A DNA stretch of 45,496 bases from an uncultured Thermoanaerobaculum sp. (lineage in GTDB: Bacteria > Acidobacteriota > Thermoanaerobaculia > Thermoanaerobaculales > Thermoanaerobaculaceae). This document shows positions 1-45,496 of the stretch, one piece after another. How positions within the stretch are numbered: position 1 is the stretch's first letter; each line of letters begins with the position of its first letter. The DNA lies in NCBI GenBank assembly GCA_937934115.1, contig CALHAH010000023.1, forward strand, positions 1 through 45,496. The letters are read 5' to 3'. The notes below the pieces were generated by a model that was not told the origin of the DNA, made no database searches, and was given only the letters and a program-made list of their open reading frames with translations. A program made the position numbers and the translations under genes.

Positions 1-1211
1 GCAGGGGCAAAAAGCCTAAAGCCGAGGCCAGTACAATCATTGCGAGAACTAGTGGGGCAACTTCATCGCCCCTTTTCAACGGGCCGCGGACGTTGCCGGC
101 ACGGGAAACCAAGTAAAAGTCTTTGGAGTACCGGTGGCGAGCAAGAAACTCCTGATCTCCGGCACTAAAGTGTCACCAGGGGGAAATATCGCCCAGCCGC
201 CCAAATAAGCGCTCCCCGTGGCGGTGAATAGCAAGTACGGCGGCGTTGTAGTGACCGCGAATTCTCGCATCGCGGATATTTTGTCCCACAAGGGGCGAGG
301 AGGGAGAAACCACAGCCTCAACGAGCAAGCCGCGCTATTCCAGGCCAGCAAGTTGTTGGTCCCCGAGATCTTCTGCTGGTGCAAGACCAGGTGTACCCGC
401 GAGACTCTCGATGCTGGCCACGTGGCCCACCATCTTGCCGGAGTTCAAGTTCTGGACCGACAGGGGACAGGACCTCTCCCCTGCGTTCCACCGCGGCCAA
501 GAAGAGCCCAGGGAGGCGGCGAAATGCGCCCACGTGTCTGCCCGGGAGGCGAATTACATCCGTCACCGGCAACCGTGCTACCTACTCCCGCGGGTTGTGT
601 TCCAGCTCGTCTATAGGGTCTACGCGACGAGCGATGAGGTGTGGAGCTACAAACGAAAGGAACAGCAAGCCTAAAAGGGCCGTCGGTACGGCTACGTGGC
701 TTCTTTCAAAAAGTCCCAAACCGCGGTCGCCGTGTTCGAGAAGAAGGCCGTGAACAACAAGGTTCGTTGATGTCCCCAAAAGGGTACACATACCTCCGAG
801 AATCGCGGCAAAGGAAAGGCGCATGAGAAGGCTTGGGGGTGCGTTTTTGTTTTCCCGGGCGCAGGGTTGCACCGCGGGAATGAGTGCCGCAACGACGGAA
901 GTGTTGGCAATAAACGCGGGCAAAAAAGCCACCCCTCCCTACGTTGGCAAGAGATGAATTACTTTAAGCCAGCGAGCTTTCTTGCCAAAAAGTGCCTCCG
1001 CCACGTGCTCTACCAGCGCCGAACTTTGCAGGGGAGTGACCACCACGGAAAGCAACGCCACCACAACTTCTGCTGGGGAGGCAAGAGCACGCTCCGGGGT
1101 AAGAACACCCGAAAGGACGATAACCCCAGTGCCCAAGGCCAGAACCATCACCGGCTCGAAGGCGCCGCGCAACGTCCTCACGGCGGCGGCGAAAAGCACC
1201 GCTAGGGTCAA
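1..1211 (-). pseudogene. Decayed SLC13-family (DASS) anion transporter with TrkA-C domains
   Basis: Conceptual translation on the minus strand gives the N-terminal membrane part of an SLC13/DASS sodium-anion symporter. It includes the family-typical stretches around FIANTSVVAALIP and GGMCTLLGTSTNLVVHG. Two cytoplasmic TrkA-C-like regions follow (LPGLFLAAVERRGEVL, then SPLVGQNIRDARIRGHYNAA). The frame is broken by TAG at 939-941 and 582-584, TAG at 335-337 and TGA at 173-175, plus at least one frameshift near 430-445. After the frameshift the homology continues in another frame to the window edge. The likely start is the TTG at 1211, just after the upstream glycosyltransferase stop, so it was probably the last gene of the glycan operon. 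Intact relatives often carry sulfate or dicarboxylates; the substrate here is unknown. The 3' end lies outside the window. Sequencing error could explain one lesion but hardly four or five. Confidence 0.8.
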
Positions 1212-1225
1212 CCAGCTTTCCCAGC

Positions 1226-2428
1226 TCAGGAGGGATTTTTTTTCTTTTGGTTTTCAAAACGCGGAGAAAAAGTCGCGAGACCCTTGGGGAAAAGCTTTTC
1301 CAAGACAGTTTGCACACGGTCAAGCCAAGAATGCTTTTGGGCAAAGCTGCGCAGTTGCGCCACAAAGGAGGGATCGTTGGTCAACTGGGCTGCGTGCTCC
1401 AAGGCGGAAGCAAAAGAGCTTGCAGTTTCCGCGGCAAAAACTCCAGGAACACCCTGGGCCTCGGGGAAAGGCGTTACCACCACGGGCTTTCCCGCCGCCA
1501 GGTTTTCGTAAAGCTTTAAAGGTGAAAGACCGCGCAGGATGTCTTTGTCGCGAAAGGGATTGACTCCAACAGTGTAGTGCTGCATGTAAAAGGGTAAGCT
1601 GGGGTAGGGGCGAGGACCAAGGTAGAAAACGTGGGGTTCAGCAAAGAGCGGATGGGAGTGGCCAGCTTTATCCAGGTGGGGACCGATAAGGAGGAAACGC
1701 CACCGAGGTAAGAGCTGCGCCACCTGGTAAAGAAGGTCAAAGTCGAACCACTGGGCAAAAGAGCCACAGTAGCCGGCCACCGGTGAGTCCCCGTGGGCTG
1801 CGTGAAAAAATGGCGCCAGGCTTGGATCTTCGGGCATGGGAACGCCGTGGGTATCGAAGCGCCATGCTTTTACCGCGTTAGGGAGGTAAAGAGCGTCTGG
1901 CCGTGATACTTGGACGTCTTTTAAAAGCTCTTTCGAAACACAGGTCACCAGATCGGCCCACTGCAGTGCCCAGCGGTGGTTTGTCTCGAGGAAGCTTCGT
2001 CCGTAGGGAAAAACGTGGAAAGCATCAATAACGTCGTAAACCATAGATGCGGAGGGTGTTACATAGAGGCGAAAGGGTACGTTGTAAACGAAACACCAAA
2101 CCAGCGTTACGGGAATTTCAGCCAACAACTCGCGAGGGGCTTTGAAGAGAAAAATGTCCGGTTCAACTTCGAAAAAGCCGAACACGGGGTCATGGGCATT
2201 GGAGCAGTCGAAGACAACGGCAAAACCGAGCGTTGCAAAGGCGCGGGCCAAGTGGTGAGGGCGCTGGATTGAGGCAATGTGCCAACCTATGGAAGGCGGA
2301 AAGTAAACCAGTCCGCGCCGCTCCTGCGCCCGGCGGCTAACCCAGGCTACTTGCTCCACCAACGCCTGCTTGGTGGAAAAACTCACTGCTGCCAGCGATA
2401 CCGATGCGGTGTCCACGCCTTTCCCCAC
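1226..2428 (-). CDS. Glycosyltransferase, GT4-like (TuaH-type)
   Basis: A 400-residue cytoplasmic glycosyltransferase with the two-lobed GT-B layout. The N-terminal lobe carries the IQRPHHLARAFA motif (about residues 53-64), the counterpart of the FQRPQQLA signature seen in TuaH-like transferases. The C-terminal lobe has the nucleotide-sugar-binding stretch YENLAAGKPVVVTPFPE. The same motif occurs in module 3 of the upstream multidomain protein, so the two are paralogous. The GTG start at 2428 is preceded by GAGG at a 4-nt spacing and overlaps the upstream gene by 46 nt, consistent with translational coupling in a glycan operon. Donor and acceptor cannot be told from sequence. Confidence 0.85.
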   Translation of the reverse strand: MGKGVDTASVSLAAVSFSTKQALVEQVAWVSRRAQERRGLVYFPPSIGWHIASIQRPHHLARAFATLGFAVVFDCSNAHDPVFGFFEVEPDIFLFKAPRELLAEIPVTLVWCFVYNVPFRLYVTPSASMVYDVIDAFHVFPYGRSFLETNHRWALQWADLVTCVSKELLKDVQVSRPDALYLPNAVKAWRFDTHGVPMPEDPSLAPFFHAAHGDSPVAGYCGSFAQWFDFDLLYQVAQLLPRWRFLLIGPHLDKAGHSHPLFAEPHVFYLGPRPYPSLPFYMQHYTVGVNPFRDKDILRGLSPLKLYENLAAGKPVVVTPFPEAQGVPGVFAAETASSFASALEHAAQLTNDPSFVAQLRSFAQKHSWLDRVQTVLEKLFPKGLATFSPRFENQKKKNPS

Positions 2429-5400
2429 TTGGCCTCAAAGAGGGCGCGATTTTTTTCGAAAAGCTCTTGATACTGCGCTGGCGGCATGTTCTTAAAGGAT
2501 GCTTTTCCGTGGTGATGAACGAAGACGTCCTCCACGCACACCACCCGCAGGCCCACGTCCCGTACGCGGATGGCGTAGTCGTCATCCTCAAACATCCCCA
2601 GACCAAAACGTTCATCTAGCTCACCCACTAGAGTGAAAGTCTCGCGGCGCATGGCGGCGCAGAAAAGGGCAGCCACGGGAATATCGAAGAACTCGCCATC
2701 GTGGTCCTTCACGTAGTTTTGCGCCCAAAGCGGCATGTCTTCTAAAGAGCAATAACCCACCTGAACTTGTGCCTCGTTCCCTATCCAATTGCTCACCGGT
2801 CCCACGAGGCCAAAATCCGGGTGAGAGCGCAGGTGGCGAATCAGTCCTGAAAGCCAACCGCGGGTGACTACGGTGTCATTGTTCAATAAGACGATAAATT
2901 CCCCTTGCGCCTCACGCAGGGCTTGATTGTTGGCGGCAGCAAACCCGCGGTTTTCCGCATTCAAGATGACTCGTACGCGGGGATCCTCTCGGCCAAGCTC
3001 GCGCAAATACTCCGGGGTACCGTCGCTGGAGGCGTTATCTACCACAAAAAGCTCGTAGTTTGGCCATTCGGTACGGGCAAAGATGCTTTCGAGGCACTGC
3101 TTCGTGAGGTGAAGGTTGTTGTGCGTCACCACCACGATGGAAGCCTTGGGGAAGGCAGAAACAACCGCTGGGTGAAGAGTCTCGAAACGCTTTTCCCACG
3201 TGTGGTTCTGCGCAAACGCCCGGCGCCTTGCCGAAGATTCTTCCGTCTCCTCGTCCAGAGCGCACGTAATCTCGCGCACAAAGCCATCGGCGGTTTCGGC
3301 AAAACGCACGTAATCGCCAAAAGGCAGTAGTTCAGGCAAGGGCACAGAAACCAAGGGCTTGCCTGCCGCCATGATCTCAAAGAACTTGACGGGATTTGTA
3401 GCATCGGTAAGAGGTGTGCGCTTGAAAGGAATGATGAGGCAGTCCATCTGCTCTACCCACTGGGGGATTTGGGGGTATGGCTTTTCTCCCACAAGTTCCA
3501 CGTTAGGTAGGCGCGCGAGGCGCTTGGTGTCGGCAGTAAACGTTGACCCAACCAACAAAAAACGCCAATTGGGCCGCAACTCCGCCAGGTCGGCAACTAA
3601 GTCGCTGTCGAACCAATCAGCGATGGCCCCGTAGTACCCGACCACGGGAGTTTGCGCGGGAATGCGGAAAGGCACCCTCGCGAAATGCTCAAAATCGCAG
3701 GCGTTGGGAAGGTGGAGAACGCGGGGGTTATGCTTGCCGCAATGCTCTAAAAGCAACTGCGACGAGGCCAACACTAAATCTGCACCGGCAAGAAGGTCAT
3801 CCTCCAGCTGGAGCATATCCGGCCGATTTGTGGAAAAGCCCGCGTGGTAGTCCATGCAATCGTAAATGACAGGCCAGCCAAAGCGTTCCCGTAAACGTTG
3901 AGCTAAAGGCCACCAAAAGGGGAGTTGCACGATGACCGCCGTAGCCCCCAGCTGGTGTTCTCTTCGCAAATAGTCACAGGCTTCAAAATAAGCTTCTAAA
4001 GCTTCAGGGTCCATGGCATCCTGGTACACGTTGCGCTTGGGCCCCTTGAGGCTCACCTCCCAAATGTTCTGGCCTTTTTGTTCAAGGCCTACGCGTTTAC
4101 CAAAGCTCCGGAATTTCTGTGTGACGTAAAAAACACGGTGTCCATGGCGAGCCCATTGCACGGCCAGTTGTTGCGGCCTTTGAAAGCGAAAATCCCAATC
4201 AATGATCGGTAAACACAACACATCAAATCGGTAGTCGCAGGTCCAAAGCACAGGTGCTCTCTGCGACGATGGATTTTCCCGGAGGGCGAGGGGCGGCTCT
4301 TCTGCCTTGCTGGGCTGTTCAGATTCAGGGGGAGTTAATATTGTGTCGTTATCACTGCGGTTTTGTTTTGTGCCCGCCAGTCGGCTTCGCAGGCGCCAGT
4401 AAAACGAAGCTAACCGGAACCAACGGGTTGAGGTAATTCCCGTGAGCAAACGAGACAGACGTTCAACCTCGCGCTGTCTGTTGTCATACTCTTTCACAAG
4501 CGCCTGGTGCTTCGTCGTCCACTCAGCCACCTGGGTACGAAGCTGCTGGTTTTCAACCACAAGTCTTTCAATTTCTTGCTGCCTTTCACCGTACTGACCC
4601 ACCAACGCCTGGTATTTGCTACCCCAGTCCGCCTCTTTCGTTTCGAGAAGCCGGCAAAGCCTCTCCACTTCCTGCTGGCGCTTGCCGTATTGGTCGACCA
4701 AGGCTTGATATCTAAATTGCAGCTCTGTAATGTTTTGTTGTTGCTTTTCCAGCTGATTAAGCAAGTCAAAAAGGTGTTCTTGAGCATAGGACGCATAGGA
4801 GAGACTTAGGCGAACAACATCCTGGACGCTGAAACGGGAGGGGAGTGCTGCCTGTTGCCAGGTTAGCTCTGTGTCCAGGGACACGGTGCTGAGGGGAGCG
4901 GAAAACTCACCTGTAATGGAAGGCGCACAACGCTGTAGACTGGTCTGAAGCGTATCAAAAAAATGCTTTCCCGTTTCGGCGGGGGGCTGGACCGCAGTGG
5001 CACGCTCCCTTTCGCTGGCCAACGAAACAGCTAGCGCCGATCGTACGGCCGGTTCGAGGTCGGAAAGATTTAAGGCAATAAAGCATAGAGGACTGGAGAG
5101 CAGATTGGGACGAAAATTTAAAACCGTTGGCGTGCCGAAGGAGATAGCCGTGGCCGCGGCTTCTTCAGCCCAAAATTCGTCGTCTTTACTGAATGCGGGT
5201 ACGATGACGCTGTCGCAACCTCTAAGAAAGCCAACTGTTTCTTCCTCAGTTAAGTCCGGCAAAGGGACTGCCGAGGATCCGGTCAATTCCCCAAGGGCTG
5301 GAGCAATGGCCTCCGCGCCGGGGCCGACAAGCAGCCAACGAATCTCAGTGCTTTTGGGGAGCGAACAAAACAGTTCTTGCCACAGCCCCCTTCGAAAATC

Positions 5401-6945
5401 TCCCAGAATTCCCGCAAGAAAAACGCCGTCACGAAGATTGTCAATAGGAAAAGGTGGGGTTTCATCCGTCCACGCAGGCAGGACCGGAGGCTCGGTCCGA
5501 AGTCGTTCCTGATTCGGGAAAAGCAGGACCTCCAGAACACCGTTTTTGACCTCGGCCAATGCTATTGACCACCATGGTGGCTCGCTGCCGCTGCCTTCCG
5601 GGGGCTCTGGGAGAAGCTGCCCACTTTGTGGAAAGAAAAGGGAAAATCCATCAGGTACGACGAAGCGGTTCGGTGGTACACAGCTAAAATCGCGCCCCTT
5701 TTCGATTGCTACGCGCATGCCTCTGTTTGCCAGCTCTCGCCAAACGGCCATGCGAAAAAGCCCCATTCCAGGATGTGCCGCCTCGCCCGGATTCTTGATG
5801 AAGACGAAGTGACGGGGTATATCTTCCAAGGGGCTTTGCAAAAAGCTGCTTAGCAACTCTAACCACCGTTGCCGCCAAGATTCCAATGAGAAAGCTAGCG
5901 ATGCTTGACGTGCGTTCCTCGAAAGCCCCCTTTTTAACTCGGGGTTACGGATAAGCTGGAGTACGGCTCGAGCTATTGGTTCGGGAAAAGGGTCGACAAG
6001 AAGGCCGGTAACACCATCAACAATGAGCTCAGGCAAGCCCCCAACGGGAGTAGCAATAACTGCCTTTCCGGCGGCCAGAGCTTCCAAGCAGGCCAAAGAT
6101 GTTCCTTCCGCGCTCGTGGACGGGATGATGACAATGTCCGCCAAGTCGTATGCTTCAGCCATGTCCTCCATGGGCACTTCAGCTATCCTGACATTTGTCG
6201 GAAATTCCGCAGCTAGCTTTTCCGCTGTAACCTTTGCTTCCTCGTCTTCTGGCTGACCTACAAGGAAAAAAAGAGCCTCCGGGGCGTCTTTCACCACAGA
6301 CTTGATCACAGGGTACAAAAGGTCTAGGCCACGTGCCTTTGCCAGCCGTCGGGGAAACAGAACCGCTGGTCGCGTCGTATCTTGCACCTTGGGCCTTGGT
6401 GCGAATCGCGAGGTATCGACAAAGTTCGGTATGCGAATGCATTTCTGCGCCACGTTCCAGTCCATGCTCCTTAGACAATTAATCGTGTTTGCATCAACGG
6501 AAACCAACGTGGTGAGGTTCCGAACGGCTCGCAGAAGTCTATCGACGGTCACTTGGTAAGACCTGTCCCAAGTTTGTAGCACAGGGTCGTCCCAGTAAAC
6601 GCCGTGAGAAATACCAATTGACGGAGAAAAGGCGAAATGTTCTGCAAGAAATGGGGCAAAGTAAATCGTCAATTCGGACGCTGACACCCTTAAATGAAAC
6701 TCTCTGGAAAAATCTGCGGCACTCTCACTGGTTGGTAGCCCGAATACTGGAATTCCGTGGAAGAAACTCAGAAATGAGTTCTCAGCGGGCTGAAATACTT
6801 CTACTTCGTAGCCCATGCTCCGAATAAGCTTGCAAAGCTCATAAAGATACCGTTCGGCACCGCCTAAAAAAGCGCGTTTAGCGCTTCGGTTGAACGGTGA
6901 AGGCGACGCGATAGTGACAAGGCCGTGACGACGTTTTTTCATCAT
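2383..6945 (-). CDS. Four-module glycosyltransferase (GT4 / GT4-like / TuaH-like / GT2)
   Basis: A 1520-residue protein without signal peptide. Residues 1-370 are a GT4 transferase (GGAERYLYEL near 28; EGTSLACLEALAAGK near 280-294). Residues 385-690 look like a second, diverged GT-B fold (LLVGPGAEA, SFGTPTVLNFRP). Residues 715-835 form a coiled coil built from three related repeats (YQALVDQYGKRQQEVERL and copies). Residues 907-1255 are a TuaH-like GT (DWDFRFQRPQQLA; FFEIMAAGKPLVSVP). Residues 1268-1520 are a GT2 domain (IVVVTHNN, VVDNASSDGTPEYL, LLNNDT as the DxD-like metal site). I chose the ATG at 6943-6945 because GGGGAG lies 8 nt upstream and the longer frame would overlap the preceding gene by about 160 nt. 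The gap to that gene is 20 nt. It probably adds several sugars to one surface glycan. Confidence 0.85.
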   Translation of the reverse strand: MMKKRRHGLVTIASPSPFNRSAKRAFLGGAERYLYELCKLIRSMGYEVEVFQPAENSFLSFFHGIPVFGLPTSESAADFSREFHLRVSASELTIYFAPFLAEHFAFSPSIGISHGVYWDDPVLQTWDRSYQVTVDRLLRAVRNLTTLVSVDANTINCLRSMDWNVAQKCIRIPNFVDTSRFAPRPKVQDTTRPAVLFPRRLAKARGLDLLYPVIKSVVKDAPEALFFLVGQPEDEEAKVTAEKLAAEFPTNVRIAEVPMEDMAEAYDLADIVIIPSTSAEGTSLACLEALAAGKAVIATPVGGLPELIVDGVTGLLVDPFPEPIARAVLQLIRNPELKRGLSRNARQASLAFSLESWRQRWLELLSSFLQSPLEDIPRHFVFIKNPGEAAHPGMGLFRMAVWRELANRGMRVAIEKGRDFSCVPPNRFVVPDGFSLFFPQSGQLLPEPPEGSGSEPPWWSIALAEVKNGVLEVLLFPNQERLRTEPPVLPAWTDETPPFPIDNLRDGVFLAGILGDFRRGLWQELFCSLPKSTEIRWLLVGPGAEAIAPALGELTGSSAVPLPDLTEEETVGFLRGCDSVIVPAFSKDDEFWAEEAAATAISFGTPTVLNFRPNLLSSPLCFIALNLSDLEPAVRSALAVSLASERERATAVQPPAETGKHFFDTLQTSLQRCAPSITGEFSAPLSTVSLDTELTWQQAALPSRFSVQDVVRLSLSYASYAQEHLFDLLNQLEKQQQNITELQFRYQALVDQYGKRQQEVERLCRLLETKEADWGSKYQALVGQYGERQQEIERLVVENQQLRTQVAEWTTKHQALVKEYDNRQREVERLSRLLTGITSTRWFRLASFYWRLRSRLAGTKQNRSDNDTILTPPESEQPSKAEEPPLALRENPSSQRAPVLWTCDYRFDVLCLPIIDWDFRFQRPQQLAVQWARHGHRVFYVTQKFRSFGKRVGLEQKGQNIWEVSLKGPKRNVYQDAMDPEALEAYFEACDYLRREHQLGATAVIVQLPFWWPLAQRLRERFGWPVIYDCMDYHAGFSTNRPDMLQLEDDLLAGADLVLASSQLLLEHCGKHNPRVLHLPNACDFEHFARVPFRIPAQTPVVGYYGAIADWFDSDLVADLAELRPNWRFLLVGSTFTADTKRLARLPNVELVGEKPYPQIPQWVEQMDCLIIPFKRTPLTDATNPVKFFEIMAAGKPLVSVPLPELLPFGDYVRFAETADGFVREITCALDEETEESSARRRAFAQNHTWEKRFETLHPAVVSAFPKASIVVVTHNNLHLTKQCLESIFARTEWPNYELFVVDNASSDGTPEYLRELGREDPRVRVILNAENRGFAAANNQALREAQGEFIVLLNNDTVVTRGWLSGLIRHLRSHPDFGLVGPVSNWIGNEAQVQVGYCSLEDMPLWAQNYVKDHDGEFFDIPVAALFCAAMRRETFTLVGELDERFGLGMFEDDDYAIRVRDVGLRVVCVEDVFVHHHGKASFKNMPPAQYQELFEKNRALFEAKWGKAWTPHRYRWQQ

Positions 6946-6964
6946 TGCTCGCACTCCCCACAAT

Positions 6965-9328
6965 TCAGACCGTTTCCAAGAGGCCTTTCTCCCCACTGCC
7001 GCAAACGTAAAGAAACTCGTCCAACTCTTTACCGTGGACAGCAAGGCGCTGCCTAGCTGCTTGGCAATAAGCTCGCTGGCGTTCGCGTTGGAGCGAGGGG
7101 AACAGTAGTAATTTTTCAATGGCGTCAACCAAGGCAGTTTCGTCCCACCCGCTTAAGGGCCAGCACCAACGCGATAGAGAAGACTCAAGGAAAAGGTATG
7201 AGAGTTTTGGGTCGTAAGCGAACCCTAAAACCGGCGTGCTATGGCGAAAGGCGAAGACTACCGCGTGATACCGCATGGCGATCACCACATCACTGGCCGA
7301 GATAACAGCATCGGCTAACCATGGTCCAAGGTGTGGCAATATGTAAAACTTTACGCCATTACCAACATATTCTCGGAGCCGAAATCCCACGGCAATATCA
7401 TCGGTCCACGGATGTCCTTGCCAGGTTTGGAAGGGAATGTACAGACCAAGACCACCTACTCTATGCAATACCTTTTTAAGGGCTGACCCAATCATTGCAA
7501 GAAACTGAGAGCGCAGACCAGTTACATCCCAGCCGCGTAGTATCACGGATATCACGGGTCGGGGCGCTTCACCCAACCCGAGCGATGACCATAGTTTATC
7601 CCTTGGCGGGTGCCGGTGAGGCAAATCGAAGGCCGGATCGGCAGTTACAGCAACTCTAGTGCTTTTCGTAACTCCGCCGAGATCGAGGAGTTCAAATGAA
7701 GCTTTATCGCGAACTGTCACGAGGTATGCATTACTAAGCACTTCTGCAACTGCTTTGAGGCTTCCCTCTGAACGAAGGGGTCCAACCCCAACTCCAAAAA
7801 GAAGACAAGGTTTGTTTAAACGGGTGGCCCGTGCCACCAAGGATAAGTAGGCGGTTGGGCCTTCGGGGTCTTCGCTGAAAAGTTTTTCTGGCTCAAAAGC
7901 CCACCAGTCGTGAAAAAGTCCCCCACCGCCGATGACCACCAGGTCAGAAGTCGCAATTGCTTCCTCAACTTTGGGCCAATGGAAGAGAGAAAGCGCCGGT
8001 GTTTGGAGAAAAGACAGAGGCCCAGGTTTGGGCGCTACAACCGTGACAGAAACGTGTGGGTGTCTGGCCTTTAATAGTTCGTAGTTGGAAAGGAGAATTG
8101 CATCATCTCCAATATTACTGACGCCAAAGTCGCCTGCCAGAAGCACTGACAAACGTCGTGCAGGCTGCCGTATGTTCGCTGAATCATTGTCGGGAATGTT
8201 AGAACTGCTTATGGCAGACGAGTTGTATGCCTCGGTGGTTTTTACGTGTGTTTGGCTTTGCCGTTCTAGTGCACGCAAAAGCAACGTTTCCCATTCAACG
8301 GCCCTCTCCTGCCATGTGGGTATCGATTTGGCTGCCGCCAGGCGGATTGATTCAAACTTCTCAGGCTGGCGGAGGTAAAGCTCCAAGAGCGCAGCAGCTT
8401 CTGACAAATTCGGCTTTCCCGCTTCTACCGGCACGAGGAACCCAGTTTCACGATCGGCCACGAGCTCAGCGTTGGAACCGTGGTTGCTTGCGAACACTAC
8501 TACACCCGCACTCATGGCCTCAGCAGTAGCGAGAGAGCAGCCGTCTGCCCAGTCCACAAAATACGGCATAAAGCCACACCCAAGCAACGTTTCCGGTATG
8601 TTGTCTTGGGGTATATCACCAGCGAAATGAAGCCATGGAATGTTAGCGGGCTTGGGCGCCTTGTCCCAAAAGGACGTATCGCCAAAAACCAGTAGGCGAA
8701 AGCGCAAGCCTTTTGCGTATAAGCTGTCAAGGACCGTGAAGATGTTGTGGAACCCCTTTTCGGGCGTAGACAGATAGACTCCGAGGAAAGGGTCCCGTGC
8801 AGTATTACGAATTGCCCGAAGCGGGAACTTGTGGAGGACCGCTTCTCCTCGGATAACGCGGAGCTTGTTCGAAGGGAAACCCCATTCGCTTTCGGCAAGC
8901 TTCTTAACGTAGACGGATTCCGCCACCACGAAGTCGAGAGGCCCGTCAGGCTCCGCTACTCGGACGGGGCCACGAAGCCAAAGGATGCGAACTTTGCCCT
9001 CAAGGCGGTCAATCTCAGGTTGTTGAAAATGAAGTACTTGTCCCGTGTGAAAAACGAGAACATCAAATGATCCCTGACATTCATTGAGCCCCCGAACCGA
9101 AAGAAGGTCCTGTGTTCCGCGAACCGCGTTGCCCGCGAAGATTGTGACCTCGAACCCTCGGTTCGCAAGGGCTCTTGCCCAGTGAATAAGACCAGCCTTG
9201 CCACCTCTTAAAGCAGCGCGGGAAGGCAAATCGATCCCAAGAGGCAGGTTGATGTCGGGGCAGTAGAGCGCCAGGGTCCGTCCGCGAGACAGTCTTCTTG
9301 CCGCCATGCGAATGGGTCTCTCACTCAC
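6965..9328 (-). CDS. Fused GT4 glycosyltransferase / polysaccharide pyruvyl transferase
   Basis: A 787-residue cytoplasmic fusion. Residues 17-355 are a GT4 transferase (GGKAGLIHWARALANRGFEV near 43-62; DGCSLATAEAMSAGVVVFAS as the donor-binding stretch near 263-282). Residues 393-775 match the polysaccharide pyruvyl transferase (CsaB/WcaK) family: GDFGVSNIGDDAIL at 399-412, VVIGGGGLFHDW near 464, FGVGVGPL near 511, and RYHAVVFAF near 686-694. Such enzymes put a pyruvate ketal on sugars of surface polymers, for example those to which SLH-domain proteins bind. The start is uncertain: GTG at 9328 overlaps the upstream stop by 8 nt, and an ATG at 9307 is also possible. The pair of activities in one chain suggests that the transferred sugar is pyruvylated, which is inference. 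Confidence 0.85.
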   Translation of the reverse strand: MSERPIRMAARRLSRGRTLALYCPDINLPLGIDLPSRAALRGGKAGLIHWARALANRGFEVTIFAGNAVRGTQDLLSVRGLNECQGSFDVLVFHTGQVLHFQQPEIDRLEGKVRILWLRGPVRVAEPDGPLDFVVAESVYVKKLAESEWGFPSNKLRVIRGEAVLHKFPLRAIRNTARDPFLGVYLSTPEKGFHNIFTVLDSLYAKGLRFRLLVFGDTSFWDKAPKPANIPWLHFAGDIPQDNIPETLLGCGFMPYFVDWADGCSLATAEAMSAGVVVFASNHGSNAELVADRETGFLVPVEAGKPNLSEAAALLELYLRQPEKFESIRLAAAKSIPTWQERAVEWETLLLRALERQSQTHVKTTEAYNSSAISSSNIPDNDSANIRQPARRLSVLLAGDFGVSNIGDDAILLSNYELLKARHPHVSVTVVAPKPGPLSFLQTPALSLFHWPKVEEAIATSDLVVIGGGGLFHDWWAFEPEKLFSEDPEGPTAYLSLVARATRLNKPCLLFGVGVGPLRSEGSLKAVAEVLSNAYLVTVRDKASFELLDLGGVTKSTRVAVTADPAFDLPHRHPPRDKLWSSLGLGEAPRPVISVILRGWDVTGLRSQFLAMIGSALKKVLHRVGGLGLYIPFQTWQGHPWTDDIAVGFRLREYVGNGVKFYILPHLGPWLADAVISASDVVIAMRYHAVVFAFRHSTPVLGFAYDPKLSYLFLESSLSRWCWPLSGWDETALVDAIEKLLLFPSLQRERQRAYCQAARQRLAVHGKELDEFLYVCGSGEKGLLETV

Positions 9329-10130
9329 TCGAAATGGAGCCCTCGGGAAGCGAGAAAACTAACGGAACTTCCAGGGTAAAGCGATGATGGATACCATGCT
9401 CCCAAAGGCCATCTTCGCCCCAACAGTCGCCGTGATCAGCACACAGAACGATGGCCGCGTCGTGAAAGTATGCCAGAAGTGGGTAAATGTGACAGTCAAT
9501 CCACTCCAAGCACGCAATCTGCCTTCTTCGAGCCTCTTGAGCGTCATTGTTTCTACCAAAGGCCTGAGCGGGATTAATATTCCTATCCCATTCGGCCTCA
9601 GGGTGCCAGTACGGAACATGTGTCTCACCTGCGTTTAAAAATGCAAAAACAGGCCGTCTGTCGCTGCGCGCTTCCTCTGCCTTCTCGATTACCCATTTGA
9701 CTTGCTGACGAACGTCCGGTAGCGGCAAAAAAAGGAACTCGTCAAAGTCCTCGGTCAACAGTTGACCGGCTGGAGTAGCTGGATCAAACCAACGGACAGC
9801 TCCAGTACCAACACAGCGGTAGCCTTGGTTTTTGAAGCCCTCCACAATAGTGCGGCCGTGCAAAAGAAAATAACCTGGATGCATACCGGGCGCGCCGCCG
9901 TTGTAAAGCCGGAAGATCCGCCCATACTTCGGATTCACAAACGGTTCTGCACGTTCGGAAATCCCGGGCGTGAAGCCTACAAAAAACGCAGCATGGGAGC
10001 CGAAGGTGAAGTGCGACGGGGCCCAGGCACGCCACACTTTGCCAATAGCCCTTACGTTTGGCAGAGCAGCCTGCGTGAACGCATCGTAGCGAGCTGAATC
10101 TAGCGTTACGAACAGGACGTCTAGCGACAT
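9321..10130 (-). CDS. Alkaline-phosphatase/sulfatase-superfamily hydrolase (STM4013-like)
   Basis: A 269-residue protein starting DVLFVTLDSARYDAF, the metal-binding entry strand of the alkaline phosphatase superfamily. Then comes APSHFTFGSHAAFFVGF, where Ser/Thr stands at the nucleophile position. The C-terminal metal site is VLCADHGDCWGEDGLWEHGIHH. The canonical sulfatase CxPxR formylglycine motif is absent, so classical sulfatase activity is unlikely; the layout resembles the STM4013/SEN3800 hydrolases. The ATG at 10130 is chosen because a perfect -10 box ends 6 nt before it and any longer frame would run through the divergent sulfotransferase gene. It is first in the minus-strand glycan operon, so it may trim or transfer a phosphate or sulfate group on the glycan. 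Confidence 0.75.
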   Translation of the reverse strand: MSLDVLFVTLDSARYDAFTQAALPNVRAIGKVWRAWAPSHFTFGSHAAFFVGFTPGISERAEPFVNPKYGRIFRLYNGGAPGMHPGYFLLHGRTIVEGFKNQGYRCVGTGAVRWFDPATPAGQLLTEDFDEFLFLPLPDVRQQVKWVIEKAEEARSDRRPVFAFLNAGETHVPYWHPEAEWDRNINPAQAFGRNNDAQEARRRQIACLEWIDCHIYPLLAYFHDAAIVLCADHGDCWGEDGLWEHGIHHRFTLEVPLVFSLPEGSISSE

Positions 10131-10165
10131 GAGCAGATTATAATTGTGCTTGATGGTCGAAGCAA
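10131..10165 (-). promoter_or_regulatory. Sigma70-type promoter of the glycan operon, leaderless
   Basis: On the minus strand TTGCTT (10160-10165) and a perfect TATAAT (10137-10142) are separated by 17 nt. Only CTGCTC lies between the -10 box and the ATG at 10130, so transcription should start at or next to the start codon. No Shine-Dalgarno sequence is possible. Confidence 0.65.
10139..10144 (+). promoter_or_regulatory. Candidate plus-strand -10 box of the sulfotransferase gene
   Basis: The octamer ATTATAAT (10137-10144) is its own reverse complement, so it also offers TATAAT on the plus strand, 8 nt before the ATG at 10153. No convincing plus-strand -35 is seen at 17 nt. Confidence 0.45.
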
Positions 10166-11025
10166 GCCGCCTCCTCATGCGAGAAGGAGAGCAACCGGTG
10201 CTTATTGCTGGAATGCACCGAAGTGGCACTTCAGCGCTCGCCGGGATGATGAGGTCGCTTGGAGTGTGGTTCGGTCCGGACGAGAACTTGCTTCCACCAG
10301 CACCGGACAACCCCTTGGGTTTTTTCGAACACCGTGAAATCGTGGCACTTAACGTTGAGCTTTTACGAACCCTCGGCAGAACTAGCGATGACCCGCACCT
10401 TCCCTTTCCACCGGTGTGGCACACCCAAAGCTCCCTTTCCCAGCTTATTGAGCGAGCTTGTTCGATCTTGCTCCGGGACTTGTGCGGGCGACCGGTATGG
10501 GCCTGGAAAGATCCTCGAAATTGTCTTACATTATCATTCTGGTTGCATCTGGTGCCTAATGCCAAAGTTATTTTGATTTACCGTGATCCTTTGGAGGTTG
10601 CAGCGTCTTTGCAACGCCGGGGCAGGTACACGTTGGAATGGGGTCTTTACCTTTGGGCAGCCTACCATTGGTCGTTCGTCACCTCATTGCGGGCTTCGGT
10701 TTCGCCATGTGTCGTGAGTTACCACGACCTACTGCATGCACCCAAAGAAACAACGTGGCGGGTGTTGCAGTTTATTGGTGGCTTCTCGCTTGGTGTGGAG
10801 GATGCGCCCCGAGATTGTTTCTCTATCAGAACCTCGCTTTATCGGAATAGACGCCGCGAGCTTAGCTGGCCCCGGACTATAAGCCCACTGCGTTTTCGGA
10901 TCGCCGTCATGGTGCTCAGGGCAACGGCGGCAACAGGCGGCTCCCGAATGGTGCGCCTGCTTCCCCGCGTTTTGAATCCGTGGGCACTTGTACCGCCAGC
11001 CGGCATTAACCGGTTTTGTAGCTAG
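10153..11025 (+). CDS. Sulfotransferase family protein
   Basis: A 290-residue cytoplasmic protein with the PAPS-binding P-loop-like motif GMHRSGTSALAGMM near the N-terminus. It also has the family's NPLGFFEHREIVALN stretch, an AWKDPRNCLTL core and the IYRDPLEVAASLQRRG motif that contacts the 3'-phosphate of PAPS. It probably transfers sulfate from PAPS to a carbohydrate hydroxyl. It is divergent from the glycan operon and shares its promoter region; a PAPS synthetase fusion lies at 17939-19663. ATG 10153 is chosen over ATG 10177 because the candidate -10 box lies 8 nt upstream. Neither start has a Shine-Dalgarno site. The acceptor is unknown. Confidence 0.8.
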   Translation: MVEASRLLMREGEQPVLIAGMHRSGTSALAGMMRSLGVWFGPDENLLPPAPDNPLGFFEHREIVALNVELLRTLGRTSDDPHLPFPPVWHTQSSLSQLIERACSILLRDLCGRPVWAWKDPRNCLTLSFWLHLVPNAKVILIYRDPLEVAASLQRRGRYTLEWGLYLWAAYHWSFVTSLRASVSPCVVSYHDLLHAPKETTWRVLQFIGGFSLGVEDAPRDCFSIRTSLYRNRRRELSWPRTISPLRFRIAVMVLRATAATGGSRMVRLLPRVLNPWALVPPAGINRFCS

Positions 11026-11842
11026 CGGAAAAAAGATCAACGCGAGGCATTTTGGAAACGATCTGTGAATCACCCGTTTCCACTCTGCTCATTTGCCTCT
11101 GTCGAATCGTGGTGATTCGTCGTGCTGTTCGCCCTTTTGTGGCTCTGCCTCAACCTAGGGGGCTAGGTTGGTCAGGATGAAATTCCAGAGTCAAGTTTTG
11201 CGTTTACTTCGTCAGTTGACCATTCCCACGAAAGAGTTACCGGCGGGTACCGGGCCCTCCTAGCAGCGCTCGTTACCAATCAAACTCTTTGGGAGATGAG
11301 TTTTGGCCCTGCAGGTTTACGGGCACCAGCGCGCAAAATCGAAATAGCTTTAACGACGGTTCGGCTCCGGGGGAGCGCATGGATACACCGGTAATTCAAG
11401 ATGGGGCAGCGACCTTAGGAGTACGGTGGCGACCTTCGGGGAAAAGCCGCGGGGCCGCGCAGTGCAGTGGCGGCGTGCCGGCGCAGCTTGCATAAGGCTA
11501 GGAAGCTGATATTTACCGTGTTTACCAATATTTCAGGAACGTGTTGCCGAACCGCCTTTACTGCGAGAGGCGACGCCAAAGCCCGCCACAATGTCAATCC
11601 GGTAGCTGAGGGCAGCGCCACAAACTGCCTCTCAGCGTGACCTTTGGCCCAACAATGTGGCTGGTGCGACCATCTTTGGCCTCTTGGTGGCTGTCTGCCA
11701 CCCACGAAGCAGGCAATCGAGGAACATCCACGATTGCAAGGTTTACATTTTTCACGACAGCCACGGTGGTACGCCGAAAGCCTCTTACGTCCGCGAAGAG
11801 GCTCGCCAAGAGTTTAATATGCGGCGAAACGGTTTCTTACTC
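11026..11842. other. Gene-poor stretch, no recognisable gene
   Basis: About 800 nt between the sulfotransferase and the terminator of the SLH gene. Short open frames exist on both strands (for example 11594-11809 minus) but none shows a recognisable motif, a ribosome-binding site or codon use like the neighbours. It may be decayed coding sequence. The only clear structure is the hairpin at 11151-11170. Confidence 0.5.
11151..11170 (+). terminator. Perfect hairpin downstream of the sulfotransferase gene
   Basis: CAACCTAG and CTAGGTTG pair perfectly over 8 bp around a GGGG loop, 126 nt past the sulfotransferase stop. There is no U-tract, so it is either a weak or factor-dependent terminator or an unrelated palindrome. 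Confidence 0.3.
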
Positions 11843-11870
11843 AAAAAAAAAACCGGGCCCGAAGGCCCGG
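11842..11870 (-). terminator. Rho-independent terminator of the SLH gene
   Basis: Read on the minus strand, CCGGGCC, a TTCG loop and GGCCCGG form a 7-bp GC stem followed directly by ten T residues, 27 nt past the stop codon at 11897. The UUCG tetraloop and long U-tract make this a textbook intrinsic terminator. Confidence 0.95.
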
Positions 11871-11896
11871 CTTTATGTTGGTGCCGTTGTGGCGTC

Positions 11897-14800
11897 CTAA
11901 GGGCAGGTCGGGATGTTCCAGTTCCGCACTACGAACTTCGCCATGGAAGCGCGAGAGAGAGCATCAGTGGGGCAGTACAAAAGCGGCGTAGCGCTGCAGC
12001 CATCGGTGACCCCGCGGTTATACAGGTCCTCGATCCATTTCACAGCAAAACCACTGGGACAGGGTACATCGGCGAACAGGCCAACGCACGGTGGCGGCGT
12101 ATAACCGGAGGGCTCCTTCGCTTTGATAAGGAAGACGGCCATTTGCGCGCGATCTACCACTTGATCCGGGCAATAGCGAAGGGGATTGGTGCCGCAGCCA
12201 CTGGTGATGCCCTTGTTGTAGAGGTCCTCGATCCAGTCAGCGTTGGGTGTGTTTTCGCAGTCCACGTCGGCAAAGATGCCCTGGCATGGGGGTGGCGCGT
12301 ACGTGTTGCCGTAGCGACCGAGGAGCAACCAACGGGCCATAGTCCCGCGCGTGATCAGTACGCCTGGATTGAAGTTACCGCCAAAACCTTGGGTAATCTT
12401 CGCTCCGGCGAGAGCATGAATGTTCTTGTCACCCGGGTACCCCTGCGGAATGTCATTGAAGGCGCGGTAGAAGCAGACGGAGGGGTTGGTGACGGGGTAC
12501 GCGCTGTCGTGAATGACGTTGATGGTGGCGCGCTGGGATCCGTAGATGGGTGGGCAGGTGCTGGTGGCTTGGAAGTGGGCATCCACGGCTACTTGGGAGT
12601 TGGCGGGTACCTGACCGGAAGCGGGGGTGAGGGTGAGCCAGCAAACGCCGCCGGCAAAGCTCTTAATGGCAAGAGCGTCCACTTCAGCTCCACCGGGGAA
12701 GGCTCCCACCAAGGTGGACGCACCGGTGGTGGTGTCAATGACGCGCAGCGCGCCCGAGGTACTGAAGGAAGCCCAGTAAAGTGTGCCGGTGACATCGTCG
12801 AAGTCCATGCCTTGGGCGAAGTTGGCGTTGATACCCACGGGGCCAACAACGGTGCCTGCGCCGGTGGCGGGATCAATACGGACCAGGTTGTCGTTGACGA
12901 TATCCACGGCGTAGAGCCACTGACCGGCTGGGTCTATGGCCAGGTTAATAGCGCAGGGTGCGTTGGTAATGGTGCCAATGAGGGTGGCGGCGCCGGTGTT
13001 CTTGTCAATGGTGTAAAGCGAGGAGCTGGAACAATCGCTTGCCGAAGCGTACACGGTACCGGTCACCGAAGCTGCCATACCGGTCCACACGTGGCCGAAG
13101 GAAGGCACTGCGGGACCGACGATGGTACGAGCCCCCGTGGCGGTGTTCAGGTACGCCAGTTGATTGTTGCTGTAGTCGAGAACGTAGAGTTTGCTGAAGT
13201 CGCCGAGAATAAAGTCGCCACCAAAGTCGGCATTGGGGTCGGGGCCCACCACGCTGGCGGTCCCGGGAACCGTGATATCTGGCCAGTACCTCAGTTGGTC
13301 ATTGGACAAATCAACGCCGTAAGCCTCCACGCTGGTGAGGTACGGCTTGATGATCTTGCCGTAGGTGGGCGGGTTCACCACCGGTGCACGGCCAAGGGAA
13401 GAAGGCCCACTGGGAGCGTTGCCCGGGGTGATGGGTGAGAGGTGGGGCCAGGTGGTAGCTTGCGGGATGACGAACAGCTGGTAGTTAACCGGCATGCCGC
13501 CTTGGTTGGTGAGGTTCAAGGTTTGATGCTCGTCTTGGCCGGTGTACAAGCGGGAGAACAGGGACGTGGGGCTCACCACCAGCCACCCTGAGGGCAAGGC
13601 AAAGTTAATTTGGTACGTGGTGTTGGGCGGCAGGATGGCGCTGGCGTTGGCAGGCCCGTAGCCGGTCTTGGTGGCGGTGAAGGTGCGCGTGGCGGGACCG
13701 TAACCGGGCTGGGGCACAAAGAGCCAGTAGAAACCATCGGGGAGGTTGTTGTCCTGCGGCGTGGCGAAGCTCTGAGCGGTGCGGCCCGTCTCGTTGTTGG
13801 TAATGGTGGCGCCGTTTACGGGTAGACCCGTGTTTTGGTCGGTGACAAACCCTGCCACCAAGGTACCGGGTACCGGCGAACAAATGAACGTGGGGTTGTC
13901 GGGGATGGGTGGGGTGCCACCGGTGCCCAGCAAGAACTCCACGTTGTCAATGTGCACGTCGTTGCCGAAACCGCTGATGCCCAAAAGCCCCACGTAAATG
14001 GCCCCTGTGGCGCCGGTAAGCTCCACCAAGTGGTACTTCCAGCCCGTGCTGCCGTCGACACGGTAGATGGGTGCGCCGGCGTTGGTCCACGTGCTGCCAT
14101 CGGTGGAGTACTGCACCTGCAGGCGGTCCTGCGCGCCGGAATACTGCGTATCGTGGTACATCCAAAAGCCTACAAAGCCCGTTTGTCCAGAGGGAATGGT
14201 ATCCGTGGTGGTCTTGTACAGCCGGGTGGAGCTACCCGATGAAGCAGTATAAGAATTGAAGTACGCCAAATTGGGTGCAGAGTAAGGCGGCTGCCCCGCA
14301 GGGTGCACCGTGCCCGTAGCCGTCCTCCAGTCCCCCGCGGTGCCGTTCACATCCACCTGCGCCCAGCCGGTGGGAAGGTTAGGTACCGTGGCACCGTCAA
14401 AGTTTTCCACCCACTGCAAGGCCGGTGGTGGTGGCGGCACAGCCGGCTGCTGCGTGCGCACGTTGTCAATGTACCAGTACCACGCCCAGCTGCCGGAGAC
14501 GTAACGGAAGCGCAGCTTCACCGTTTGTCCCGCGTAGGCAGCGAGGTTCACGGTTTGCGGAAGGTTGTTAGTGGAACTAAACGTGAGGAGGTTTGTCCAC
14601 GAACTACACGGGGCGACGCAAATGTCCACGTAGCCGCGGTCGCTAGTGTAAAGAGCCCTAAACCAGTGATTGAACACCAGCTCGCGGGGTGTGGCGGGCA
14701 TTTGAATCCATGGGGTCACCAGCGCCGTGTCGAAAGGCCCAGAACCGCTGCCGGCCGCATCGGAGTCAGCGCCGGCGGCGTAGCCGGACCCACCTGGGAC

Positions 14801-17098
14801 CACGTTGGCGCGGCCCCACTGGTCGTTGCGCCGCCAGTTGTTGTTGGTGTTGGCGTTGTAAACCTCCACTTTCCACCCACTGGGCGGGAACGGACCCTCA
14901 AAGTCTTCATTAAGCCCACCTTGCAGGACGCAGCTTATCCAGTCCGCTTGACCGTCATCCACCAGGAAGAAGTTTTCCGTTTGCCCGCTGGGGTGCAACG
15001 TGATGCTGCGAGCCCCTGGCAGGTAGCCGGAGATTTGCGGGGTTACTTCAATGTCGTAGTTCACCAGGGCCGGCAGAGCCGTGAACTCGTAGTACCCGTT
15101 AAAGGGGTTGGTGAAGGTTTGCGCCACCGGGTTGTTTTGGTATTTCACCACAACCTTTGCGTACAAAGGCCAACCGTGGGCTTGACCCATGACGAAGCCA
15201 TCCAAATCGGCGGTGGCCGTGGGGGTGAGGGCCACATCCAGGGTGATGTCGTCGCCGTTGTTAACCACCACGTTGTTTTGCGTGTAGGGGCTGTAGCCAA
15301 AAGCCGAGAACGTGATGTTGTAGGTATCCGGTGGCAGCGTGAGGGAGTACTGGCCCAAATTGTTGGTGGAGGTGGAGTAGGTTCCCGTTCCCACGGCGGT
15401 CACCAAAGCGTTTTGAATGGGGTTGGAGGTCATGGAGTTGGTAACGGTGCCGTGGACCACACCGGAAGGCCCCGCCACACAGGAGGGCATCTTGAAGCTG
15501 GCAATGAAGGTGGACCAAAGGAAAGACCCCGAGGCTCGCCCGTACTCTTGCGCAGTCCAGAACGTGCACTGATCAGTGGGGTCAACACTCAAGGTGGAGT
15601 AGTCACCCCAGCGGTTGCCACCGCTTTGATAACCCGTACCCACTTTGTAAATAACTTCGTTTCCTAGAGTTCCCAACGGATCGCTAGCGTCACGGCAGGC
15701 GTAAGCGGCTGATGGGTACATGCTGCTGGAGGAAATGGTATAGGCCACGCAAATGTTGCCGGAGTTGTCCATGGCTGCGGAACCCATCCACCGGTGGTTG
15801 GCATCGGGGGCGTAAGTGCCCTCTTGGTAAACGAACCACCCCGTGCCGGTGTTACGCAGCTCCCGCCAGTGAACACCGGCGTGATCCTGGCCATTGGCGT
15901 CCACGGTTTGCGTGGTGACCATGGCTTGGTACGTACCAAAATCCCGGTACTGGATGCGGTACATGAGGCGATCGGAAAGGGCATCCAGTCTTTGCGTGGT
16001 TCCCAACTGCGGGATGCAGTTGCGGCTGTAGCCGCACATGTTGGAGTCGACGTTGGCGGTATAAAGAATTTGGTTGGGTTGGCCGCCGATACCAAAGGTG
16101 GAGTTGCCCGGTGTGTTCCAATCAGGGGTGAAGTACCAAATTCGCAAAGCGTCCTGAGGATCACCAAGCCATGCCGCCTCGTCCCACTCCACGAAGATCC
16201 CCGGGGGCGTGCCGGTAATAGGACCCTCCAGGTGCGCGGGGAACATGTTGCCGAAGTTGGGATTAACAGAGAAGAGGTCAAAGTAAATTACTGCCGGATT
16301 GGGCTGGCCCGCGACCATCTTGGCCTTTTCCAGGCCCAGCGCGCCGGCCCCGCCCCAGTTCTGAAGGTTCAAGAACTGGTTGAACCCCACGTAGTAGGCG
16401 TCGTGCCACACACCCACCTTGGGGTAATCGGGGAACTTGTTGTTGGTGAACACGTACTCCCATCGGTAATAGCTGCCGGCAGGGTCGTTGGTGGTAGAAA
16501 GGGCAATACAGAGACGGTAAGGGCTTTCGGTGGAAAACTGCTGCACAAACCAGCGGTCGGCCAAATGGTCGTAAAGGACGATGGGGTCACCATCGTTGTC
16601 GCTCTGGCAGGGCCCTCCAAAACCTGCCCAAAAGGCGTTGCCGGGGAGAGGGTTCGGCAGAACGGGGCTGCCCGTTGCCTTATCGTAAATTTGGAACACC
16701 AGGTTGACCCACTCGAAGTAGTGGCTGGGACCCACGTCCCCCTGGGTGTCCGGGGGCATCACCCGGTAACCCAGTACGGCTTGGTTGTGGTCACTATCCA
16801 AGCCCTGGAAGGTCAAAAGCGGGTTTGGGGTGCTCAAGCGCCCGGGGAAGTTTTGAACGGTGTCGTACCTGCCACCCGCACCCGCCTGCACCTTGGGGAT
16901 GGTGCGGTTGACGATTTCCCGAGGCTTGCCCATCTCCGCCGGCTTGCCAACCTTCACGTCCCGCAAGGGCTGGGAAACGTCGAACTTGGTTGGATAGAAA
17001 ACCTGGGGCTTCAGCGGTTCTGGGTTTGCTGCCAAGACAGGCAACGCCCCCATTGCCACAAAGCCCAGGACTACTAACGAAATCACGGTTTTTTTCAT
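11897..17098 (-). CDS. Secreted multidomain protein with C-terminal SLH repeats
   Basis: A 1733-residue exported protein. Residues 1-23 are a signal peptide (KK, hydrophobic core, cleavage after VLA). Residues 100-540 form a large domain, with DTQGDVG and YDHLADRWFVQQF, of the kind seen in bacterial surface proteins. Residues 545-630 and about 1080-1165 are carboxypeptidase-regulatory-like beta-sandwiches. Residues 728-885 and 895-1060 look like two jelly-roll lectin-type domains (YWYIDNVR, NDVHIDNVEF). Residues 1260-1485 form a beta-propeller (repeated YTIDKNTGAATLIGT-like blades). Residues 1545-1733 hold three S-layer-homology repeats, each ending RxxMAxxL/V and containing paired Cys (C...YCP). 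SLH repeats anchor proteins to cell-wall or surface polymers, often pyruvylated ones. The ATG follows GAGGAGGT at 5-6 nt, and a strong terminator follows the gene. Confidence 0.85.
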   Translation of the reverse strand: MKKTVISLVVLGFVAMGALPVLAANPEPLKPQVFYPTKFDVSQPLRDVKVGKPAEMGKPREIVNRTIPKVQAGAGGRYDTVQNFPGRLSTPNPLLTFQGLDSDHNQAVLGYRVMPPDTQGDVGPSHYFEWVNLVFQIYDKATGSPVLPNPLPGNAFWAGFGGPCQSDNDGDPIVLYDHLADRWFVQQFSTESPYRLCIALSTTNDPAGSYYRWEYVFTNNKFPDYPKVGVWHDAYYVGFNQFLNLQNWGGAGALGLEKAKMVAGQPNPAVIYFDLFSVNPNFGNMFPAHLEGPITGTPPGIFVEWDEAAWLGDPQDALRIWYFTPDWNTPGNSTFGIGGQPNQILYTANVDSNMCGYSRNCIPQLGTTQRLDALSDRLMYRIQYRDFGTYQAMVTTQTVDANGQDHAGVHWRELRNTGTGWFVYQEGTYAPDANHRWMGSAAMDNSGNICVAYTISSSSMYPSAAYACRDASDPLGTLGNEVIYKVGTGYQSGGNRWGDYSTLSVDPTDQCTFWTAQEYGRASGSFLWSTFIASFKMPSCVAGPSGVVHGTVTNSMTSNPIQNALVTAVGTGTYSTSTNNLGQYSLTLPPDTYNITFSAFGYSPYTQNNVVVNNGDDITLDVALTPTATADLDGFVMGQAHGWPLYAKVVVKYQNNPVAQTFTNPFNGYYEFTALPALVNYDIEVTPQISGYLPGARSITLHPSGQTENFFLVDDGQADWISCVLQGGLNEDFEGPFPPSGWKVEVYNANTNNNWRRNDQWGRANVVPGGSGYAAGADSDAAGSGSGPFDTALVTPWIQMPATPRELVFNHWFRALYTSDRGYVDICVAPCSSWTNLLTFSSTNNLPQTVNLAAYAGQTVKLRFRYVSGSWAWYWYIDNVRTQQPAVPPPPPALQWVENFDGATVPNLPTGWAQVDVNGTAGDWRTATGTVHPAGQPPYSAPNLAYFNSYTASSGSSTRLYKTTTDTIPSGQTGFVGFWMYHDTQYSGAQDRLQVQYSTDGSTWTNAGAPIYRVDGSTGWKYHLVELTGATGAIYVGLLGISGFGNDVHIDNVEFLLGTGGTPPIPDNPTFICSPVPGTLVAGFVTDQNTGLPVNGATITNNETGRTAQSFATPQDNNLPDGFYWLFVPQPGYGPATRTFTATKTGYGPANASAILPPNTTYQINFALPSGWLVVSPTSLFSRLYTGQDEHQTLNLTNQGGMPVNYQLFVIPQATTWPHLSPITPGNAPSGPSSLGRAPVVNPPTYGKIIKPYLTSVEAYGVDLSNDQLRYWPDITVPGTASVVGPDPNADFGGDFILGDFSKLYVLDYSNNQLAYLNTATGARTIVGPAVPSFGHVWTGMAASVTGTVYASASDCSSSSLYTIDKNTGAATLIGTITNAPCAINLAIDPAGQWLYAVDIVNDNLVRIDPATGAGTVVGPVGINANFAQGMDFDDVTGTLYWASFSTSGALRVIDTTTGASTLVGAFPGGAEVDALAIKSFAGGVCWLTLTPASGQVPANSQVAVDAHFQATSTCPPIYGSQRATINVIHDSAYPVTNPSVCFYRAFNDIPQGYPGDKNIHALAGAKITQGFGGNFNPGVLITRGTMARWLLLGRYGNTYAPPPCQGIFADVDCENTPNADWIEDLYNKGITSGCGTNPLRYCPDQVVDRAQMAVFLIKAKEPSGYTPPPCVGLFADVPCPSGFAVKWIEDLYNRGVTDGCSATPLLYCPTDALSRASMAKFVVRNWNIPTCP

Positions 17099-17111
17099 GC
17101 ATTACCTCCTC
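17099..17111 (-). promoter_or_regulatory. Strong ribosome-binding site of the SLH gene
   Basis: On the minus strand GAGGAGGTAATGC immediately precedes the ATG at 17098, an almost perfect anti-Shine-Dalgarno match. It contrasts with the several genes here that have no ribosome-binding site at all. No convincing promoter was found upstream. Confidence 0.8.
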
Positions 17112-17414
17112 GCTCAAGCTGACATCGTTCCTAGCAGCGGCATTAGCTTTGAAAAAGCGTACCACCAACTGTTTAGGATCAAGGTGGTGCCCGTCCCCAG
17201 CCGCACGTGTTCATAGCCACCCTTTCTTTACGTTGCGGTCAAGGCCTTTTTTGGTCCCTGCCGTGCCGTCAGCCAAAACCTTTGAAGCGGCCGCTTGCGG
17301 AAAGCTTTTTCCGTTTCCCATCGGCCCTTGCCGTCTTGGCCTCGGTCCCACGACCCACCCTACGCGCCGAGGTTGCAAGTATTATGCTCCCAAGGATGGC
17401 CCTTTGTCAAGGGG

Positions 17415-17740
17415 GGTGTCTTCGCCCATGACTTTTGCCACGCCTTGGTGGATTCGGAGAAAACCTGGATAGGGGTTTTGCGTTTCCCGACGTGATGGGG
17501 GAGTTGGGTGTCTGCGCGCATGAGGAACTGGGCGAGCTTGCGGCTTCTAGGTCCAAGGCGGTGAAGAGGAGATTAAGGTTGTAGTTGATGCACATGGCCT
17601 CAAGGGTGCGGCTTGCCCGCTCCACGAAGGGGTTTTCCTTGGGCAAGCCCAAGGTGAGGGAAGAAGTGTTGGAGACCGAAGGCTTGCAGGACTTTTTCGA
17701 ACTCCCCGGCGAACTCGGAAAGGTTTTGGGGCCTCGCCTC
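17415..17740 (-). pseudogene. Fossil transposase (rve/integrase-core, IS481-like)
   Basis: Joining three minus-strand frames gives the C-terminal half of a DDE transposase. SEFAGEFEKVLQAFGLQHFF comes first (matching the second catalytic Asp region). Then, one frame over, LPKENPFVERASRTLEAM (the final catalytic Glu helix, normally N-x-x-VER-x-HRT) and LNLLFTALDLEA. Another shift near 17545 leads to KLAQFLMRADTQLPHHVGK and KTPIQVF (normally YNxxRPHxxLGxxTPxQ). There are at least two frameshifts and no N-terminal half. It lies between the SLH gene and the PAPS synthetase gene and directly abuts the palindromic repeat block at 17741. Confidence 0.7.
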
Positions 17741-17915
17741 TGTGGGGCCGCCGCGGAGAAATGTGGGGCCGGCGCGAAGAGATGTGGGGCCGGCGCTCCT
17801 GCGCCGGCTATTAACGCTTTTCGTTTTCAATCCGCGCGGAGCGCGGGTTTCACATTCTGTTCTTAGTGGGGCCGCCGGTTATCAGACGCCTGGGGCAGGG
17901 CCTGGCTGCCCCACA
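17741..17915. repeat. GTGGGGC repeat and hairpin block
   Basis: TGTGGGGCCGSCG recurs at 17741, 17762 and 17783 with an exact 21-nt period, and GTGGGGCCGCCGG again from about 17866. Three perfect hairpins follow: GCCGGCGC/GCGCCGGC (17789-17808), CCGCGC/GCGCGG (17832-17846) and TGGGGCAG/CTGCCCCA (17891-17913). TGTGGGGC at the left and GCCCCACA at the right end (17908-17915) form 8-bp terminal inverted repeats. It could be a small non-autonomous or REP-like element, or transcription-terminating structure 3' of the gene ending at 17939. Confidence 0.55.
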
Positions 17916-17938
17916 CAAAGGAAGGTAAGCGCGGGGGG

Positions 17939-19663
17939 TCATTGACGGGGGGCAACGATAAAGCCTTCTCTTTCAATATAAAGAAGGATCTCGTGCACCG
18001 CCTCTTCAGGCGTCATGTGGGCAGTGTTTAGAACCAACTGGGCGTCGTCAGGGGGCTCGTAGGGGTCGGAGATGCCTGTAAATTCCGGAATGAGGCCAGC
18101 GCGAGCCTTGGCGTAGAGGCCTTTGCGATCACGGGCTTCGCATACCTCAAGGGGTGTGTTGACGTACACAAGGATAAAGCCCCCGTAGCGGCTAATTTCC
18201 CGGCGGATCTCCTTGCGCACGCTATCGTATGGGGCAATGGGGGCACAGAGGGCAACCCCTCCTGCCTTGGTGATTTCGCTGGCCACAAAGCCGATGCGGC
18301 GGATGTTTATGTCGCGGTCCTTTTTCGAAAAACCCAACTCGGAGGAGAGGTGCTTGCGCACCAAATCCCCATCCAAGAGGGTTACCGACCGACCCCCAAT
18401 TTCCAAAAGCTTGATCTGCAGGATGCGGGCAAGGGTGGATTTGCCAGAGCCCGAAAGGCCGGTAAAGAAGACCGTGAACCCTTGCTGGGACCTGGGAGGG
18501 TAGGTCCGCCGCAGCTCAGCCTCCACTTCTGGGTATGTAAACCAAGGGGGGATGGGCTTTCCCTCATTGAGAAGCTTTCGGAGTTGCGTGCCGGAAAGGC
18601 TGCGCACCGTGCTTCCCGTGGGAACTTTGTGGTCTTCCACGTAACCGGCAAGCTCCTCGACGTAGACCATGTTTCTAAAAGGAACAACGCCAATTCCCAG
18701 CTCCTGTTGGTGGGCCGTTACCAGGTCTTGGGCAGCGTAGGGCTCGTAAAAAGGCTTACCTTGGGAGTCGAAGCCGGGACCGGCGTGATCGCGCCCCACG
18801 ATCAAGTGAGAGCATCCGTAGTTTTTGCGAATAATGGCGTGCCAAAGTGCTTCGCGCGGTCCGGCCATGCGCATGGCCAAGGGCAAAAGGGAAAGCAGGG
18901 CCATGCCCGGAGGGTAATGGGAAAGCAAAGCCTGGTAGCAACGCACCCGCGTGTAGTGGTCTACGTCCCCGGGCTTGGTCATGCCAACCACAGGGTGAAT
19001 GAGCACGGAAGCACCGGTTTCCTTGGCCGCTTGCAGGGTGAGTTCCACGTGAGCGCGGTGCATGGGGTTACGGGTTTGAAAGGCCACAACGCTTTTCCAA
19101 CCACGACGGGCGAACTCCCTGCGAAGCTCTGCGGGGGTGTGGCGCACGTGAGGGAAGTCGTAGTGCGTGGGCAACTGTAAGCCTTCCACGGGCCCGCCTA
19201 CGTAAACGGGGTGGGTTTCGCGGAGAAGCTGAGCAACTCCAGGGTGTTCGGGCGATGAGGTGCCGTAAACCATTTGTGCTTCTCTCTCCTTGTCGGGCCG
19301 CCAAACATCGTGCACGTAAAGCACGGCCAAGGGGACACCTTCGGGGTCGCGCAAAACCAGAGGCGTGCCCTGGGCAAGTCCCTGCGCTCGCTCTTCCGAA
19401 ACATCCAGCACCACAGGAATGGGCCAAAGAAGCCCCGAAGGCAAGCGCATGTTCTGCACCACCGCTTCGTATTCTTTCCGGGTCATGAAACCTTGAAGTG
19501 GTGAAAAGCCGCCATTTAAGAGGAGCTCCACATCGCAGATCTGCCGCGGTGTGAGGTCCCAGGAGGGCCAGTCCACGGAGGCCTCCTTGAGTTCCCGTGC
19601 CCGCTCGGGGGGGACGAGCAAGTTGACCAGTGGGCCACCGTGGGCAGGAACCAGGGAATGCAT
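17939..19663 (-). CDS. Bifunctional ATP sulfurylase / APS kinase (PAPS synthetase)
   Basis: A 574-residue cytoplasmic fusion that makes PAPS from sulfate and 2 ATP. Residues 1-165 are the PUA-like N-terminal ATP-sulfurylase domain. Residues 170-385 are the catalytic domain with QTRNPMHRAH (196-205), HPVVGMTKPGD (223-233) and GRDHAGPG (290-297). Residues 395-574 are the APS kinase with P-loop GLSGSGKST (402-410), LDGDLVRKHL and the FxxRxxNIRRIGFVA segment. All expected catalytic residues are present. The ATG at 19663 follows GGAGGA at about 5 nt. No sulfate-reduction genes are nearby, and a sulfotransferase is encoded at 10153, so supplying PAPS for sulfation is the likely role. This arrangement resembles the fusion known from Aquifex. 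Gene names in use are sat-cysC or cysNC-like. Confidence 0.93.
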   Translation of the reverse strand: MHSLVPAHGGPLVNLLVPPERARELKEASVDWPSWDLTPRQICDVELLLNGGFSPLQGFMTRKEYEAVVQNMRLPSGLLWPIPVVLDVSEERAQGLAQGTPLVLRDPEGVPLAVLYVHDVWRPDKEREAQMVYGTSSPEHPGVAQLLRETHPVYVGGPVEGLQLPTHYDFPHVRHTPAELRREFARRGWKSVVAFQTRNPMHRAHVELTLQAAKETGASVLIHPVVGMTKPGDVDHYTRVRCYQALLSHYPPGMALLSLLPLAMRMAGPREALWHAIIRKNYGCSHLIVGRDHAGPGFDSQGKPFYEPYAAQDLVTAHQQELGIGVVPFRNMVYVEELAGYVEDHKVPTGSTVRSLSGTQLRKLLNEGKPIPPWFTYPEVEAELRRTYPPRSQQGFTVFFTGLSGSGKSTLARILQIKLLEIGGRSVTLLDGDLVRKHLSSELGFSKKDRDINIRRIGFVASEITKAGGVALCAPIAPYDSVRKEIRREISRYGGFILVYVNTPLEVCEARDRKGLYAKARAGLIPEFTGISDPYEPPDDAQLVLNTAHMTPEEAVHEILLYIEREGFIVAPRQ

Positions 19664-19721
19664 GCTTCCTCCAGGTGCGCTATGCTACCACGCAGCTACG
19701 TTGCGCTTCCCCAACCCGCCG

Positions 19722-19750
19722 TTGACAGGCGGGGGAGAGCGGGGAATAAT
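19722..19750 (+). promoter_or_regulatory. Consensus sigma70 promoter of tRNA-Leu
   Basis: A perfect TTGACA (19722-19727) and AATAAT (19745-19750, five of six matches to TATAAT) are 17 nt apart. The expected start lies a few nucleotides before the tRNA 5' end at 19760. Confidence 0.8.
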
Positions 19751-19759
19751 GCGCAGCGC

Positions 19760-19845
19760 GCCGGAGTGGCGGAATGGCAGACGCGCGGGACTCAAAATCC
19801 CGTGTCCGCAAGGGCGTGTGGGTTCGACTCCCACCTCCGGCACCA
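19760..19845 (+). tRNA. tRNA-Leu (anticodon CAA)
   Basis: The acceptor stem GCCGGAG/CTCCGGC is perfect. The anticodon stem CGGGA/TCCCG encloses the loop CTCAAAA, with anticodon CAA decoding UUG. A long variable arm (TGTCCGCAAGGGCG) is typical of class II tRNA-Leu, and the T-arm GTGGG TTCGACT CCCAC is canonical. The discriminator A and a genomically encoded CCA end are at 19842-19845. Confidence 0.97.
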
Positions 19846-19883
19846 ACCCTTTTCCTCAAGTCCACGCCTGGGAAACCTTCGAC

Positions 19884-19889
19884 TAAGAT
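19884..19889 (+). promoter_or_regulatory. -10 box of addB, leaderless geometry
   Basis: TAAGAT is followed by exactly 6 nt (AAAACG) and then the ATG at 19896. There is no Shine-Dalgarno sequence. The same spacing recurs before rtcB, nadK, the GT39-like gene and the glycan operon. Confidence 0.45.
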
Positions 19890-19895
19890 AAAACG

Positions 19896-22800
19896 ATGCC
19901 GGGTCCGCGCGCCTTTTGTTTTGCTTCCCCGCAGGGGGCTGAGGCGTACCTCGCGGAGAAGCTTCAGGAGCTTACGGCTTCCGGTAACTTTTTTCGTCCC
20001 GCTTTGGTGGTGGTGCCTTCGCGAAGCGTGCGAGAGGGGCTGGTACAGGCCCTCTTGCGGCGAAGACCCGCCTGGTTGGGGGTTGAGGTGCGCACGCTTC
20101 ACGGCGTGGCTTTGGCGCTCCTGCAAGAAAAAGGGCTTGCCTTCCAGCCACGGGAAGAGCTCCTTCCGGTGGTGATACGCCGGGTGGCGCAATCTTTTCA
20201 AGAGCGGTATCCGTTTTTGCAGTTGCTTACGCCGCTGCCCCAGGTATGGCACCTGGTGTCCACGGTGCGGGACTTGCTGGACGCCGGCTTTACCCACGAG
20301 CACGGGGAAGCGGCCGGTGAGCTGGTGGAAAGCGACGTGGAAGGAAGCTTGCGGGAGCGGGCGACGGCGGTTTTGCAGGTGGCGGCGGCGGTGGATGAGG
20401 CCTTAAGCGCCGCGGGTGTTCTGCGCCGCAATGACGCCTTACGCCAAGCTACGCACCTTCTCAAGACGCAGGAAGCTTTCCTGGGGTTGGCGCGGCCGGT
20501 GGTGGTTTACGGCTTTGCGGATGTTACGGGTCTTGCTGCGGACTTTTTGGAAGCATTCCTGAGCGCAAGCGAAGGGGAGTTGCTCTTGGTCCAACCGCCC
20601 GACCCCATGGACCCGGAAGTGGGAGCGGGAGAGGCTTTTCTTTCGCGCTTGCGGCAACGGGTGCCGCAGGCCACGCGTGCGCCGCTTTCGGACCAGGGGC
20701 AGCGGCCTGAGCTGCTCCTGTGGGAAGCCCCCGAGCTGGAAGCAGAGGTACGGTGGGTGGCCGAAGATATCAAAAAGCACCTGGCCGCCGGGGTCAAGCC
20801 TGAGCACATCGGGGTGGTGGCGCGTTCGTTGGAACCTTACGCCGTGACCATCCGCCAGGTGTTTTCAGCTTTGGGTGTGCCCTTTTCCGCATACCAAACG
20901 GCCACCGCCTTAAGGCCTCTGGCCTTCCGCCTGTTTTCGCTTTTAGCGCTGGTGGCGCAAGGGAAGGAGGCTCTTGTTTCCGAGCTTCTTGCTGCCATTC
21001 CTGGCAGCCATGAGCAGGGTCGGGCGTTGATGGCAACTGTGGAAAGACTTGCGGCCGCTGGGGGAGCCCGCACCGTGGGCCAGCTGATCCAGCGCGGCAA
21101 AACTGCCCTGGGTGAGCCAGGGGAAACGGAACCTGGGGGTAGCGTGAGCTTTGCGGCGTGGCGCTCGTGGTTGGCCCAGGTGGAAGAGGTGCTTGCTGAT
21201 GGGCAGGAGGGGCAGGACAGTGCACTTTTTAAGCAAAAGGTGCTTGCACTGGCAGCCCTTTGCGATCCCAGCCAGGAGTGTACCGAGGTTTTAGAGCAGG
21301 CCCTAGTAGCGGTGGAAGGGCAGGTGGGCGGCTTCCCCCTTTCCCTGGAGGAGCGATGCTTTCTTTTAGGGGAAGAGCTGCGGCGGAAGCTTTCGTTGCC
21401 CCTGGGAGGCAACGGTGGGGGGGTGGCGGTGCTTTCCGTTATGGAAGCACGCTTTCGCACCTTCCAACGCCTTTACGTGATGGGTTTGCAGAGGGACGTT
21501 TTCCCGCGGGTTCCCAAAGAAGACCCTTTGCTCCCCGACCACGTGCGGCGAAAGCTCGCCCTGCTTTTACCCGATATTCCGCTGGCGGAGAGGGGGGCCA
21601 GCGAGGAAAGGTACCTCTTTGGGTTGTTGTTGACATCGGCGCCCTGGGTGTGGCTTTCGTGGCCCGCCCACGATGCCGAAGAAAGACCGCTGGCGCGCTC
21701 ACCTTTTGTGGATGAGTTGCTGGTGGCCTACCCCCATTGGCAGCCGCGCAAGGTACCTGCGCGGGAAGCGTTGCTTTTGCAAACTGGCGTGCGCCCGGCC
21801 CCCGCCAAGGAGTGGGCGGTTTTTGCTGCGCTCCAGGAGGACCGCCAGGCTTGGCGTTTGCTTTTCCAACGCGCCCTGGAAGAAGCGCGATCCGAGGTAG
21901 GTTCAGACGCCGGCCTGTCTTCCGAAGCGGTGACGGAGGCGCGGGCGCGGGTGCTTGCAGAGTGGGCACCGCCCCCTTGGCAGGCAGAAAAGCGGGCGCT
22001 TTCGCCGTATTTGGGGTTTTTGGGGTCATGCCCGTGGGTGGGGGAGAGTTCCACGCTGTTAGCAGTTACCGCCATGGAGGCGTACGCGGAATGTCCGTGG
22101 AAAACCTTTTTGGAACGGGTGCTGCGGCTTCACAACCGGTTCGTTGGCGAAGCGGAGGGCGCAAATTTGCGCCCGCGGCTTTTGGGGGATGTGGTGCACG
22201 GGGTTTTGGAGGCGATCCTTTCCGCCCAAGCCCGCAACAACAGGGGTCGGCGTGAGGTGGGCGCGGGGGGGGAGTCCTGGAGCTGGCCGCCGGCGAAGGA
22301 GCTAAATGAGATTGCTTTCGAGGTGGCCCGCCAGCGGTTGCAGCGGGGTGGTGTGGTTTACCCCGGCCTGGTCTTGGCTTTGGCGGCGGCAGCCATGCCC
22401 TATATAGAGGTGGCGCGCCGGCTATTTGCGGAGGAAAAGCAGGGACGAATCCTCGCGGGGGAAGGTTCAGGATGGGTGGGCGGCGACGGAAGGCAGCCTT
22501 TCTGGTATTTTCGGTTTGACGCCGCATGGCAAAGGGAAGGGGTCCTGGTGCTCTTGGATTTCAAAACCGGAAGCCCTGAGCCTTACCTGCGGGGAAAGAC
22601 CAAACCGGAAAGCCGGGTGCGGCGCGGCGAGCTCCTGCAAGGGGCTATGTACGCGGTGGCCACCCACGGCAGCGGGTGTTACGTGTTTTTGCGCCCAGAC
22701 TGGCACGGCGAGAGGATGTTAGAGCTTCAATTTTCCCACGCCCTCAAGCGAAGGCTGTTGGCCACCTTGTTTGCCTTTTTCACGCGAGCGAGGTTTGGGG

Positions 22801-23015
22801 TTTTTTTTCCACGGCTTTTTGACCCCGTAGCCAAGAAGGAACCGGACACCTGCGAACGGTGCTCTATGCGCTTGGCCTGTTCCCGCGGGGAATCGGCGGC
22901 AAGGCGGCGTTTGGAACAATGGGGGGAAAGCTTTCCCATCGGCGGAAGCTTGGCGGCGCTGGCGTGGGATCACTGGTGGTTGCAAAAGGAGGACTCCCAT
23001 GCCGGCAACCCATGA
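19896..23015 (+). CDS. addB: AddB-like nuclease subunit of an AddAB helicase-nuclease
   Basis: A 1039-residue protein related to the AddB/RexB subunit, which processes double-strand breaks together with AddA. The inactivated-helicase-like body (VVVPSRSVREGLVQALL, VVARSLEPYAVTIRQVF) lacks a Walker A motif. The C-terminus is a RecB-type PD-(D/E)XK nuclease with HGVLEAIL near 768, LLDFKTG near 886 and the QGAMYAV motif near 914. Cysteines in YAECPWKTF (near 731) and CERCSMRLAC (near 986-995) match the Fe-S cluster staple that surrounds the nuclease in AddB proteins. Its stop overlaps the addA start by 17 nt, so the two subunits are translationally coupled. The start rests on the -10 box located 6 nt upstream. 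Confidence 0.88.
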   Translation: MPGPRAFCFASPQGAEAYLAEKLQELTASGNFFRPALVVVPSRSVREGLVQALLRRRPAWLGVEVRTLHGVALALLQEKGLAFQPREELLPVVIRRVAQSFQERYPFLQLLTPLPQVWHLVSTVRDLLDAGFTHEHGEAAGELVESDVEGSLRERATAVLQVAAAVDEALSAAGVLRRNDALRQATHLLKTQEAFLGLARPVVVYGFADVTGLAADFLEAFLSASEGELLLVQPPDPMDPEVGAGEAFLSRLRQRVPQATRAPLSDQGQRPELLLWEAPELEAEVRWVAEDIKKHLAAGVKPEHIGVVARSLEPYAVTIRQVFSALGVPFSAYQTATALRPLAFRLFSLLALVAQGKEALVSELLAAIPGSHEQGRALMATVERLAAAGGARTVGQLIQRGKTALGEPGETEPGGSVSFAAWRSWLAQVEEVLADGQEGQDSALFKQKVLALAALCDPSQECTEVLEQALVAVEGQVGGFPLSLEERCFLLGEELRRKLSLPLGGNGGGVAVLSVMEARFRTFQRLYVMGLQRDVFPRVPKEDPLLPDHVRRKLALLLPDIPLAERGASEERYLFGLLLTSAPWVWLSWPAHDAEERPLARSPFVDELLVAYPHWQPRKVPAREALLLQTGVRPAPAKEWAVFAALQEDRQAWRLLFQRALEEARSEVGSDAGLSSEAVTEARARVLAEWAPPPWQAEKRALSPYLGFLGSCPWVGESSTLLAVTAMEAYAECPWKTFLERVLRLHNRFVGEAEGANLRPRLLGDVVHGVLEAILSAQARNNRGRREVGAGGESWSWPPAKELNEIAFEVARQRLQRGGVVYPGLVLALAAAAMPYIEVARRLFAEEKQGRILAGEGSGWVGGDGRQPFWYFRFDAAWQREGVLVLLDFKTGSPEPYLRGKTKPESRVRRGELLQGAMYAVATHGSGCYVFLRPDWHGERMLELQFSHALKRRLLATLFAFFTRARFGVFFPRLFDPVAKKEPDTCERCSMRLACSRGESAARRRLEQWGESFPIGGSLAALAWDHWWLQKEDSHAGNP

Positions 23016-26000
23016 GCTTTGGGGGGATCTTCGCCGCCAGGACCAACGGACCCGTCAGTTGGCCGTCACCGAGTTTTCCCGCCCCCTGTTGGTGGAGGCC
23101 GGCGCGGGAACCGGAAAAACGGCTTTGCTGGTGGCTCGGATTTTGGCTTGGAGCTTGGGTCCCGGGTGGGAGCTGGCAGAAGCGGAAGGGCAAGGTTCTT
23201 CCCTGGACGTGGCAGGGCGCGTGGCCGCGGGCGTGGTGGCTATAACCTTTACGGAAAAGGCTGCCGCGGAAATGGGCACGCGTTTGGCGGAGGGTCTGGC
23301 TACGATTTTGGCGGGCGCTTTACCGCCTGGTTTGCAATACGCGCATCTTCCGGAGGCAAAAGTACGCCGCCAACGCTGTCGGGCACTGGTTTCGGTGTTA
23401 GACCGCTACGTGCTCTGTACCATTCACGCATTCGCTTTGCGCCTCCTCTCCCGTTACCCCTTGGAAGCGGGACTTAACCCCGACTTCCGGGTGGACGCTG
23501 AGGGCTTTGGGGTGGTACGTGCGGTGGAGGGGGTGGTGGCGGATTTCTTGGCCGATCCCGATCCAGGTTTGGTGGACGCGTGGAGAACTCTCGCCGAAAG
23601 GCAGGTGAGCAGCGAAGAGCTGGCGGAATCGCTGGTGGCCGCCGTGGGGCAAGGGGTAACCCCTGAGATGCTGATGGGTTTTCCCCTAGAGGAAAAGCTC
23701 CAGGTCTTGGCTGGCCAACTGCGGGAAGCCTCGGACCAGCTGGCGCGATTGGTTGCGCCTTTGTCTAAGGAAAAGCGTTTGAAGAAGGCGCAAGAGCTTT
23801 GGGAGTTGGCGAGCCGGTGGGCCCGCGACGAAGCACCGCCGGAACAGTACCTGAGCCGCTGGGTGGCGGCAGGCGAGGCCGAGGAGGTGCTTCCCAAAAT
23901 CAAGGACTGGGGCCAGGGGCGGTTTGCAGCCACGGAAGTCAGTGTGCTTGGGGGGGAAACCGGTGCTGTGCAAGCGCTGGCTCAGAGGTTGACCCCGCTT
24001 TGCCAAGCGGCCAAGCTGTGCGACCCAAAAGCCCTGGCGGCTTTTTTTGCGCTGGGTGGCCATCTCCTGCGCAAGGTGAGAAAACGTATGCGTGAAGAGG
24101 GCCTGGTGACCTTTCAAGATTTGCTGATGGACTCTTGCCGGCTGCTGGACGAAAACACCGATGTGGCACGAAGGGAGCAAACCCGAATCAAACAGCTGTT
24201 GGTAGACGAATTTCAGGACACGGATCGCTTTCAATGCAAGCTTGTGAGCTTGCTGGCGTTAACCGATGCGAGCCCCAAACCTGGGTTGTTCCTGGTGGGT
24301 GACCCGAAGCAGTCCATTTACGGTTGGCGCTCGGCGGATTTGGCGGTTTACGATGCTTTCAAGGAAAAGGTGAAGCATGCGGGCGGCGAGGTTTGTCCGC
24401 TGGTGGTGAACTTTCGCTCCGTGCCAGCCATTTTGCAGGAGGTGGTGAGGGCGGTGAGGCCGGTGATGGTGGAGGAGCCAGGGATGCAACCGGCGTTTCA
24501 GGAGCTGGTGCCTTTCCGCTCTCGTCCCGAAGACACCGGCTTTGTGAAGGGAAACCACCGCCCGGTGGAGTACTGGGTGTGTTGGGCTTTTGAGGATGGT
24601 AACCCCCAAAGGAAGTCACGGCTTGCCGACGCACGGCGGTTGGAAGCGCAGGCTTTGGCCCGCCATATCCGCGAGCTCCACGACGTTTTCGGCGTCCCTT
24701 ATAGCGACGTGGCCGTGTTGTTGCGGGCCTTTTCCGATGTGGATGTTTACCTGGAGGCTTTGCGCTGGGAGGGTATCCCTTACGCCACCACCCACGACCC
24801 CACGTACTTTCAACGCCGCGAGGTTTTGGATGCCTTTTGTTTGCTGCAGGCGGTGGCGGATCCGGAGGACGAGCTGGCTTTGGTGGGTTTTTTGCGTTCG
24901 GCGTGGGCGGGCATCCCCGATGCTGCCTGGTGGGAGCTGAAGAACCGAGGCTTTTTCCCGTTGGTGCGTGAGCTTTACGGAATTCACGAGGAAAAGCTCG
25001 CAAAGCTTTACCAAATGCTTACGGAGGTGGCGCACGGGCTCCCCGCGGACATGCCGGGAAAGGACCGGATCCAGGGGTGGCACCAGGCTGCTCTGTGGGC
25101 TTTGCTGTGCTTGGGGGTTTTGCGACGAAGTTTTCACGAAGACCCTGTGGACGTGTTTGCCAGTCATGTTCGTTCTTGGTTGTTGCCGGAGGCGACGGAA
25201 GCAGCGCGCTTTCCGGGGCGGGTGCGGGTTGCCAACCTGGAGCAGTTTTTCCGCTTTCTGGTGACGGATTTACCCGCGATACCGACGCGCAGGGAGCTTA
25301 CGCGGGCCTTGCGGCGAGCGGTGGAAGAAGTGCAACGGGAAAGTGGCTCTCATCCCCCCGAAGCGGAAGAAGCGGTGCTTTTTTCCACCATCCACCAAGC
25401 CAAAGGTCTCGATTTCCCCTTTGTGTTTCTTGCCGATGTGGCGCGGGGAAGCCGTGGAGCACGCGAAGCTGCCGCCGGCGTTTGGTGGCTGGGAAACAGC
25501 GAGAACAGCGGGGAGCTGGTCATCAAGGTGGGCAGGCTTGCAACTCCCAACATTTCTCGCCTTGGGGAGTGGCAAAAAAGGGTCGCGGCAGCGGAAAGCG
25601 TGCGGCTGTTGTACGTTGCCCTTACCCGCGCAAGGGAAAGGCTCGTGGTGTCGGGTCATTGGCCGGAAAGCCCTGGGAAGGAAGCGCTGGTACGTTTGTT
25701 GCAGCGTCGTCACGACCTGCCGAATTTGGAGGCCCTGGCCGCTAACCTGGGGACCGGTGACCGGGTGGAAGCCGGGGGGGTACTTTGGGTGTTTCCCGGT
25801 GGCCTGACGCTTCCGGGGCTGGAGGCGTCCCCCAAGCAAAGGCCGGCGTTGCCGGTGGCGGTGCTGGCGGAAAGCGTACAAAAGCTGGCAAAGGAGAAGC
25901 GGCAGGCGCAGCTCCGCCAAGAATTACCGCTGAGTCGGCCAGTTTCCGCAGAAGCTCACGACGAGCTGCGGGATCGTTGGGCGGCAGACGAGGAAAGGCA

Positions 26001-26565
26001 GCGGGAAAAGCACAGCGCGGCCACGGTGGCAGGTACCGTAGTGCACCGGGTTTTTCAGGCTTGGGATTTCGCGAGAACACCAGAGGAGGAGCTGGGAAGA
26101 CAGCTTGAGCTGCTTGCAAGTTACGTCCCTGTGCACGCCGATCCCCACCAGGCTGCCCAAGGTGTTGCCAGGGCCAAGAACCTCCTGCAGCGCTTTGCCG
26201 CTGGCCCGCTTTTTGGGGAGTTTTGTTCTCTGGGTACAAAGCTTTTAGGGCGGGAAGTGCCGGTGCTGCTGGAGGGGGACGCCACCCACGTGGCGGGGTT
26301 TTACACCGGGGCCATGGACCTCCTGTACTCTGAAAACGGGGATGTGGTGGTGGTGGATTTCAAGACCGATACGGTGGAGGGGGAGGAGCTTGCCCTACGG
26401 GCACGGGCGTATAGGTGGCAGGGGGCACTGTACGCGCAAGCCGTGGCCAAAGCCTTCGGGCTTAACCGGCTTCCGCGCTTTGAGCTGTGGTTTGTGGGGG
26501 CCGGGCAAAAGGTGGTTTTTTTGCCCGAAGAGCTGGCTTCTGGTGGCAAAGGTGGCGAGGTGTAG
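22999..26565 (+). CDS. addA: AddA-like UvrD/RecB helicase-nuclease
   Basis: A 1188-residue SF1A helicase with a C-terminal nuclease. Motifs in order: Walker A EAGAGTGKTALL near 33-44; Ia ITFTEKAAAEM; II LLVDEFQDTDRFQ near 402; III LVGDPKQSIYGWRSADL; IV LLRAFSDVDVYLEAL; V STIHQAKGLDFPFVFLADV; VI LLYVALTRARERLVVSG. The nuclease core is VVVDFKTDT near 1117, followed by YRWQGALYAQAV. It unwinds and resects DNA ends for RecA loading as partner of the preceding addB. All helicase and nuclease residues appear intact. AGGAGG lies about 6 nt upstream of the ATG (AAAGGAGGACTCCC). It overlaps addB by 17 nt. Confidence 0.92.
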   Translation: MPATHELWGDLRRQDQRTRQLAVTEFSRPLLVEAGAGTGKTALLVARILAWSLGPGWELAEAEGQGSSLDVAGRVAAGVVAITFTEKAAAEMGTRLAEGLATILAGALPPGLQYAHLPEAKVRRQRCRALVSVLDRYVLCTIHAFALRLLSRYPLEAGLNPDFRVDAEGFGVVRAVEGVVADFLADPDPGLVDAWRTLAERQVSSEELAESLVAAVGQGVTPEMLMGFPLEEKLQVLAGQLREASDQLARLVAPLSKEKRLKKAQELWELASRWARDEAPPEQYLSRWVAAGEAEEVLPKIKDWGQGRFAATEVSVLGGETGAVQALAQRLTPLCQAAKLCDPKALAAFFALGGHLLRKVRKRMREEGLVTFQDLLMDSCRLLDENTDVARREQTRIKQLLVDEFQDTDRFQCKLVSLLALTDASPKPGLFLVGDPKQSIYGWRSADLAVYDAFKEKVKHAGGEVCPLVVNFRSVPAILQEVVRAVRPVMVEEPGMQPAFQELVPFRSRPEDTGFVKGNHRPVEYWVCWAFEDGNPQRKSRLADARRLEAQALARHIRELHDVFGVPYSDVAVLLRAFSDVDVYLEALRWEGIPYATTHDPTYFQRREVLDAFCLLQAVADPEDELALVGFLRSAWAGIPDAAWWELKNRGFFPLVRELYGIHEEKLAKLYQMLTEVAHGLPADMPGKDRIQGWHQAALWALLCLGVLRRSFHEDPVDVFASHVRSWLLPEATEAARFPGRVRVANLEQFFRFLVTDLPAIPTRRELTRALRRAVEEVQRESGSHPPEAEEAVLFSTIHQAKGLDFPFVFLADVARGSRGAREAAAGVWWLGNSENSGELVIKVGRLATPNISRLGEWQKRVAAAESVRLLYVALTRARERLVVSGHWPESPGKEALVRLLQRRHDLPNLEALAANLGTGDRVEAGGVLWVFPGGLTLPGLEASPKQRPALPVAVLAESVQKLAKEKRQAQLRQELPLSRPVSAEAHDELRDRWAADEERQREKHSAATVAGTVVHRVFQAWDFARTPEEELGRQLELLASYVPVHADPHQAAQGVARAKNLLQRFAAGPLFGEFCSLGTKLLGREVPVLLEGDATHVAGFYTGAMDLLYSENGDVVVVDFKTDTVEGEELALRARAYRWQGALYAQAVAKAFGLNRLPRFELWFVGAGQKVVFLPEELASGGKGGEV

Positions 26566-26634
26566 CGTTTTTGCCGATTCTGGCAGGCCCCAGGGGCGCG
26601 GTGGTTTCTTTACCCCAGGTGCGGGGACAGGGCT

Positions 26635-26640
26635 TATATT
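26635..26640 (+). promoter_or_regulatory. -10 box of rtcB, leaderless geometry
   Basis: TATATT (five of six matches to TATAAT) lies exactly 6 nt (GGAAGC) before the ATG at 26647, in the 81-nt gap after addA. The GGAAG in the spacer is too close to the ATG to serve as a ribosome-binding site. Confidence 0.5.
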
Positions 26641-26646
26641 GGAAGC

Positions 26647-28086
26647 ATGAGCGAGTTGAAGCGGGTACGACCGGGGGTTTGGGAGGTGACACCAAGGGGC
26701 GGGATGCGGGTGCCGGCGCGCATATTTGCCACCGAGAAGCTGGTGGAAGCGATCAAAAAAGACCAGTCGGTGCAACAGGCGTGCAACGTGGCCCATTTGC
26801 CGGGAATCGTGAGGGCTTCGCTGGTAATGCCTGATGTGCACGAGGGGTACGGTTTCCCCATTGGCGGCGTGGCTGCTTTCGATCTGAAGGACGGTGTGAT
26901 TTCCCCCGGCGGTGTGGGTTACGACATCAACTGCGGGGTACGCCTCATCCGCACTAACCTCACCGGGGAGGAGCTGCAAGGGAAGCTCAAACAACTGGTG
27001 CATCAGCTGCAGCGGGATGTGCCGGCAGGGGTGGGCAGCGAAGGTGCGATTTTTACGCTTTCGGACCGAGACCTGGACGAGGTGATGGTGAAGGGCGCCC
27101 GCTGGGCGGTGGAGCGCGGGTTTGGTCAAGAAGAGGACTTGGCCTTTACCGAGGCGCAGGGGGCTTTGCCCGAGGCCAAGCCCGAGTACGTCTCGGCGCG
27201 GGCCCGAGAGCGAGGTGCACCCCAGGTGGGCACCCTGGGTTCCGGCAACCACTTTTGCGAAATTCAAGTGGTAGAGGAGGTGTACGACCACGGCGCGGCT
27301 CAAGCTTTTGGTTTGGCTGCGGGGCAGGTAACGTTCATGATTCACTGCGGATCCCGGGGGCTGGGTTACCAGGTGTGCGACGACTTTTTGGATCTCATGC
27401 GCTTGGCCGCCAAAAAATACGGCATCGAGCTCCCCGATCCGCAGCTGGTTTCGGTGCCGGTGAACTCCCCGGAGGGAGAGCGTTACCTGGGAGCCATGCG
27501 TGCTGCTGCCAACTTCGCTTGGGCTAACCGGCAAGTGATTATGGCTCTGGTGGAAAAGGCCTTGGTGCGGGTTTTTGGGGGGGACCGTAATTCGTTAGGC
27601 TTCCGTCTCGTTTACGACGTGGCCCACAACATTGCCAAGGTGGAAGAACACGTGGTGGATGAAAAGAAAAAGCAGGTCATCGTGCACCGCAAAGGGGCCA
27701 CCCGTGCTTTTCCCGCCGGCCACCCGGAAACCCCCGAGCCTTACCGTACCGTGGGTCAGCCGGTGCTCATCCCCGGGGACATGGGGCGCGCCTCCTACGT
27801 TTTGGTGGGCACGGAAAGGGCTATGGCGGAGTGCTGGGGTTCCTCCGCCCACGGCGCCGGCCGCATGATGTCGCGCACGGCGGCCCGTCGCTCCGCGGGC
27901 CACCGCAACTTGGTGAAAGAAATGGGCGAGCAAGGGGTGATTGTGGCGGCACGTTCGCCCAAGACCCTGGCGGAGGAAATGCCCGAGGCTTACAAGGACG
28001 TGAGCTTGGTGGTGGAAGCGGTGGAAGAAGCAGGAATTGCCAAGGCCGTGGCCAAGCTGCGGCCCATTGGGGTGGTGAAGGGGTAG
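26647..28086 (+). CDS. rtcB: RNA-splicing ligase RtcB
   Basis: A 479-residue 3'-phosphate/5'-OH RNA ligase. It contains the Mn-binding signatures MPDVHEGYGFPIGGVAAF (near 60-77) and GGVGYDINCGVRLI (near 88-101), then GSGNHFCEIQ, HCGSRGLGYQV and the GMP-accepting His region SSAHGAGRMMSRTAARR near 400-416. The length fits intein-free bacterial RtcB. No archease gene or RtcR-type regulator is adjacent. It follows addA by 81 nt with its own candidate promoter. It probably repairs cleaved tRNA or other RNA. Confidence 0.95.
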   Translation: MSELKRVRPGVWEVTPRGGMRVPARIFATEKLVEAIKKDQSVQQACNVAHLPGIVRASLVMPDVHEGYGFPIGGVAAFDLKDGVISPGGVGYDINCGVRLIRTNLTGEELQGKLKQLVHQLQRDVPAGVGSEGAIFTLSDRDLDEVMVKGARWAVERGFGQEEDLAFTEAQGALPEAKPEYVSARARERGAPQVGTLGSGNHFCEIQVVEEVYDHGAAQAFGLAAGQVTFMIHCGSRGLGYQVCDDFLDLMRLAAKKYGIELPDPQLVSVPVNSPEGERYLGAMRAAANFAWANRQVIMALVEKALVRVFGGDRNSLGFRLVYDVAHNIAKVEEHVVDEKKKQVIVHRKGATRAFPAGHPETPEPYRTVGQPVLIPGDMGRASYVLVGTERAMAECWGSSAHGAGRMMSRTAARRSAGHRNLVKEMGEQGVIVAARSPKTLAEEMPEAYKDVSLVVEAVEEAGIAKAVAKLRPIGVVKG

Positions 28087-28119
28087 ACAGGCTGCGCCTC
28101 CCAAACCGAGGCTTTGTGG

Positions 28120-28125
28120 TACAAC
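28120..28125 (+). promoter_or_regulatory. Weak -10-like box before the plsC-like gene
   Basis: TACAAC stands exactly 6 nt (CTCACC) before the GTG at 28132. It deviates from the consensus at two positions. It is listed because the spacing repeats that of the stronger examples. Confidence 0.3.
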
Positions 28126-28131
28126 CTCACC

Positions 28132-28956
28132 GTGAGTGAGGAAAGTAAGCTCCGGGCTTTTTGGCGGCTCCAGACCTTTGCGGTGGGTTCGTGGCTGGTG
28201 GTGGGCTCTGGTCTGCACGCGGTGCTGACCCCTTTTCCCGAAAGGTGGCGTAAAACCGCGCCTTACATTCGTCGCTGGGCAGCTTTGGGTGCCCGTTGTT
28301 TGGGGGTTAGGGTGCTGCTGGAGGGTACGGTGCCCCCGGCCGGATCCCTGGTGGTGGCCAATCACCAAGGCTACGTGGATATCGTGAGCTTAGGCTCGCT
28401 TTTTCCGTGTATTTTTGTGGCACGCCACGATATGCGCCGCTGGCCACTTTTTGGCCAGTTGGCGGCTTCTGGAGCTACGATTTTTTTGAACCGCGAAAAC
28501 AAGCGCGCCGGCGTGCGCGGGGTGGCCCAGGTGCGCGAAGCTCTCAAGGTGGGAGCAACGGTCATCGCCTTTCCGGAGGGGACCTCCACCGATGGCACGG
28601 GCCTTTTGCCTTTTCGGACAGGGGTTTTCCAGGCGGCCATAGACGCCCAAGCACCGGTGGTGCCGGCAGCTATCCGCTACCTCACCCTGGACGGCCGACC
28701 TCTGGACGAGCACTCCCGCAGTGTGGTGGGTTGGTATCAGGGCGAACCTTTCGTTAGGCATCTTTTGCGGCTGGGGAGTCACCATCACGTGGAGGTGGCC
28801 ATCCGCCTGGGGGAACCGCTTTGGCCGCCCCACCCGCAGCGCCGCGAACTGGCAGCCTGCGCGGAAGAGGAGGTCTTTCGCCTCTTGGGTTTGCCCCAGG
28901 GCAGGCGCCCTGAGCGGGTAGGTCGGGAGGCGGCTGGAGAAAGGGGGGCGGTATGA
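28132..28956 (+). CDS. plsC: 1-acyl-sn-glycerol-3-phosphate acyltransferase (PlsC-like)
   Basis: A 274-residue membrane-associated acyltransferase. The HX4D catalytic motif is in VVANHQGYVDIVSLGS (near 82-97). The substrate-binding block RHDMRRWPLFGQLA follows, and FPEGTSTDGTG is block III. An N-terminal hydrophobic segment (GSWLVVGSGLHAVL) fits membrane association. It converts lysophosphatidate to phosphatidate in phospholipid synthesis. The GTG at 28132 is chosen over the TTG at 28114 because of the 6-nt spacing to the -10-like box; no ribosome-binding site is present. Its stop overlaps the rmuC start as ATGA. Confidence 0.85.
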   Translation: MSEESKLRAFWRLQTFAVGSWLVVGSGLHAVLTPFPERWRKTAPYIRRWAALGARCLGVRVLLEGTVPPAGSLVVANHQGYVDIVSLGSLFPCIFVARHDMRRWPLFGQLAASGATIFLNRENKRAGVRGVAQVREALKVGATVIAFPEGTSTDGTGLLPFRTGVFQAAIDAQAPVVPAAIRYLTLDGRPLDEHSRSVVGWYQGEPFVRHLLRLGSHHHVEVAIRLGEPLWPPHPQRRELAACAEEEVFRLLGLPQGRRPERVGREAAGERGAV

Positions 28957-30131
28957 GCTCGCTTTTGTGGGTGCTGTCGGTGGTGGTGACGGTGGCTGTG
29001 GTGCTTTTGCTTCTCCTGCTGCAAAGCCGGTCCACGCGCAGGCTGGAGGAGCAGCTTTCCCGGGTTACGGCAGAAGTGGCCCTGTCCCAACAAAACGCGT
29101 TAACGGCGGCGCTGTCGCAGGTGGGGCAAACCGTGGAACGGTTTTATCAAGCGCTGGGCGATTTTGGGCAAAAGGTACAAACCAGCCACCAGCAGGAGCT
29201 GGAGGCGGCACGGCAAACGCTTTCGCGACAGCTCACCGAGCTTATTGCCGCGGTGAACCACCAGCTTGCACAGGCCCAAGCGCAGCTGGGGGAAAGGTTT
29301 GAAGGCGCAACCCGCATCTTTGGCGAGCTGCGCGGGCAATTGGGACAGGTGGCGGAGATGGCCGCGCGCATGGAAAACCTGGGCAAGGAAATTCAAGAAC
29401 TGCAAGACATCTTAAAAGCTCCCAAGCTGCGTGGTCAGCTGGGGGAAATGCAGCTGGAGGCTTTTCTCGCACAAGTGCTGCCGGAAAAGTTTTGGCAAAG
29501 CCAGTACCGGTTTCGGGATGGACAGGTGGTGGATGCGGTGATCCGGCTACGGGATCATTTGGTACCGGTGGATGCCAAGTTTCCCTTAGAGGCGTTCCAA
29601 AGGCTCTTGCGAGCGGAGGACGAGCCAGCCCGGCGCCAGGCGCGGCGGGAATTTGTGCGCACCGTCAAGGCCAGGGTGGACGAAATTGCCGATAAGTACA
29701 TACGACCAGCGGAGGGCACCTTTGATTTTGCGCTCATGTTTGTGCCTTCGGAAAACGTGTACTACGAAATTTTGCTGCGGGGTGAAGGCGAGGGGGACGA
29801 GCCTGTCCTGGCCTACGCTACCGCCCGCAAGGTGATTCCGGTTTCGCCCAACTCCTTTTACGCCTACCTCATGACCATCGTGCTCGGGCTTAAGGGCATG
29901 CAGGTGGAAGCGCGGGCGGCCCAGATCCTCGCGGAGCTTTCCCGGCTGCAAGTGGACTTTGAAAGACTGGCCGACACACTCCGGCTTTTGGGCCGGCATT
30001 TGGGCAACGCCATGAACCAGTACCAAGAGGCGGACAAGCTCGCCAGCCGCTTTGCCGACCGCCTGCAGCAAACGGCCTCTGGTGAGCTAGCAGAAGGCGA
30101 TAGGGCATCGCTTCCTGCCAGGAAAGCCTAG
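28953..30131 (+). CDS. rmuC: DNA recombination protein RmuC
   Basis: A 392-residue protein with one N-terminal transmembrane helix (LLWVLSVVVTVAVVLLLLLL), a coiled coil to about residue 155 and the RmuC nuclease-fold domain (KLRGQLGEMQLEAFLAQVLP, VDAVIRLRDHLVPVDAKFPLE, FALMFVPSENVYYEIL). RmuC limits inversions at short repeats and belongs to the restriction-endonuclease-like fold. It overlaps the acyltransferase gene by 4 nt (ATGA), so the two are coupled. The AddAB genes nearby give a loose DNA-maintenance context. Confidence 0.92.
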   Translation: MSSLLWVLSVVVTVAVVLLLLLLQSRSTRRLEEQLSRVTAEVALSQQNALTAALSQVGQTVERFYQALGDFGQKVQTSHQQELEAARQTLSRQLTELIAAVNHQLAQAQAQLGERFEGATRIFGELRGQLGQVAEMAARMENLGKEIQELQDILKAPKLRGQLGEMQLEAFLAQVLPEKFWQSQYRFRDGQVVDAVIRLRDHLVPVDAKFPLEAFQRLLRAEDEPARRQARREFVRTVKARVDEIADKYIRPAEGTFDFALMFVPSENVYYEILLRGEGEGDEPVLAYATARKVIPVSPNSFYAYLMTIVLGLKGMQVEARAAQILAELSRLQVDFERLADTLRLLGRHLGNAMNQYQEADKLASRFADRLQQTASGELAEGDRASLPARKA

Positions 30132-30155
30132 CTGCCCTTGGCTTGGTGACCAACT

Positions 30156-31364
30156 GTGAAGCCTTCCTGGCGTTCGGCTTTTCAGGCGTTGCGCCACCCC
30201 GCTTTTCGCCGTTACTGGGTGGGTTGGGCCATTTCGGTTTTAGGCAGCTGGATGCAAACCCTGGCCCAGGGGTGGTTAGTTTTTCGCCTCACCAACTCGG
30301 CGCAAGCGTTGGGCATTCTTTCCGCCCTGCGCTTTGGCCCCTCTCTCTTCGGCTTGCCCTTTGCCGGTGTTCTAACTGATTATTTGCCCCGGCGCAGGCT
30401 TCTTGTGGCCACGCAAAGCGCAGGTATCCTGCAAGCTGGTCTTTTGGCGTTCCTCACCCTCACTGGAGAAGTACGGGTTTGGCACGTTTTTGTCTTGGCT
30501 TTCGTGCAAGGGCTCATTGACACCGTGGACATGCCCGCGCGCCAGAGTTTCCAAGGGGAGTTGGTGCCGGTTTCGGATTTGCAGAGTGCCGTGTCCTTAA
30601 ACTCCACGGTTTTTAACGCGGGCAGGCTCGTAGGGCCGGCATTGGCGGGGTTGGTGGTGGCGGAAGCGGGGGAGGGTTGGTGCTTCGCCTTGAACGCGGC
30701 AAGCTTTGTGCCGTTTCTTTTCGCTGTGATTTCCGTGGAGGAGCGGGCACCGGCAACGGTTGGGCGTTTGGCGGTGATCCCTCAACTTGTGGAGGGCTTA
30801 CGGTTTGCCTGGGAAGAGGCAAGGGTGCGAAGGCTGTTGCTTTCCGTGCTGGTCACCGCCGTGTTTGGAATTTCCCACAGCACGTTGCTGCCAGTCCTCG
30901 CTGGGGTGGTGCTGGGAAGCGACGCTCGCGGCTACGGTTTGCTTTTGGCTGCCTCGGGTTTCGGGGCAATGGTGGGCTCGTTGGCGGTGGCGGCCGTGGG
31001 GAGAAGGCAAGGATTGGTGTTTTGCTCGCAGCTGCTGCTGGGGCTTTCCCTTGGGGTTTTGGCTTTGAGCAAGAGCCTCCCCCTGGCATCTCTTTCACTG
31101 GTGGTGGCCGGACTTTCGGTGGCGGCGCAGCTGGCCACCACCAACGGGTACATTCAAACCAACTCCCCCGACCACTTGCGCGCCCGACTTATCTCGCTTT
31201 ACATTTGGGTTTTTTCCGGAGGAGCACCACTGGGTGGCCTCGTGGCTGGTTTTTTGGCGCAGCACTGGGGTGTTCCCACAGCCATCGCTTTTGCCGCTTT
31301 TCTGTGCGTGGTGGCAGCCTTACTTCAGCTCGTCCCCGGGCGTGATGTAAAATCGCCGCGCTGA
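30156..31364 (+). CDS. MFS transporter (EntS-like MFS_3 family)
   Basis: A 402-residue, probably 12-helix inner-membrane exporter. The N-terminus FRRYWVGWAISVLGSWMQTLAQGWLVFRLT and the loop LTDYLPRRRLLVATQ (the motif A equivalent, D-x-x-x-R-R-x) are typical of the MFS_3/EntS group. DMPARQSFQGELVP is characteristic of the same family. The substrate cannot be told. It starts with GTG 24 nt after rmuC and has no clear ribosome-binding site. Its stop lies 9 nt before the selenoprotein gene. Confidence 0.85.
   Translation: MKPSWRSAFQALRHPAFRRYWVGWAISVLGSWMQTLAQGWLVFRLTNSAQALGILSALRFGPSLFGLPFAGVLTDYLPRRRLLVATQSAGILQAGLLAFLTLTGEVRVWHVFVLAFVQGLIDTVDMPARQSFQGELVPVSDLQSAVSLNSTVFNAGRLVGPALAGLVVAEAGEGWCFALNAASFVPFLFAVISVEERAPATVGRLAVIPQLVEGLRFAWEEARVRRLLLSVLVTAVFGISHSTLLPVLAGVVLGSDARGYGLLLAASGFGAMVGSLAVAAVGRRQGLVFCSQLLLGLSLGVLALSKSLPLASLSLVVAGLSVAAQLATTNGYIQTNSPDHLRARLISLYIWVFSGGAPLGGLVAGFLAQHWGVPTAIAFAAFLCVVAALLQLVPGRDVKSPR
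31348..31353 (+). promoter_or_regulatory. Candidate -10 box of the selenoprotein gene
   Basis: TAAAAT lies inside the 3' end of the MFS gene, 20 nt before the ATG at 31374. It would give a short leader that contains the GAGGGGGT ribosome-binding site (31363-31370). Confidence 0.35.
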
Positions 31365-31373
31365 GGGGGTGCC

Positions 31374-31592
31374 ATGAACGTACGCATCACGTACTGCGTG
31401 GTTTGAAACTACGAACCAAAAGCCGCCAGGTTGGCGGCCTACCTGCAGGAACACCTGGGCGCCAAGGTGGAGCTGGTCAAAGGCTCCGGTGGTGTTTTTG
31501 ACGTGGAGGTGGACGGCCGCCGGATTTTTTCTAAGCATCATGAAGGCCGGTTCCCGGAGCCCGAGGAAATCGTGGCCAAGCTCCGCAGCTAG
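31374..31592 (+). CDS. SelW-like selenoprotein (Rdx family), UGA decoded as selenocysteine
   Basis: Reading through the TGA at 31404-31406 gives one 72-residue protein that begins MNVRITYCVV-U-NYEPKAARL. It therefore carries the Cys8-x-x-Sec11 redox motif at the end of the first beta strand, as in SelW/SelT/SelH-type (Rdx) thioredoxin-like proteins. The rest matches the fold of the family: AAYLQEHLGAKVELVKGSGG, VFDVEVDGRRIFSK and GRFPEPEEIVAKL. ATG 31374 follows GAGGGGGT at 3-4 nt, and the gene ends in TAG. A SECIS-type hairpin lies 15 nt after the UGA. If UGA were a stop, only a 10-residue peptide would be made and 61 codons of well-conserved family sequence would be unexplained. It needs SelA, SelB, SelC and SelD elsewhere in the genome. 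The substrate is unknown; a thiol oxidoreductase role is likely. Confidence 0.88.
31422..31438 (+). promoter_or_regulatory. Bacterial SECIS hairpin in the selenoprotein mRNA
   Basis: GCCGCC (31422-31427) pairs perfectly with GGCGGC (31433-31438) around the loop AGGTT. A further A-T pair would leave a GGT triloop, similar to the AGGUCU loop of the E. coli fdhF element. The loop lies 21 nt after the UGA, within the window known for SelB-binding bacterial SECIS elements. Confidence 0.8.
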
Positions 31593-31686
31593 CCACCAAC
31601 ACGAAAGTTGCTGTGCTCCCGACAAAAAGCGGGTTTTTCCCCGGCGCAGGGCCAATCCTGGAGGTCAACGCTTTGTGGAATAGCGT

Positions 31687-31692
31687 TACAAT
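31687..31692 (+). promoter_or_regulatory. -10 box of nadK, leaderless geometry
   Basis: TACAAT (five of six consensus matches) is followed by exactly 6 nt (CCCCGC) and the GTG at 31699, in the 106-nt gap after the selenoprotein gene. No ribosome-binding site is present. Confidence 0.55.
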
Positions 31693-31698
31693 CCCCGC

Positions 31699-32580
31699 GT
31701 GAGTGCCCGTTTGCTGCGCTTGCCGCCAAAGAAAATGGGGTTGGTGGTCAAAACCACAAGCCCAGAGGCCATTGCCTTGGGCAAGCAGGTGCTTTTCCGA
31801 GTTAGGCAAAAGGGCGTGGAGGTGGTGGTAGACGCCCAAAGCGCGCCTTTTTTAGGGGAAAAGCCTGGTCCTTCCCGAGCCACCCTGGGCCGGGAAGTGG
31901 ACGTGGTACTGGTGCTGGGGGGTGACGGCACTTTTCTCTCGGTAACCCGGGGCTGCCCTGCCACTACGCCGGTGGCCGGTGTCAACTTGGGTACCCTGGG
32001 TTTTCTCACCGAGCATCCGGCGGAGCGCGTGTGGCAGCTGGTGGAGGACCTGCTGACGGGGCACGTGCAGTGCGAAAAGCGTGACCGCTTGTTGTGCCGG
32101 GTGGAGGGTGAGACGCATCCTCAGGAGTTTTTGGTGCTCAACGACGTGGTGATTGCCAAGGCCACCCTCGCCCGCATCTTGACCATTGATGTGGAGGTGC
32201 AAGGGGACTTCTTTTCCCGTTACCGGGCCGATGGGTTGATCTTGGCCACCCCCACCGGCTCCACGGCCTACAACCTTTCGGCGGGGGGGCCCATCGTACA
32301 CCCGCAGCTTTCCGCGCTCATCATTACCCCCATTTGTTCCCATACCCTGTCCAACAGGCCTTTGGTGGTGCCTCTGCACTTTGAGGTGGCAGTACGCGTG
32401 CACCCCGGGGACGAGGACGTGTACCTGACCTTGGACGGGCAGTACGGGCTGCCCCTCAACGATCGCCACACCGTGCGCGTGCTCCCCGAGGGTGACCCGC
32501 TTTTGGTTGTGCGTCCACCCAACGCCAGCTTCTTTGCAATTCTTCACGATAAGCTCAAGTGGGGTGACTGGGGGGGGTAG
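31699..32580 (+). CDS. nadK: NAD kinase
   Basis: A 293-residue cytoplasmic enzyme phosphorylating NAD to NADP. Signature motifs: VLGGDGTFLSVTR (near 74-86, catalytic GGDG), NLGTLGFLTEH, LNDVVIAK, and YRADGLILATPTGSTAYNLSAGGPIV (near 174-199). The GTG start lies 6 nt after the TACAAT box; a start further inside would cut the N-terminal strand. It is followed after 1 nt by the tamB-like gene, so it is probably the first gene of the nadK-tamB-tamA unit. Confidence 0.93.
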   Translation: MSARLLRLPPKKMGLVVKTTSPEAIALGKQVLFRVRQKGVEVVVDAQSAPFLGEKPGPSRATLGREVDVVLVLGGDGTFLSVTRGCPATTPVAGVNLGTLGFLTEHPAERVWQLVEDLLTGHVQCEKRDRLLCRVEGETHPQEFLVLNDVVIAKATLARILTIDVEVQGDFFSRYRADGLILATPTGSTAYNLSAGGPIVHPQLSALIITPICSHTLSNRPLVVPLHFEVAVRVHPGDEDVYLTLDGQYGLPLNDRHTVRVLPEGDPLLVVRPPNASFFAILHDKLKWGDWGG

Positions 32581-32581
32581 C

Positions 32582-35500
32582 GTGACGGGGCGGTGGTGGC
32601 GTCGGGCCAAATGGGGCGCGGCGGTGCTCGCGGTTTTGTTGCTGGCCGCGCAGGCTTTGATGGTATGGCTTGACAGCGCCAAGGGTAGGGCCACACTGGC
32701 CCGTCTGGTAGCCGATAGGCTCGCCCAAGGCTTGCACCAGCAGGTTTCGGTGAGCGATGCGCGCTTGCGGCTATTGCCGCTGCAGCTTTCCGTACAGGGG
32801 GTGCGGGTGGGCCCCGCGTCCCAGCCGGTTTTGCTTTTAGATACGGCCCAGGTCAACCTCGGCAGCCTCAAGCTTGCGGACCGCGAGGTGTATCTGGACT
32901 TGGTTCGGGTAAGGGGGCTAAGGGTACGCTCCGGGCCTCCCCCGGGCGTTGGTGCTGGCGGAGGAGGGGCGTTGCGGGTGAGCGTGAGGCAGCTGGTGGT
33001 GGAAGATGCAAGCTTCGAGGAGCTGCGTTTGGCACCGGGGGTTTTGCTTTCGGTGTCCCATTTTCAGTTGATGCTCGCTGGCCGGCCGGAACGCGGGTTT
33101 CAAGCGGCTTTTTTGCGAGCCGGTGCCTTCAAGCTGGAAGGTGTGGGCGAGTTCCCGCTGGCGGGAAGCCTCGAGGCCTGGGGCCAAGTTTTTCCGGAAA
33201 AAGTTCACATCCGCCGCGTGGTGGTAGAGACTTCATGGATCAAAGCAAACCTGAGCGGGGAGCTGGGATTAAAGCCGGAGGTTTGGGTGCGGCTGGGCGG
33301 CGCGGTCATTGGCGATCTGGAGGCGGTGGATTCGTTTTTCGGTATTGGTATTGGCCTCCGTGGGAACGTTCACAGCGCCACCGCCATTACCGCGGGTGGT
33401 GCCGGCTTTGGGGTGGATGCCGAGTTGGTGAGCGATGGCGTCCAGGTGGCAGGGTTTGAGGTAAAGCAAGTGGCGGGGAGGGTCCACGTTTCCCCTGATG
33501 GTTTGGAAGCCACGTTGGATTCTGGGCGTTTTGCCGGCGGCGTGGTGGAAGGCTCGTACCAGCTAGCCGACTTTGGTCCCAGTTTCGCCCACAAGGTGGC
33601 CCTCCGTGGCCACGGCGTAGGTGTTGACGATTTCTTGGCTTTCTTGGGGATTGCACGTGGGGGGCTGGCGGCGCGCGCTAGTGTGAACGCTGAATTGGCA
33701 TGGGAAGGTACTGCCATTGGGCTGGGCAGGGGCGTGGCCGTGGTGAGACTTTCCCCCGGTGGCCAGGGTGTGCCGGCGGAAGGGCAGCTGGTGGTGGCGT
33801 TGCGGGGTGACGATGCACTGCACTTTGAGGCCCGGGGGCTTGCCTTGAGCGGTGGTTCCGTTTCCTGGCAGGGGAGTCTCGCCTTGGGGAGTTGGATTCC
33901 CCAGTGGTCGGTGGCCAGCCCAGGGGTACCTTTGGAAGCGGTTTCTCGTTTGCTGGCAGGATGGGTGGGACAGCCTTTATTGCCTGAGGGGTTAACGGGC
34001 ACCGCGGTTTTTGACCTTACGATTTCCGGCGCCTTTACGGACCTCACCGTGGCAGGTCCGGTGGCCCTTTCCCCGGTTTGTTTTGGGCCCTTGGAAGCCG
34101 ACGCCTTGGAAGGGGACATACGTCTTGGCCAAGGAACTTTGCGGTTTACCCATGGACAGTTAGCTTTGGGCAGGGGCAGCCTGCGTTTTTCGGGGGAGCT
34201 GGACCTTAAGCAAGCCTCCCCGGGGTTGTGGCTGGAGTACAGCGGACGGGGGCTTCCCCTTTCACGGATTGCCCGCTGGGCGGGTCTGACCTTTCCGTTG
34301 GCGGGCAGCGGTGCTGTGACCGGCGTGCTGACGGGCAACCTCGCGCGCCCGGAGTTGGATGCAGAGCTAAAGTTCGAAGGGGTGAGCGTGGTGGGCCTGT
34401 TTTTGGGGGAAGGCGAGGCTCACGCCACCCTTCAGCGCGATGTGCTGCGCGTGGAACCCTTCACGGTGGGCGGTGTTTCGGGATCTTTGCAAGTGGATTT
34501 TGCCAGCCACCGGGTTGCGGTAAGGAGTAGGGTGCGGGGCTTGGGCCTCGAACCTCTATCCCCGGTACTGGCTCGGCTTTTGGGGGGCCAAGTAGAAGCT
34601 GAGTTTGTGGGCGATTTTCCTTGGGAGGAACCCGCCGGTCGGTTTGCTTTGCATTCTGCTCAGGGGGTGGTGGGGGAGGTCACCCTTGGACATGCGGGGC
34701 TTTCGGCAGCCTTTCGGCGTCCCGGCCGGTGGAGTTTTAACGCGGAAGTGCAGCAAAAAAGAAAAGCCTTCAGTGGCTCGGCCACGCTGCGGGTGGAGTC
34801 CCTGTCGCTTTTGTTGCTGGACCTTTTGGGGAGCGACGTGCCGGTGGAGGGAGAGCTGGAAGCCCAGATGGCGTTAGCCCTGGGTCACTCCGGCCCGCCT
34901 TCGCTTTCCGGGAGGATCACCAAAGCGACCTTAGTAGCAGAGGGGGAAAGGGTTTCGCTCACCAGCCCGGCACCGTTTACCCTCCAGGGTCTTCACTTTG
35001 AGCTTCCGGGGTTGGCCTTGGCGGGCCCCTCGGCACGGCTTTTCCTGCGGGGCTCGCGCCAGCTGGATGGCACCTTGGCGGGCAACATCTCGGCCAGTAT
35101 TCCCGCTTCGCTTATGGGACTTTTTTGGCGGGAGGCGGCACCCCGAGGGCGGTTGGAGGTGTTGGGGGAAATTTCGGGCACGGAAGATGCTCCCCGCGTG
35201 GAGGGGGTCCTTCGTGTAGAGGGGGGCAGCTTGCGCATTCCGGGCTTGCCTGCACCGGTAACCGGCATTGATGGCCTAGCAGAGTTGGCTGGGGACGTGG
35301 TGAGCCTGAGGAAGGTGCGGTTTGCCTTTCAAGGCGGGACCGGGACATGTTCTGGTCAGTTACGCTTTTGGCCCAGCTTAGAGTTGGATCTTTCCTTAAG
35401 TGTTGCCGCGGTGCGTTGGCCTCTGGCGCAGGGGTTCGAGCCAAGTTTGGACGGGCAGTTGCGCTTGGCTGGCGATGTAACCCGCATGCAGCTTTCAGGT

Positions 35501-36331
35501 GAGCTATCACTTCGCCGCACGGTGTACCGCCGGGACCTAAGCCTGCAGCGTTTGGTGTTGGAAGAGCTCTTGGGCCACGAGCGAACCGCGTCGCCTGGGC
35601 CGGGGCTTTTGGTTTTCGATGTGCGTATTGCTATTCCCGGCACTTTGGAGGTGCACACGCCGCTGGCGCGGGTGGTGGCGCAAGGGGAGCTGCGTTTGGT
35701 GGGGGACTCTTCCCAGCCTGGGCTTTTGGGTCAAGTGGCGCTGCTCCCGGGCGGCGAGTTGGAGCTGGCTGGGGCGATTTACGAGGTGGAGAGAGCTTCC
35801 ATTCGCTTTGTGGATGCCAACGGCATTCGACCAGTTATTGACCTGCAAGCCCGCGGCCTGGTGCAGAACTTCACGGTGAACTTGGGTGTTGCGGGAACTC
35901 TTGACCGCTTGGTTCCTACGCTTTCCTCGGATCCGCCGTTGCCTGAGAGCGATATCTTGGCGCTGGTGGCACTAGGGGTTTCGCCCACCTCCACTGGGTC
36001 GGGAGCGGCGTCGGCGTCGGCTATGGCTTCATCTTTTCTCACCGAACACCTCACCGGCGCCGTGACCACCCGTACCCGCACGCTCCTGGCGTTAGACCAA
36101 CTGCGCATTGACCCCTTTGTAAGCACCGAGGCGGGCACACCTACAGCCAGAGTCACCATGGTGAAACAACTTTCCCGGGATTGGTCGGTGACGGTTTCCA
36201 CGAATCTCTCGTCCAACCGCGAGGAGGTTGTCCAAAGCCGCTGGCGCGTGAGCAAGGATCTGTTTTTGGAAGCCACGCGGGATACAGACGGTTCTTACTC
36301 TTTGGAGGTCAAGTGGCGCCGGCGGTACTAG
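32582..36331 (+). CDS. tamB: TamB-like translocation/assembly protein
   Basis: A 1249-residue protein with one N-terminal signal-anchor helix (AAVLAVLLLAAQALMVWL), then long beta-rich AsmA/DUF490-type repeats rich in Gly and Val. The conserved C-terminal TamB domain contains LLGQVALLPGGELELAGAIYEVERAS and SDPPLPESDILALVALG. TamB spans the periplasm and works with the Omp85 protein TamA in outer-membrane assembly or lipid transport. The GTG at 32582 follows a G-run (GGGGGGG) that can act as ribosome-binding site and sits 1 nt after the nadK stop. It overlaps the downstream Omp85 gene by 19 nt, as expected for partners. Confidence 0.85.
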   Translation: MTGRWWRRAKWGAAVLAVLLLAAQALMVWLDSAKGRATLARLVADRLAQGLHQQVSVSDARLRLLPLQLSVQGVRVGPASQPVLLLDTAQVNLGSLKLADREVYLDLVRVRGLRVRSGPPPGVGAGGGGALRVSVRQLVVEDASFEELRLAPGVLLSVSHFQLMLAGRPERGFQAAFLRAGAFKLEGVGEFPLAGSLEAWGQVFPEKVHIRRVVVETSWIKANLSGELGLKPEVWVRLGGAVIGDLEAVDSFFGIGIGLRGNVHSATAITAGGAGFGVDAELVSDGVQVAGFEVKQVAGRVHVSPDGLEATLDSGRFAGGVVEGSYQLADFGPSFAHKVALRGHGVGVDDFLAFLGIARGGLAARASVNAELAWEGTAIGLGRGVAVVRLSPGGQGVPAEGQLVVALRGDDALHFEARGLALSGGSVSWQGSLALGSWIPQWSVASPGVPLEAVSRLLAGWVGQPLLPEGLTGTAVFDLTISGAFTDLTVAGPVALSPVCFGPLEADALEGDIRLGQGTLRFTHGQLALGRGSLRFSGELDLKQASPGLWLEYSGRGLPLSRIARWAGLTFPLAGSGAVTGVLTGNLARPELDAELKFEGVSVVGLFLGEGEAHATLQRDVLRVEPFTVGGVSGSLQVDFASHRVAVRSRVRGLGLEPLSPVLARLLGGQVEAEFVGDFPWEEPAGRFALHSAQGVVGEVTLGHAGLSAAFRRPGRWSFNAEVQQKRKAFSGSATLRVESLSLLLLDLLGSDVPVEGELEAQMALALGHSGPPSLSGRITKATLVAEGERVSLTSPAPFTLQGLHFELPGLALAGPSARLFLRGSRQLDGTLAGNISASIPASLMGLFWREAAPRGRLEVLGEISGTEDAPRVEGVLRVEGGSLRIPGLPAPVTGIDGLAELAGDVVSLRKVRFAFQGGTGTCSGQLRFWPSLELDLSLSVAAVRWPLAQGFEPSLDGQLRLAGDVTRMQLSGELSLRRTVYRRDLSLQRLVLEELLGHERTASPGPGLLVFDVRIAIPGTLEVHTPLARVVAQGELRLVGDSSQPGLLGQVALLPGGELELAGAIYEVERASIRFVDANGIRPVIDLQARGLVQNFTVNLGVAGTLDRLVPTLSSDPPLPESDILALVALGVSPTSTGSGAASASAMASSFLTEHLTGAVTTRTRTLLALDQLRIDPFVSTEAGTPTARVTMVKQLSRDWSVTVSTNLSSNREEVVQSRWRVSKDLFLEATRDTDGSYSLEVKWRRRY

Positions 36332-39045
36332 TGCTGTTGGCTGCCATCCCATGGGGGCAGGTGCCGGTGACCACAGTGCACGTGGTAGCCCCCGGTGCCA
36401 AAGACCCGGCACGATTGACCCGCATTTTTGGTGTAAAACCCGGCGAGGTTTTGCATCGACAAGCCATTCGCCAGGGGGTGCAGGCGCTTCTGGCTTCCCA
36501 GGAGGTGGAGGACGTGCGGGTGGAACTCGCCCCGGAGGGCGATGGCGTTACCTTGGTTTTTCGTGCGCAAGTAGCCTCTCGGGTTTCGCGCTTGGAGTTT
36601 TCGGGCCTTCCCCGCCGCCAGAAGGAATTGGTTTCGCGGCAGCTGGGCGTCAAGGTAGGAACCCCCCTTCATATGGCGCACTTTGAGCAGGCTTTGGCGC
36701 GGGCCGCGGAGGTGTTGAAGGCTGACGGTTTCCCCAGCGCCGAATTGCAGCCGGAGCTTAACTTTGACGTGGCACGGGGCACCGTAGACGTTCGTATTTT
36801 GGGCCGCTTAGGCCCACCCATGACCTTGTGCCAAATAGAAGCCACGGGGTTCCCCTGGGACCAGGCCAAGCTTTGGCGCGCTTGTGACGTAAAACCGGGC
36901 AACAGGCTCACCGCCGGCACGCGCGAGGGGATGCGCCGTAAGCTCTTGGCAAGCCTGCGAAAGGCTGGTTTTTGGCAAGCGGAGGTGGAGGGCCCTTTTC
37001 TGCAATCTGAAAGCTGCGGTATTTCGGCGCGGTTTGCGATCACCCCCGGTGATCACTTCACCCTTGCCGTAAAAGGAGACCCCGTCCCCCAGGAGGCATT
37101 GGCGGAAGCGTTGCCGTTTCTTTCGGGTGAGGACGGCTTTGCGGAGGGCTCTGAGGAGTGGCTGGCCAACCGCCTCCGCCTTTTTCTGCAGCGTCGGGGC
37201 TACCTTCTCGCCCAAGTGGGTGTTTCGCAAGAGACGACACCTTCGGGGCGCCGCTTGGTGGTGGCGGTAAAACGGGGGAGCAAGCTACCCATCTTGGGTG
37301 TTCGCTTCCCGGGGATTTCTGAACAGAGCTCCTTGGCAGCCACCCTGCGAGGATATGTCACTGCCGCAGCGGGGAGGCTGGCGACGCTTGCCGGCCATAC
37401 CGTGGACGACGACCACTTAACTGGTGACCGCGATGCCCTCCAGCAGGCCTTGCAAGCCTTGGGCTACGCCCAAGTCCAGGTGGGTGTGCCGCGGCTTATC
37501 CGCGAGGGAAAAGGTGTGGTGGTGGAATTCCCGGTGGAGCTGGGGCCGCGCTTGGTGGTAGGCAGCCTCGAGCTTCGCGGATGGCCGGAGGGTTTGGATG
37601 TACCTGCACTTCCTTTGGCCAGCGGTGAAGCTTGGAGTCAAGGTGCGGAAGAAGAGGCGCGAGTGCTGCTTGCCGACCATCTGGCCAGCGCTGGCTTTCC
37701 AGAAGCCGCGGTCAAGACCTGGCACCAGTGCCGGGAAAGCACCTGCGAGGTTGTCATCGAAGTGCAGCCGGGACCTCGCGTGTATATCAGCCGAGTGGTG
37801 GTAGCGGCCTTGGGCCGCACCGATCCGGCCGTCGTGGAAAAAATGGTAGGTGTCACAAGCGGCGAGCCCTTTTCTCCTGAGACCGTCCTGCAGGCGCAGA
37901 GGCGGCTTTTGAGTTTGGGGATTTTCGAAAAAGTTACGGTCAAGGAAATTCCAGGGCAGGATTTCGGTGGGGAAAGGGGGCTGGTGGTGGAGCCGGTGGA
38001 GGCTCCTTCCCGGTCGGTAACTGTAGGCATTGGCTGGGATACCGAAGACAAGCTGCGGCTTTCTGGAACCTGGTCGGAGCTGAACCTCTGGGGGAAGGCG
38101 CGGACGCTTTCGGTGGAAGGTCGTTTTTCGGCGCGGACCAGGCGTTTCCAAGTCAACTATCGAGAGCCGGCTCTTTTAGGTCTTTTTGGGCAACCCACTT
38201 GGGTTGCGATTTACCGCACTGAGGAGACGTTTCCCACGTACTCCTTGCTGCGGCGGGGGATGTGGGTGGAGGTGGGTGACCACCTGGTGCGCCCCAAGCG
38301 CTTCTTGCTGCGCTATGACTACCAGATTATTGCCCCCGATGCCCCAGAGGACATCCTTTCAGGCTTGGAGCGTGCCAAACAGCAGCTGCGCTTGGCGTCG
38401 CTCACGCCTATCTTCGAGTGGGATACCCGAGACGACGTTTTGTCTCCCACCAGGGGAACACTTTTTACTTTGCAGCTGCAAAGGGCTTTCCCGGTTTTTT
38501 TGGCGGATGCCGCGTTTACCAAAGTAACTGCTGGGGTTTCTTGGCTTAAGCCGGCATGGGATACGGTTTTAGCTTTCGGCTTGCGAACCGGTGCGGTGAA
38601 GCCCTACCAGGGGAGCGCGGCAACCCCGGATAATTTGCGCGTACCCATTGCCGCGCGTTTCTTTGCCGGTGGCCGCATTTCCCATAGGGCTTTTGCCACC
38701 GACCGTTTAGGAATCCCGGGGCAAACCTTGCTGTGTCCCCGCAGCAAAACAAGCTGCACGGTGAGTGAGCTCGAACCGGTAGGCGGCGCAGCGCAGCTTT
38801 TGGCCAACGTAGAGTGGCGGGTACCGATTTCGGGATCGCTGGGTGTGGCCCTGTTTTTAGATTCTGGCAACACCTGGGCTAGCCTCTCGCAAATGGCCGT
38901 GGACGACCTCCGTTGGGGAGCAGGTCTTGGCTTGCGTTTTGAAACACCTGTGGGACCGCTGCGTTTGGAGTACGGTTGGAAGCTGGATCGCCTGCCGGGA
39001 GAGTCCAAAGGAGAACTGTTCCTTTCCTTCGGCAACCCCTTCTGA
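36313..39045 (+). CDS. tamA: Omp85-family outer-membrane protein (TamA/BamA-like)
   Basis: A 910-residue outer-membrane protein. The signal peptide (VAPAVLVLLAAIPWGQ) is followed by several POTRA domains up to about residue 550 (for example RLTRIFGVKPGEVLHRQAI, VVEKMVGVTSGEPFSPETVLQAQRRLLSLGIFEKVTVK). A C-terminal 16-strand barrel of the bacterial-surface-antigen type follows, with RYDYQIIAP, FEWDTRDDVLSPTRGTLFTL, the RFFAGGRISHRAF segment equivalent to the conserved L6 loop xRGF/Y region, and the terminal strand GELFLSFGNPF ending in Phe. The GTG at 36313 has GGAGG 4 nt upstream; another GTG at 36331 overlaps the tamB stop. Adjacency to tamB supports TamA, but the long POTRA region means a BamA paralogue is not excluded. 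Confidence 0.83.
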   Translation: MAPAVLVLLAAIPWGQVPVTTVHVVAPGAKDPARLTRIFGVKPGEVLHRQAIRQGVQALLASQEVEDVRVELAPEGDGVTLVFRAQVASRVSRLEFSGLPRRQKELVSRQLGVKVGTPLHMAHFEQALARAAEVLKADGFPSAELQPELNFDVARGTVDVRILGRLGPPMTLCQIEATGFPWDQAKLWRACDVKPGNRLTAGTREGMRRKLLASLRKAGFWQAEVEGPFLQSESCGISARFAITPGDHFTLAVKGDPVPQEALAEALPFLSGEDGFAEGSEEWLANRLRLFLQRRGYLLAQVGVSQETTPSGRRLVVAVKRGSKLPILGVRFPGISEQSSLAATLRGYVTAAAGRLATLAGHTVDDDHLTGDRDALQQALQALGYAQVQVGVPRLIREGKGVVVEFPVELGPRLVVGSLELRGWPEGLDVPALPLASGEAWSQGAEEEARVLLADHLASAGFPEAAVKTWHQCRESTCEVVIEVQPGPRVYISRVVVAALGRTDPAVVEKMVGVTSGEPFSPETVLQAQRRLLSLGIFEKVTVKEIPGQDFGGERGLVVEPVEAPSRSVTVGIGWDTEDKLRLSGTWSELNLWGKARTLSVEGRFSARTRRFQVNYREPALLGLFGQPTWVAIYRTEETFPTYSLLRRGMWVEVGDHLVRPKRFLLRYDYQIIAPDAPEDILSGLERAKQQLRLASLTPIFEWDTRDDVLSPTRGTLFTLQLQRAFPVFLADAAFTKVTAGVSWLKPAWDTVLAFGLRTGAVKPYQGSAATPDNLRVPIAARFFAGGRISHRAFATDRLGIPGQTLLCPRSKTSCTVSELEPVGGAAQLLANVEWRVPISGSLGVALFLDSGNTWASLSQMAVDDLRWGAGLGLRFETPVGPLRLEYGWKLDRLPGESKGELFLSFGNPF

Positions 39046-39074
39046 GGAGGGTCCTCGGCGTCGCAAAAAGGGTG

Positions 39075-39080
39075 TATGAT
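39075..39080 (+). promoter_or_regulatory. Possible -10 box upstream of the GWxTD gene
   Basis: TATGAT (five of six matches) lies 48 nt before the ATG at 39129 in the 83-nt gap after the Omp85 gene. No convincing -35 was found. A GAGGAG ribosome-binding site sits about 10 nt before the ATG. Confidence 0.3.
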
Positions 39081-39128
39081 GCTGTTGCCCCGCCGGCAGC
39101 GCGGGGCGAGATGAGGAGACCAGATCCG

Positions 39129-40571
39129 ATGAGCAAACGTTTGGCAGCAACTTTTTTGGCGATGGCCATGGGTGCCTCCGGCTTGAGGGCCGACACCCTG
39201 CCGTTGGTTAAGGACATTCTTAAAAGCCCCACCGGCTACCTCTTTACCAAAGATGAGAGAAAAGCCTTGGAAAAACTCGCCAGCGAGCAGGAAGTCAACA
39301 AGTTCTTGGAGCTGTTTTGGGCGAAGAGAGATCCAGACCTCAACACCCAGGTCAACGAGTTCAAAGCCGACTTTGAGGCGCGAGTAAAGGCTGCCGACAA
39401 AATGTTTTCTGTGGGTGCAACCCCGGGCAGCCTTACCGATCGGGGCAAGGTACTCCTCCTCCTCGGTCGTCCTACCCGCGCTTCCAATCTCCCCGCGGGA
39501 TCGGCGGTACAGGGGGCGCAGAGGGACACCGGCCCATACCAAGACCGGGGAGCCACGGAAATTTGGGTTTACACCAAGGATCGTTTGCCCCAGGGTCTGG
39601 TCAAGGCCGAAGAGGTGTGGGCGGTCTTCATTGAAACGCGGGTGGGTAGCAACGAGTTCATCTTGGACCGCACCGACCCGCGAAACGTGGCGGTCATGAA
39701 AATTTTGGCGGAAATGCCCGAGGTGTTGGTGAGAAACCCTAAGCTTACGGAAGTTCCGCGCTTGGGTCTTTTGCCCAGGTCCAAGGCAGCCAAGGGTGAG
39801 GACCTGGCTGTGTTCGACAAGGGCGAAGTTTGGCCAGAGGGCGCTTTGAGCTTTGTGGCCGAAGGCGTGGTTGCCACCAGCCTGAACCCCATTTGGCTTT
39901 ATATACAGCTGCCCGACGCGGTGGGTCCGGCAGCTTCGGTGGTGGGCCGAGTGACGACAACGGACGGTGACGAAGTTGGCACCTTCGTTAAGGATATCGT
40001 GCCGCTTTCGGTTAGCGGTGGCCGTGGCTACGAGTTCAGCTTGCCCCTGGATCCTGGCAAGTACCAGTTGCAGATAGCCCTCCTGGATTCTGCCAAGAAC
40101 GTATTGGCTTCGAAAGCCTTAACCTTTGAGGTGTCAAGCATTCCCGAAACCGGTACCGTGATTTCGCCCTTTTACTGGGGTGTGGATGTTCGCCAGGAAG
40201 CCACAGCCCACCTGGGGGATCCTTTTAACATCGGTGGTTGGCACGTGATCCCCCGTGCCAGCAACGCCTACACGTCCAAGGAAAACCTGGCGTACTTTTG
40301 TTACATCTTGCACCCCGCTTTGGACGATAGCGGCAAAGCCGATTATCGGGTAACCCTGACCGTTTACAAGGATGACAAAAAGCTCAACGAGAATGCGGAT
40401 CAGCCGGTAAACCTTTCGCAAGTGGCTCCTGACCTCTGGATGTTTGGCAACGGCTTGCCCCTTTCCGTATTCCGCAAGAGCGGGGACTACGTTTTGGAGG
40501 TGCGGCTGCGGGATGCGCGGGCCAACGTGGAGCGCACGGCGCGAATCCCGCTTTCCGTCACGGTGCAGTGA
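39129..40571 (+). CDS. GWxTD-domain secreted protein
   Basis: A 480-residue exported protein with signal peptide [21 protein letters not shown]. The conserved GWxTD-type region is residues about 40-150: [15 protein letters not shown], then [17 protein letters not shown], where the usual GWxTD is replaced by PGSLTD, then TEIWVY. The C-terminal half is made of beta-sandwich segments ([36 protein letters not shown]). The family is common in Acidobacteriota and Bacteroidota and has no established function. Its stop codon overlaps the ribBA start (GTGA). Confidence 0.8.
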
Positions 40572-41791
40572 ACGGCCTAACCGCAACCAACGTTTTTGCC
40601 ACGGTGGAAGAGGCCGCGGAGGAGTTCCGCCGCGGCCGCTTTGTCATCATCGTGGACGACGAGGCCAGGGAAAACGAAGGTGACTTGGCGATTGCTGCTG
40701 AAAAGGTGAGCCCGGAAGCCATCAACTTCATGGCCACCCATGCTCGCGGCTTGATTTGCGTAAGCCTCACCGAGGAGCGGTGCGATCAGTTGGATTTGCC
40801 GCTTATGGTGCAGGAAAACACCTCGCCACACGGGACCGCCTTTTGTGTTTCCGTAGAGGCGCGAGGTCGCGTGACCACTGGCATTTCTGCCGCTGATCGC
40901 GCGGCCACGGTGCAAGCCCTCATTGACCCCAAAACCAAACCCGAAGACCTTATCCGCCCGGGGCACATGTTCCCCCTGCGAGCCAAACCGGGTGGGGTTT
41001 TAAAACGCGCGGGGCACACCGAAGCTTCTGTGGACTTGGCACGCATCGCCGGCTTGTACCCGGCGGCGGTGATTTGCGAAATCATGGACGAAGACGGCAC
41101 CATGGCTCGCTTGCCGCGCCTGGCCAGCTTTGCCACTGAACACGGGTTGAAGATCCTCACCGTTCGCGATCTCATTGCGTACCGCTTACGCTCAGAACGA
41201 CTGGTGGAGTTGGTGGCCTCACCTCAGTTACCCACGCGCTTTGGAGACTTTCGCGTTTACGCTTTCCGCAGCATGGTCACCAACGAGGAGCACCTCGCCT
41301 TGGTAATGGGAGAGGTTTCGCCGGAAGAACCGGTATTGGTGCGCGTGCATTCCCAGTGCCTAACGGGCGACATCTTTGGCTCTGCGCGGTGCGACTGCGG
41401 CGCGCAGCTGGAAGCAGCGTTGTCCAGGATAGCCGCCGAGGGCAAGGGCGTGCTTTTGTACCTGTTGCAGGAAGGGCGCGGTATTGGGCTCATCAATAAG
41501 CTCAAGGCTTACCAGTTGCAGGACGAGGGCTTGGACACGGTGGAGGCCAACCACCGTTTGGGCTTTGGTGCCGATCAGCGGGATTACGGCGTGGGTGCGC
41601 AAATCCTGCGGGAGCTGGGGGTGCGCAAGATGCGTCTCATGACCAACAACCCCGCGAAGTACGTGGCGCTTTCCGGTTACGGTTTGGAAATCGTGGAACG
41701 CATCCCGCTGGAAGTCCCACCCACACCTCATTCCCGCAAATACCTGCGGGCAAAAAAGGAAAAGCTGGGCCACATTCTGAAGATGGTTTAG
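40568..41791 (+). CDS. ribBA: RibBA: DHBP synthase / GTP cyclohydrolase II
   Basis: A 407-residue bifunctional riboflavin-synthesis enzyme. Residues 1-205 are 3,4-dihydroxy-2-butanone-4-phosphate synthase ([17 protein letters not shown] near 29-45, [28 protein letters not shown] near 133-160). Residues 206-407 are GTP cyclohydrolase II with Zn ligands in [15 protein letters not shown] and the catalytic [13 protein letters not shown] and [16 protein letters not shown]. All key residues are present in both halves. The GTG start overlaps the preceding TGA stop by 4 nt, so translation is coupled to the GWxTD gene; other rib genes are not in the window and no FMN riboswitch is seen. Confidence 0.95.
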
Positions 41792-43335
41792 GGCCTTTGG
41801 GGATCCGGGATCACCGAAGGGCGACGGGGAGGGGGCGCGCTTGGCCGTTTCCCTACGGCCTCCGCGGCGCTCGGGACGAACTGCAAGAAATAAACACGCC
41901 CGAGATTGGCAATTGGTTCTGCCAACCCAGGGTGGACGCGGTTGAAGGTTTCCACCTCAAAGTCGAAAAGCGGCAAAAAAGCGGGAAACCCTTGTTGCTG
42001 GGATACTTGAAGCAGATCCTTTAGCTCCCCGGGGGTCATAAGATCGTAACGGACAATGCCGCGCGAACTGTAAAAGTAAAAAGCACCGGAAAGCTGCATG
42101 GCGAAAAGCCACGAGGTCTCTGGGGTTTGGCTGCAAACCCAGTGAACACTTTGCCGGTACACAATTTCCTCGCGAGAAAGGGAGAAGACCCGCAGCTTGA
42201 TCAGCCAAGTAACGTTGGCGCCGAGCGCCAGCAAAGCCATAAAGGCGGGTAGGGCGACCGCCCAGCGCTTGGAAAACCTCTCTGCCATGAATTGTTGCAG
42301 GTCAGAAAAAGCGGCAACACCTGCCAAAACCAAAGCGGGGAGAGCCGGCAGTACAAAGCGCAGGTACCACCACGTGTCGTTGGTGTACTTGTAAAAGGCG
42401 TAAAAGGCGAAAAACGGCAGCCACCAAAGGGCAAGCAAGAGGTGCAGCGGTTGGCGACGGCGGATGGCTCCTAGATGGGCGAAGAAAGACACGAAGGCAA
42501 TGGGTGAGAAAAAGCGGCCGATCCAGGAGGCGTAATGCGAAAGCGTGGGCAAGAAATAGCGCAGCTTGAATTCCCTGGCCATGGCGCCGTAACCGGTGCG
42601 CCAAAAGGCCCCGTACTGCACGTGGTTGTAGAAAAAGAGCACGGAAAGCAAAGGGGCAGCACCTAATGCAAAAAAGAGGTGTTTCTTCGGTTGCCGACCA
42701 AAAGCATAAGCAAGCGCGGGGTAAAGCAGGGCGTTGGTGGGCCTAGTGGCTACACCTAGGGCAAAGAAAAAACCAGACAAAGGGGCAAAACCCGGTCTTT
42801 TTTGCGCACGAACCGCAAAAAATATGGCGGCTAGGGCCCAGGTGCTTGCGGGCCCGTCGCTCATGTTCCAAGTGAAAAAACGCACGGTCACCGGGTTTGC
42901 CGCCACCAGCAGGGTGGCGACAAGCGATGCCGCCCGCGGCAAGCCAAAAGCGCGTCCCAGGCGGTAGGTGAAGAAAACCAGCAGCACTCCGCAAAAAACG
43001 TTCACCGCTTGGGCAGCGGTTTCCAGGGAGCCTGTAAGCTCTGCAAAAAGGGCTTGGGTGACGGAAAGACCGGGAGGGTAGACAGGGATGAGCTCTTTGC
43101 CGTCGGCGGAGGGACTGAAACCCAGGGGAGTGAAAAGCCACGGTCGAAACTGGCCTTGGTGCAACCCCACGGGGAGGCGGAGGGGTTCGCGCATTTTACC
43201 GGCCAAAAAAAGCCGCGCCGTGTTCATGTAGCCGCTGTTGTCGGCCCCCGAAGCCACCCCTTGTGCATGGCGAGCCAAAAGCCACCCATAGGCCACCAGA
43301 GTCCCCAGCCCCGCTGCTGCCAAGAGTCGTCGCAC
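41788..43335 (-). CDS. Membrane glycosyltransferase (GT39/ArnT-like, GT-C fold)
   Basis: A 515-residue polytopic inner-membrane protein. A first helix ([18 protein letters not shown]) is followed by the periplasmic catalytic loop [17 protein letters not shown], where Asp in D-x-x-x-Y is typical for lipid-linked-sugar GT-C enzymes. About ten further helices and a soluble C-terminal tail follow. It probably transfers a sugar from a polyprenyl-phosphate donor. The GTG at 43335 is chosen because TACTAT lies exactly 6 nt upstream and the first helix begins right after it; the open frame extends far upstream without sense. Its TAA stop overlaps the ribBA TAG. Confidence 0.8.
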
Positions 43336-43341
43336 CCGCGT

Positions 43342-43347
43342 ATAGTA
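43342..43347 (-). promoter_or_regulatory. -10 box of the GT39-like gene, leaderless geometry
   Basis: On the minus strand TACTAT is followed by exactly 6 nt (ACGCGG) and the GTG at 43335. No ribosome-binding site is present. Confidence 0.4.
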
Positions 43348-43419
43348 GCGCAGCTGCCAAGGCTTCCGCTTGCGGCCGCGTACAAGAACACTGAAGGCGT
43401 ACCCTGGAGCACGCCAGCG

Positions 43420-44985
43420 ATGCAAATAGCTTTTGTTCTCATCGTGGCAAGTACCTGGCCGCTGGGGGGGCGAGCACCTGAAAGCTGGGGCGTTTCCTTT
43501 TCCTCCAGCACCTACGAAGAGGTGAGGGGTGCTGTGGTGCTCGCAGATGCTTAGAATGGTCAAACCCTTTGGAGCCGGGAGCCTTCGGGAAAGCCGCGGA
43601 GACTGGCGGTGTTGTCCTCGGGAGCTTTGGCGCTTTTTGGGGAAATTTGTTCCTTGTTGGGCCTGACGGGGAAAATTAGGCGACCTACGAGTTTGCAACT
43701 CTCCAAGGGGAGCCGCTTTTCCCCGGCTTTGTTGCGCAAACGGAAGACGGCTTTCTCAGGTTGCAAGGGGGACCCATGGGGCAGGTAGTGGAAACGGCCA
43801 CGGATACATTTGGCGTCTCAGTCCTACGGATGAGGCCTTGGGCGGTTGGACCGTTGCAAGCGCGCCGGGTTTTGCGGCGGCTGCTGTTTTACAGGTTGGC
43901 TCGTAAATTTTTGTGGGGTCCCCGCGCCCGTCCACACCCGCCATCAATTCCTGGGTGGCGCCAGTTGACGTGCGAGGTTCCGTGGTGTGGGCCACAGCCC
44001 TTTCCGGGGATCCACCTCTTTGGTGGCAAGAAGACACGAGGAGGTTTTCTTTACTTGCGGCTCAGGCTTTGTGGCTTTGCAGCGGGGGCTTGTCCTTGTG
44101 GCCCTGAATTTTTCTTTTGGTCCCACACCTCTTAGTTTTCTCCATGGTCTTGTTTTCCTGGATGCGGAAGGAAAGCTCATCAACGCCGAAGGCGGGTGGT
44201 GGACGGGTCGCCGTTCCTGGGGTCAAGTGGCCGGCGTGCATCCCGACGGCAGCGTTTTGTGGCTGGAACGCGGCCCAGGGGTATTCGCCACTGGAATGCT
44301 TTGCTGGAAAAAATGGGGGGCTGGCCTGAGCGTACCCCCGCGTGTCCCAAGTTTCCAATGTTCGTAAACACGGCGCCCGCGTCCTTGGCGCTCATTCCCG
44401 CCGGTGTGCATGTGCACCGAAGCTCTGGCCGACTGGCGGCCTTCCCCATCCCTTTTGCAACGTTTTTAACGAAAACAAGCCTCTCTTGCGCCGCGTAAAA
44501 AGGGGATGCGGACCTAGCTGTGGCAGGCTCCGTGGATTGGCAGGAAGACATCGGCACTCACGTTTTACGTGCAGGCGTGAGGAATTTTGGCCCCAAAGAC
44601 GCTTAAGACGTCTTTCTTTCGGACTCACCGGAGAACCCACGAACTCGCGCTTTTCCTGCTGGCGGGAGGAGCCGTGGCAAGGGGTTTGGTTTCTTGTTAT
44701 TTTCCAAAAATGACGGTGGGCGAAGAAGTGGCAATGGCTGTGGTTTTGCCAGGAGGCTATGATCTCACCCGGGTGGGTTGCGCTGTGACGGCGTGGAGCC
44801 CCGACCCTTGCGCCAGTAACAACCGCGTGCGCCTTCGCCTTGCACGGCGCACCTTGGTTCCTAGGCTAACAGGACCGGCAGGCCATGGGGAGGTGTAGGC
44901 TTTCATTGACCTCACGTAGGCGTTCGGTAAGCGCTAGAAGGCGAAGATCTTAAACCTAAAGAAGGCGTTGCGGGAAAAGTAGCGG
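43420..44985 (+). pseudogene. Decayed secreted protein gene, probably beta-propeller type
   Basis: An ATG at 43420 opens a signal-peptide-like start (QIAFVLIVASTWPLGGRAP), but TAG stops it at 43552-43554 in the middle of VVLADA-x-NGQTLW, a PQQ-propeller-like blade. Further blade-like pieces follow in shifted frames: NLFLVGPDGEN then TAG; DGFLRLQGG; RIFVGSP-like after a TAA; SVVWATALSGDPPLWWQEDT; LVFLDAEGKLINAEGGWWTG and GVHPDGSVLWLERGPG. Degenerate coding-like sequence continues to about 44985. At least three stops and several frameshifts are needed to join them. I cannot name the family; the joined reading is inference. It is divergent from the GT39-like gene. Confidence 0.5.
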
Positions 44986-44986
44986 G

Positions 44987-45013
44987 GTAGCCGCGGATGT
45001 AACGCGCGGCTAC
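44987..45013 (-). terminator. Hairpin at the end of the coiled-coil gene
   Basis: GTAGCCGCG and CGCGGCTAC pair perfectly over 9 bp with a 9-nt loop, covering the stop codon at 45010-45012. A TTTT follows after 9 nt on the minus strand. It may be a weak intrinsic terminator. Confidence 0.4.
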
Positions 45014-45496
45014 CTCAAGAGTGCCAAAAGGCCAGCAACCGCTGCTAATTGCCCAATCCAAAAGAGGAACATCCACTTGATGATTTCCGCCTTAAACGCG
45101 CTCATATCGGCCCGTAGCTTGGCCATTTCCTCGGTAATGCGAGCATCGAGCTTGCCTACTTCCTCGGTGATGCGGGCATCCACGCGGGCAATGTGCAGTT
45201 CAAGCTTGGCCACTTCCTCGGTGATGCGAGCATCGAGCTTGCCTACTTCCTCGGTGATGCGGGCATCCACGCGGGCAATGTGCAGCGCAAGCTTGGCCAC
45301 TTCCTCGGTGATACGATTTTCCAGCTTGGCCACTTCCTGGGTGATACGATTTTCCAGCTTGGCCACTTCCTGGGTGATACGATTTTCCAGCTTGGCCACT
45401 TCCTCGGTGATGCGTTGGTTGAGGCGGGCTTCCGTGTCGGTAATTCGCTGGTTAAGGCGCGCTTCCGTATCGAAGATCCGTTGCTCGAGCCGGGCC
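45010..45496 (-). CDS. Hendecad-repeat coiled-coil membrane protein (DUF1640/CCDC90-like), 5' end missing
   Basis: The frame is open to the window edge, so the N-terminus is missing; at least 161 residues are visible. The visible part begins RLEQRIFDTEARLNQRITDTEARL and is made of 11-residue units (ENRITQEVAKL three times) and a 29-residue unit that occurs twice (ELHIARVDARITEEVGKL plus DARITEEVAK). This predicts a long parallel coiled coil. It ends with a single C-terminal membrane helix (KWMFLFWIGQLAAVAGLLALL) and one Arg. This C-terminal anchor, with the phrase FWIGQ, resembles DUF1640 proteins. The function is unknown. It would be tail-anchored with the coiled coil in the cytoplasm. Confidence 0.7.
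   Translation of the reverse strand, partial: ARLEQRIFDTEARLNQRITDTEARLNQRITEEVAKLENRITQEVAKLENRITQEVAKLENRITEEVAKLALHIARVDARITEEVGKLDARITEEVAKLELHIARVDARITEEVGKLDARITEEMAKLRADMSAFKAEIIKWMFLFWIGQLAAVAGLLALLR
45110..45400. repeat. In-frame tandem repeats (33-nt and 87-nt units)
   Basis: A 33-nt unit (TTCCAGCTTGGCCACTTCCT and its flank) recurs three times at about 45307-45400. An 87-nt unit containing CGAGCATCGAGCTTGCCTAC occurs twice at about 45138-45311, with only a few differences. Unit lengths are multiples of 3, so copy-number change keeps the reading frame. Confidence 0.85.

Follow-up and report, generated by a model that had tools for sequence, protein, structure and literature searches.

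A SelW-like selenoprotein gene, very probably decoded through an in-frame UGA, in an uncultured Thermoanaerobaculum sp.

An in-frame TGA within what otherwise reads as a small redox protein raises the question of whether the frame is a broken gene or a gene whose UGA is decoded as selenocysteine (Sec). We addressed this question for a locus of an uncultured Thermoanaerobaculum sp., located in a contig of 45,496 nucleotides that was analyzed at its full length (the window) and that belongs to a draft genome of 2.42 Mb, 96.7% complete. The features of the locus are as follows:

31363-31369, plus strand: possible ribosome binding site GAGGGGG, 5' of the ATG, proposed by sequence inspection and identical in the nearest relative (L005)
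31374-31592, plus strand: predicted gene for a selW-like (Rdx family) selenoprotein of 72 aa with Sec as residue 11; the stop codon is TAG, 31590-31592
31395-31406, plus strand: C-V-V-U redox motif (TGC GTG GTT TGA), which fits the C-x-x-C/U motif of Rdx
31404-31406, plus strand: UGA codon (codon 11) predicted to be read as selenocysteine; TGA is present there in 68/68 aligned relatives
31421-31439, plus strand: SECIS-like hairpin that can be drawn with a 6-bp stem (GCCGCC/GGCGGC, 31422-31438) closing the loop AGGTT (31428-31432) or with a 7-bp stem closing GGT

The frame comprises the ATG at 31374 and nine further codons, the TGA at 31404-31406, 61 codons and the TAG. Its read-through product of 72 residues (MNVRITYCVVUNYEPKAARLAAYLQEHLGAKVELVKGSGGVFDVEVDGRRIFSKHHEGRFPEPEEIVAKLRS) aligns the in-frame TGA exactly with the second redox residue of the C-x-x-U motif. 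In profile searches, for which the TGA was read as Sec and entered as Cys, Pfam Rdx (PF10262) matched residues 2-71 of the product (E = 2.3e-20; 73 bits, cut-off 22.6), and the product also exceeded the cut-offs of the NCBIfam model NF041051 for SelT/SelW/SelH (seleno)proteins (96.4 bits vs. a curated cut-off of 88) and of TIGR02174 (CXXU_selWTH; 64.2 bits vs. 34.2). These Pfam and NCBIfam scores uphold the original prediction of a 72-residue Rdx/SelW protein with a single TGA at the second redox position. The source genome contains one Rdx gene. Standard gene calling had been said to miss or truncate it, and indeed no standard ORF of at least 60 aa in this frame appears in the program-made ORF list, while plain ORF calling yields the 10 residues up to the UGA.

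In bacterial Sec decoding, SelB binds a hairpin and brings Sec-tRNA(Sec) to the UGA. The locus almost certainly represents this mechanism, that is, a SelW-like (Rdx family) bacterial selenoprotein whose UGA is decoded as Sec via SelB and the downstream hairpin. The ribosome would reach the UGA at codon 11, SelB with Sec-tRNA(Sec) and GTP would be recruited by the hairpin, which starts approximately 15 nt past this codon, and selenocysteine would be inserted at the UGA. The product would be a thioredoxin-like protein of 72 residues whose redox motif is C-V-V-U. Residue 11 is probably Sec; binding of SelB to the putative SECIS element is predicted by analogy, and what is known of the family suggests a thiol/selenol redox role via a Cys8-Sec11 selenenylsulfide.

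Published rules for bacterial SECIS (bSECIS) elements include a loop of 3-9 nt, a stem of 4-16 bp, a G in the first two loop positions, a spacing of 16-37 nt and a minimum free energy (MFE) of -7.5 kcal/mol or lower (PMC13188914). The candidate hairpin satisfies every one of these constraints: it begins about 15 nt downstream of the UGA, its loop begins 21-22 nt after the TGA, and the 48-nt segment that contains it has a fold energy of -13.0 kcal/mol. The outer pair 31421-31439 is A-C in this gene and is paired in most relatives. To obtain a synonymous null, the downstream peptide was recoded 5,000 times, and a stem of at least 7 bp arose in 12% of the recodings and an energy as low in 25%, so that the hairpin is not significant in the single sequence. 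Because these recodings equal it, the hairpin in one sequence is weak evidence, and this result counts against the preferred reading. The original claim of a hairpin at the right distance therefore stands as far as its presence and its fit to the bSECIS rules are concerned, but the hairpin alone is not significant against synonymous recodings. Since the single-sequence null gave no significance, comparative evidence was sought.

Across 60 aligned sequences, standard pairs occupy 93% of the pair cells. Compensatory-change cells numbered 21, vs. 5.3 expected from shuffles, and none of 500 shuffles reached as high a value; relatedness among the sequences remains in these figures, so they are not probabilities. 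Controls with slid partners were far lower. At pair 21-33, the combinations C-G, G-C, U-G, G-U and U-A all occur among relatives, and loop position 2 is an invariant G. Codon choice at the apical position is also constrained when compared with a background for which the longest open frames next to the genes were used: Ser is encoded by AGT in 23/23 sequences (background 7%), and Gly is encoded by GGC in 0/31 class sequences (background 39%). By these comparisons, the putative SECIS element is conserved across relatives: it shows compensatory changes, its loop is strongly constrained in synonymous codon use, and the significance of the hairpin comes from this conservation, not from the single-sequence test. 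The selenoprotein could be genuine and the 31422-31438 hairpin incidental to GC-rich Ala codons, with SelB using something else, which would agree with the synonymous null for this sequence alone (p 0.12-0.25); however, the compensatory changes and the synonymous constraint in both loop and stem across relatives make this very unlikely.

Two further observations concern the hairpin in relatives. In most class members with Ser-18 (TCC) instead of Ala (L075, L083, L091, L092 and L094), a U-C mismatch interrupts the stem at its middle (columns 22/32 of alignment A1), a point against SelB-dependent decoding through this hairpin; their flanking pairs and loop are retained despite the mismatch. In SelW homologues of the YCVPUDYS type (L066-L071 and L073, from Actinomycetota and Armatimonadetes), the hairpin is placed differently (e.g., CGCGC-CGTGA-GCGCG) and starts about 14-15 nt after the start of the TGA, apparently as a second SECIS arrangement.

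The TGA itself is conserved. It is found at the codon aligned with residue 11 in 50/50 aligned full-length class members and in 18/18 further homologues (on named contigs of Planctomycetota, Myxococcales, Verrucomicrobia, Actinomycetota and others). An Rdx match was present in 52 of 60 relatives, nearly all containing exactly one TGA, and no Cys form of SelW was seen among the Thermoanaerobaculia class members searched. A draw of 199 genomes from the phylum gave Rdx in 63, with a TGA-containing match in 59 and a stop-free full-length match in four, these counts referring to the presence of a TGA within the match and not to its position case by case. Comparison of the sequence 3' of the TGA with two same-genus genomes gave dN/dS values of 0.09 and about 0.05 (0.053), the second being near synonymous saturation. 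Judged by these ratios, purifying selection acts strongly on the part that follows the TGA. Sister species keep both the TGA and this part, so that the original prediction is not refuted.

A Sec-decoding system had also been implied, and selA, selB, selD and a tRNA-Sec with a UCA anticodon were all found in the source genome, so that neither selB nor selC is missing and the Sec-decoding trait is complete in one genome. Profile searches located selA (C34:1095-2372; 455 bits), selB (C30:22259-23344; 304 bits; open frame of 668 aa) and selD (C10:50234-51154; 350 bits; one internal TGA, in the motif CAGUAAK), each above its cut-off. The tRNA-Sec gene (C35:36697-36791) scored 78.9 bits with the Rfam model (cut-off 47), was called SeC with anticodon tca (UCA) by ARAGORN, and has a long acceptor stem (GGAAGCGCA/TGCGCTTCC). 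Because the Rfam model cross-hits other long-arm tRNAs with lower scores and the selB model weakly matches other GTPases, only the top match of each was counted. Through the TGA in CAGUAAK, selD (L095) is a second selenoprotein gene of this genome. The best selD matches of another family of the same order (f2) have no TGA, and Sec and non-Sec SelD therefore alternate within the order. A search of the source genome for a TGA-interrupted molybdopterin oxidoreductase found none.

These results bear on two other readings. Suppression of the UGA with insertion of a standard residue such as Trp or Cys is formally compatible with a selW product known here from its DNA, but the reading has next to no probability given the conservation in relatives, the presence of selA, selB, selC and selD with a UCA-anticodon tRNA-Sec, the occurrence of TGA only at the redox position, and the like use of TGA by SelD. 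A pseudogene, in which a once Cys-containing Rdx gene was broken by a nonsense TGA, would account for the in-frame stop but is refuted, and just as improbable, because all aligned relatives, in the class and in other phyla, share the TGA at this codon, selection 3' of it is strongly purifying, and the Sec machinery is present.

When the whole window was scanned for further frames that would read through a TGA and have a SECIS-like hairpin, five more candidates emerged (24545, 28487, 44394-, 38361- and 17829-). We treat these as chance occurrences, because none of the four scanned had a Pfam match and candidate 28487 is another frame inside an acyltransferase gene.

The position of selW between an MFS exporter and nadK, as originally described, agrees with the profile matches of its neighbors. 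The start codon lies 9 nt past the stop of the upstream gene, which resembles MFS efflux families (E = 4e-54), and the downstream gene resembles NAD kinase (E = 5e-65), both under the strict equivalog cut-off. A same-genus genome (G001) shares the arrangement of an MFS gene, selW and an ORF of NAD-kinase size, as judged from the lengths and locations of its ORFs. The apparent near fixation of Sec SelW in Thermoanaerobaculia, together with the nadK linkage in the genus, might reflect a partnership with a lineage-specific NADPH-dependent redox pathway, a speculative idea that we consider unlikely. Elsewhere in the window, positions 26647-28086 encode an RtcB-family RNA ligase, which scores best in NCBIfam with the model for intein-containing RtcB (best stretch, profile positions 578-961) and apparently has no intein. 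The only tRNA of the window is a tRNA-Leu (CAA) at 19760-19845.

Our searches of the literature retrieved no paper that deals with Sec in Thermoanaerobaculum itself. The original prediction overrated the novelty of the gene: NCBIfam models exist for the family, and a 2006 table of bacterial selenoprotein families lists SelW-like proteins, for which Sec-using organisms had very few Cys homologues, if any (PMC1794560). In Campylobacter jejuni, full-length translation of SelW past the Sec UGA has been confirmed by Ribo-seq and proteomics (PMC11955535). Since the family is an established one and SelW of full length has been demonstrated in C. jejuni, the gene is a further case of a known kind.

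With SelW-like selenoproteins (PF10262, TIGR02174 and NF041051; e.g., SelW of C. jejuni), it has in common the size, the C-x-x-U motif, the UGA with a downstream hairpin and profile scores above the cut-offs. It differs from the C. jejuni-like members in its host, a Thermoanaerobaculum-like member of Acidobacteriota, in its location between an MFS gene and nadK, and in being known from its sequence. Its loop is AGGTT, whereas the bSECIS elements of relatives commonly have GGTCT or AGTTT/AGTCT. Sequence comparison (E = 3e-8 to 4e-6) puts the solved Rdx structures 2fa8, 2oka, 2ojl and 2obk in the same family; they are distant relatives and presumably carry Cys at the second redox position, where the selW product would have Sec. 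Nothing departs from the known SelW-like kind, and the gene is real but ordinary. It provides a clean, checkable example of a selenoprotein gene lost by plain ORF calling, useful for annotation, and leaves the understanding of Sec decoding unchanged.
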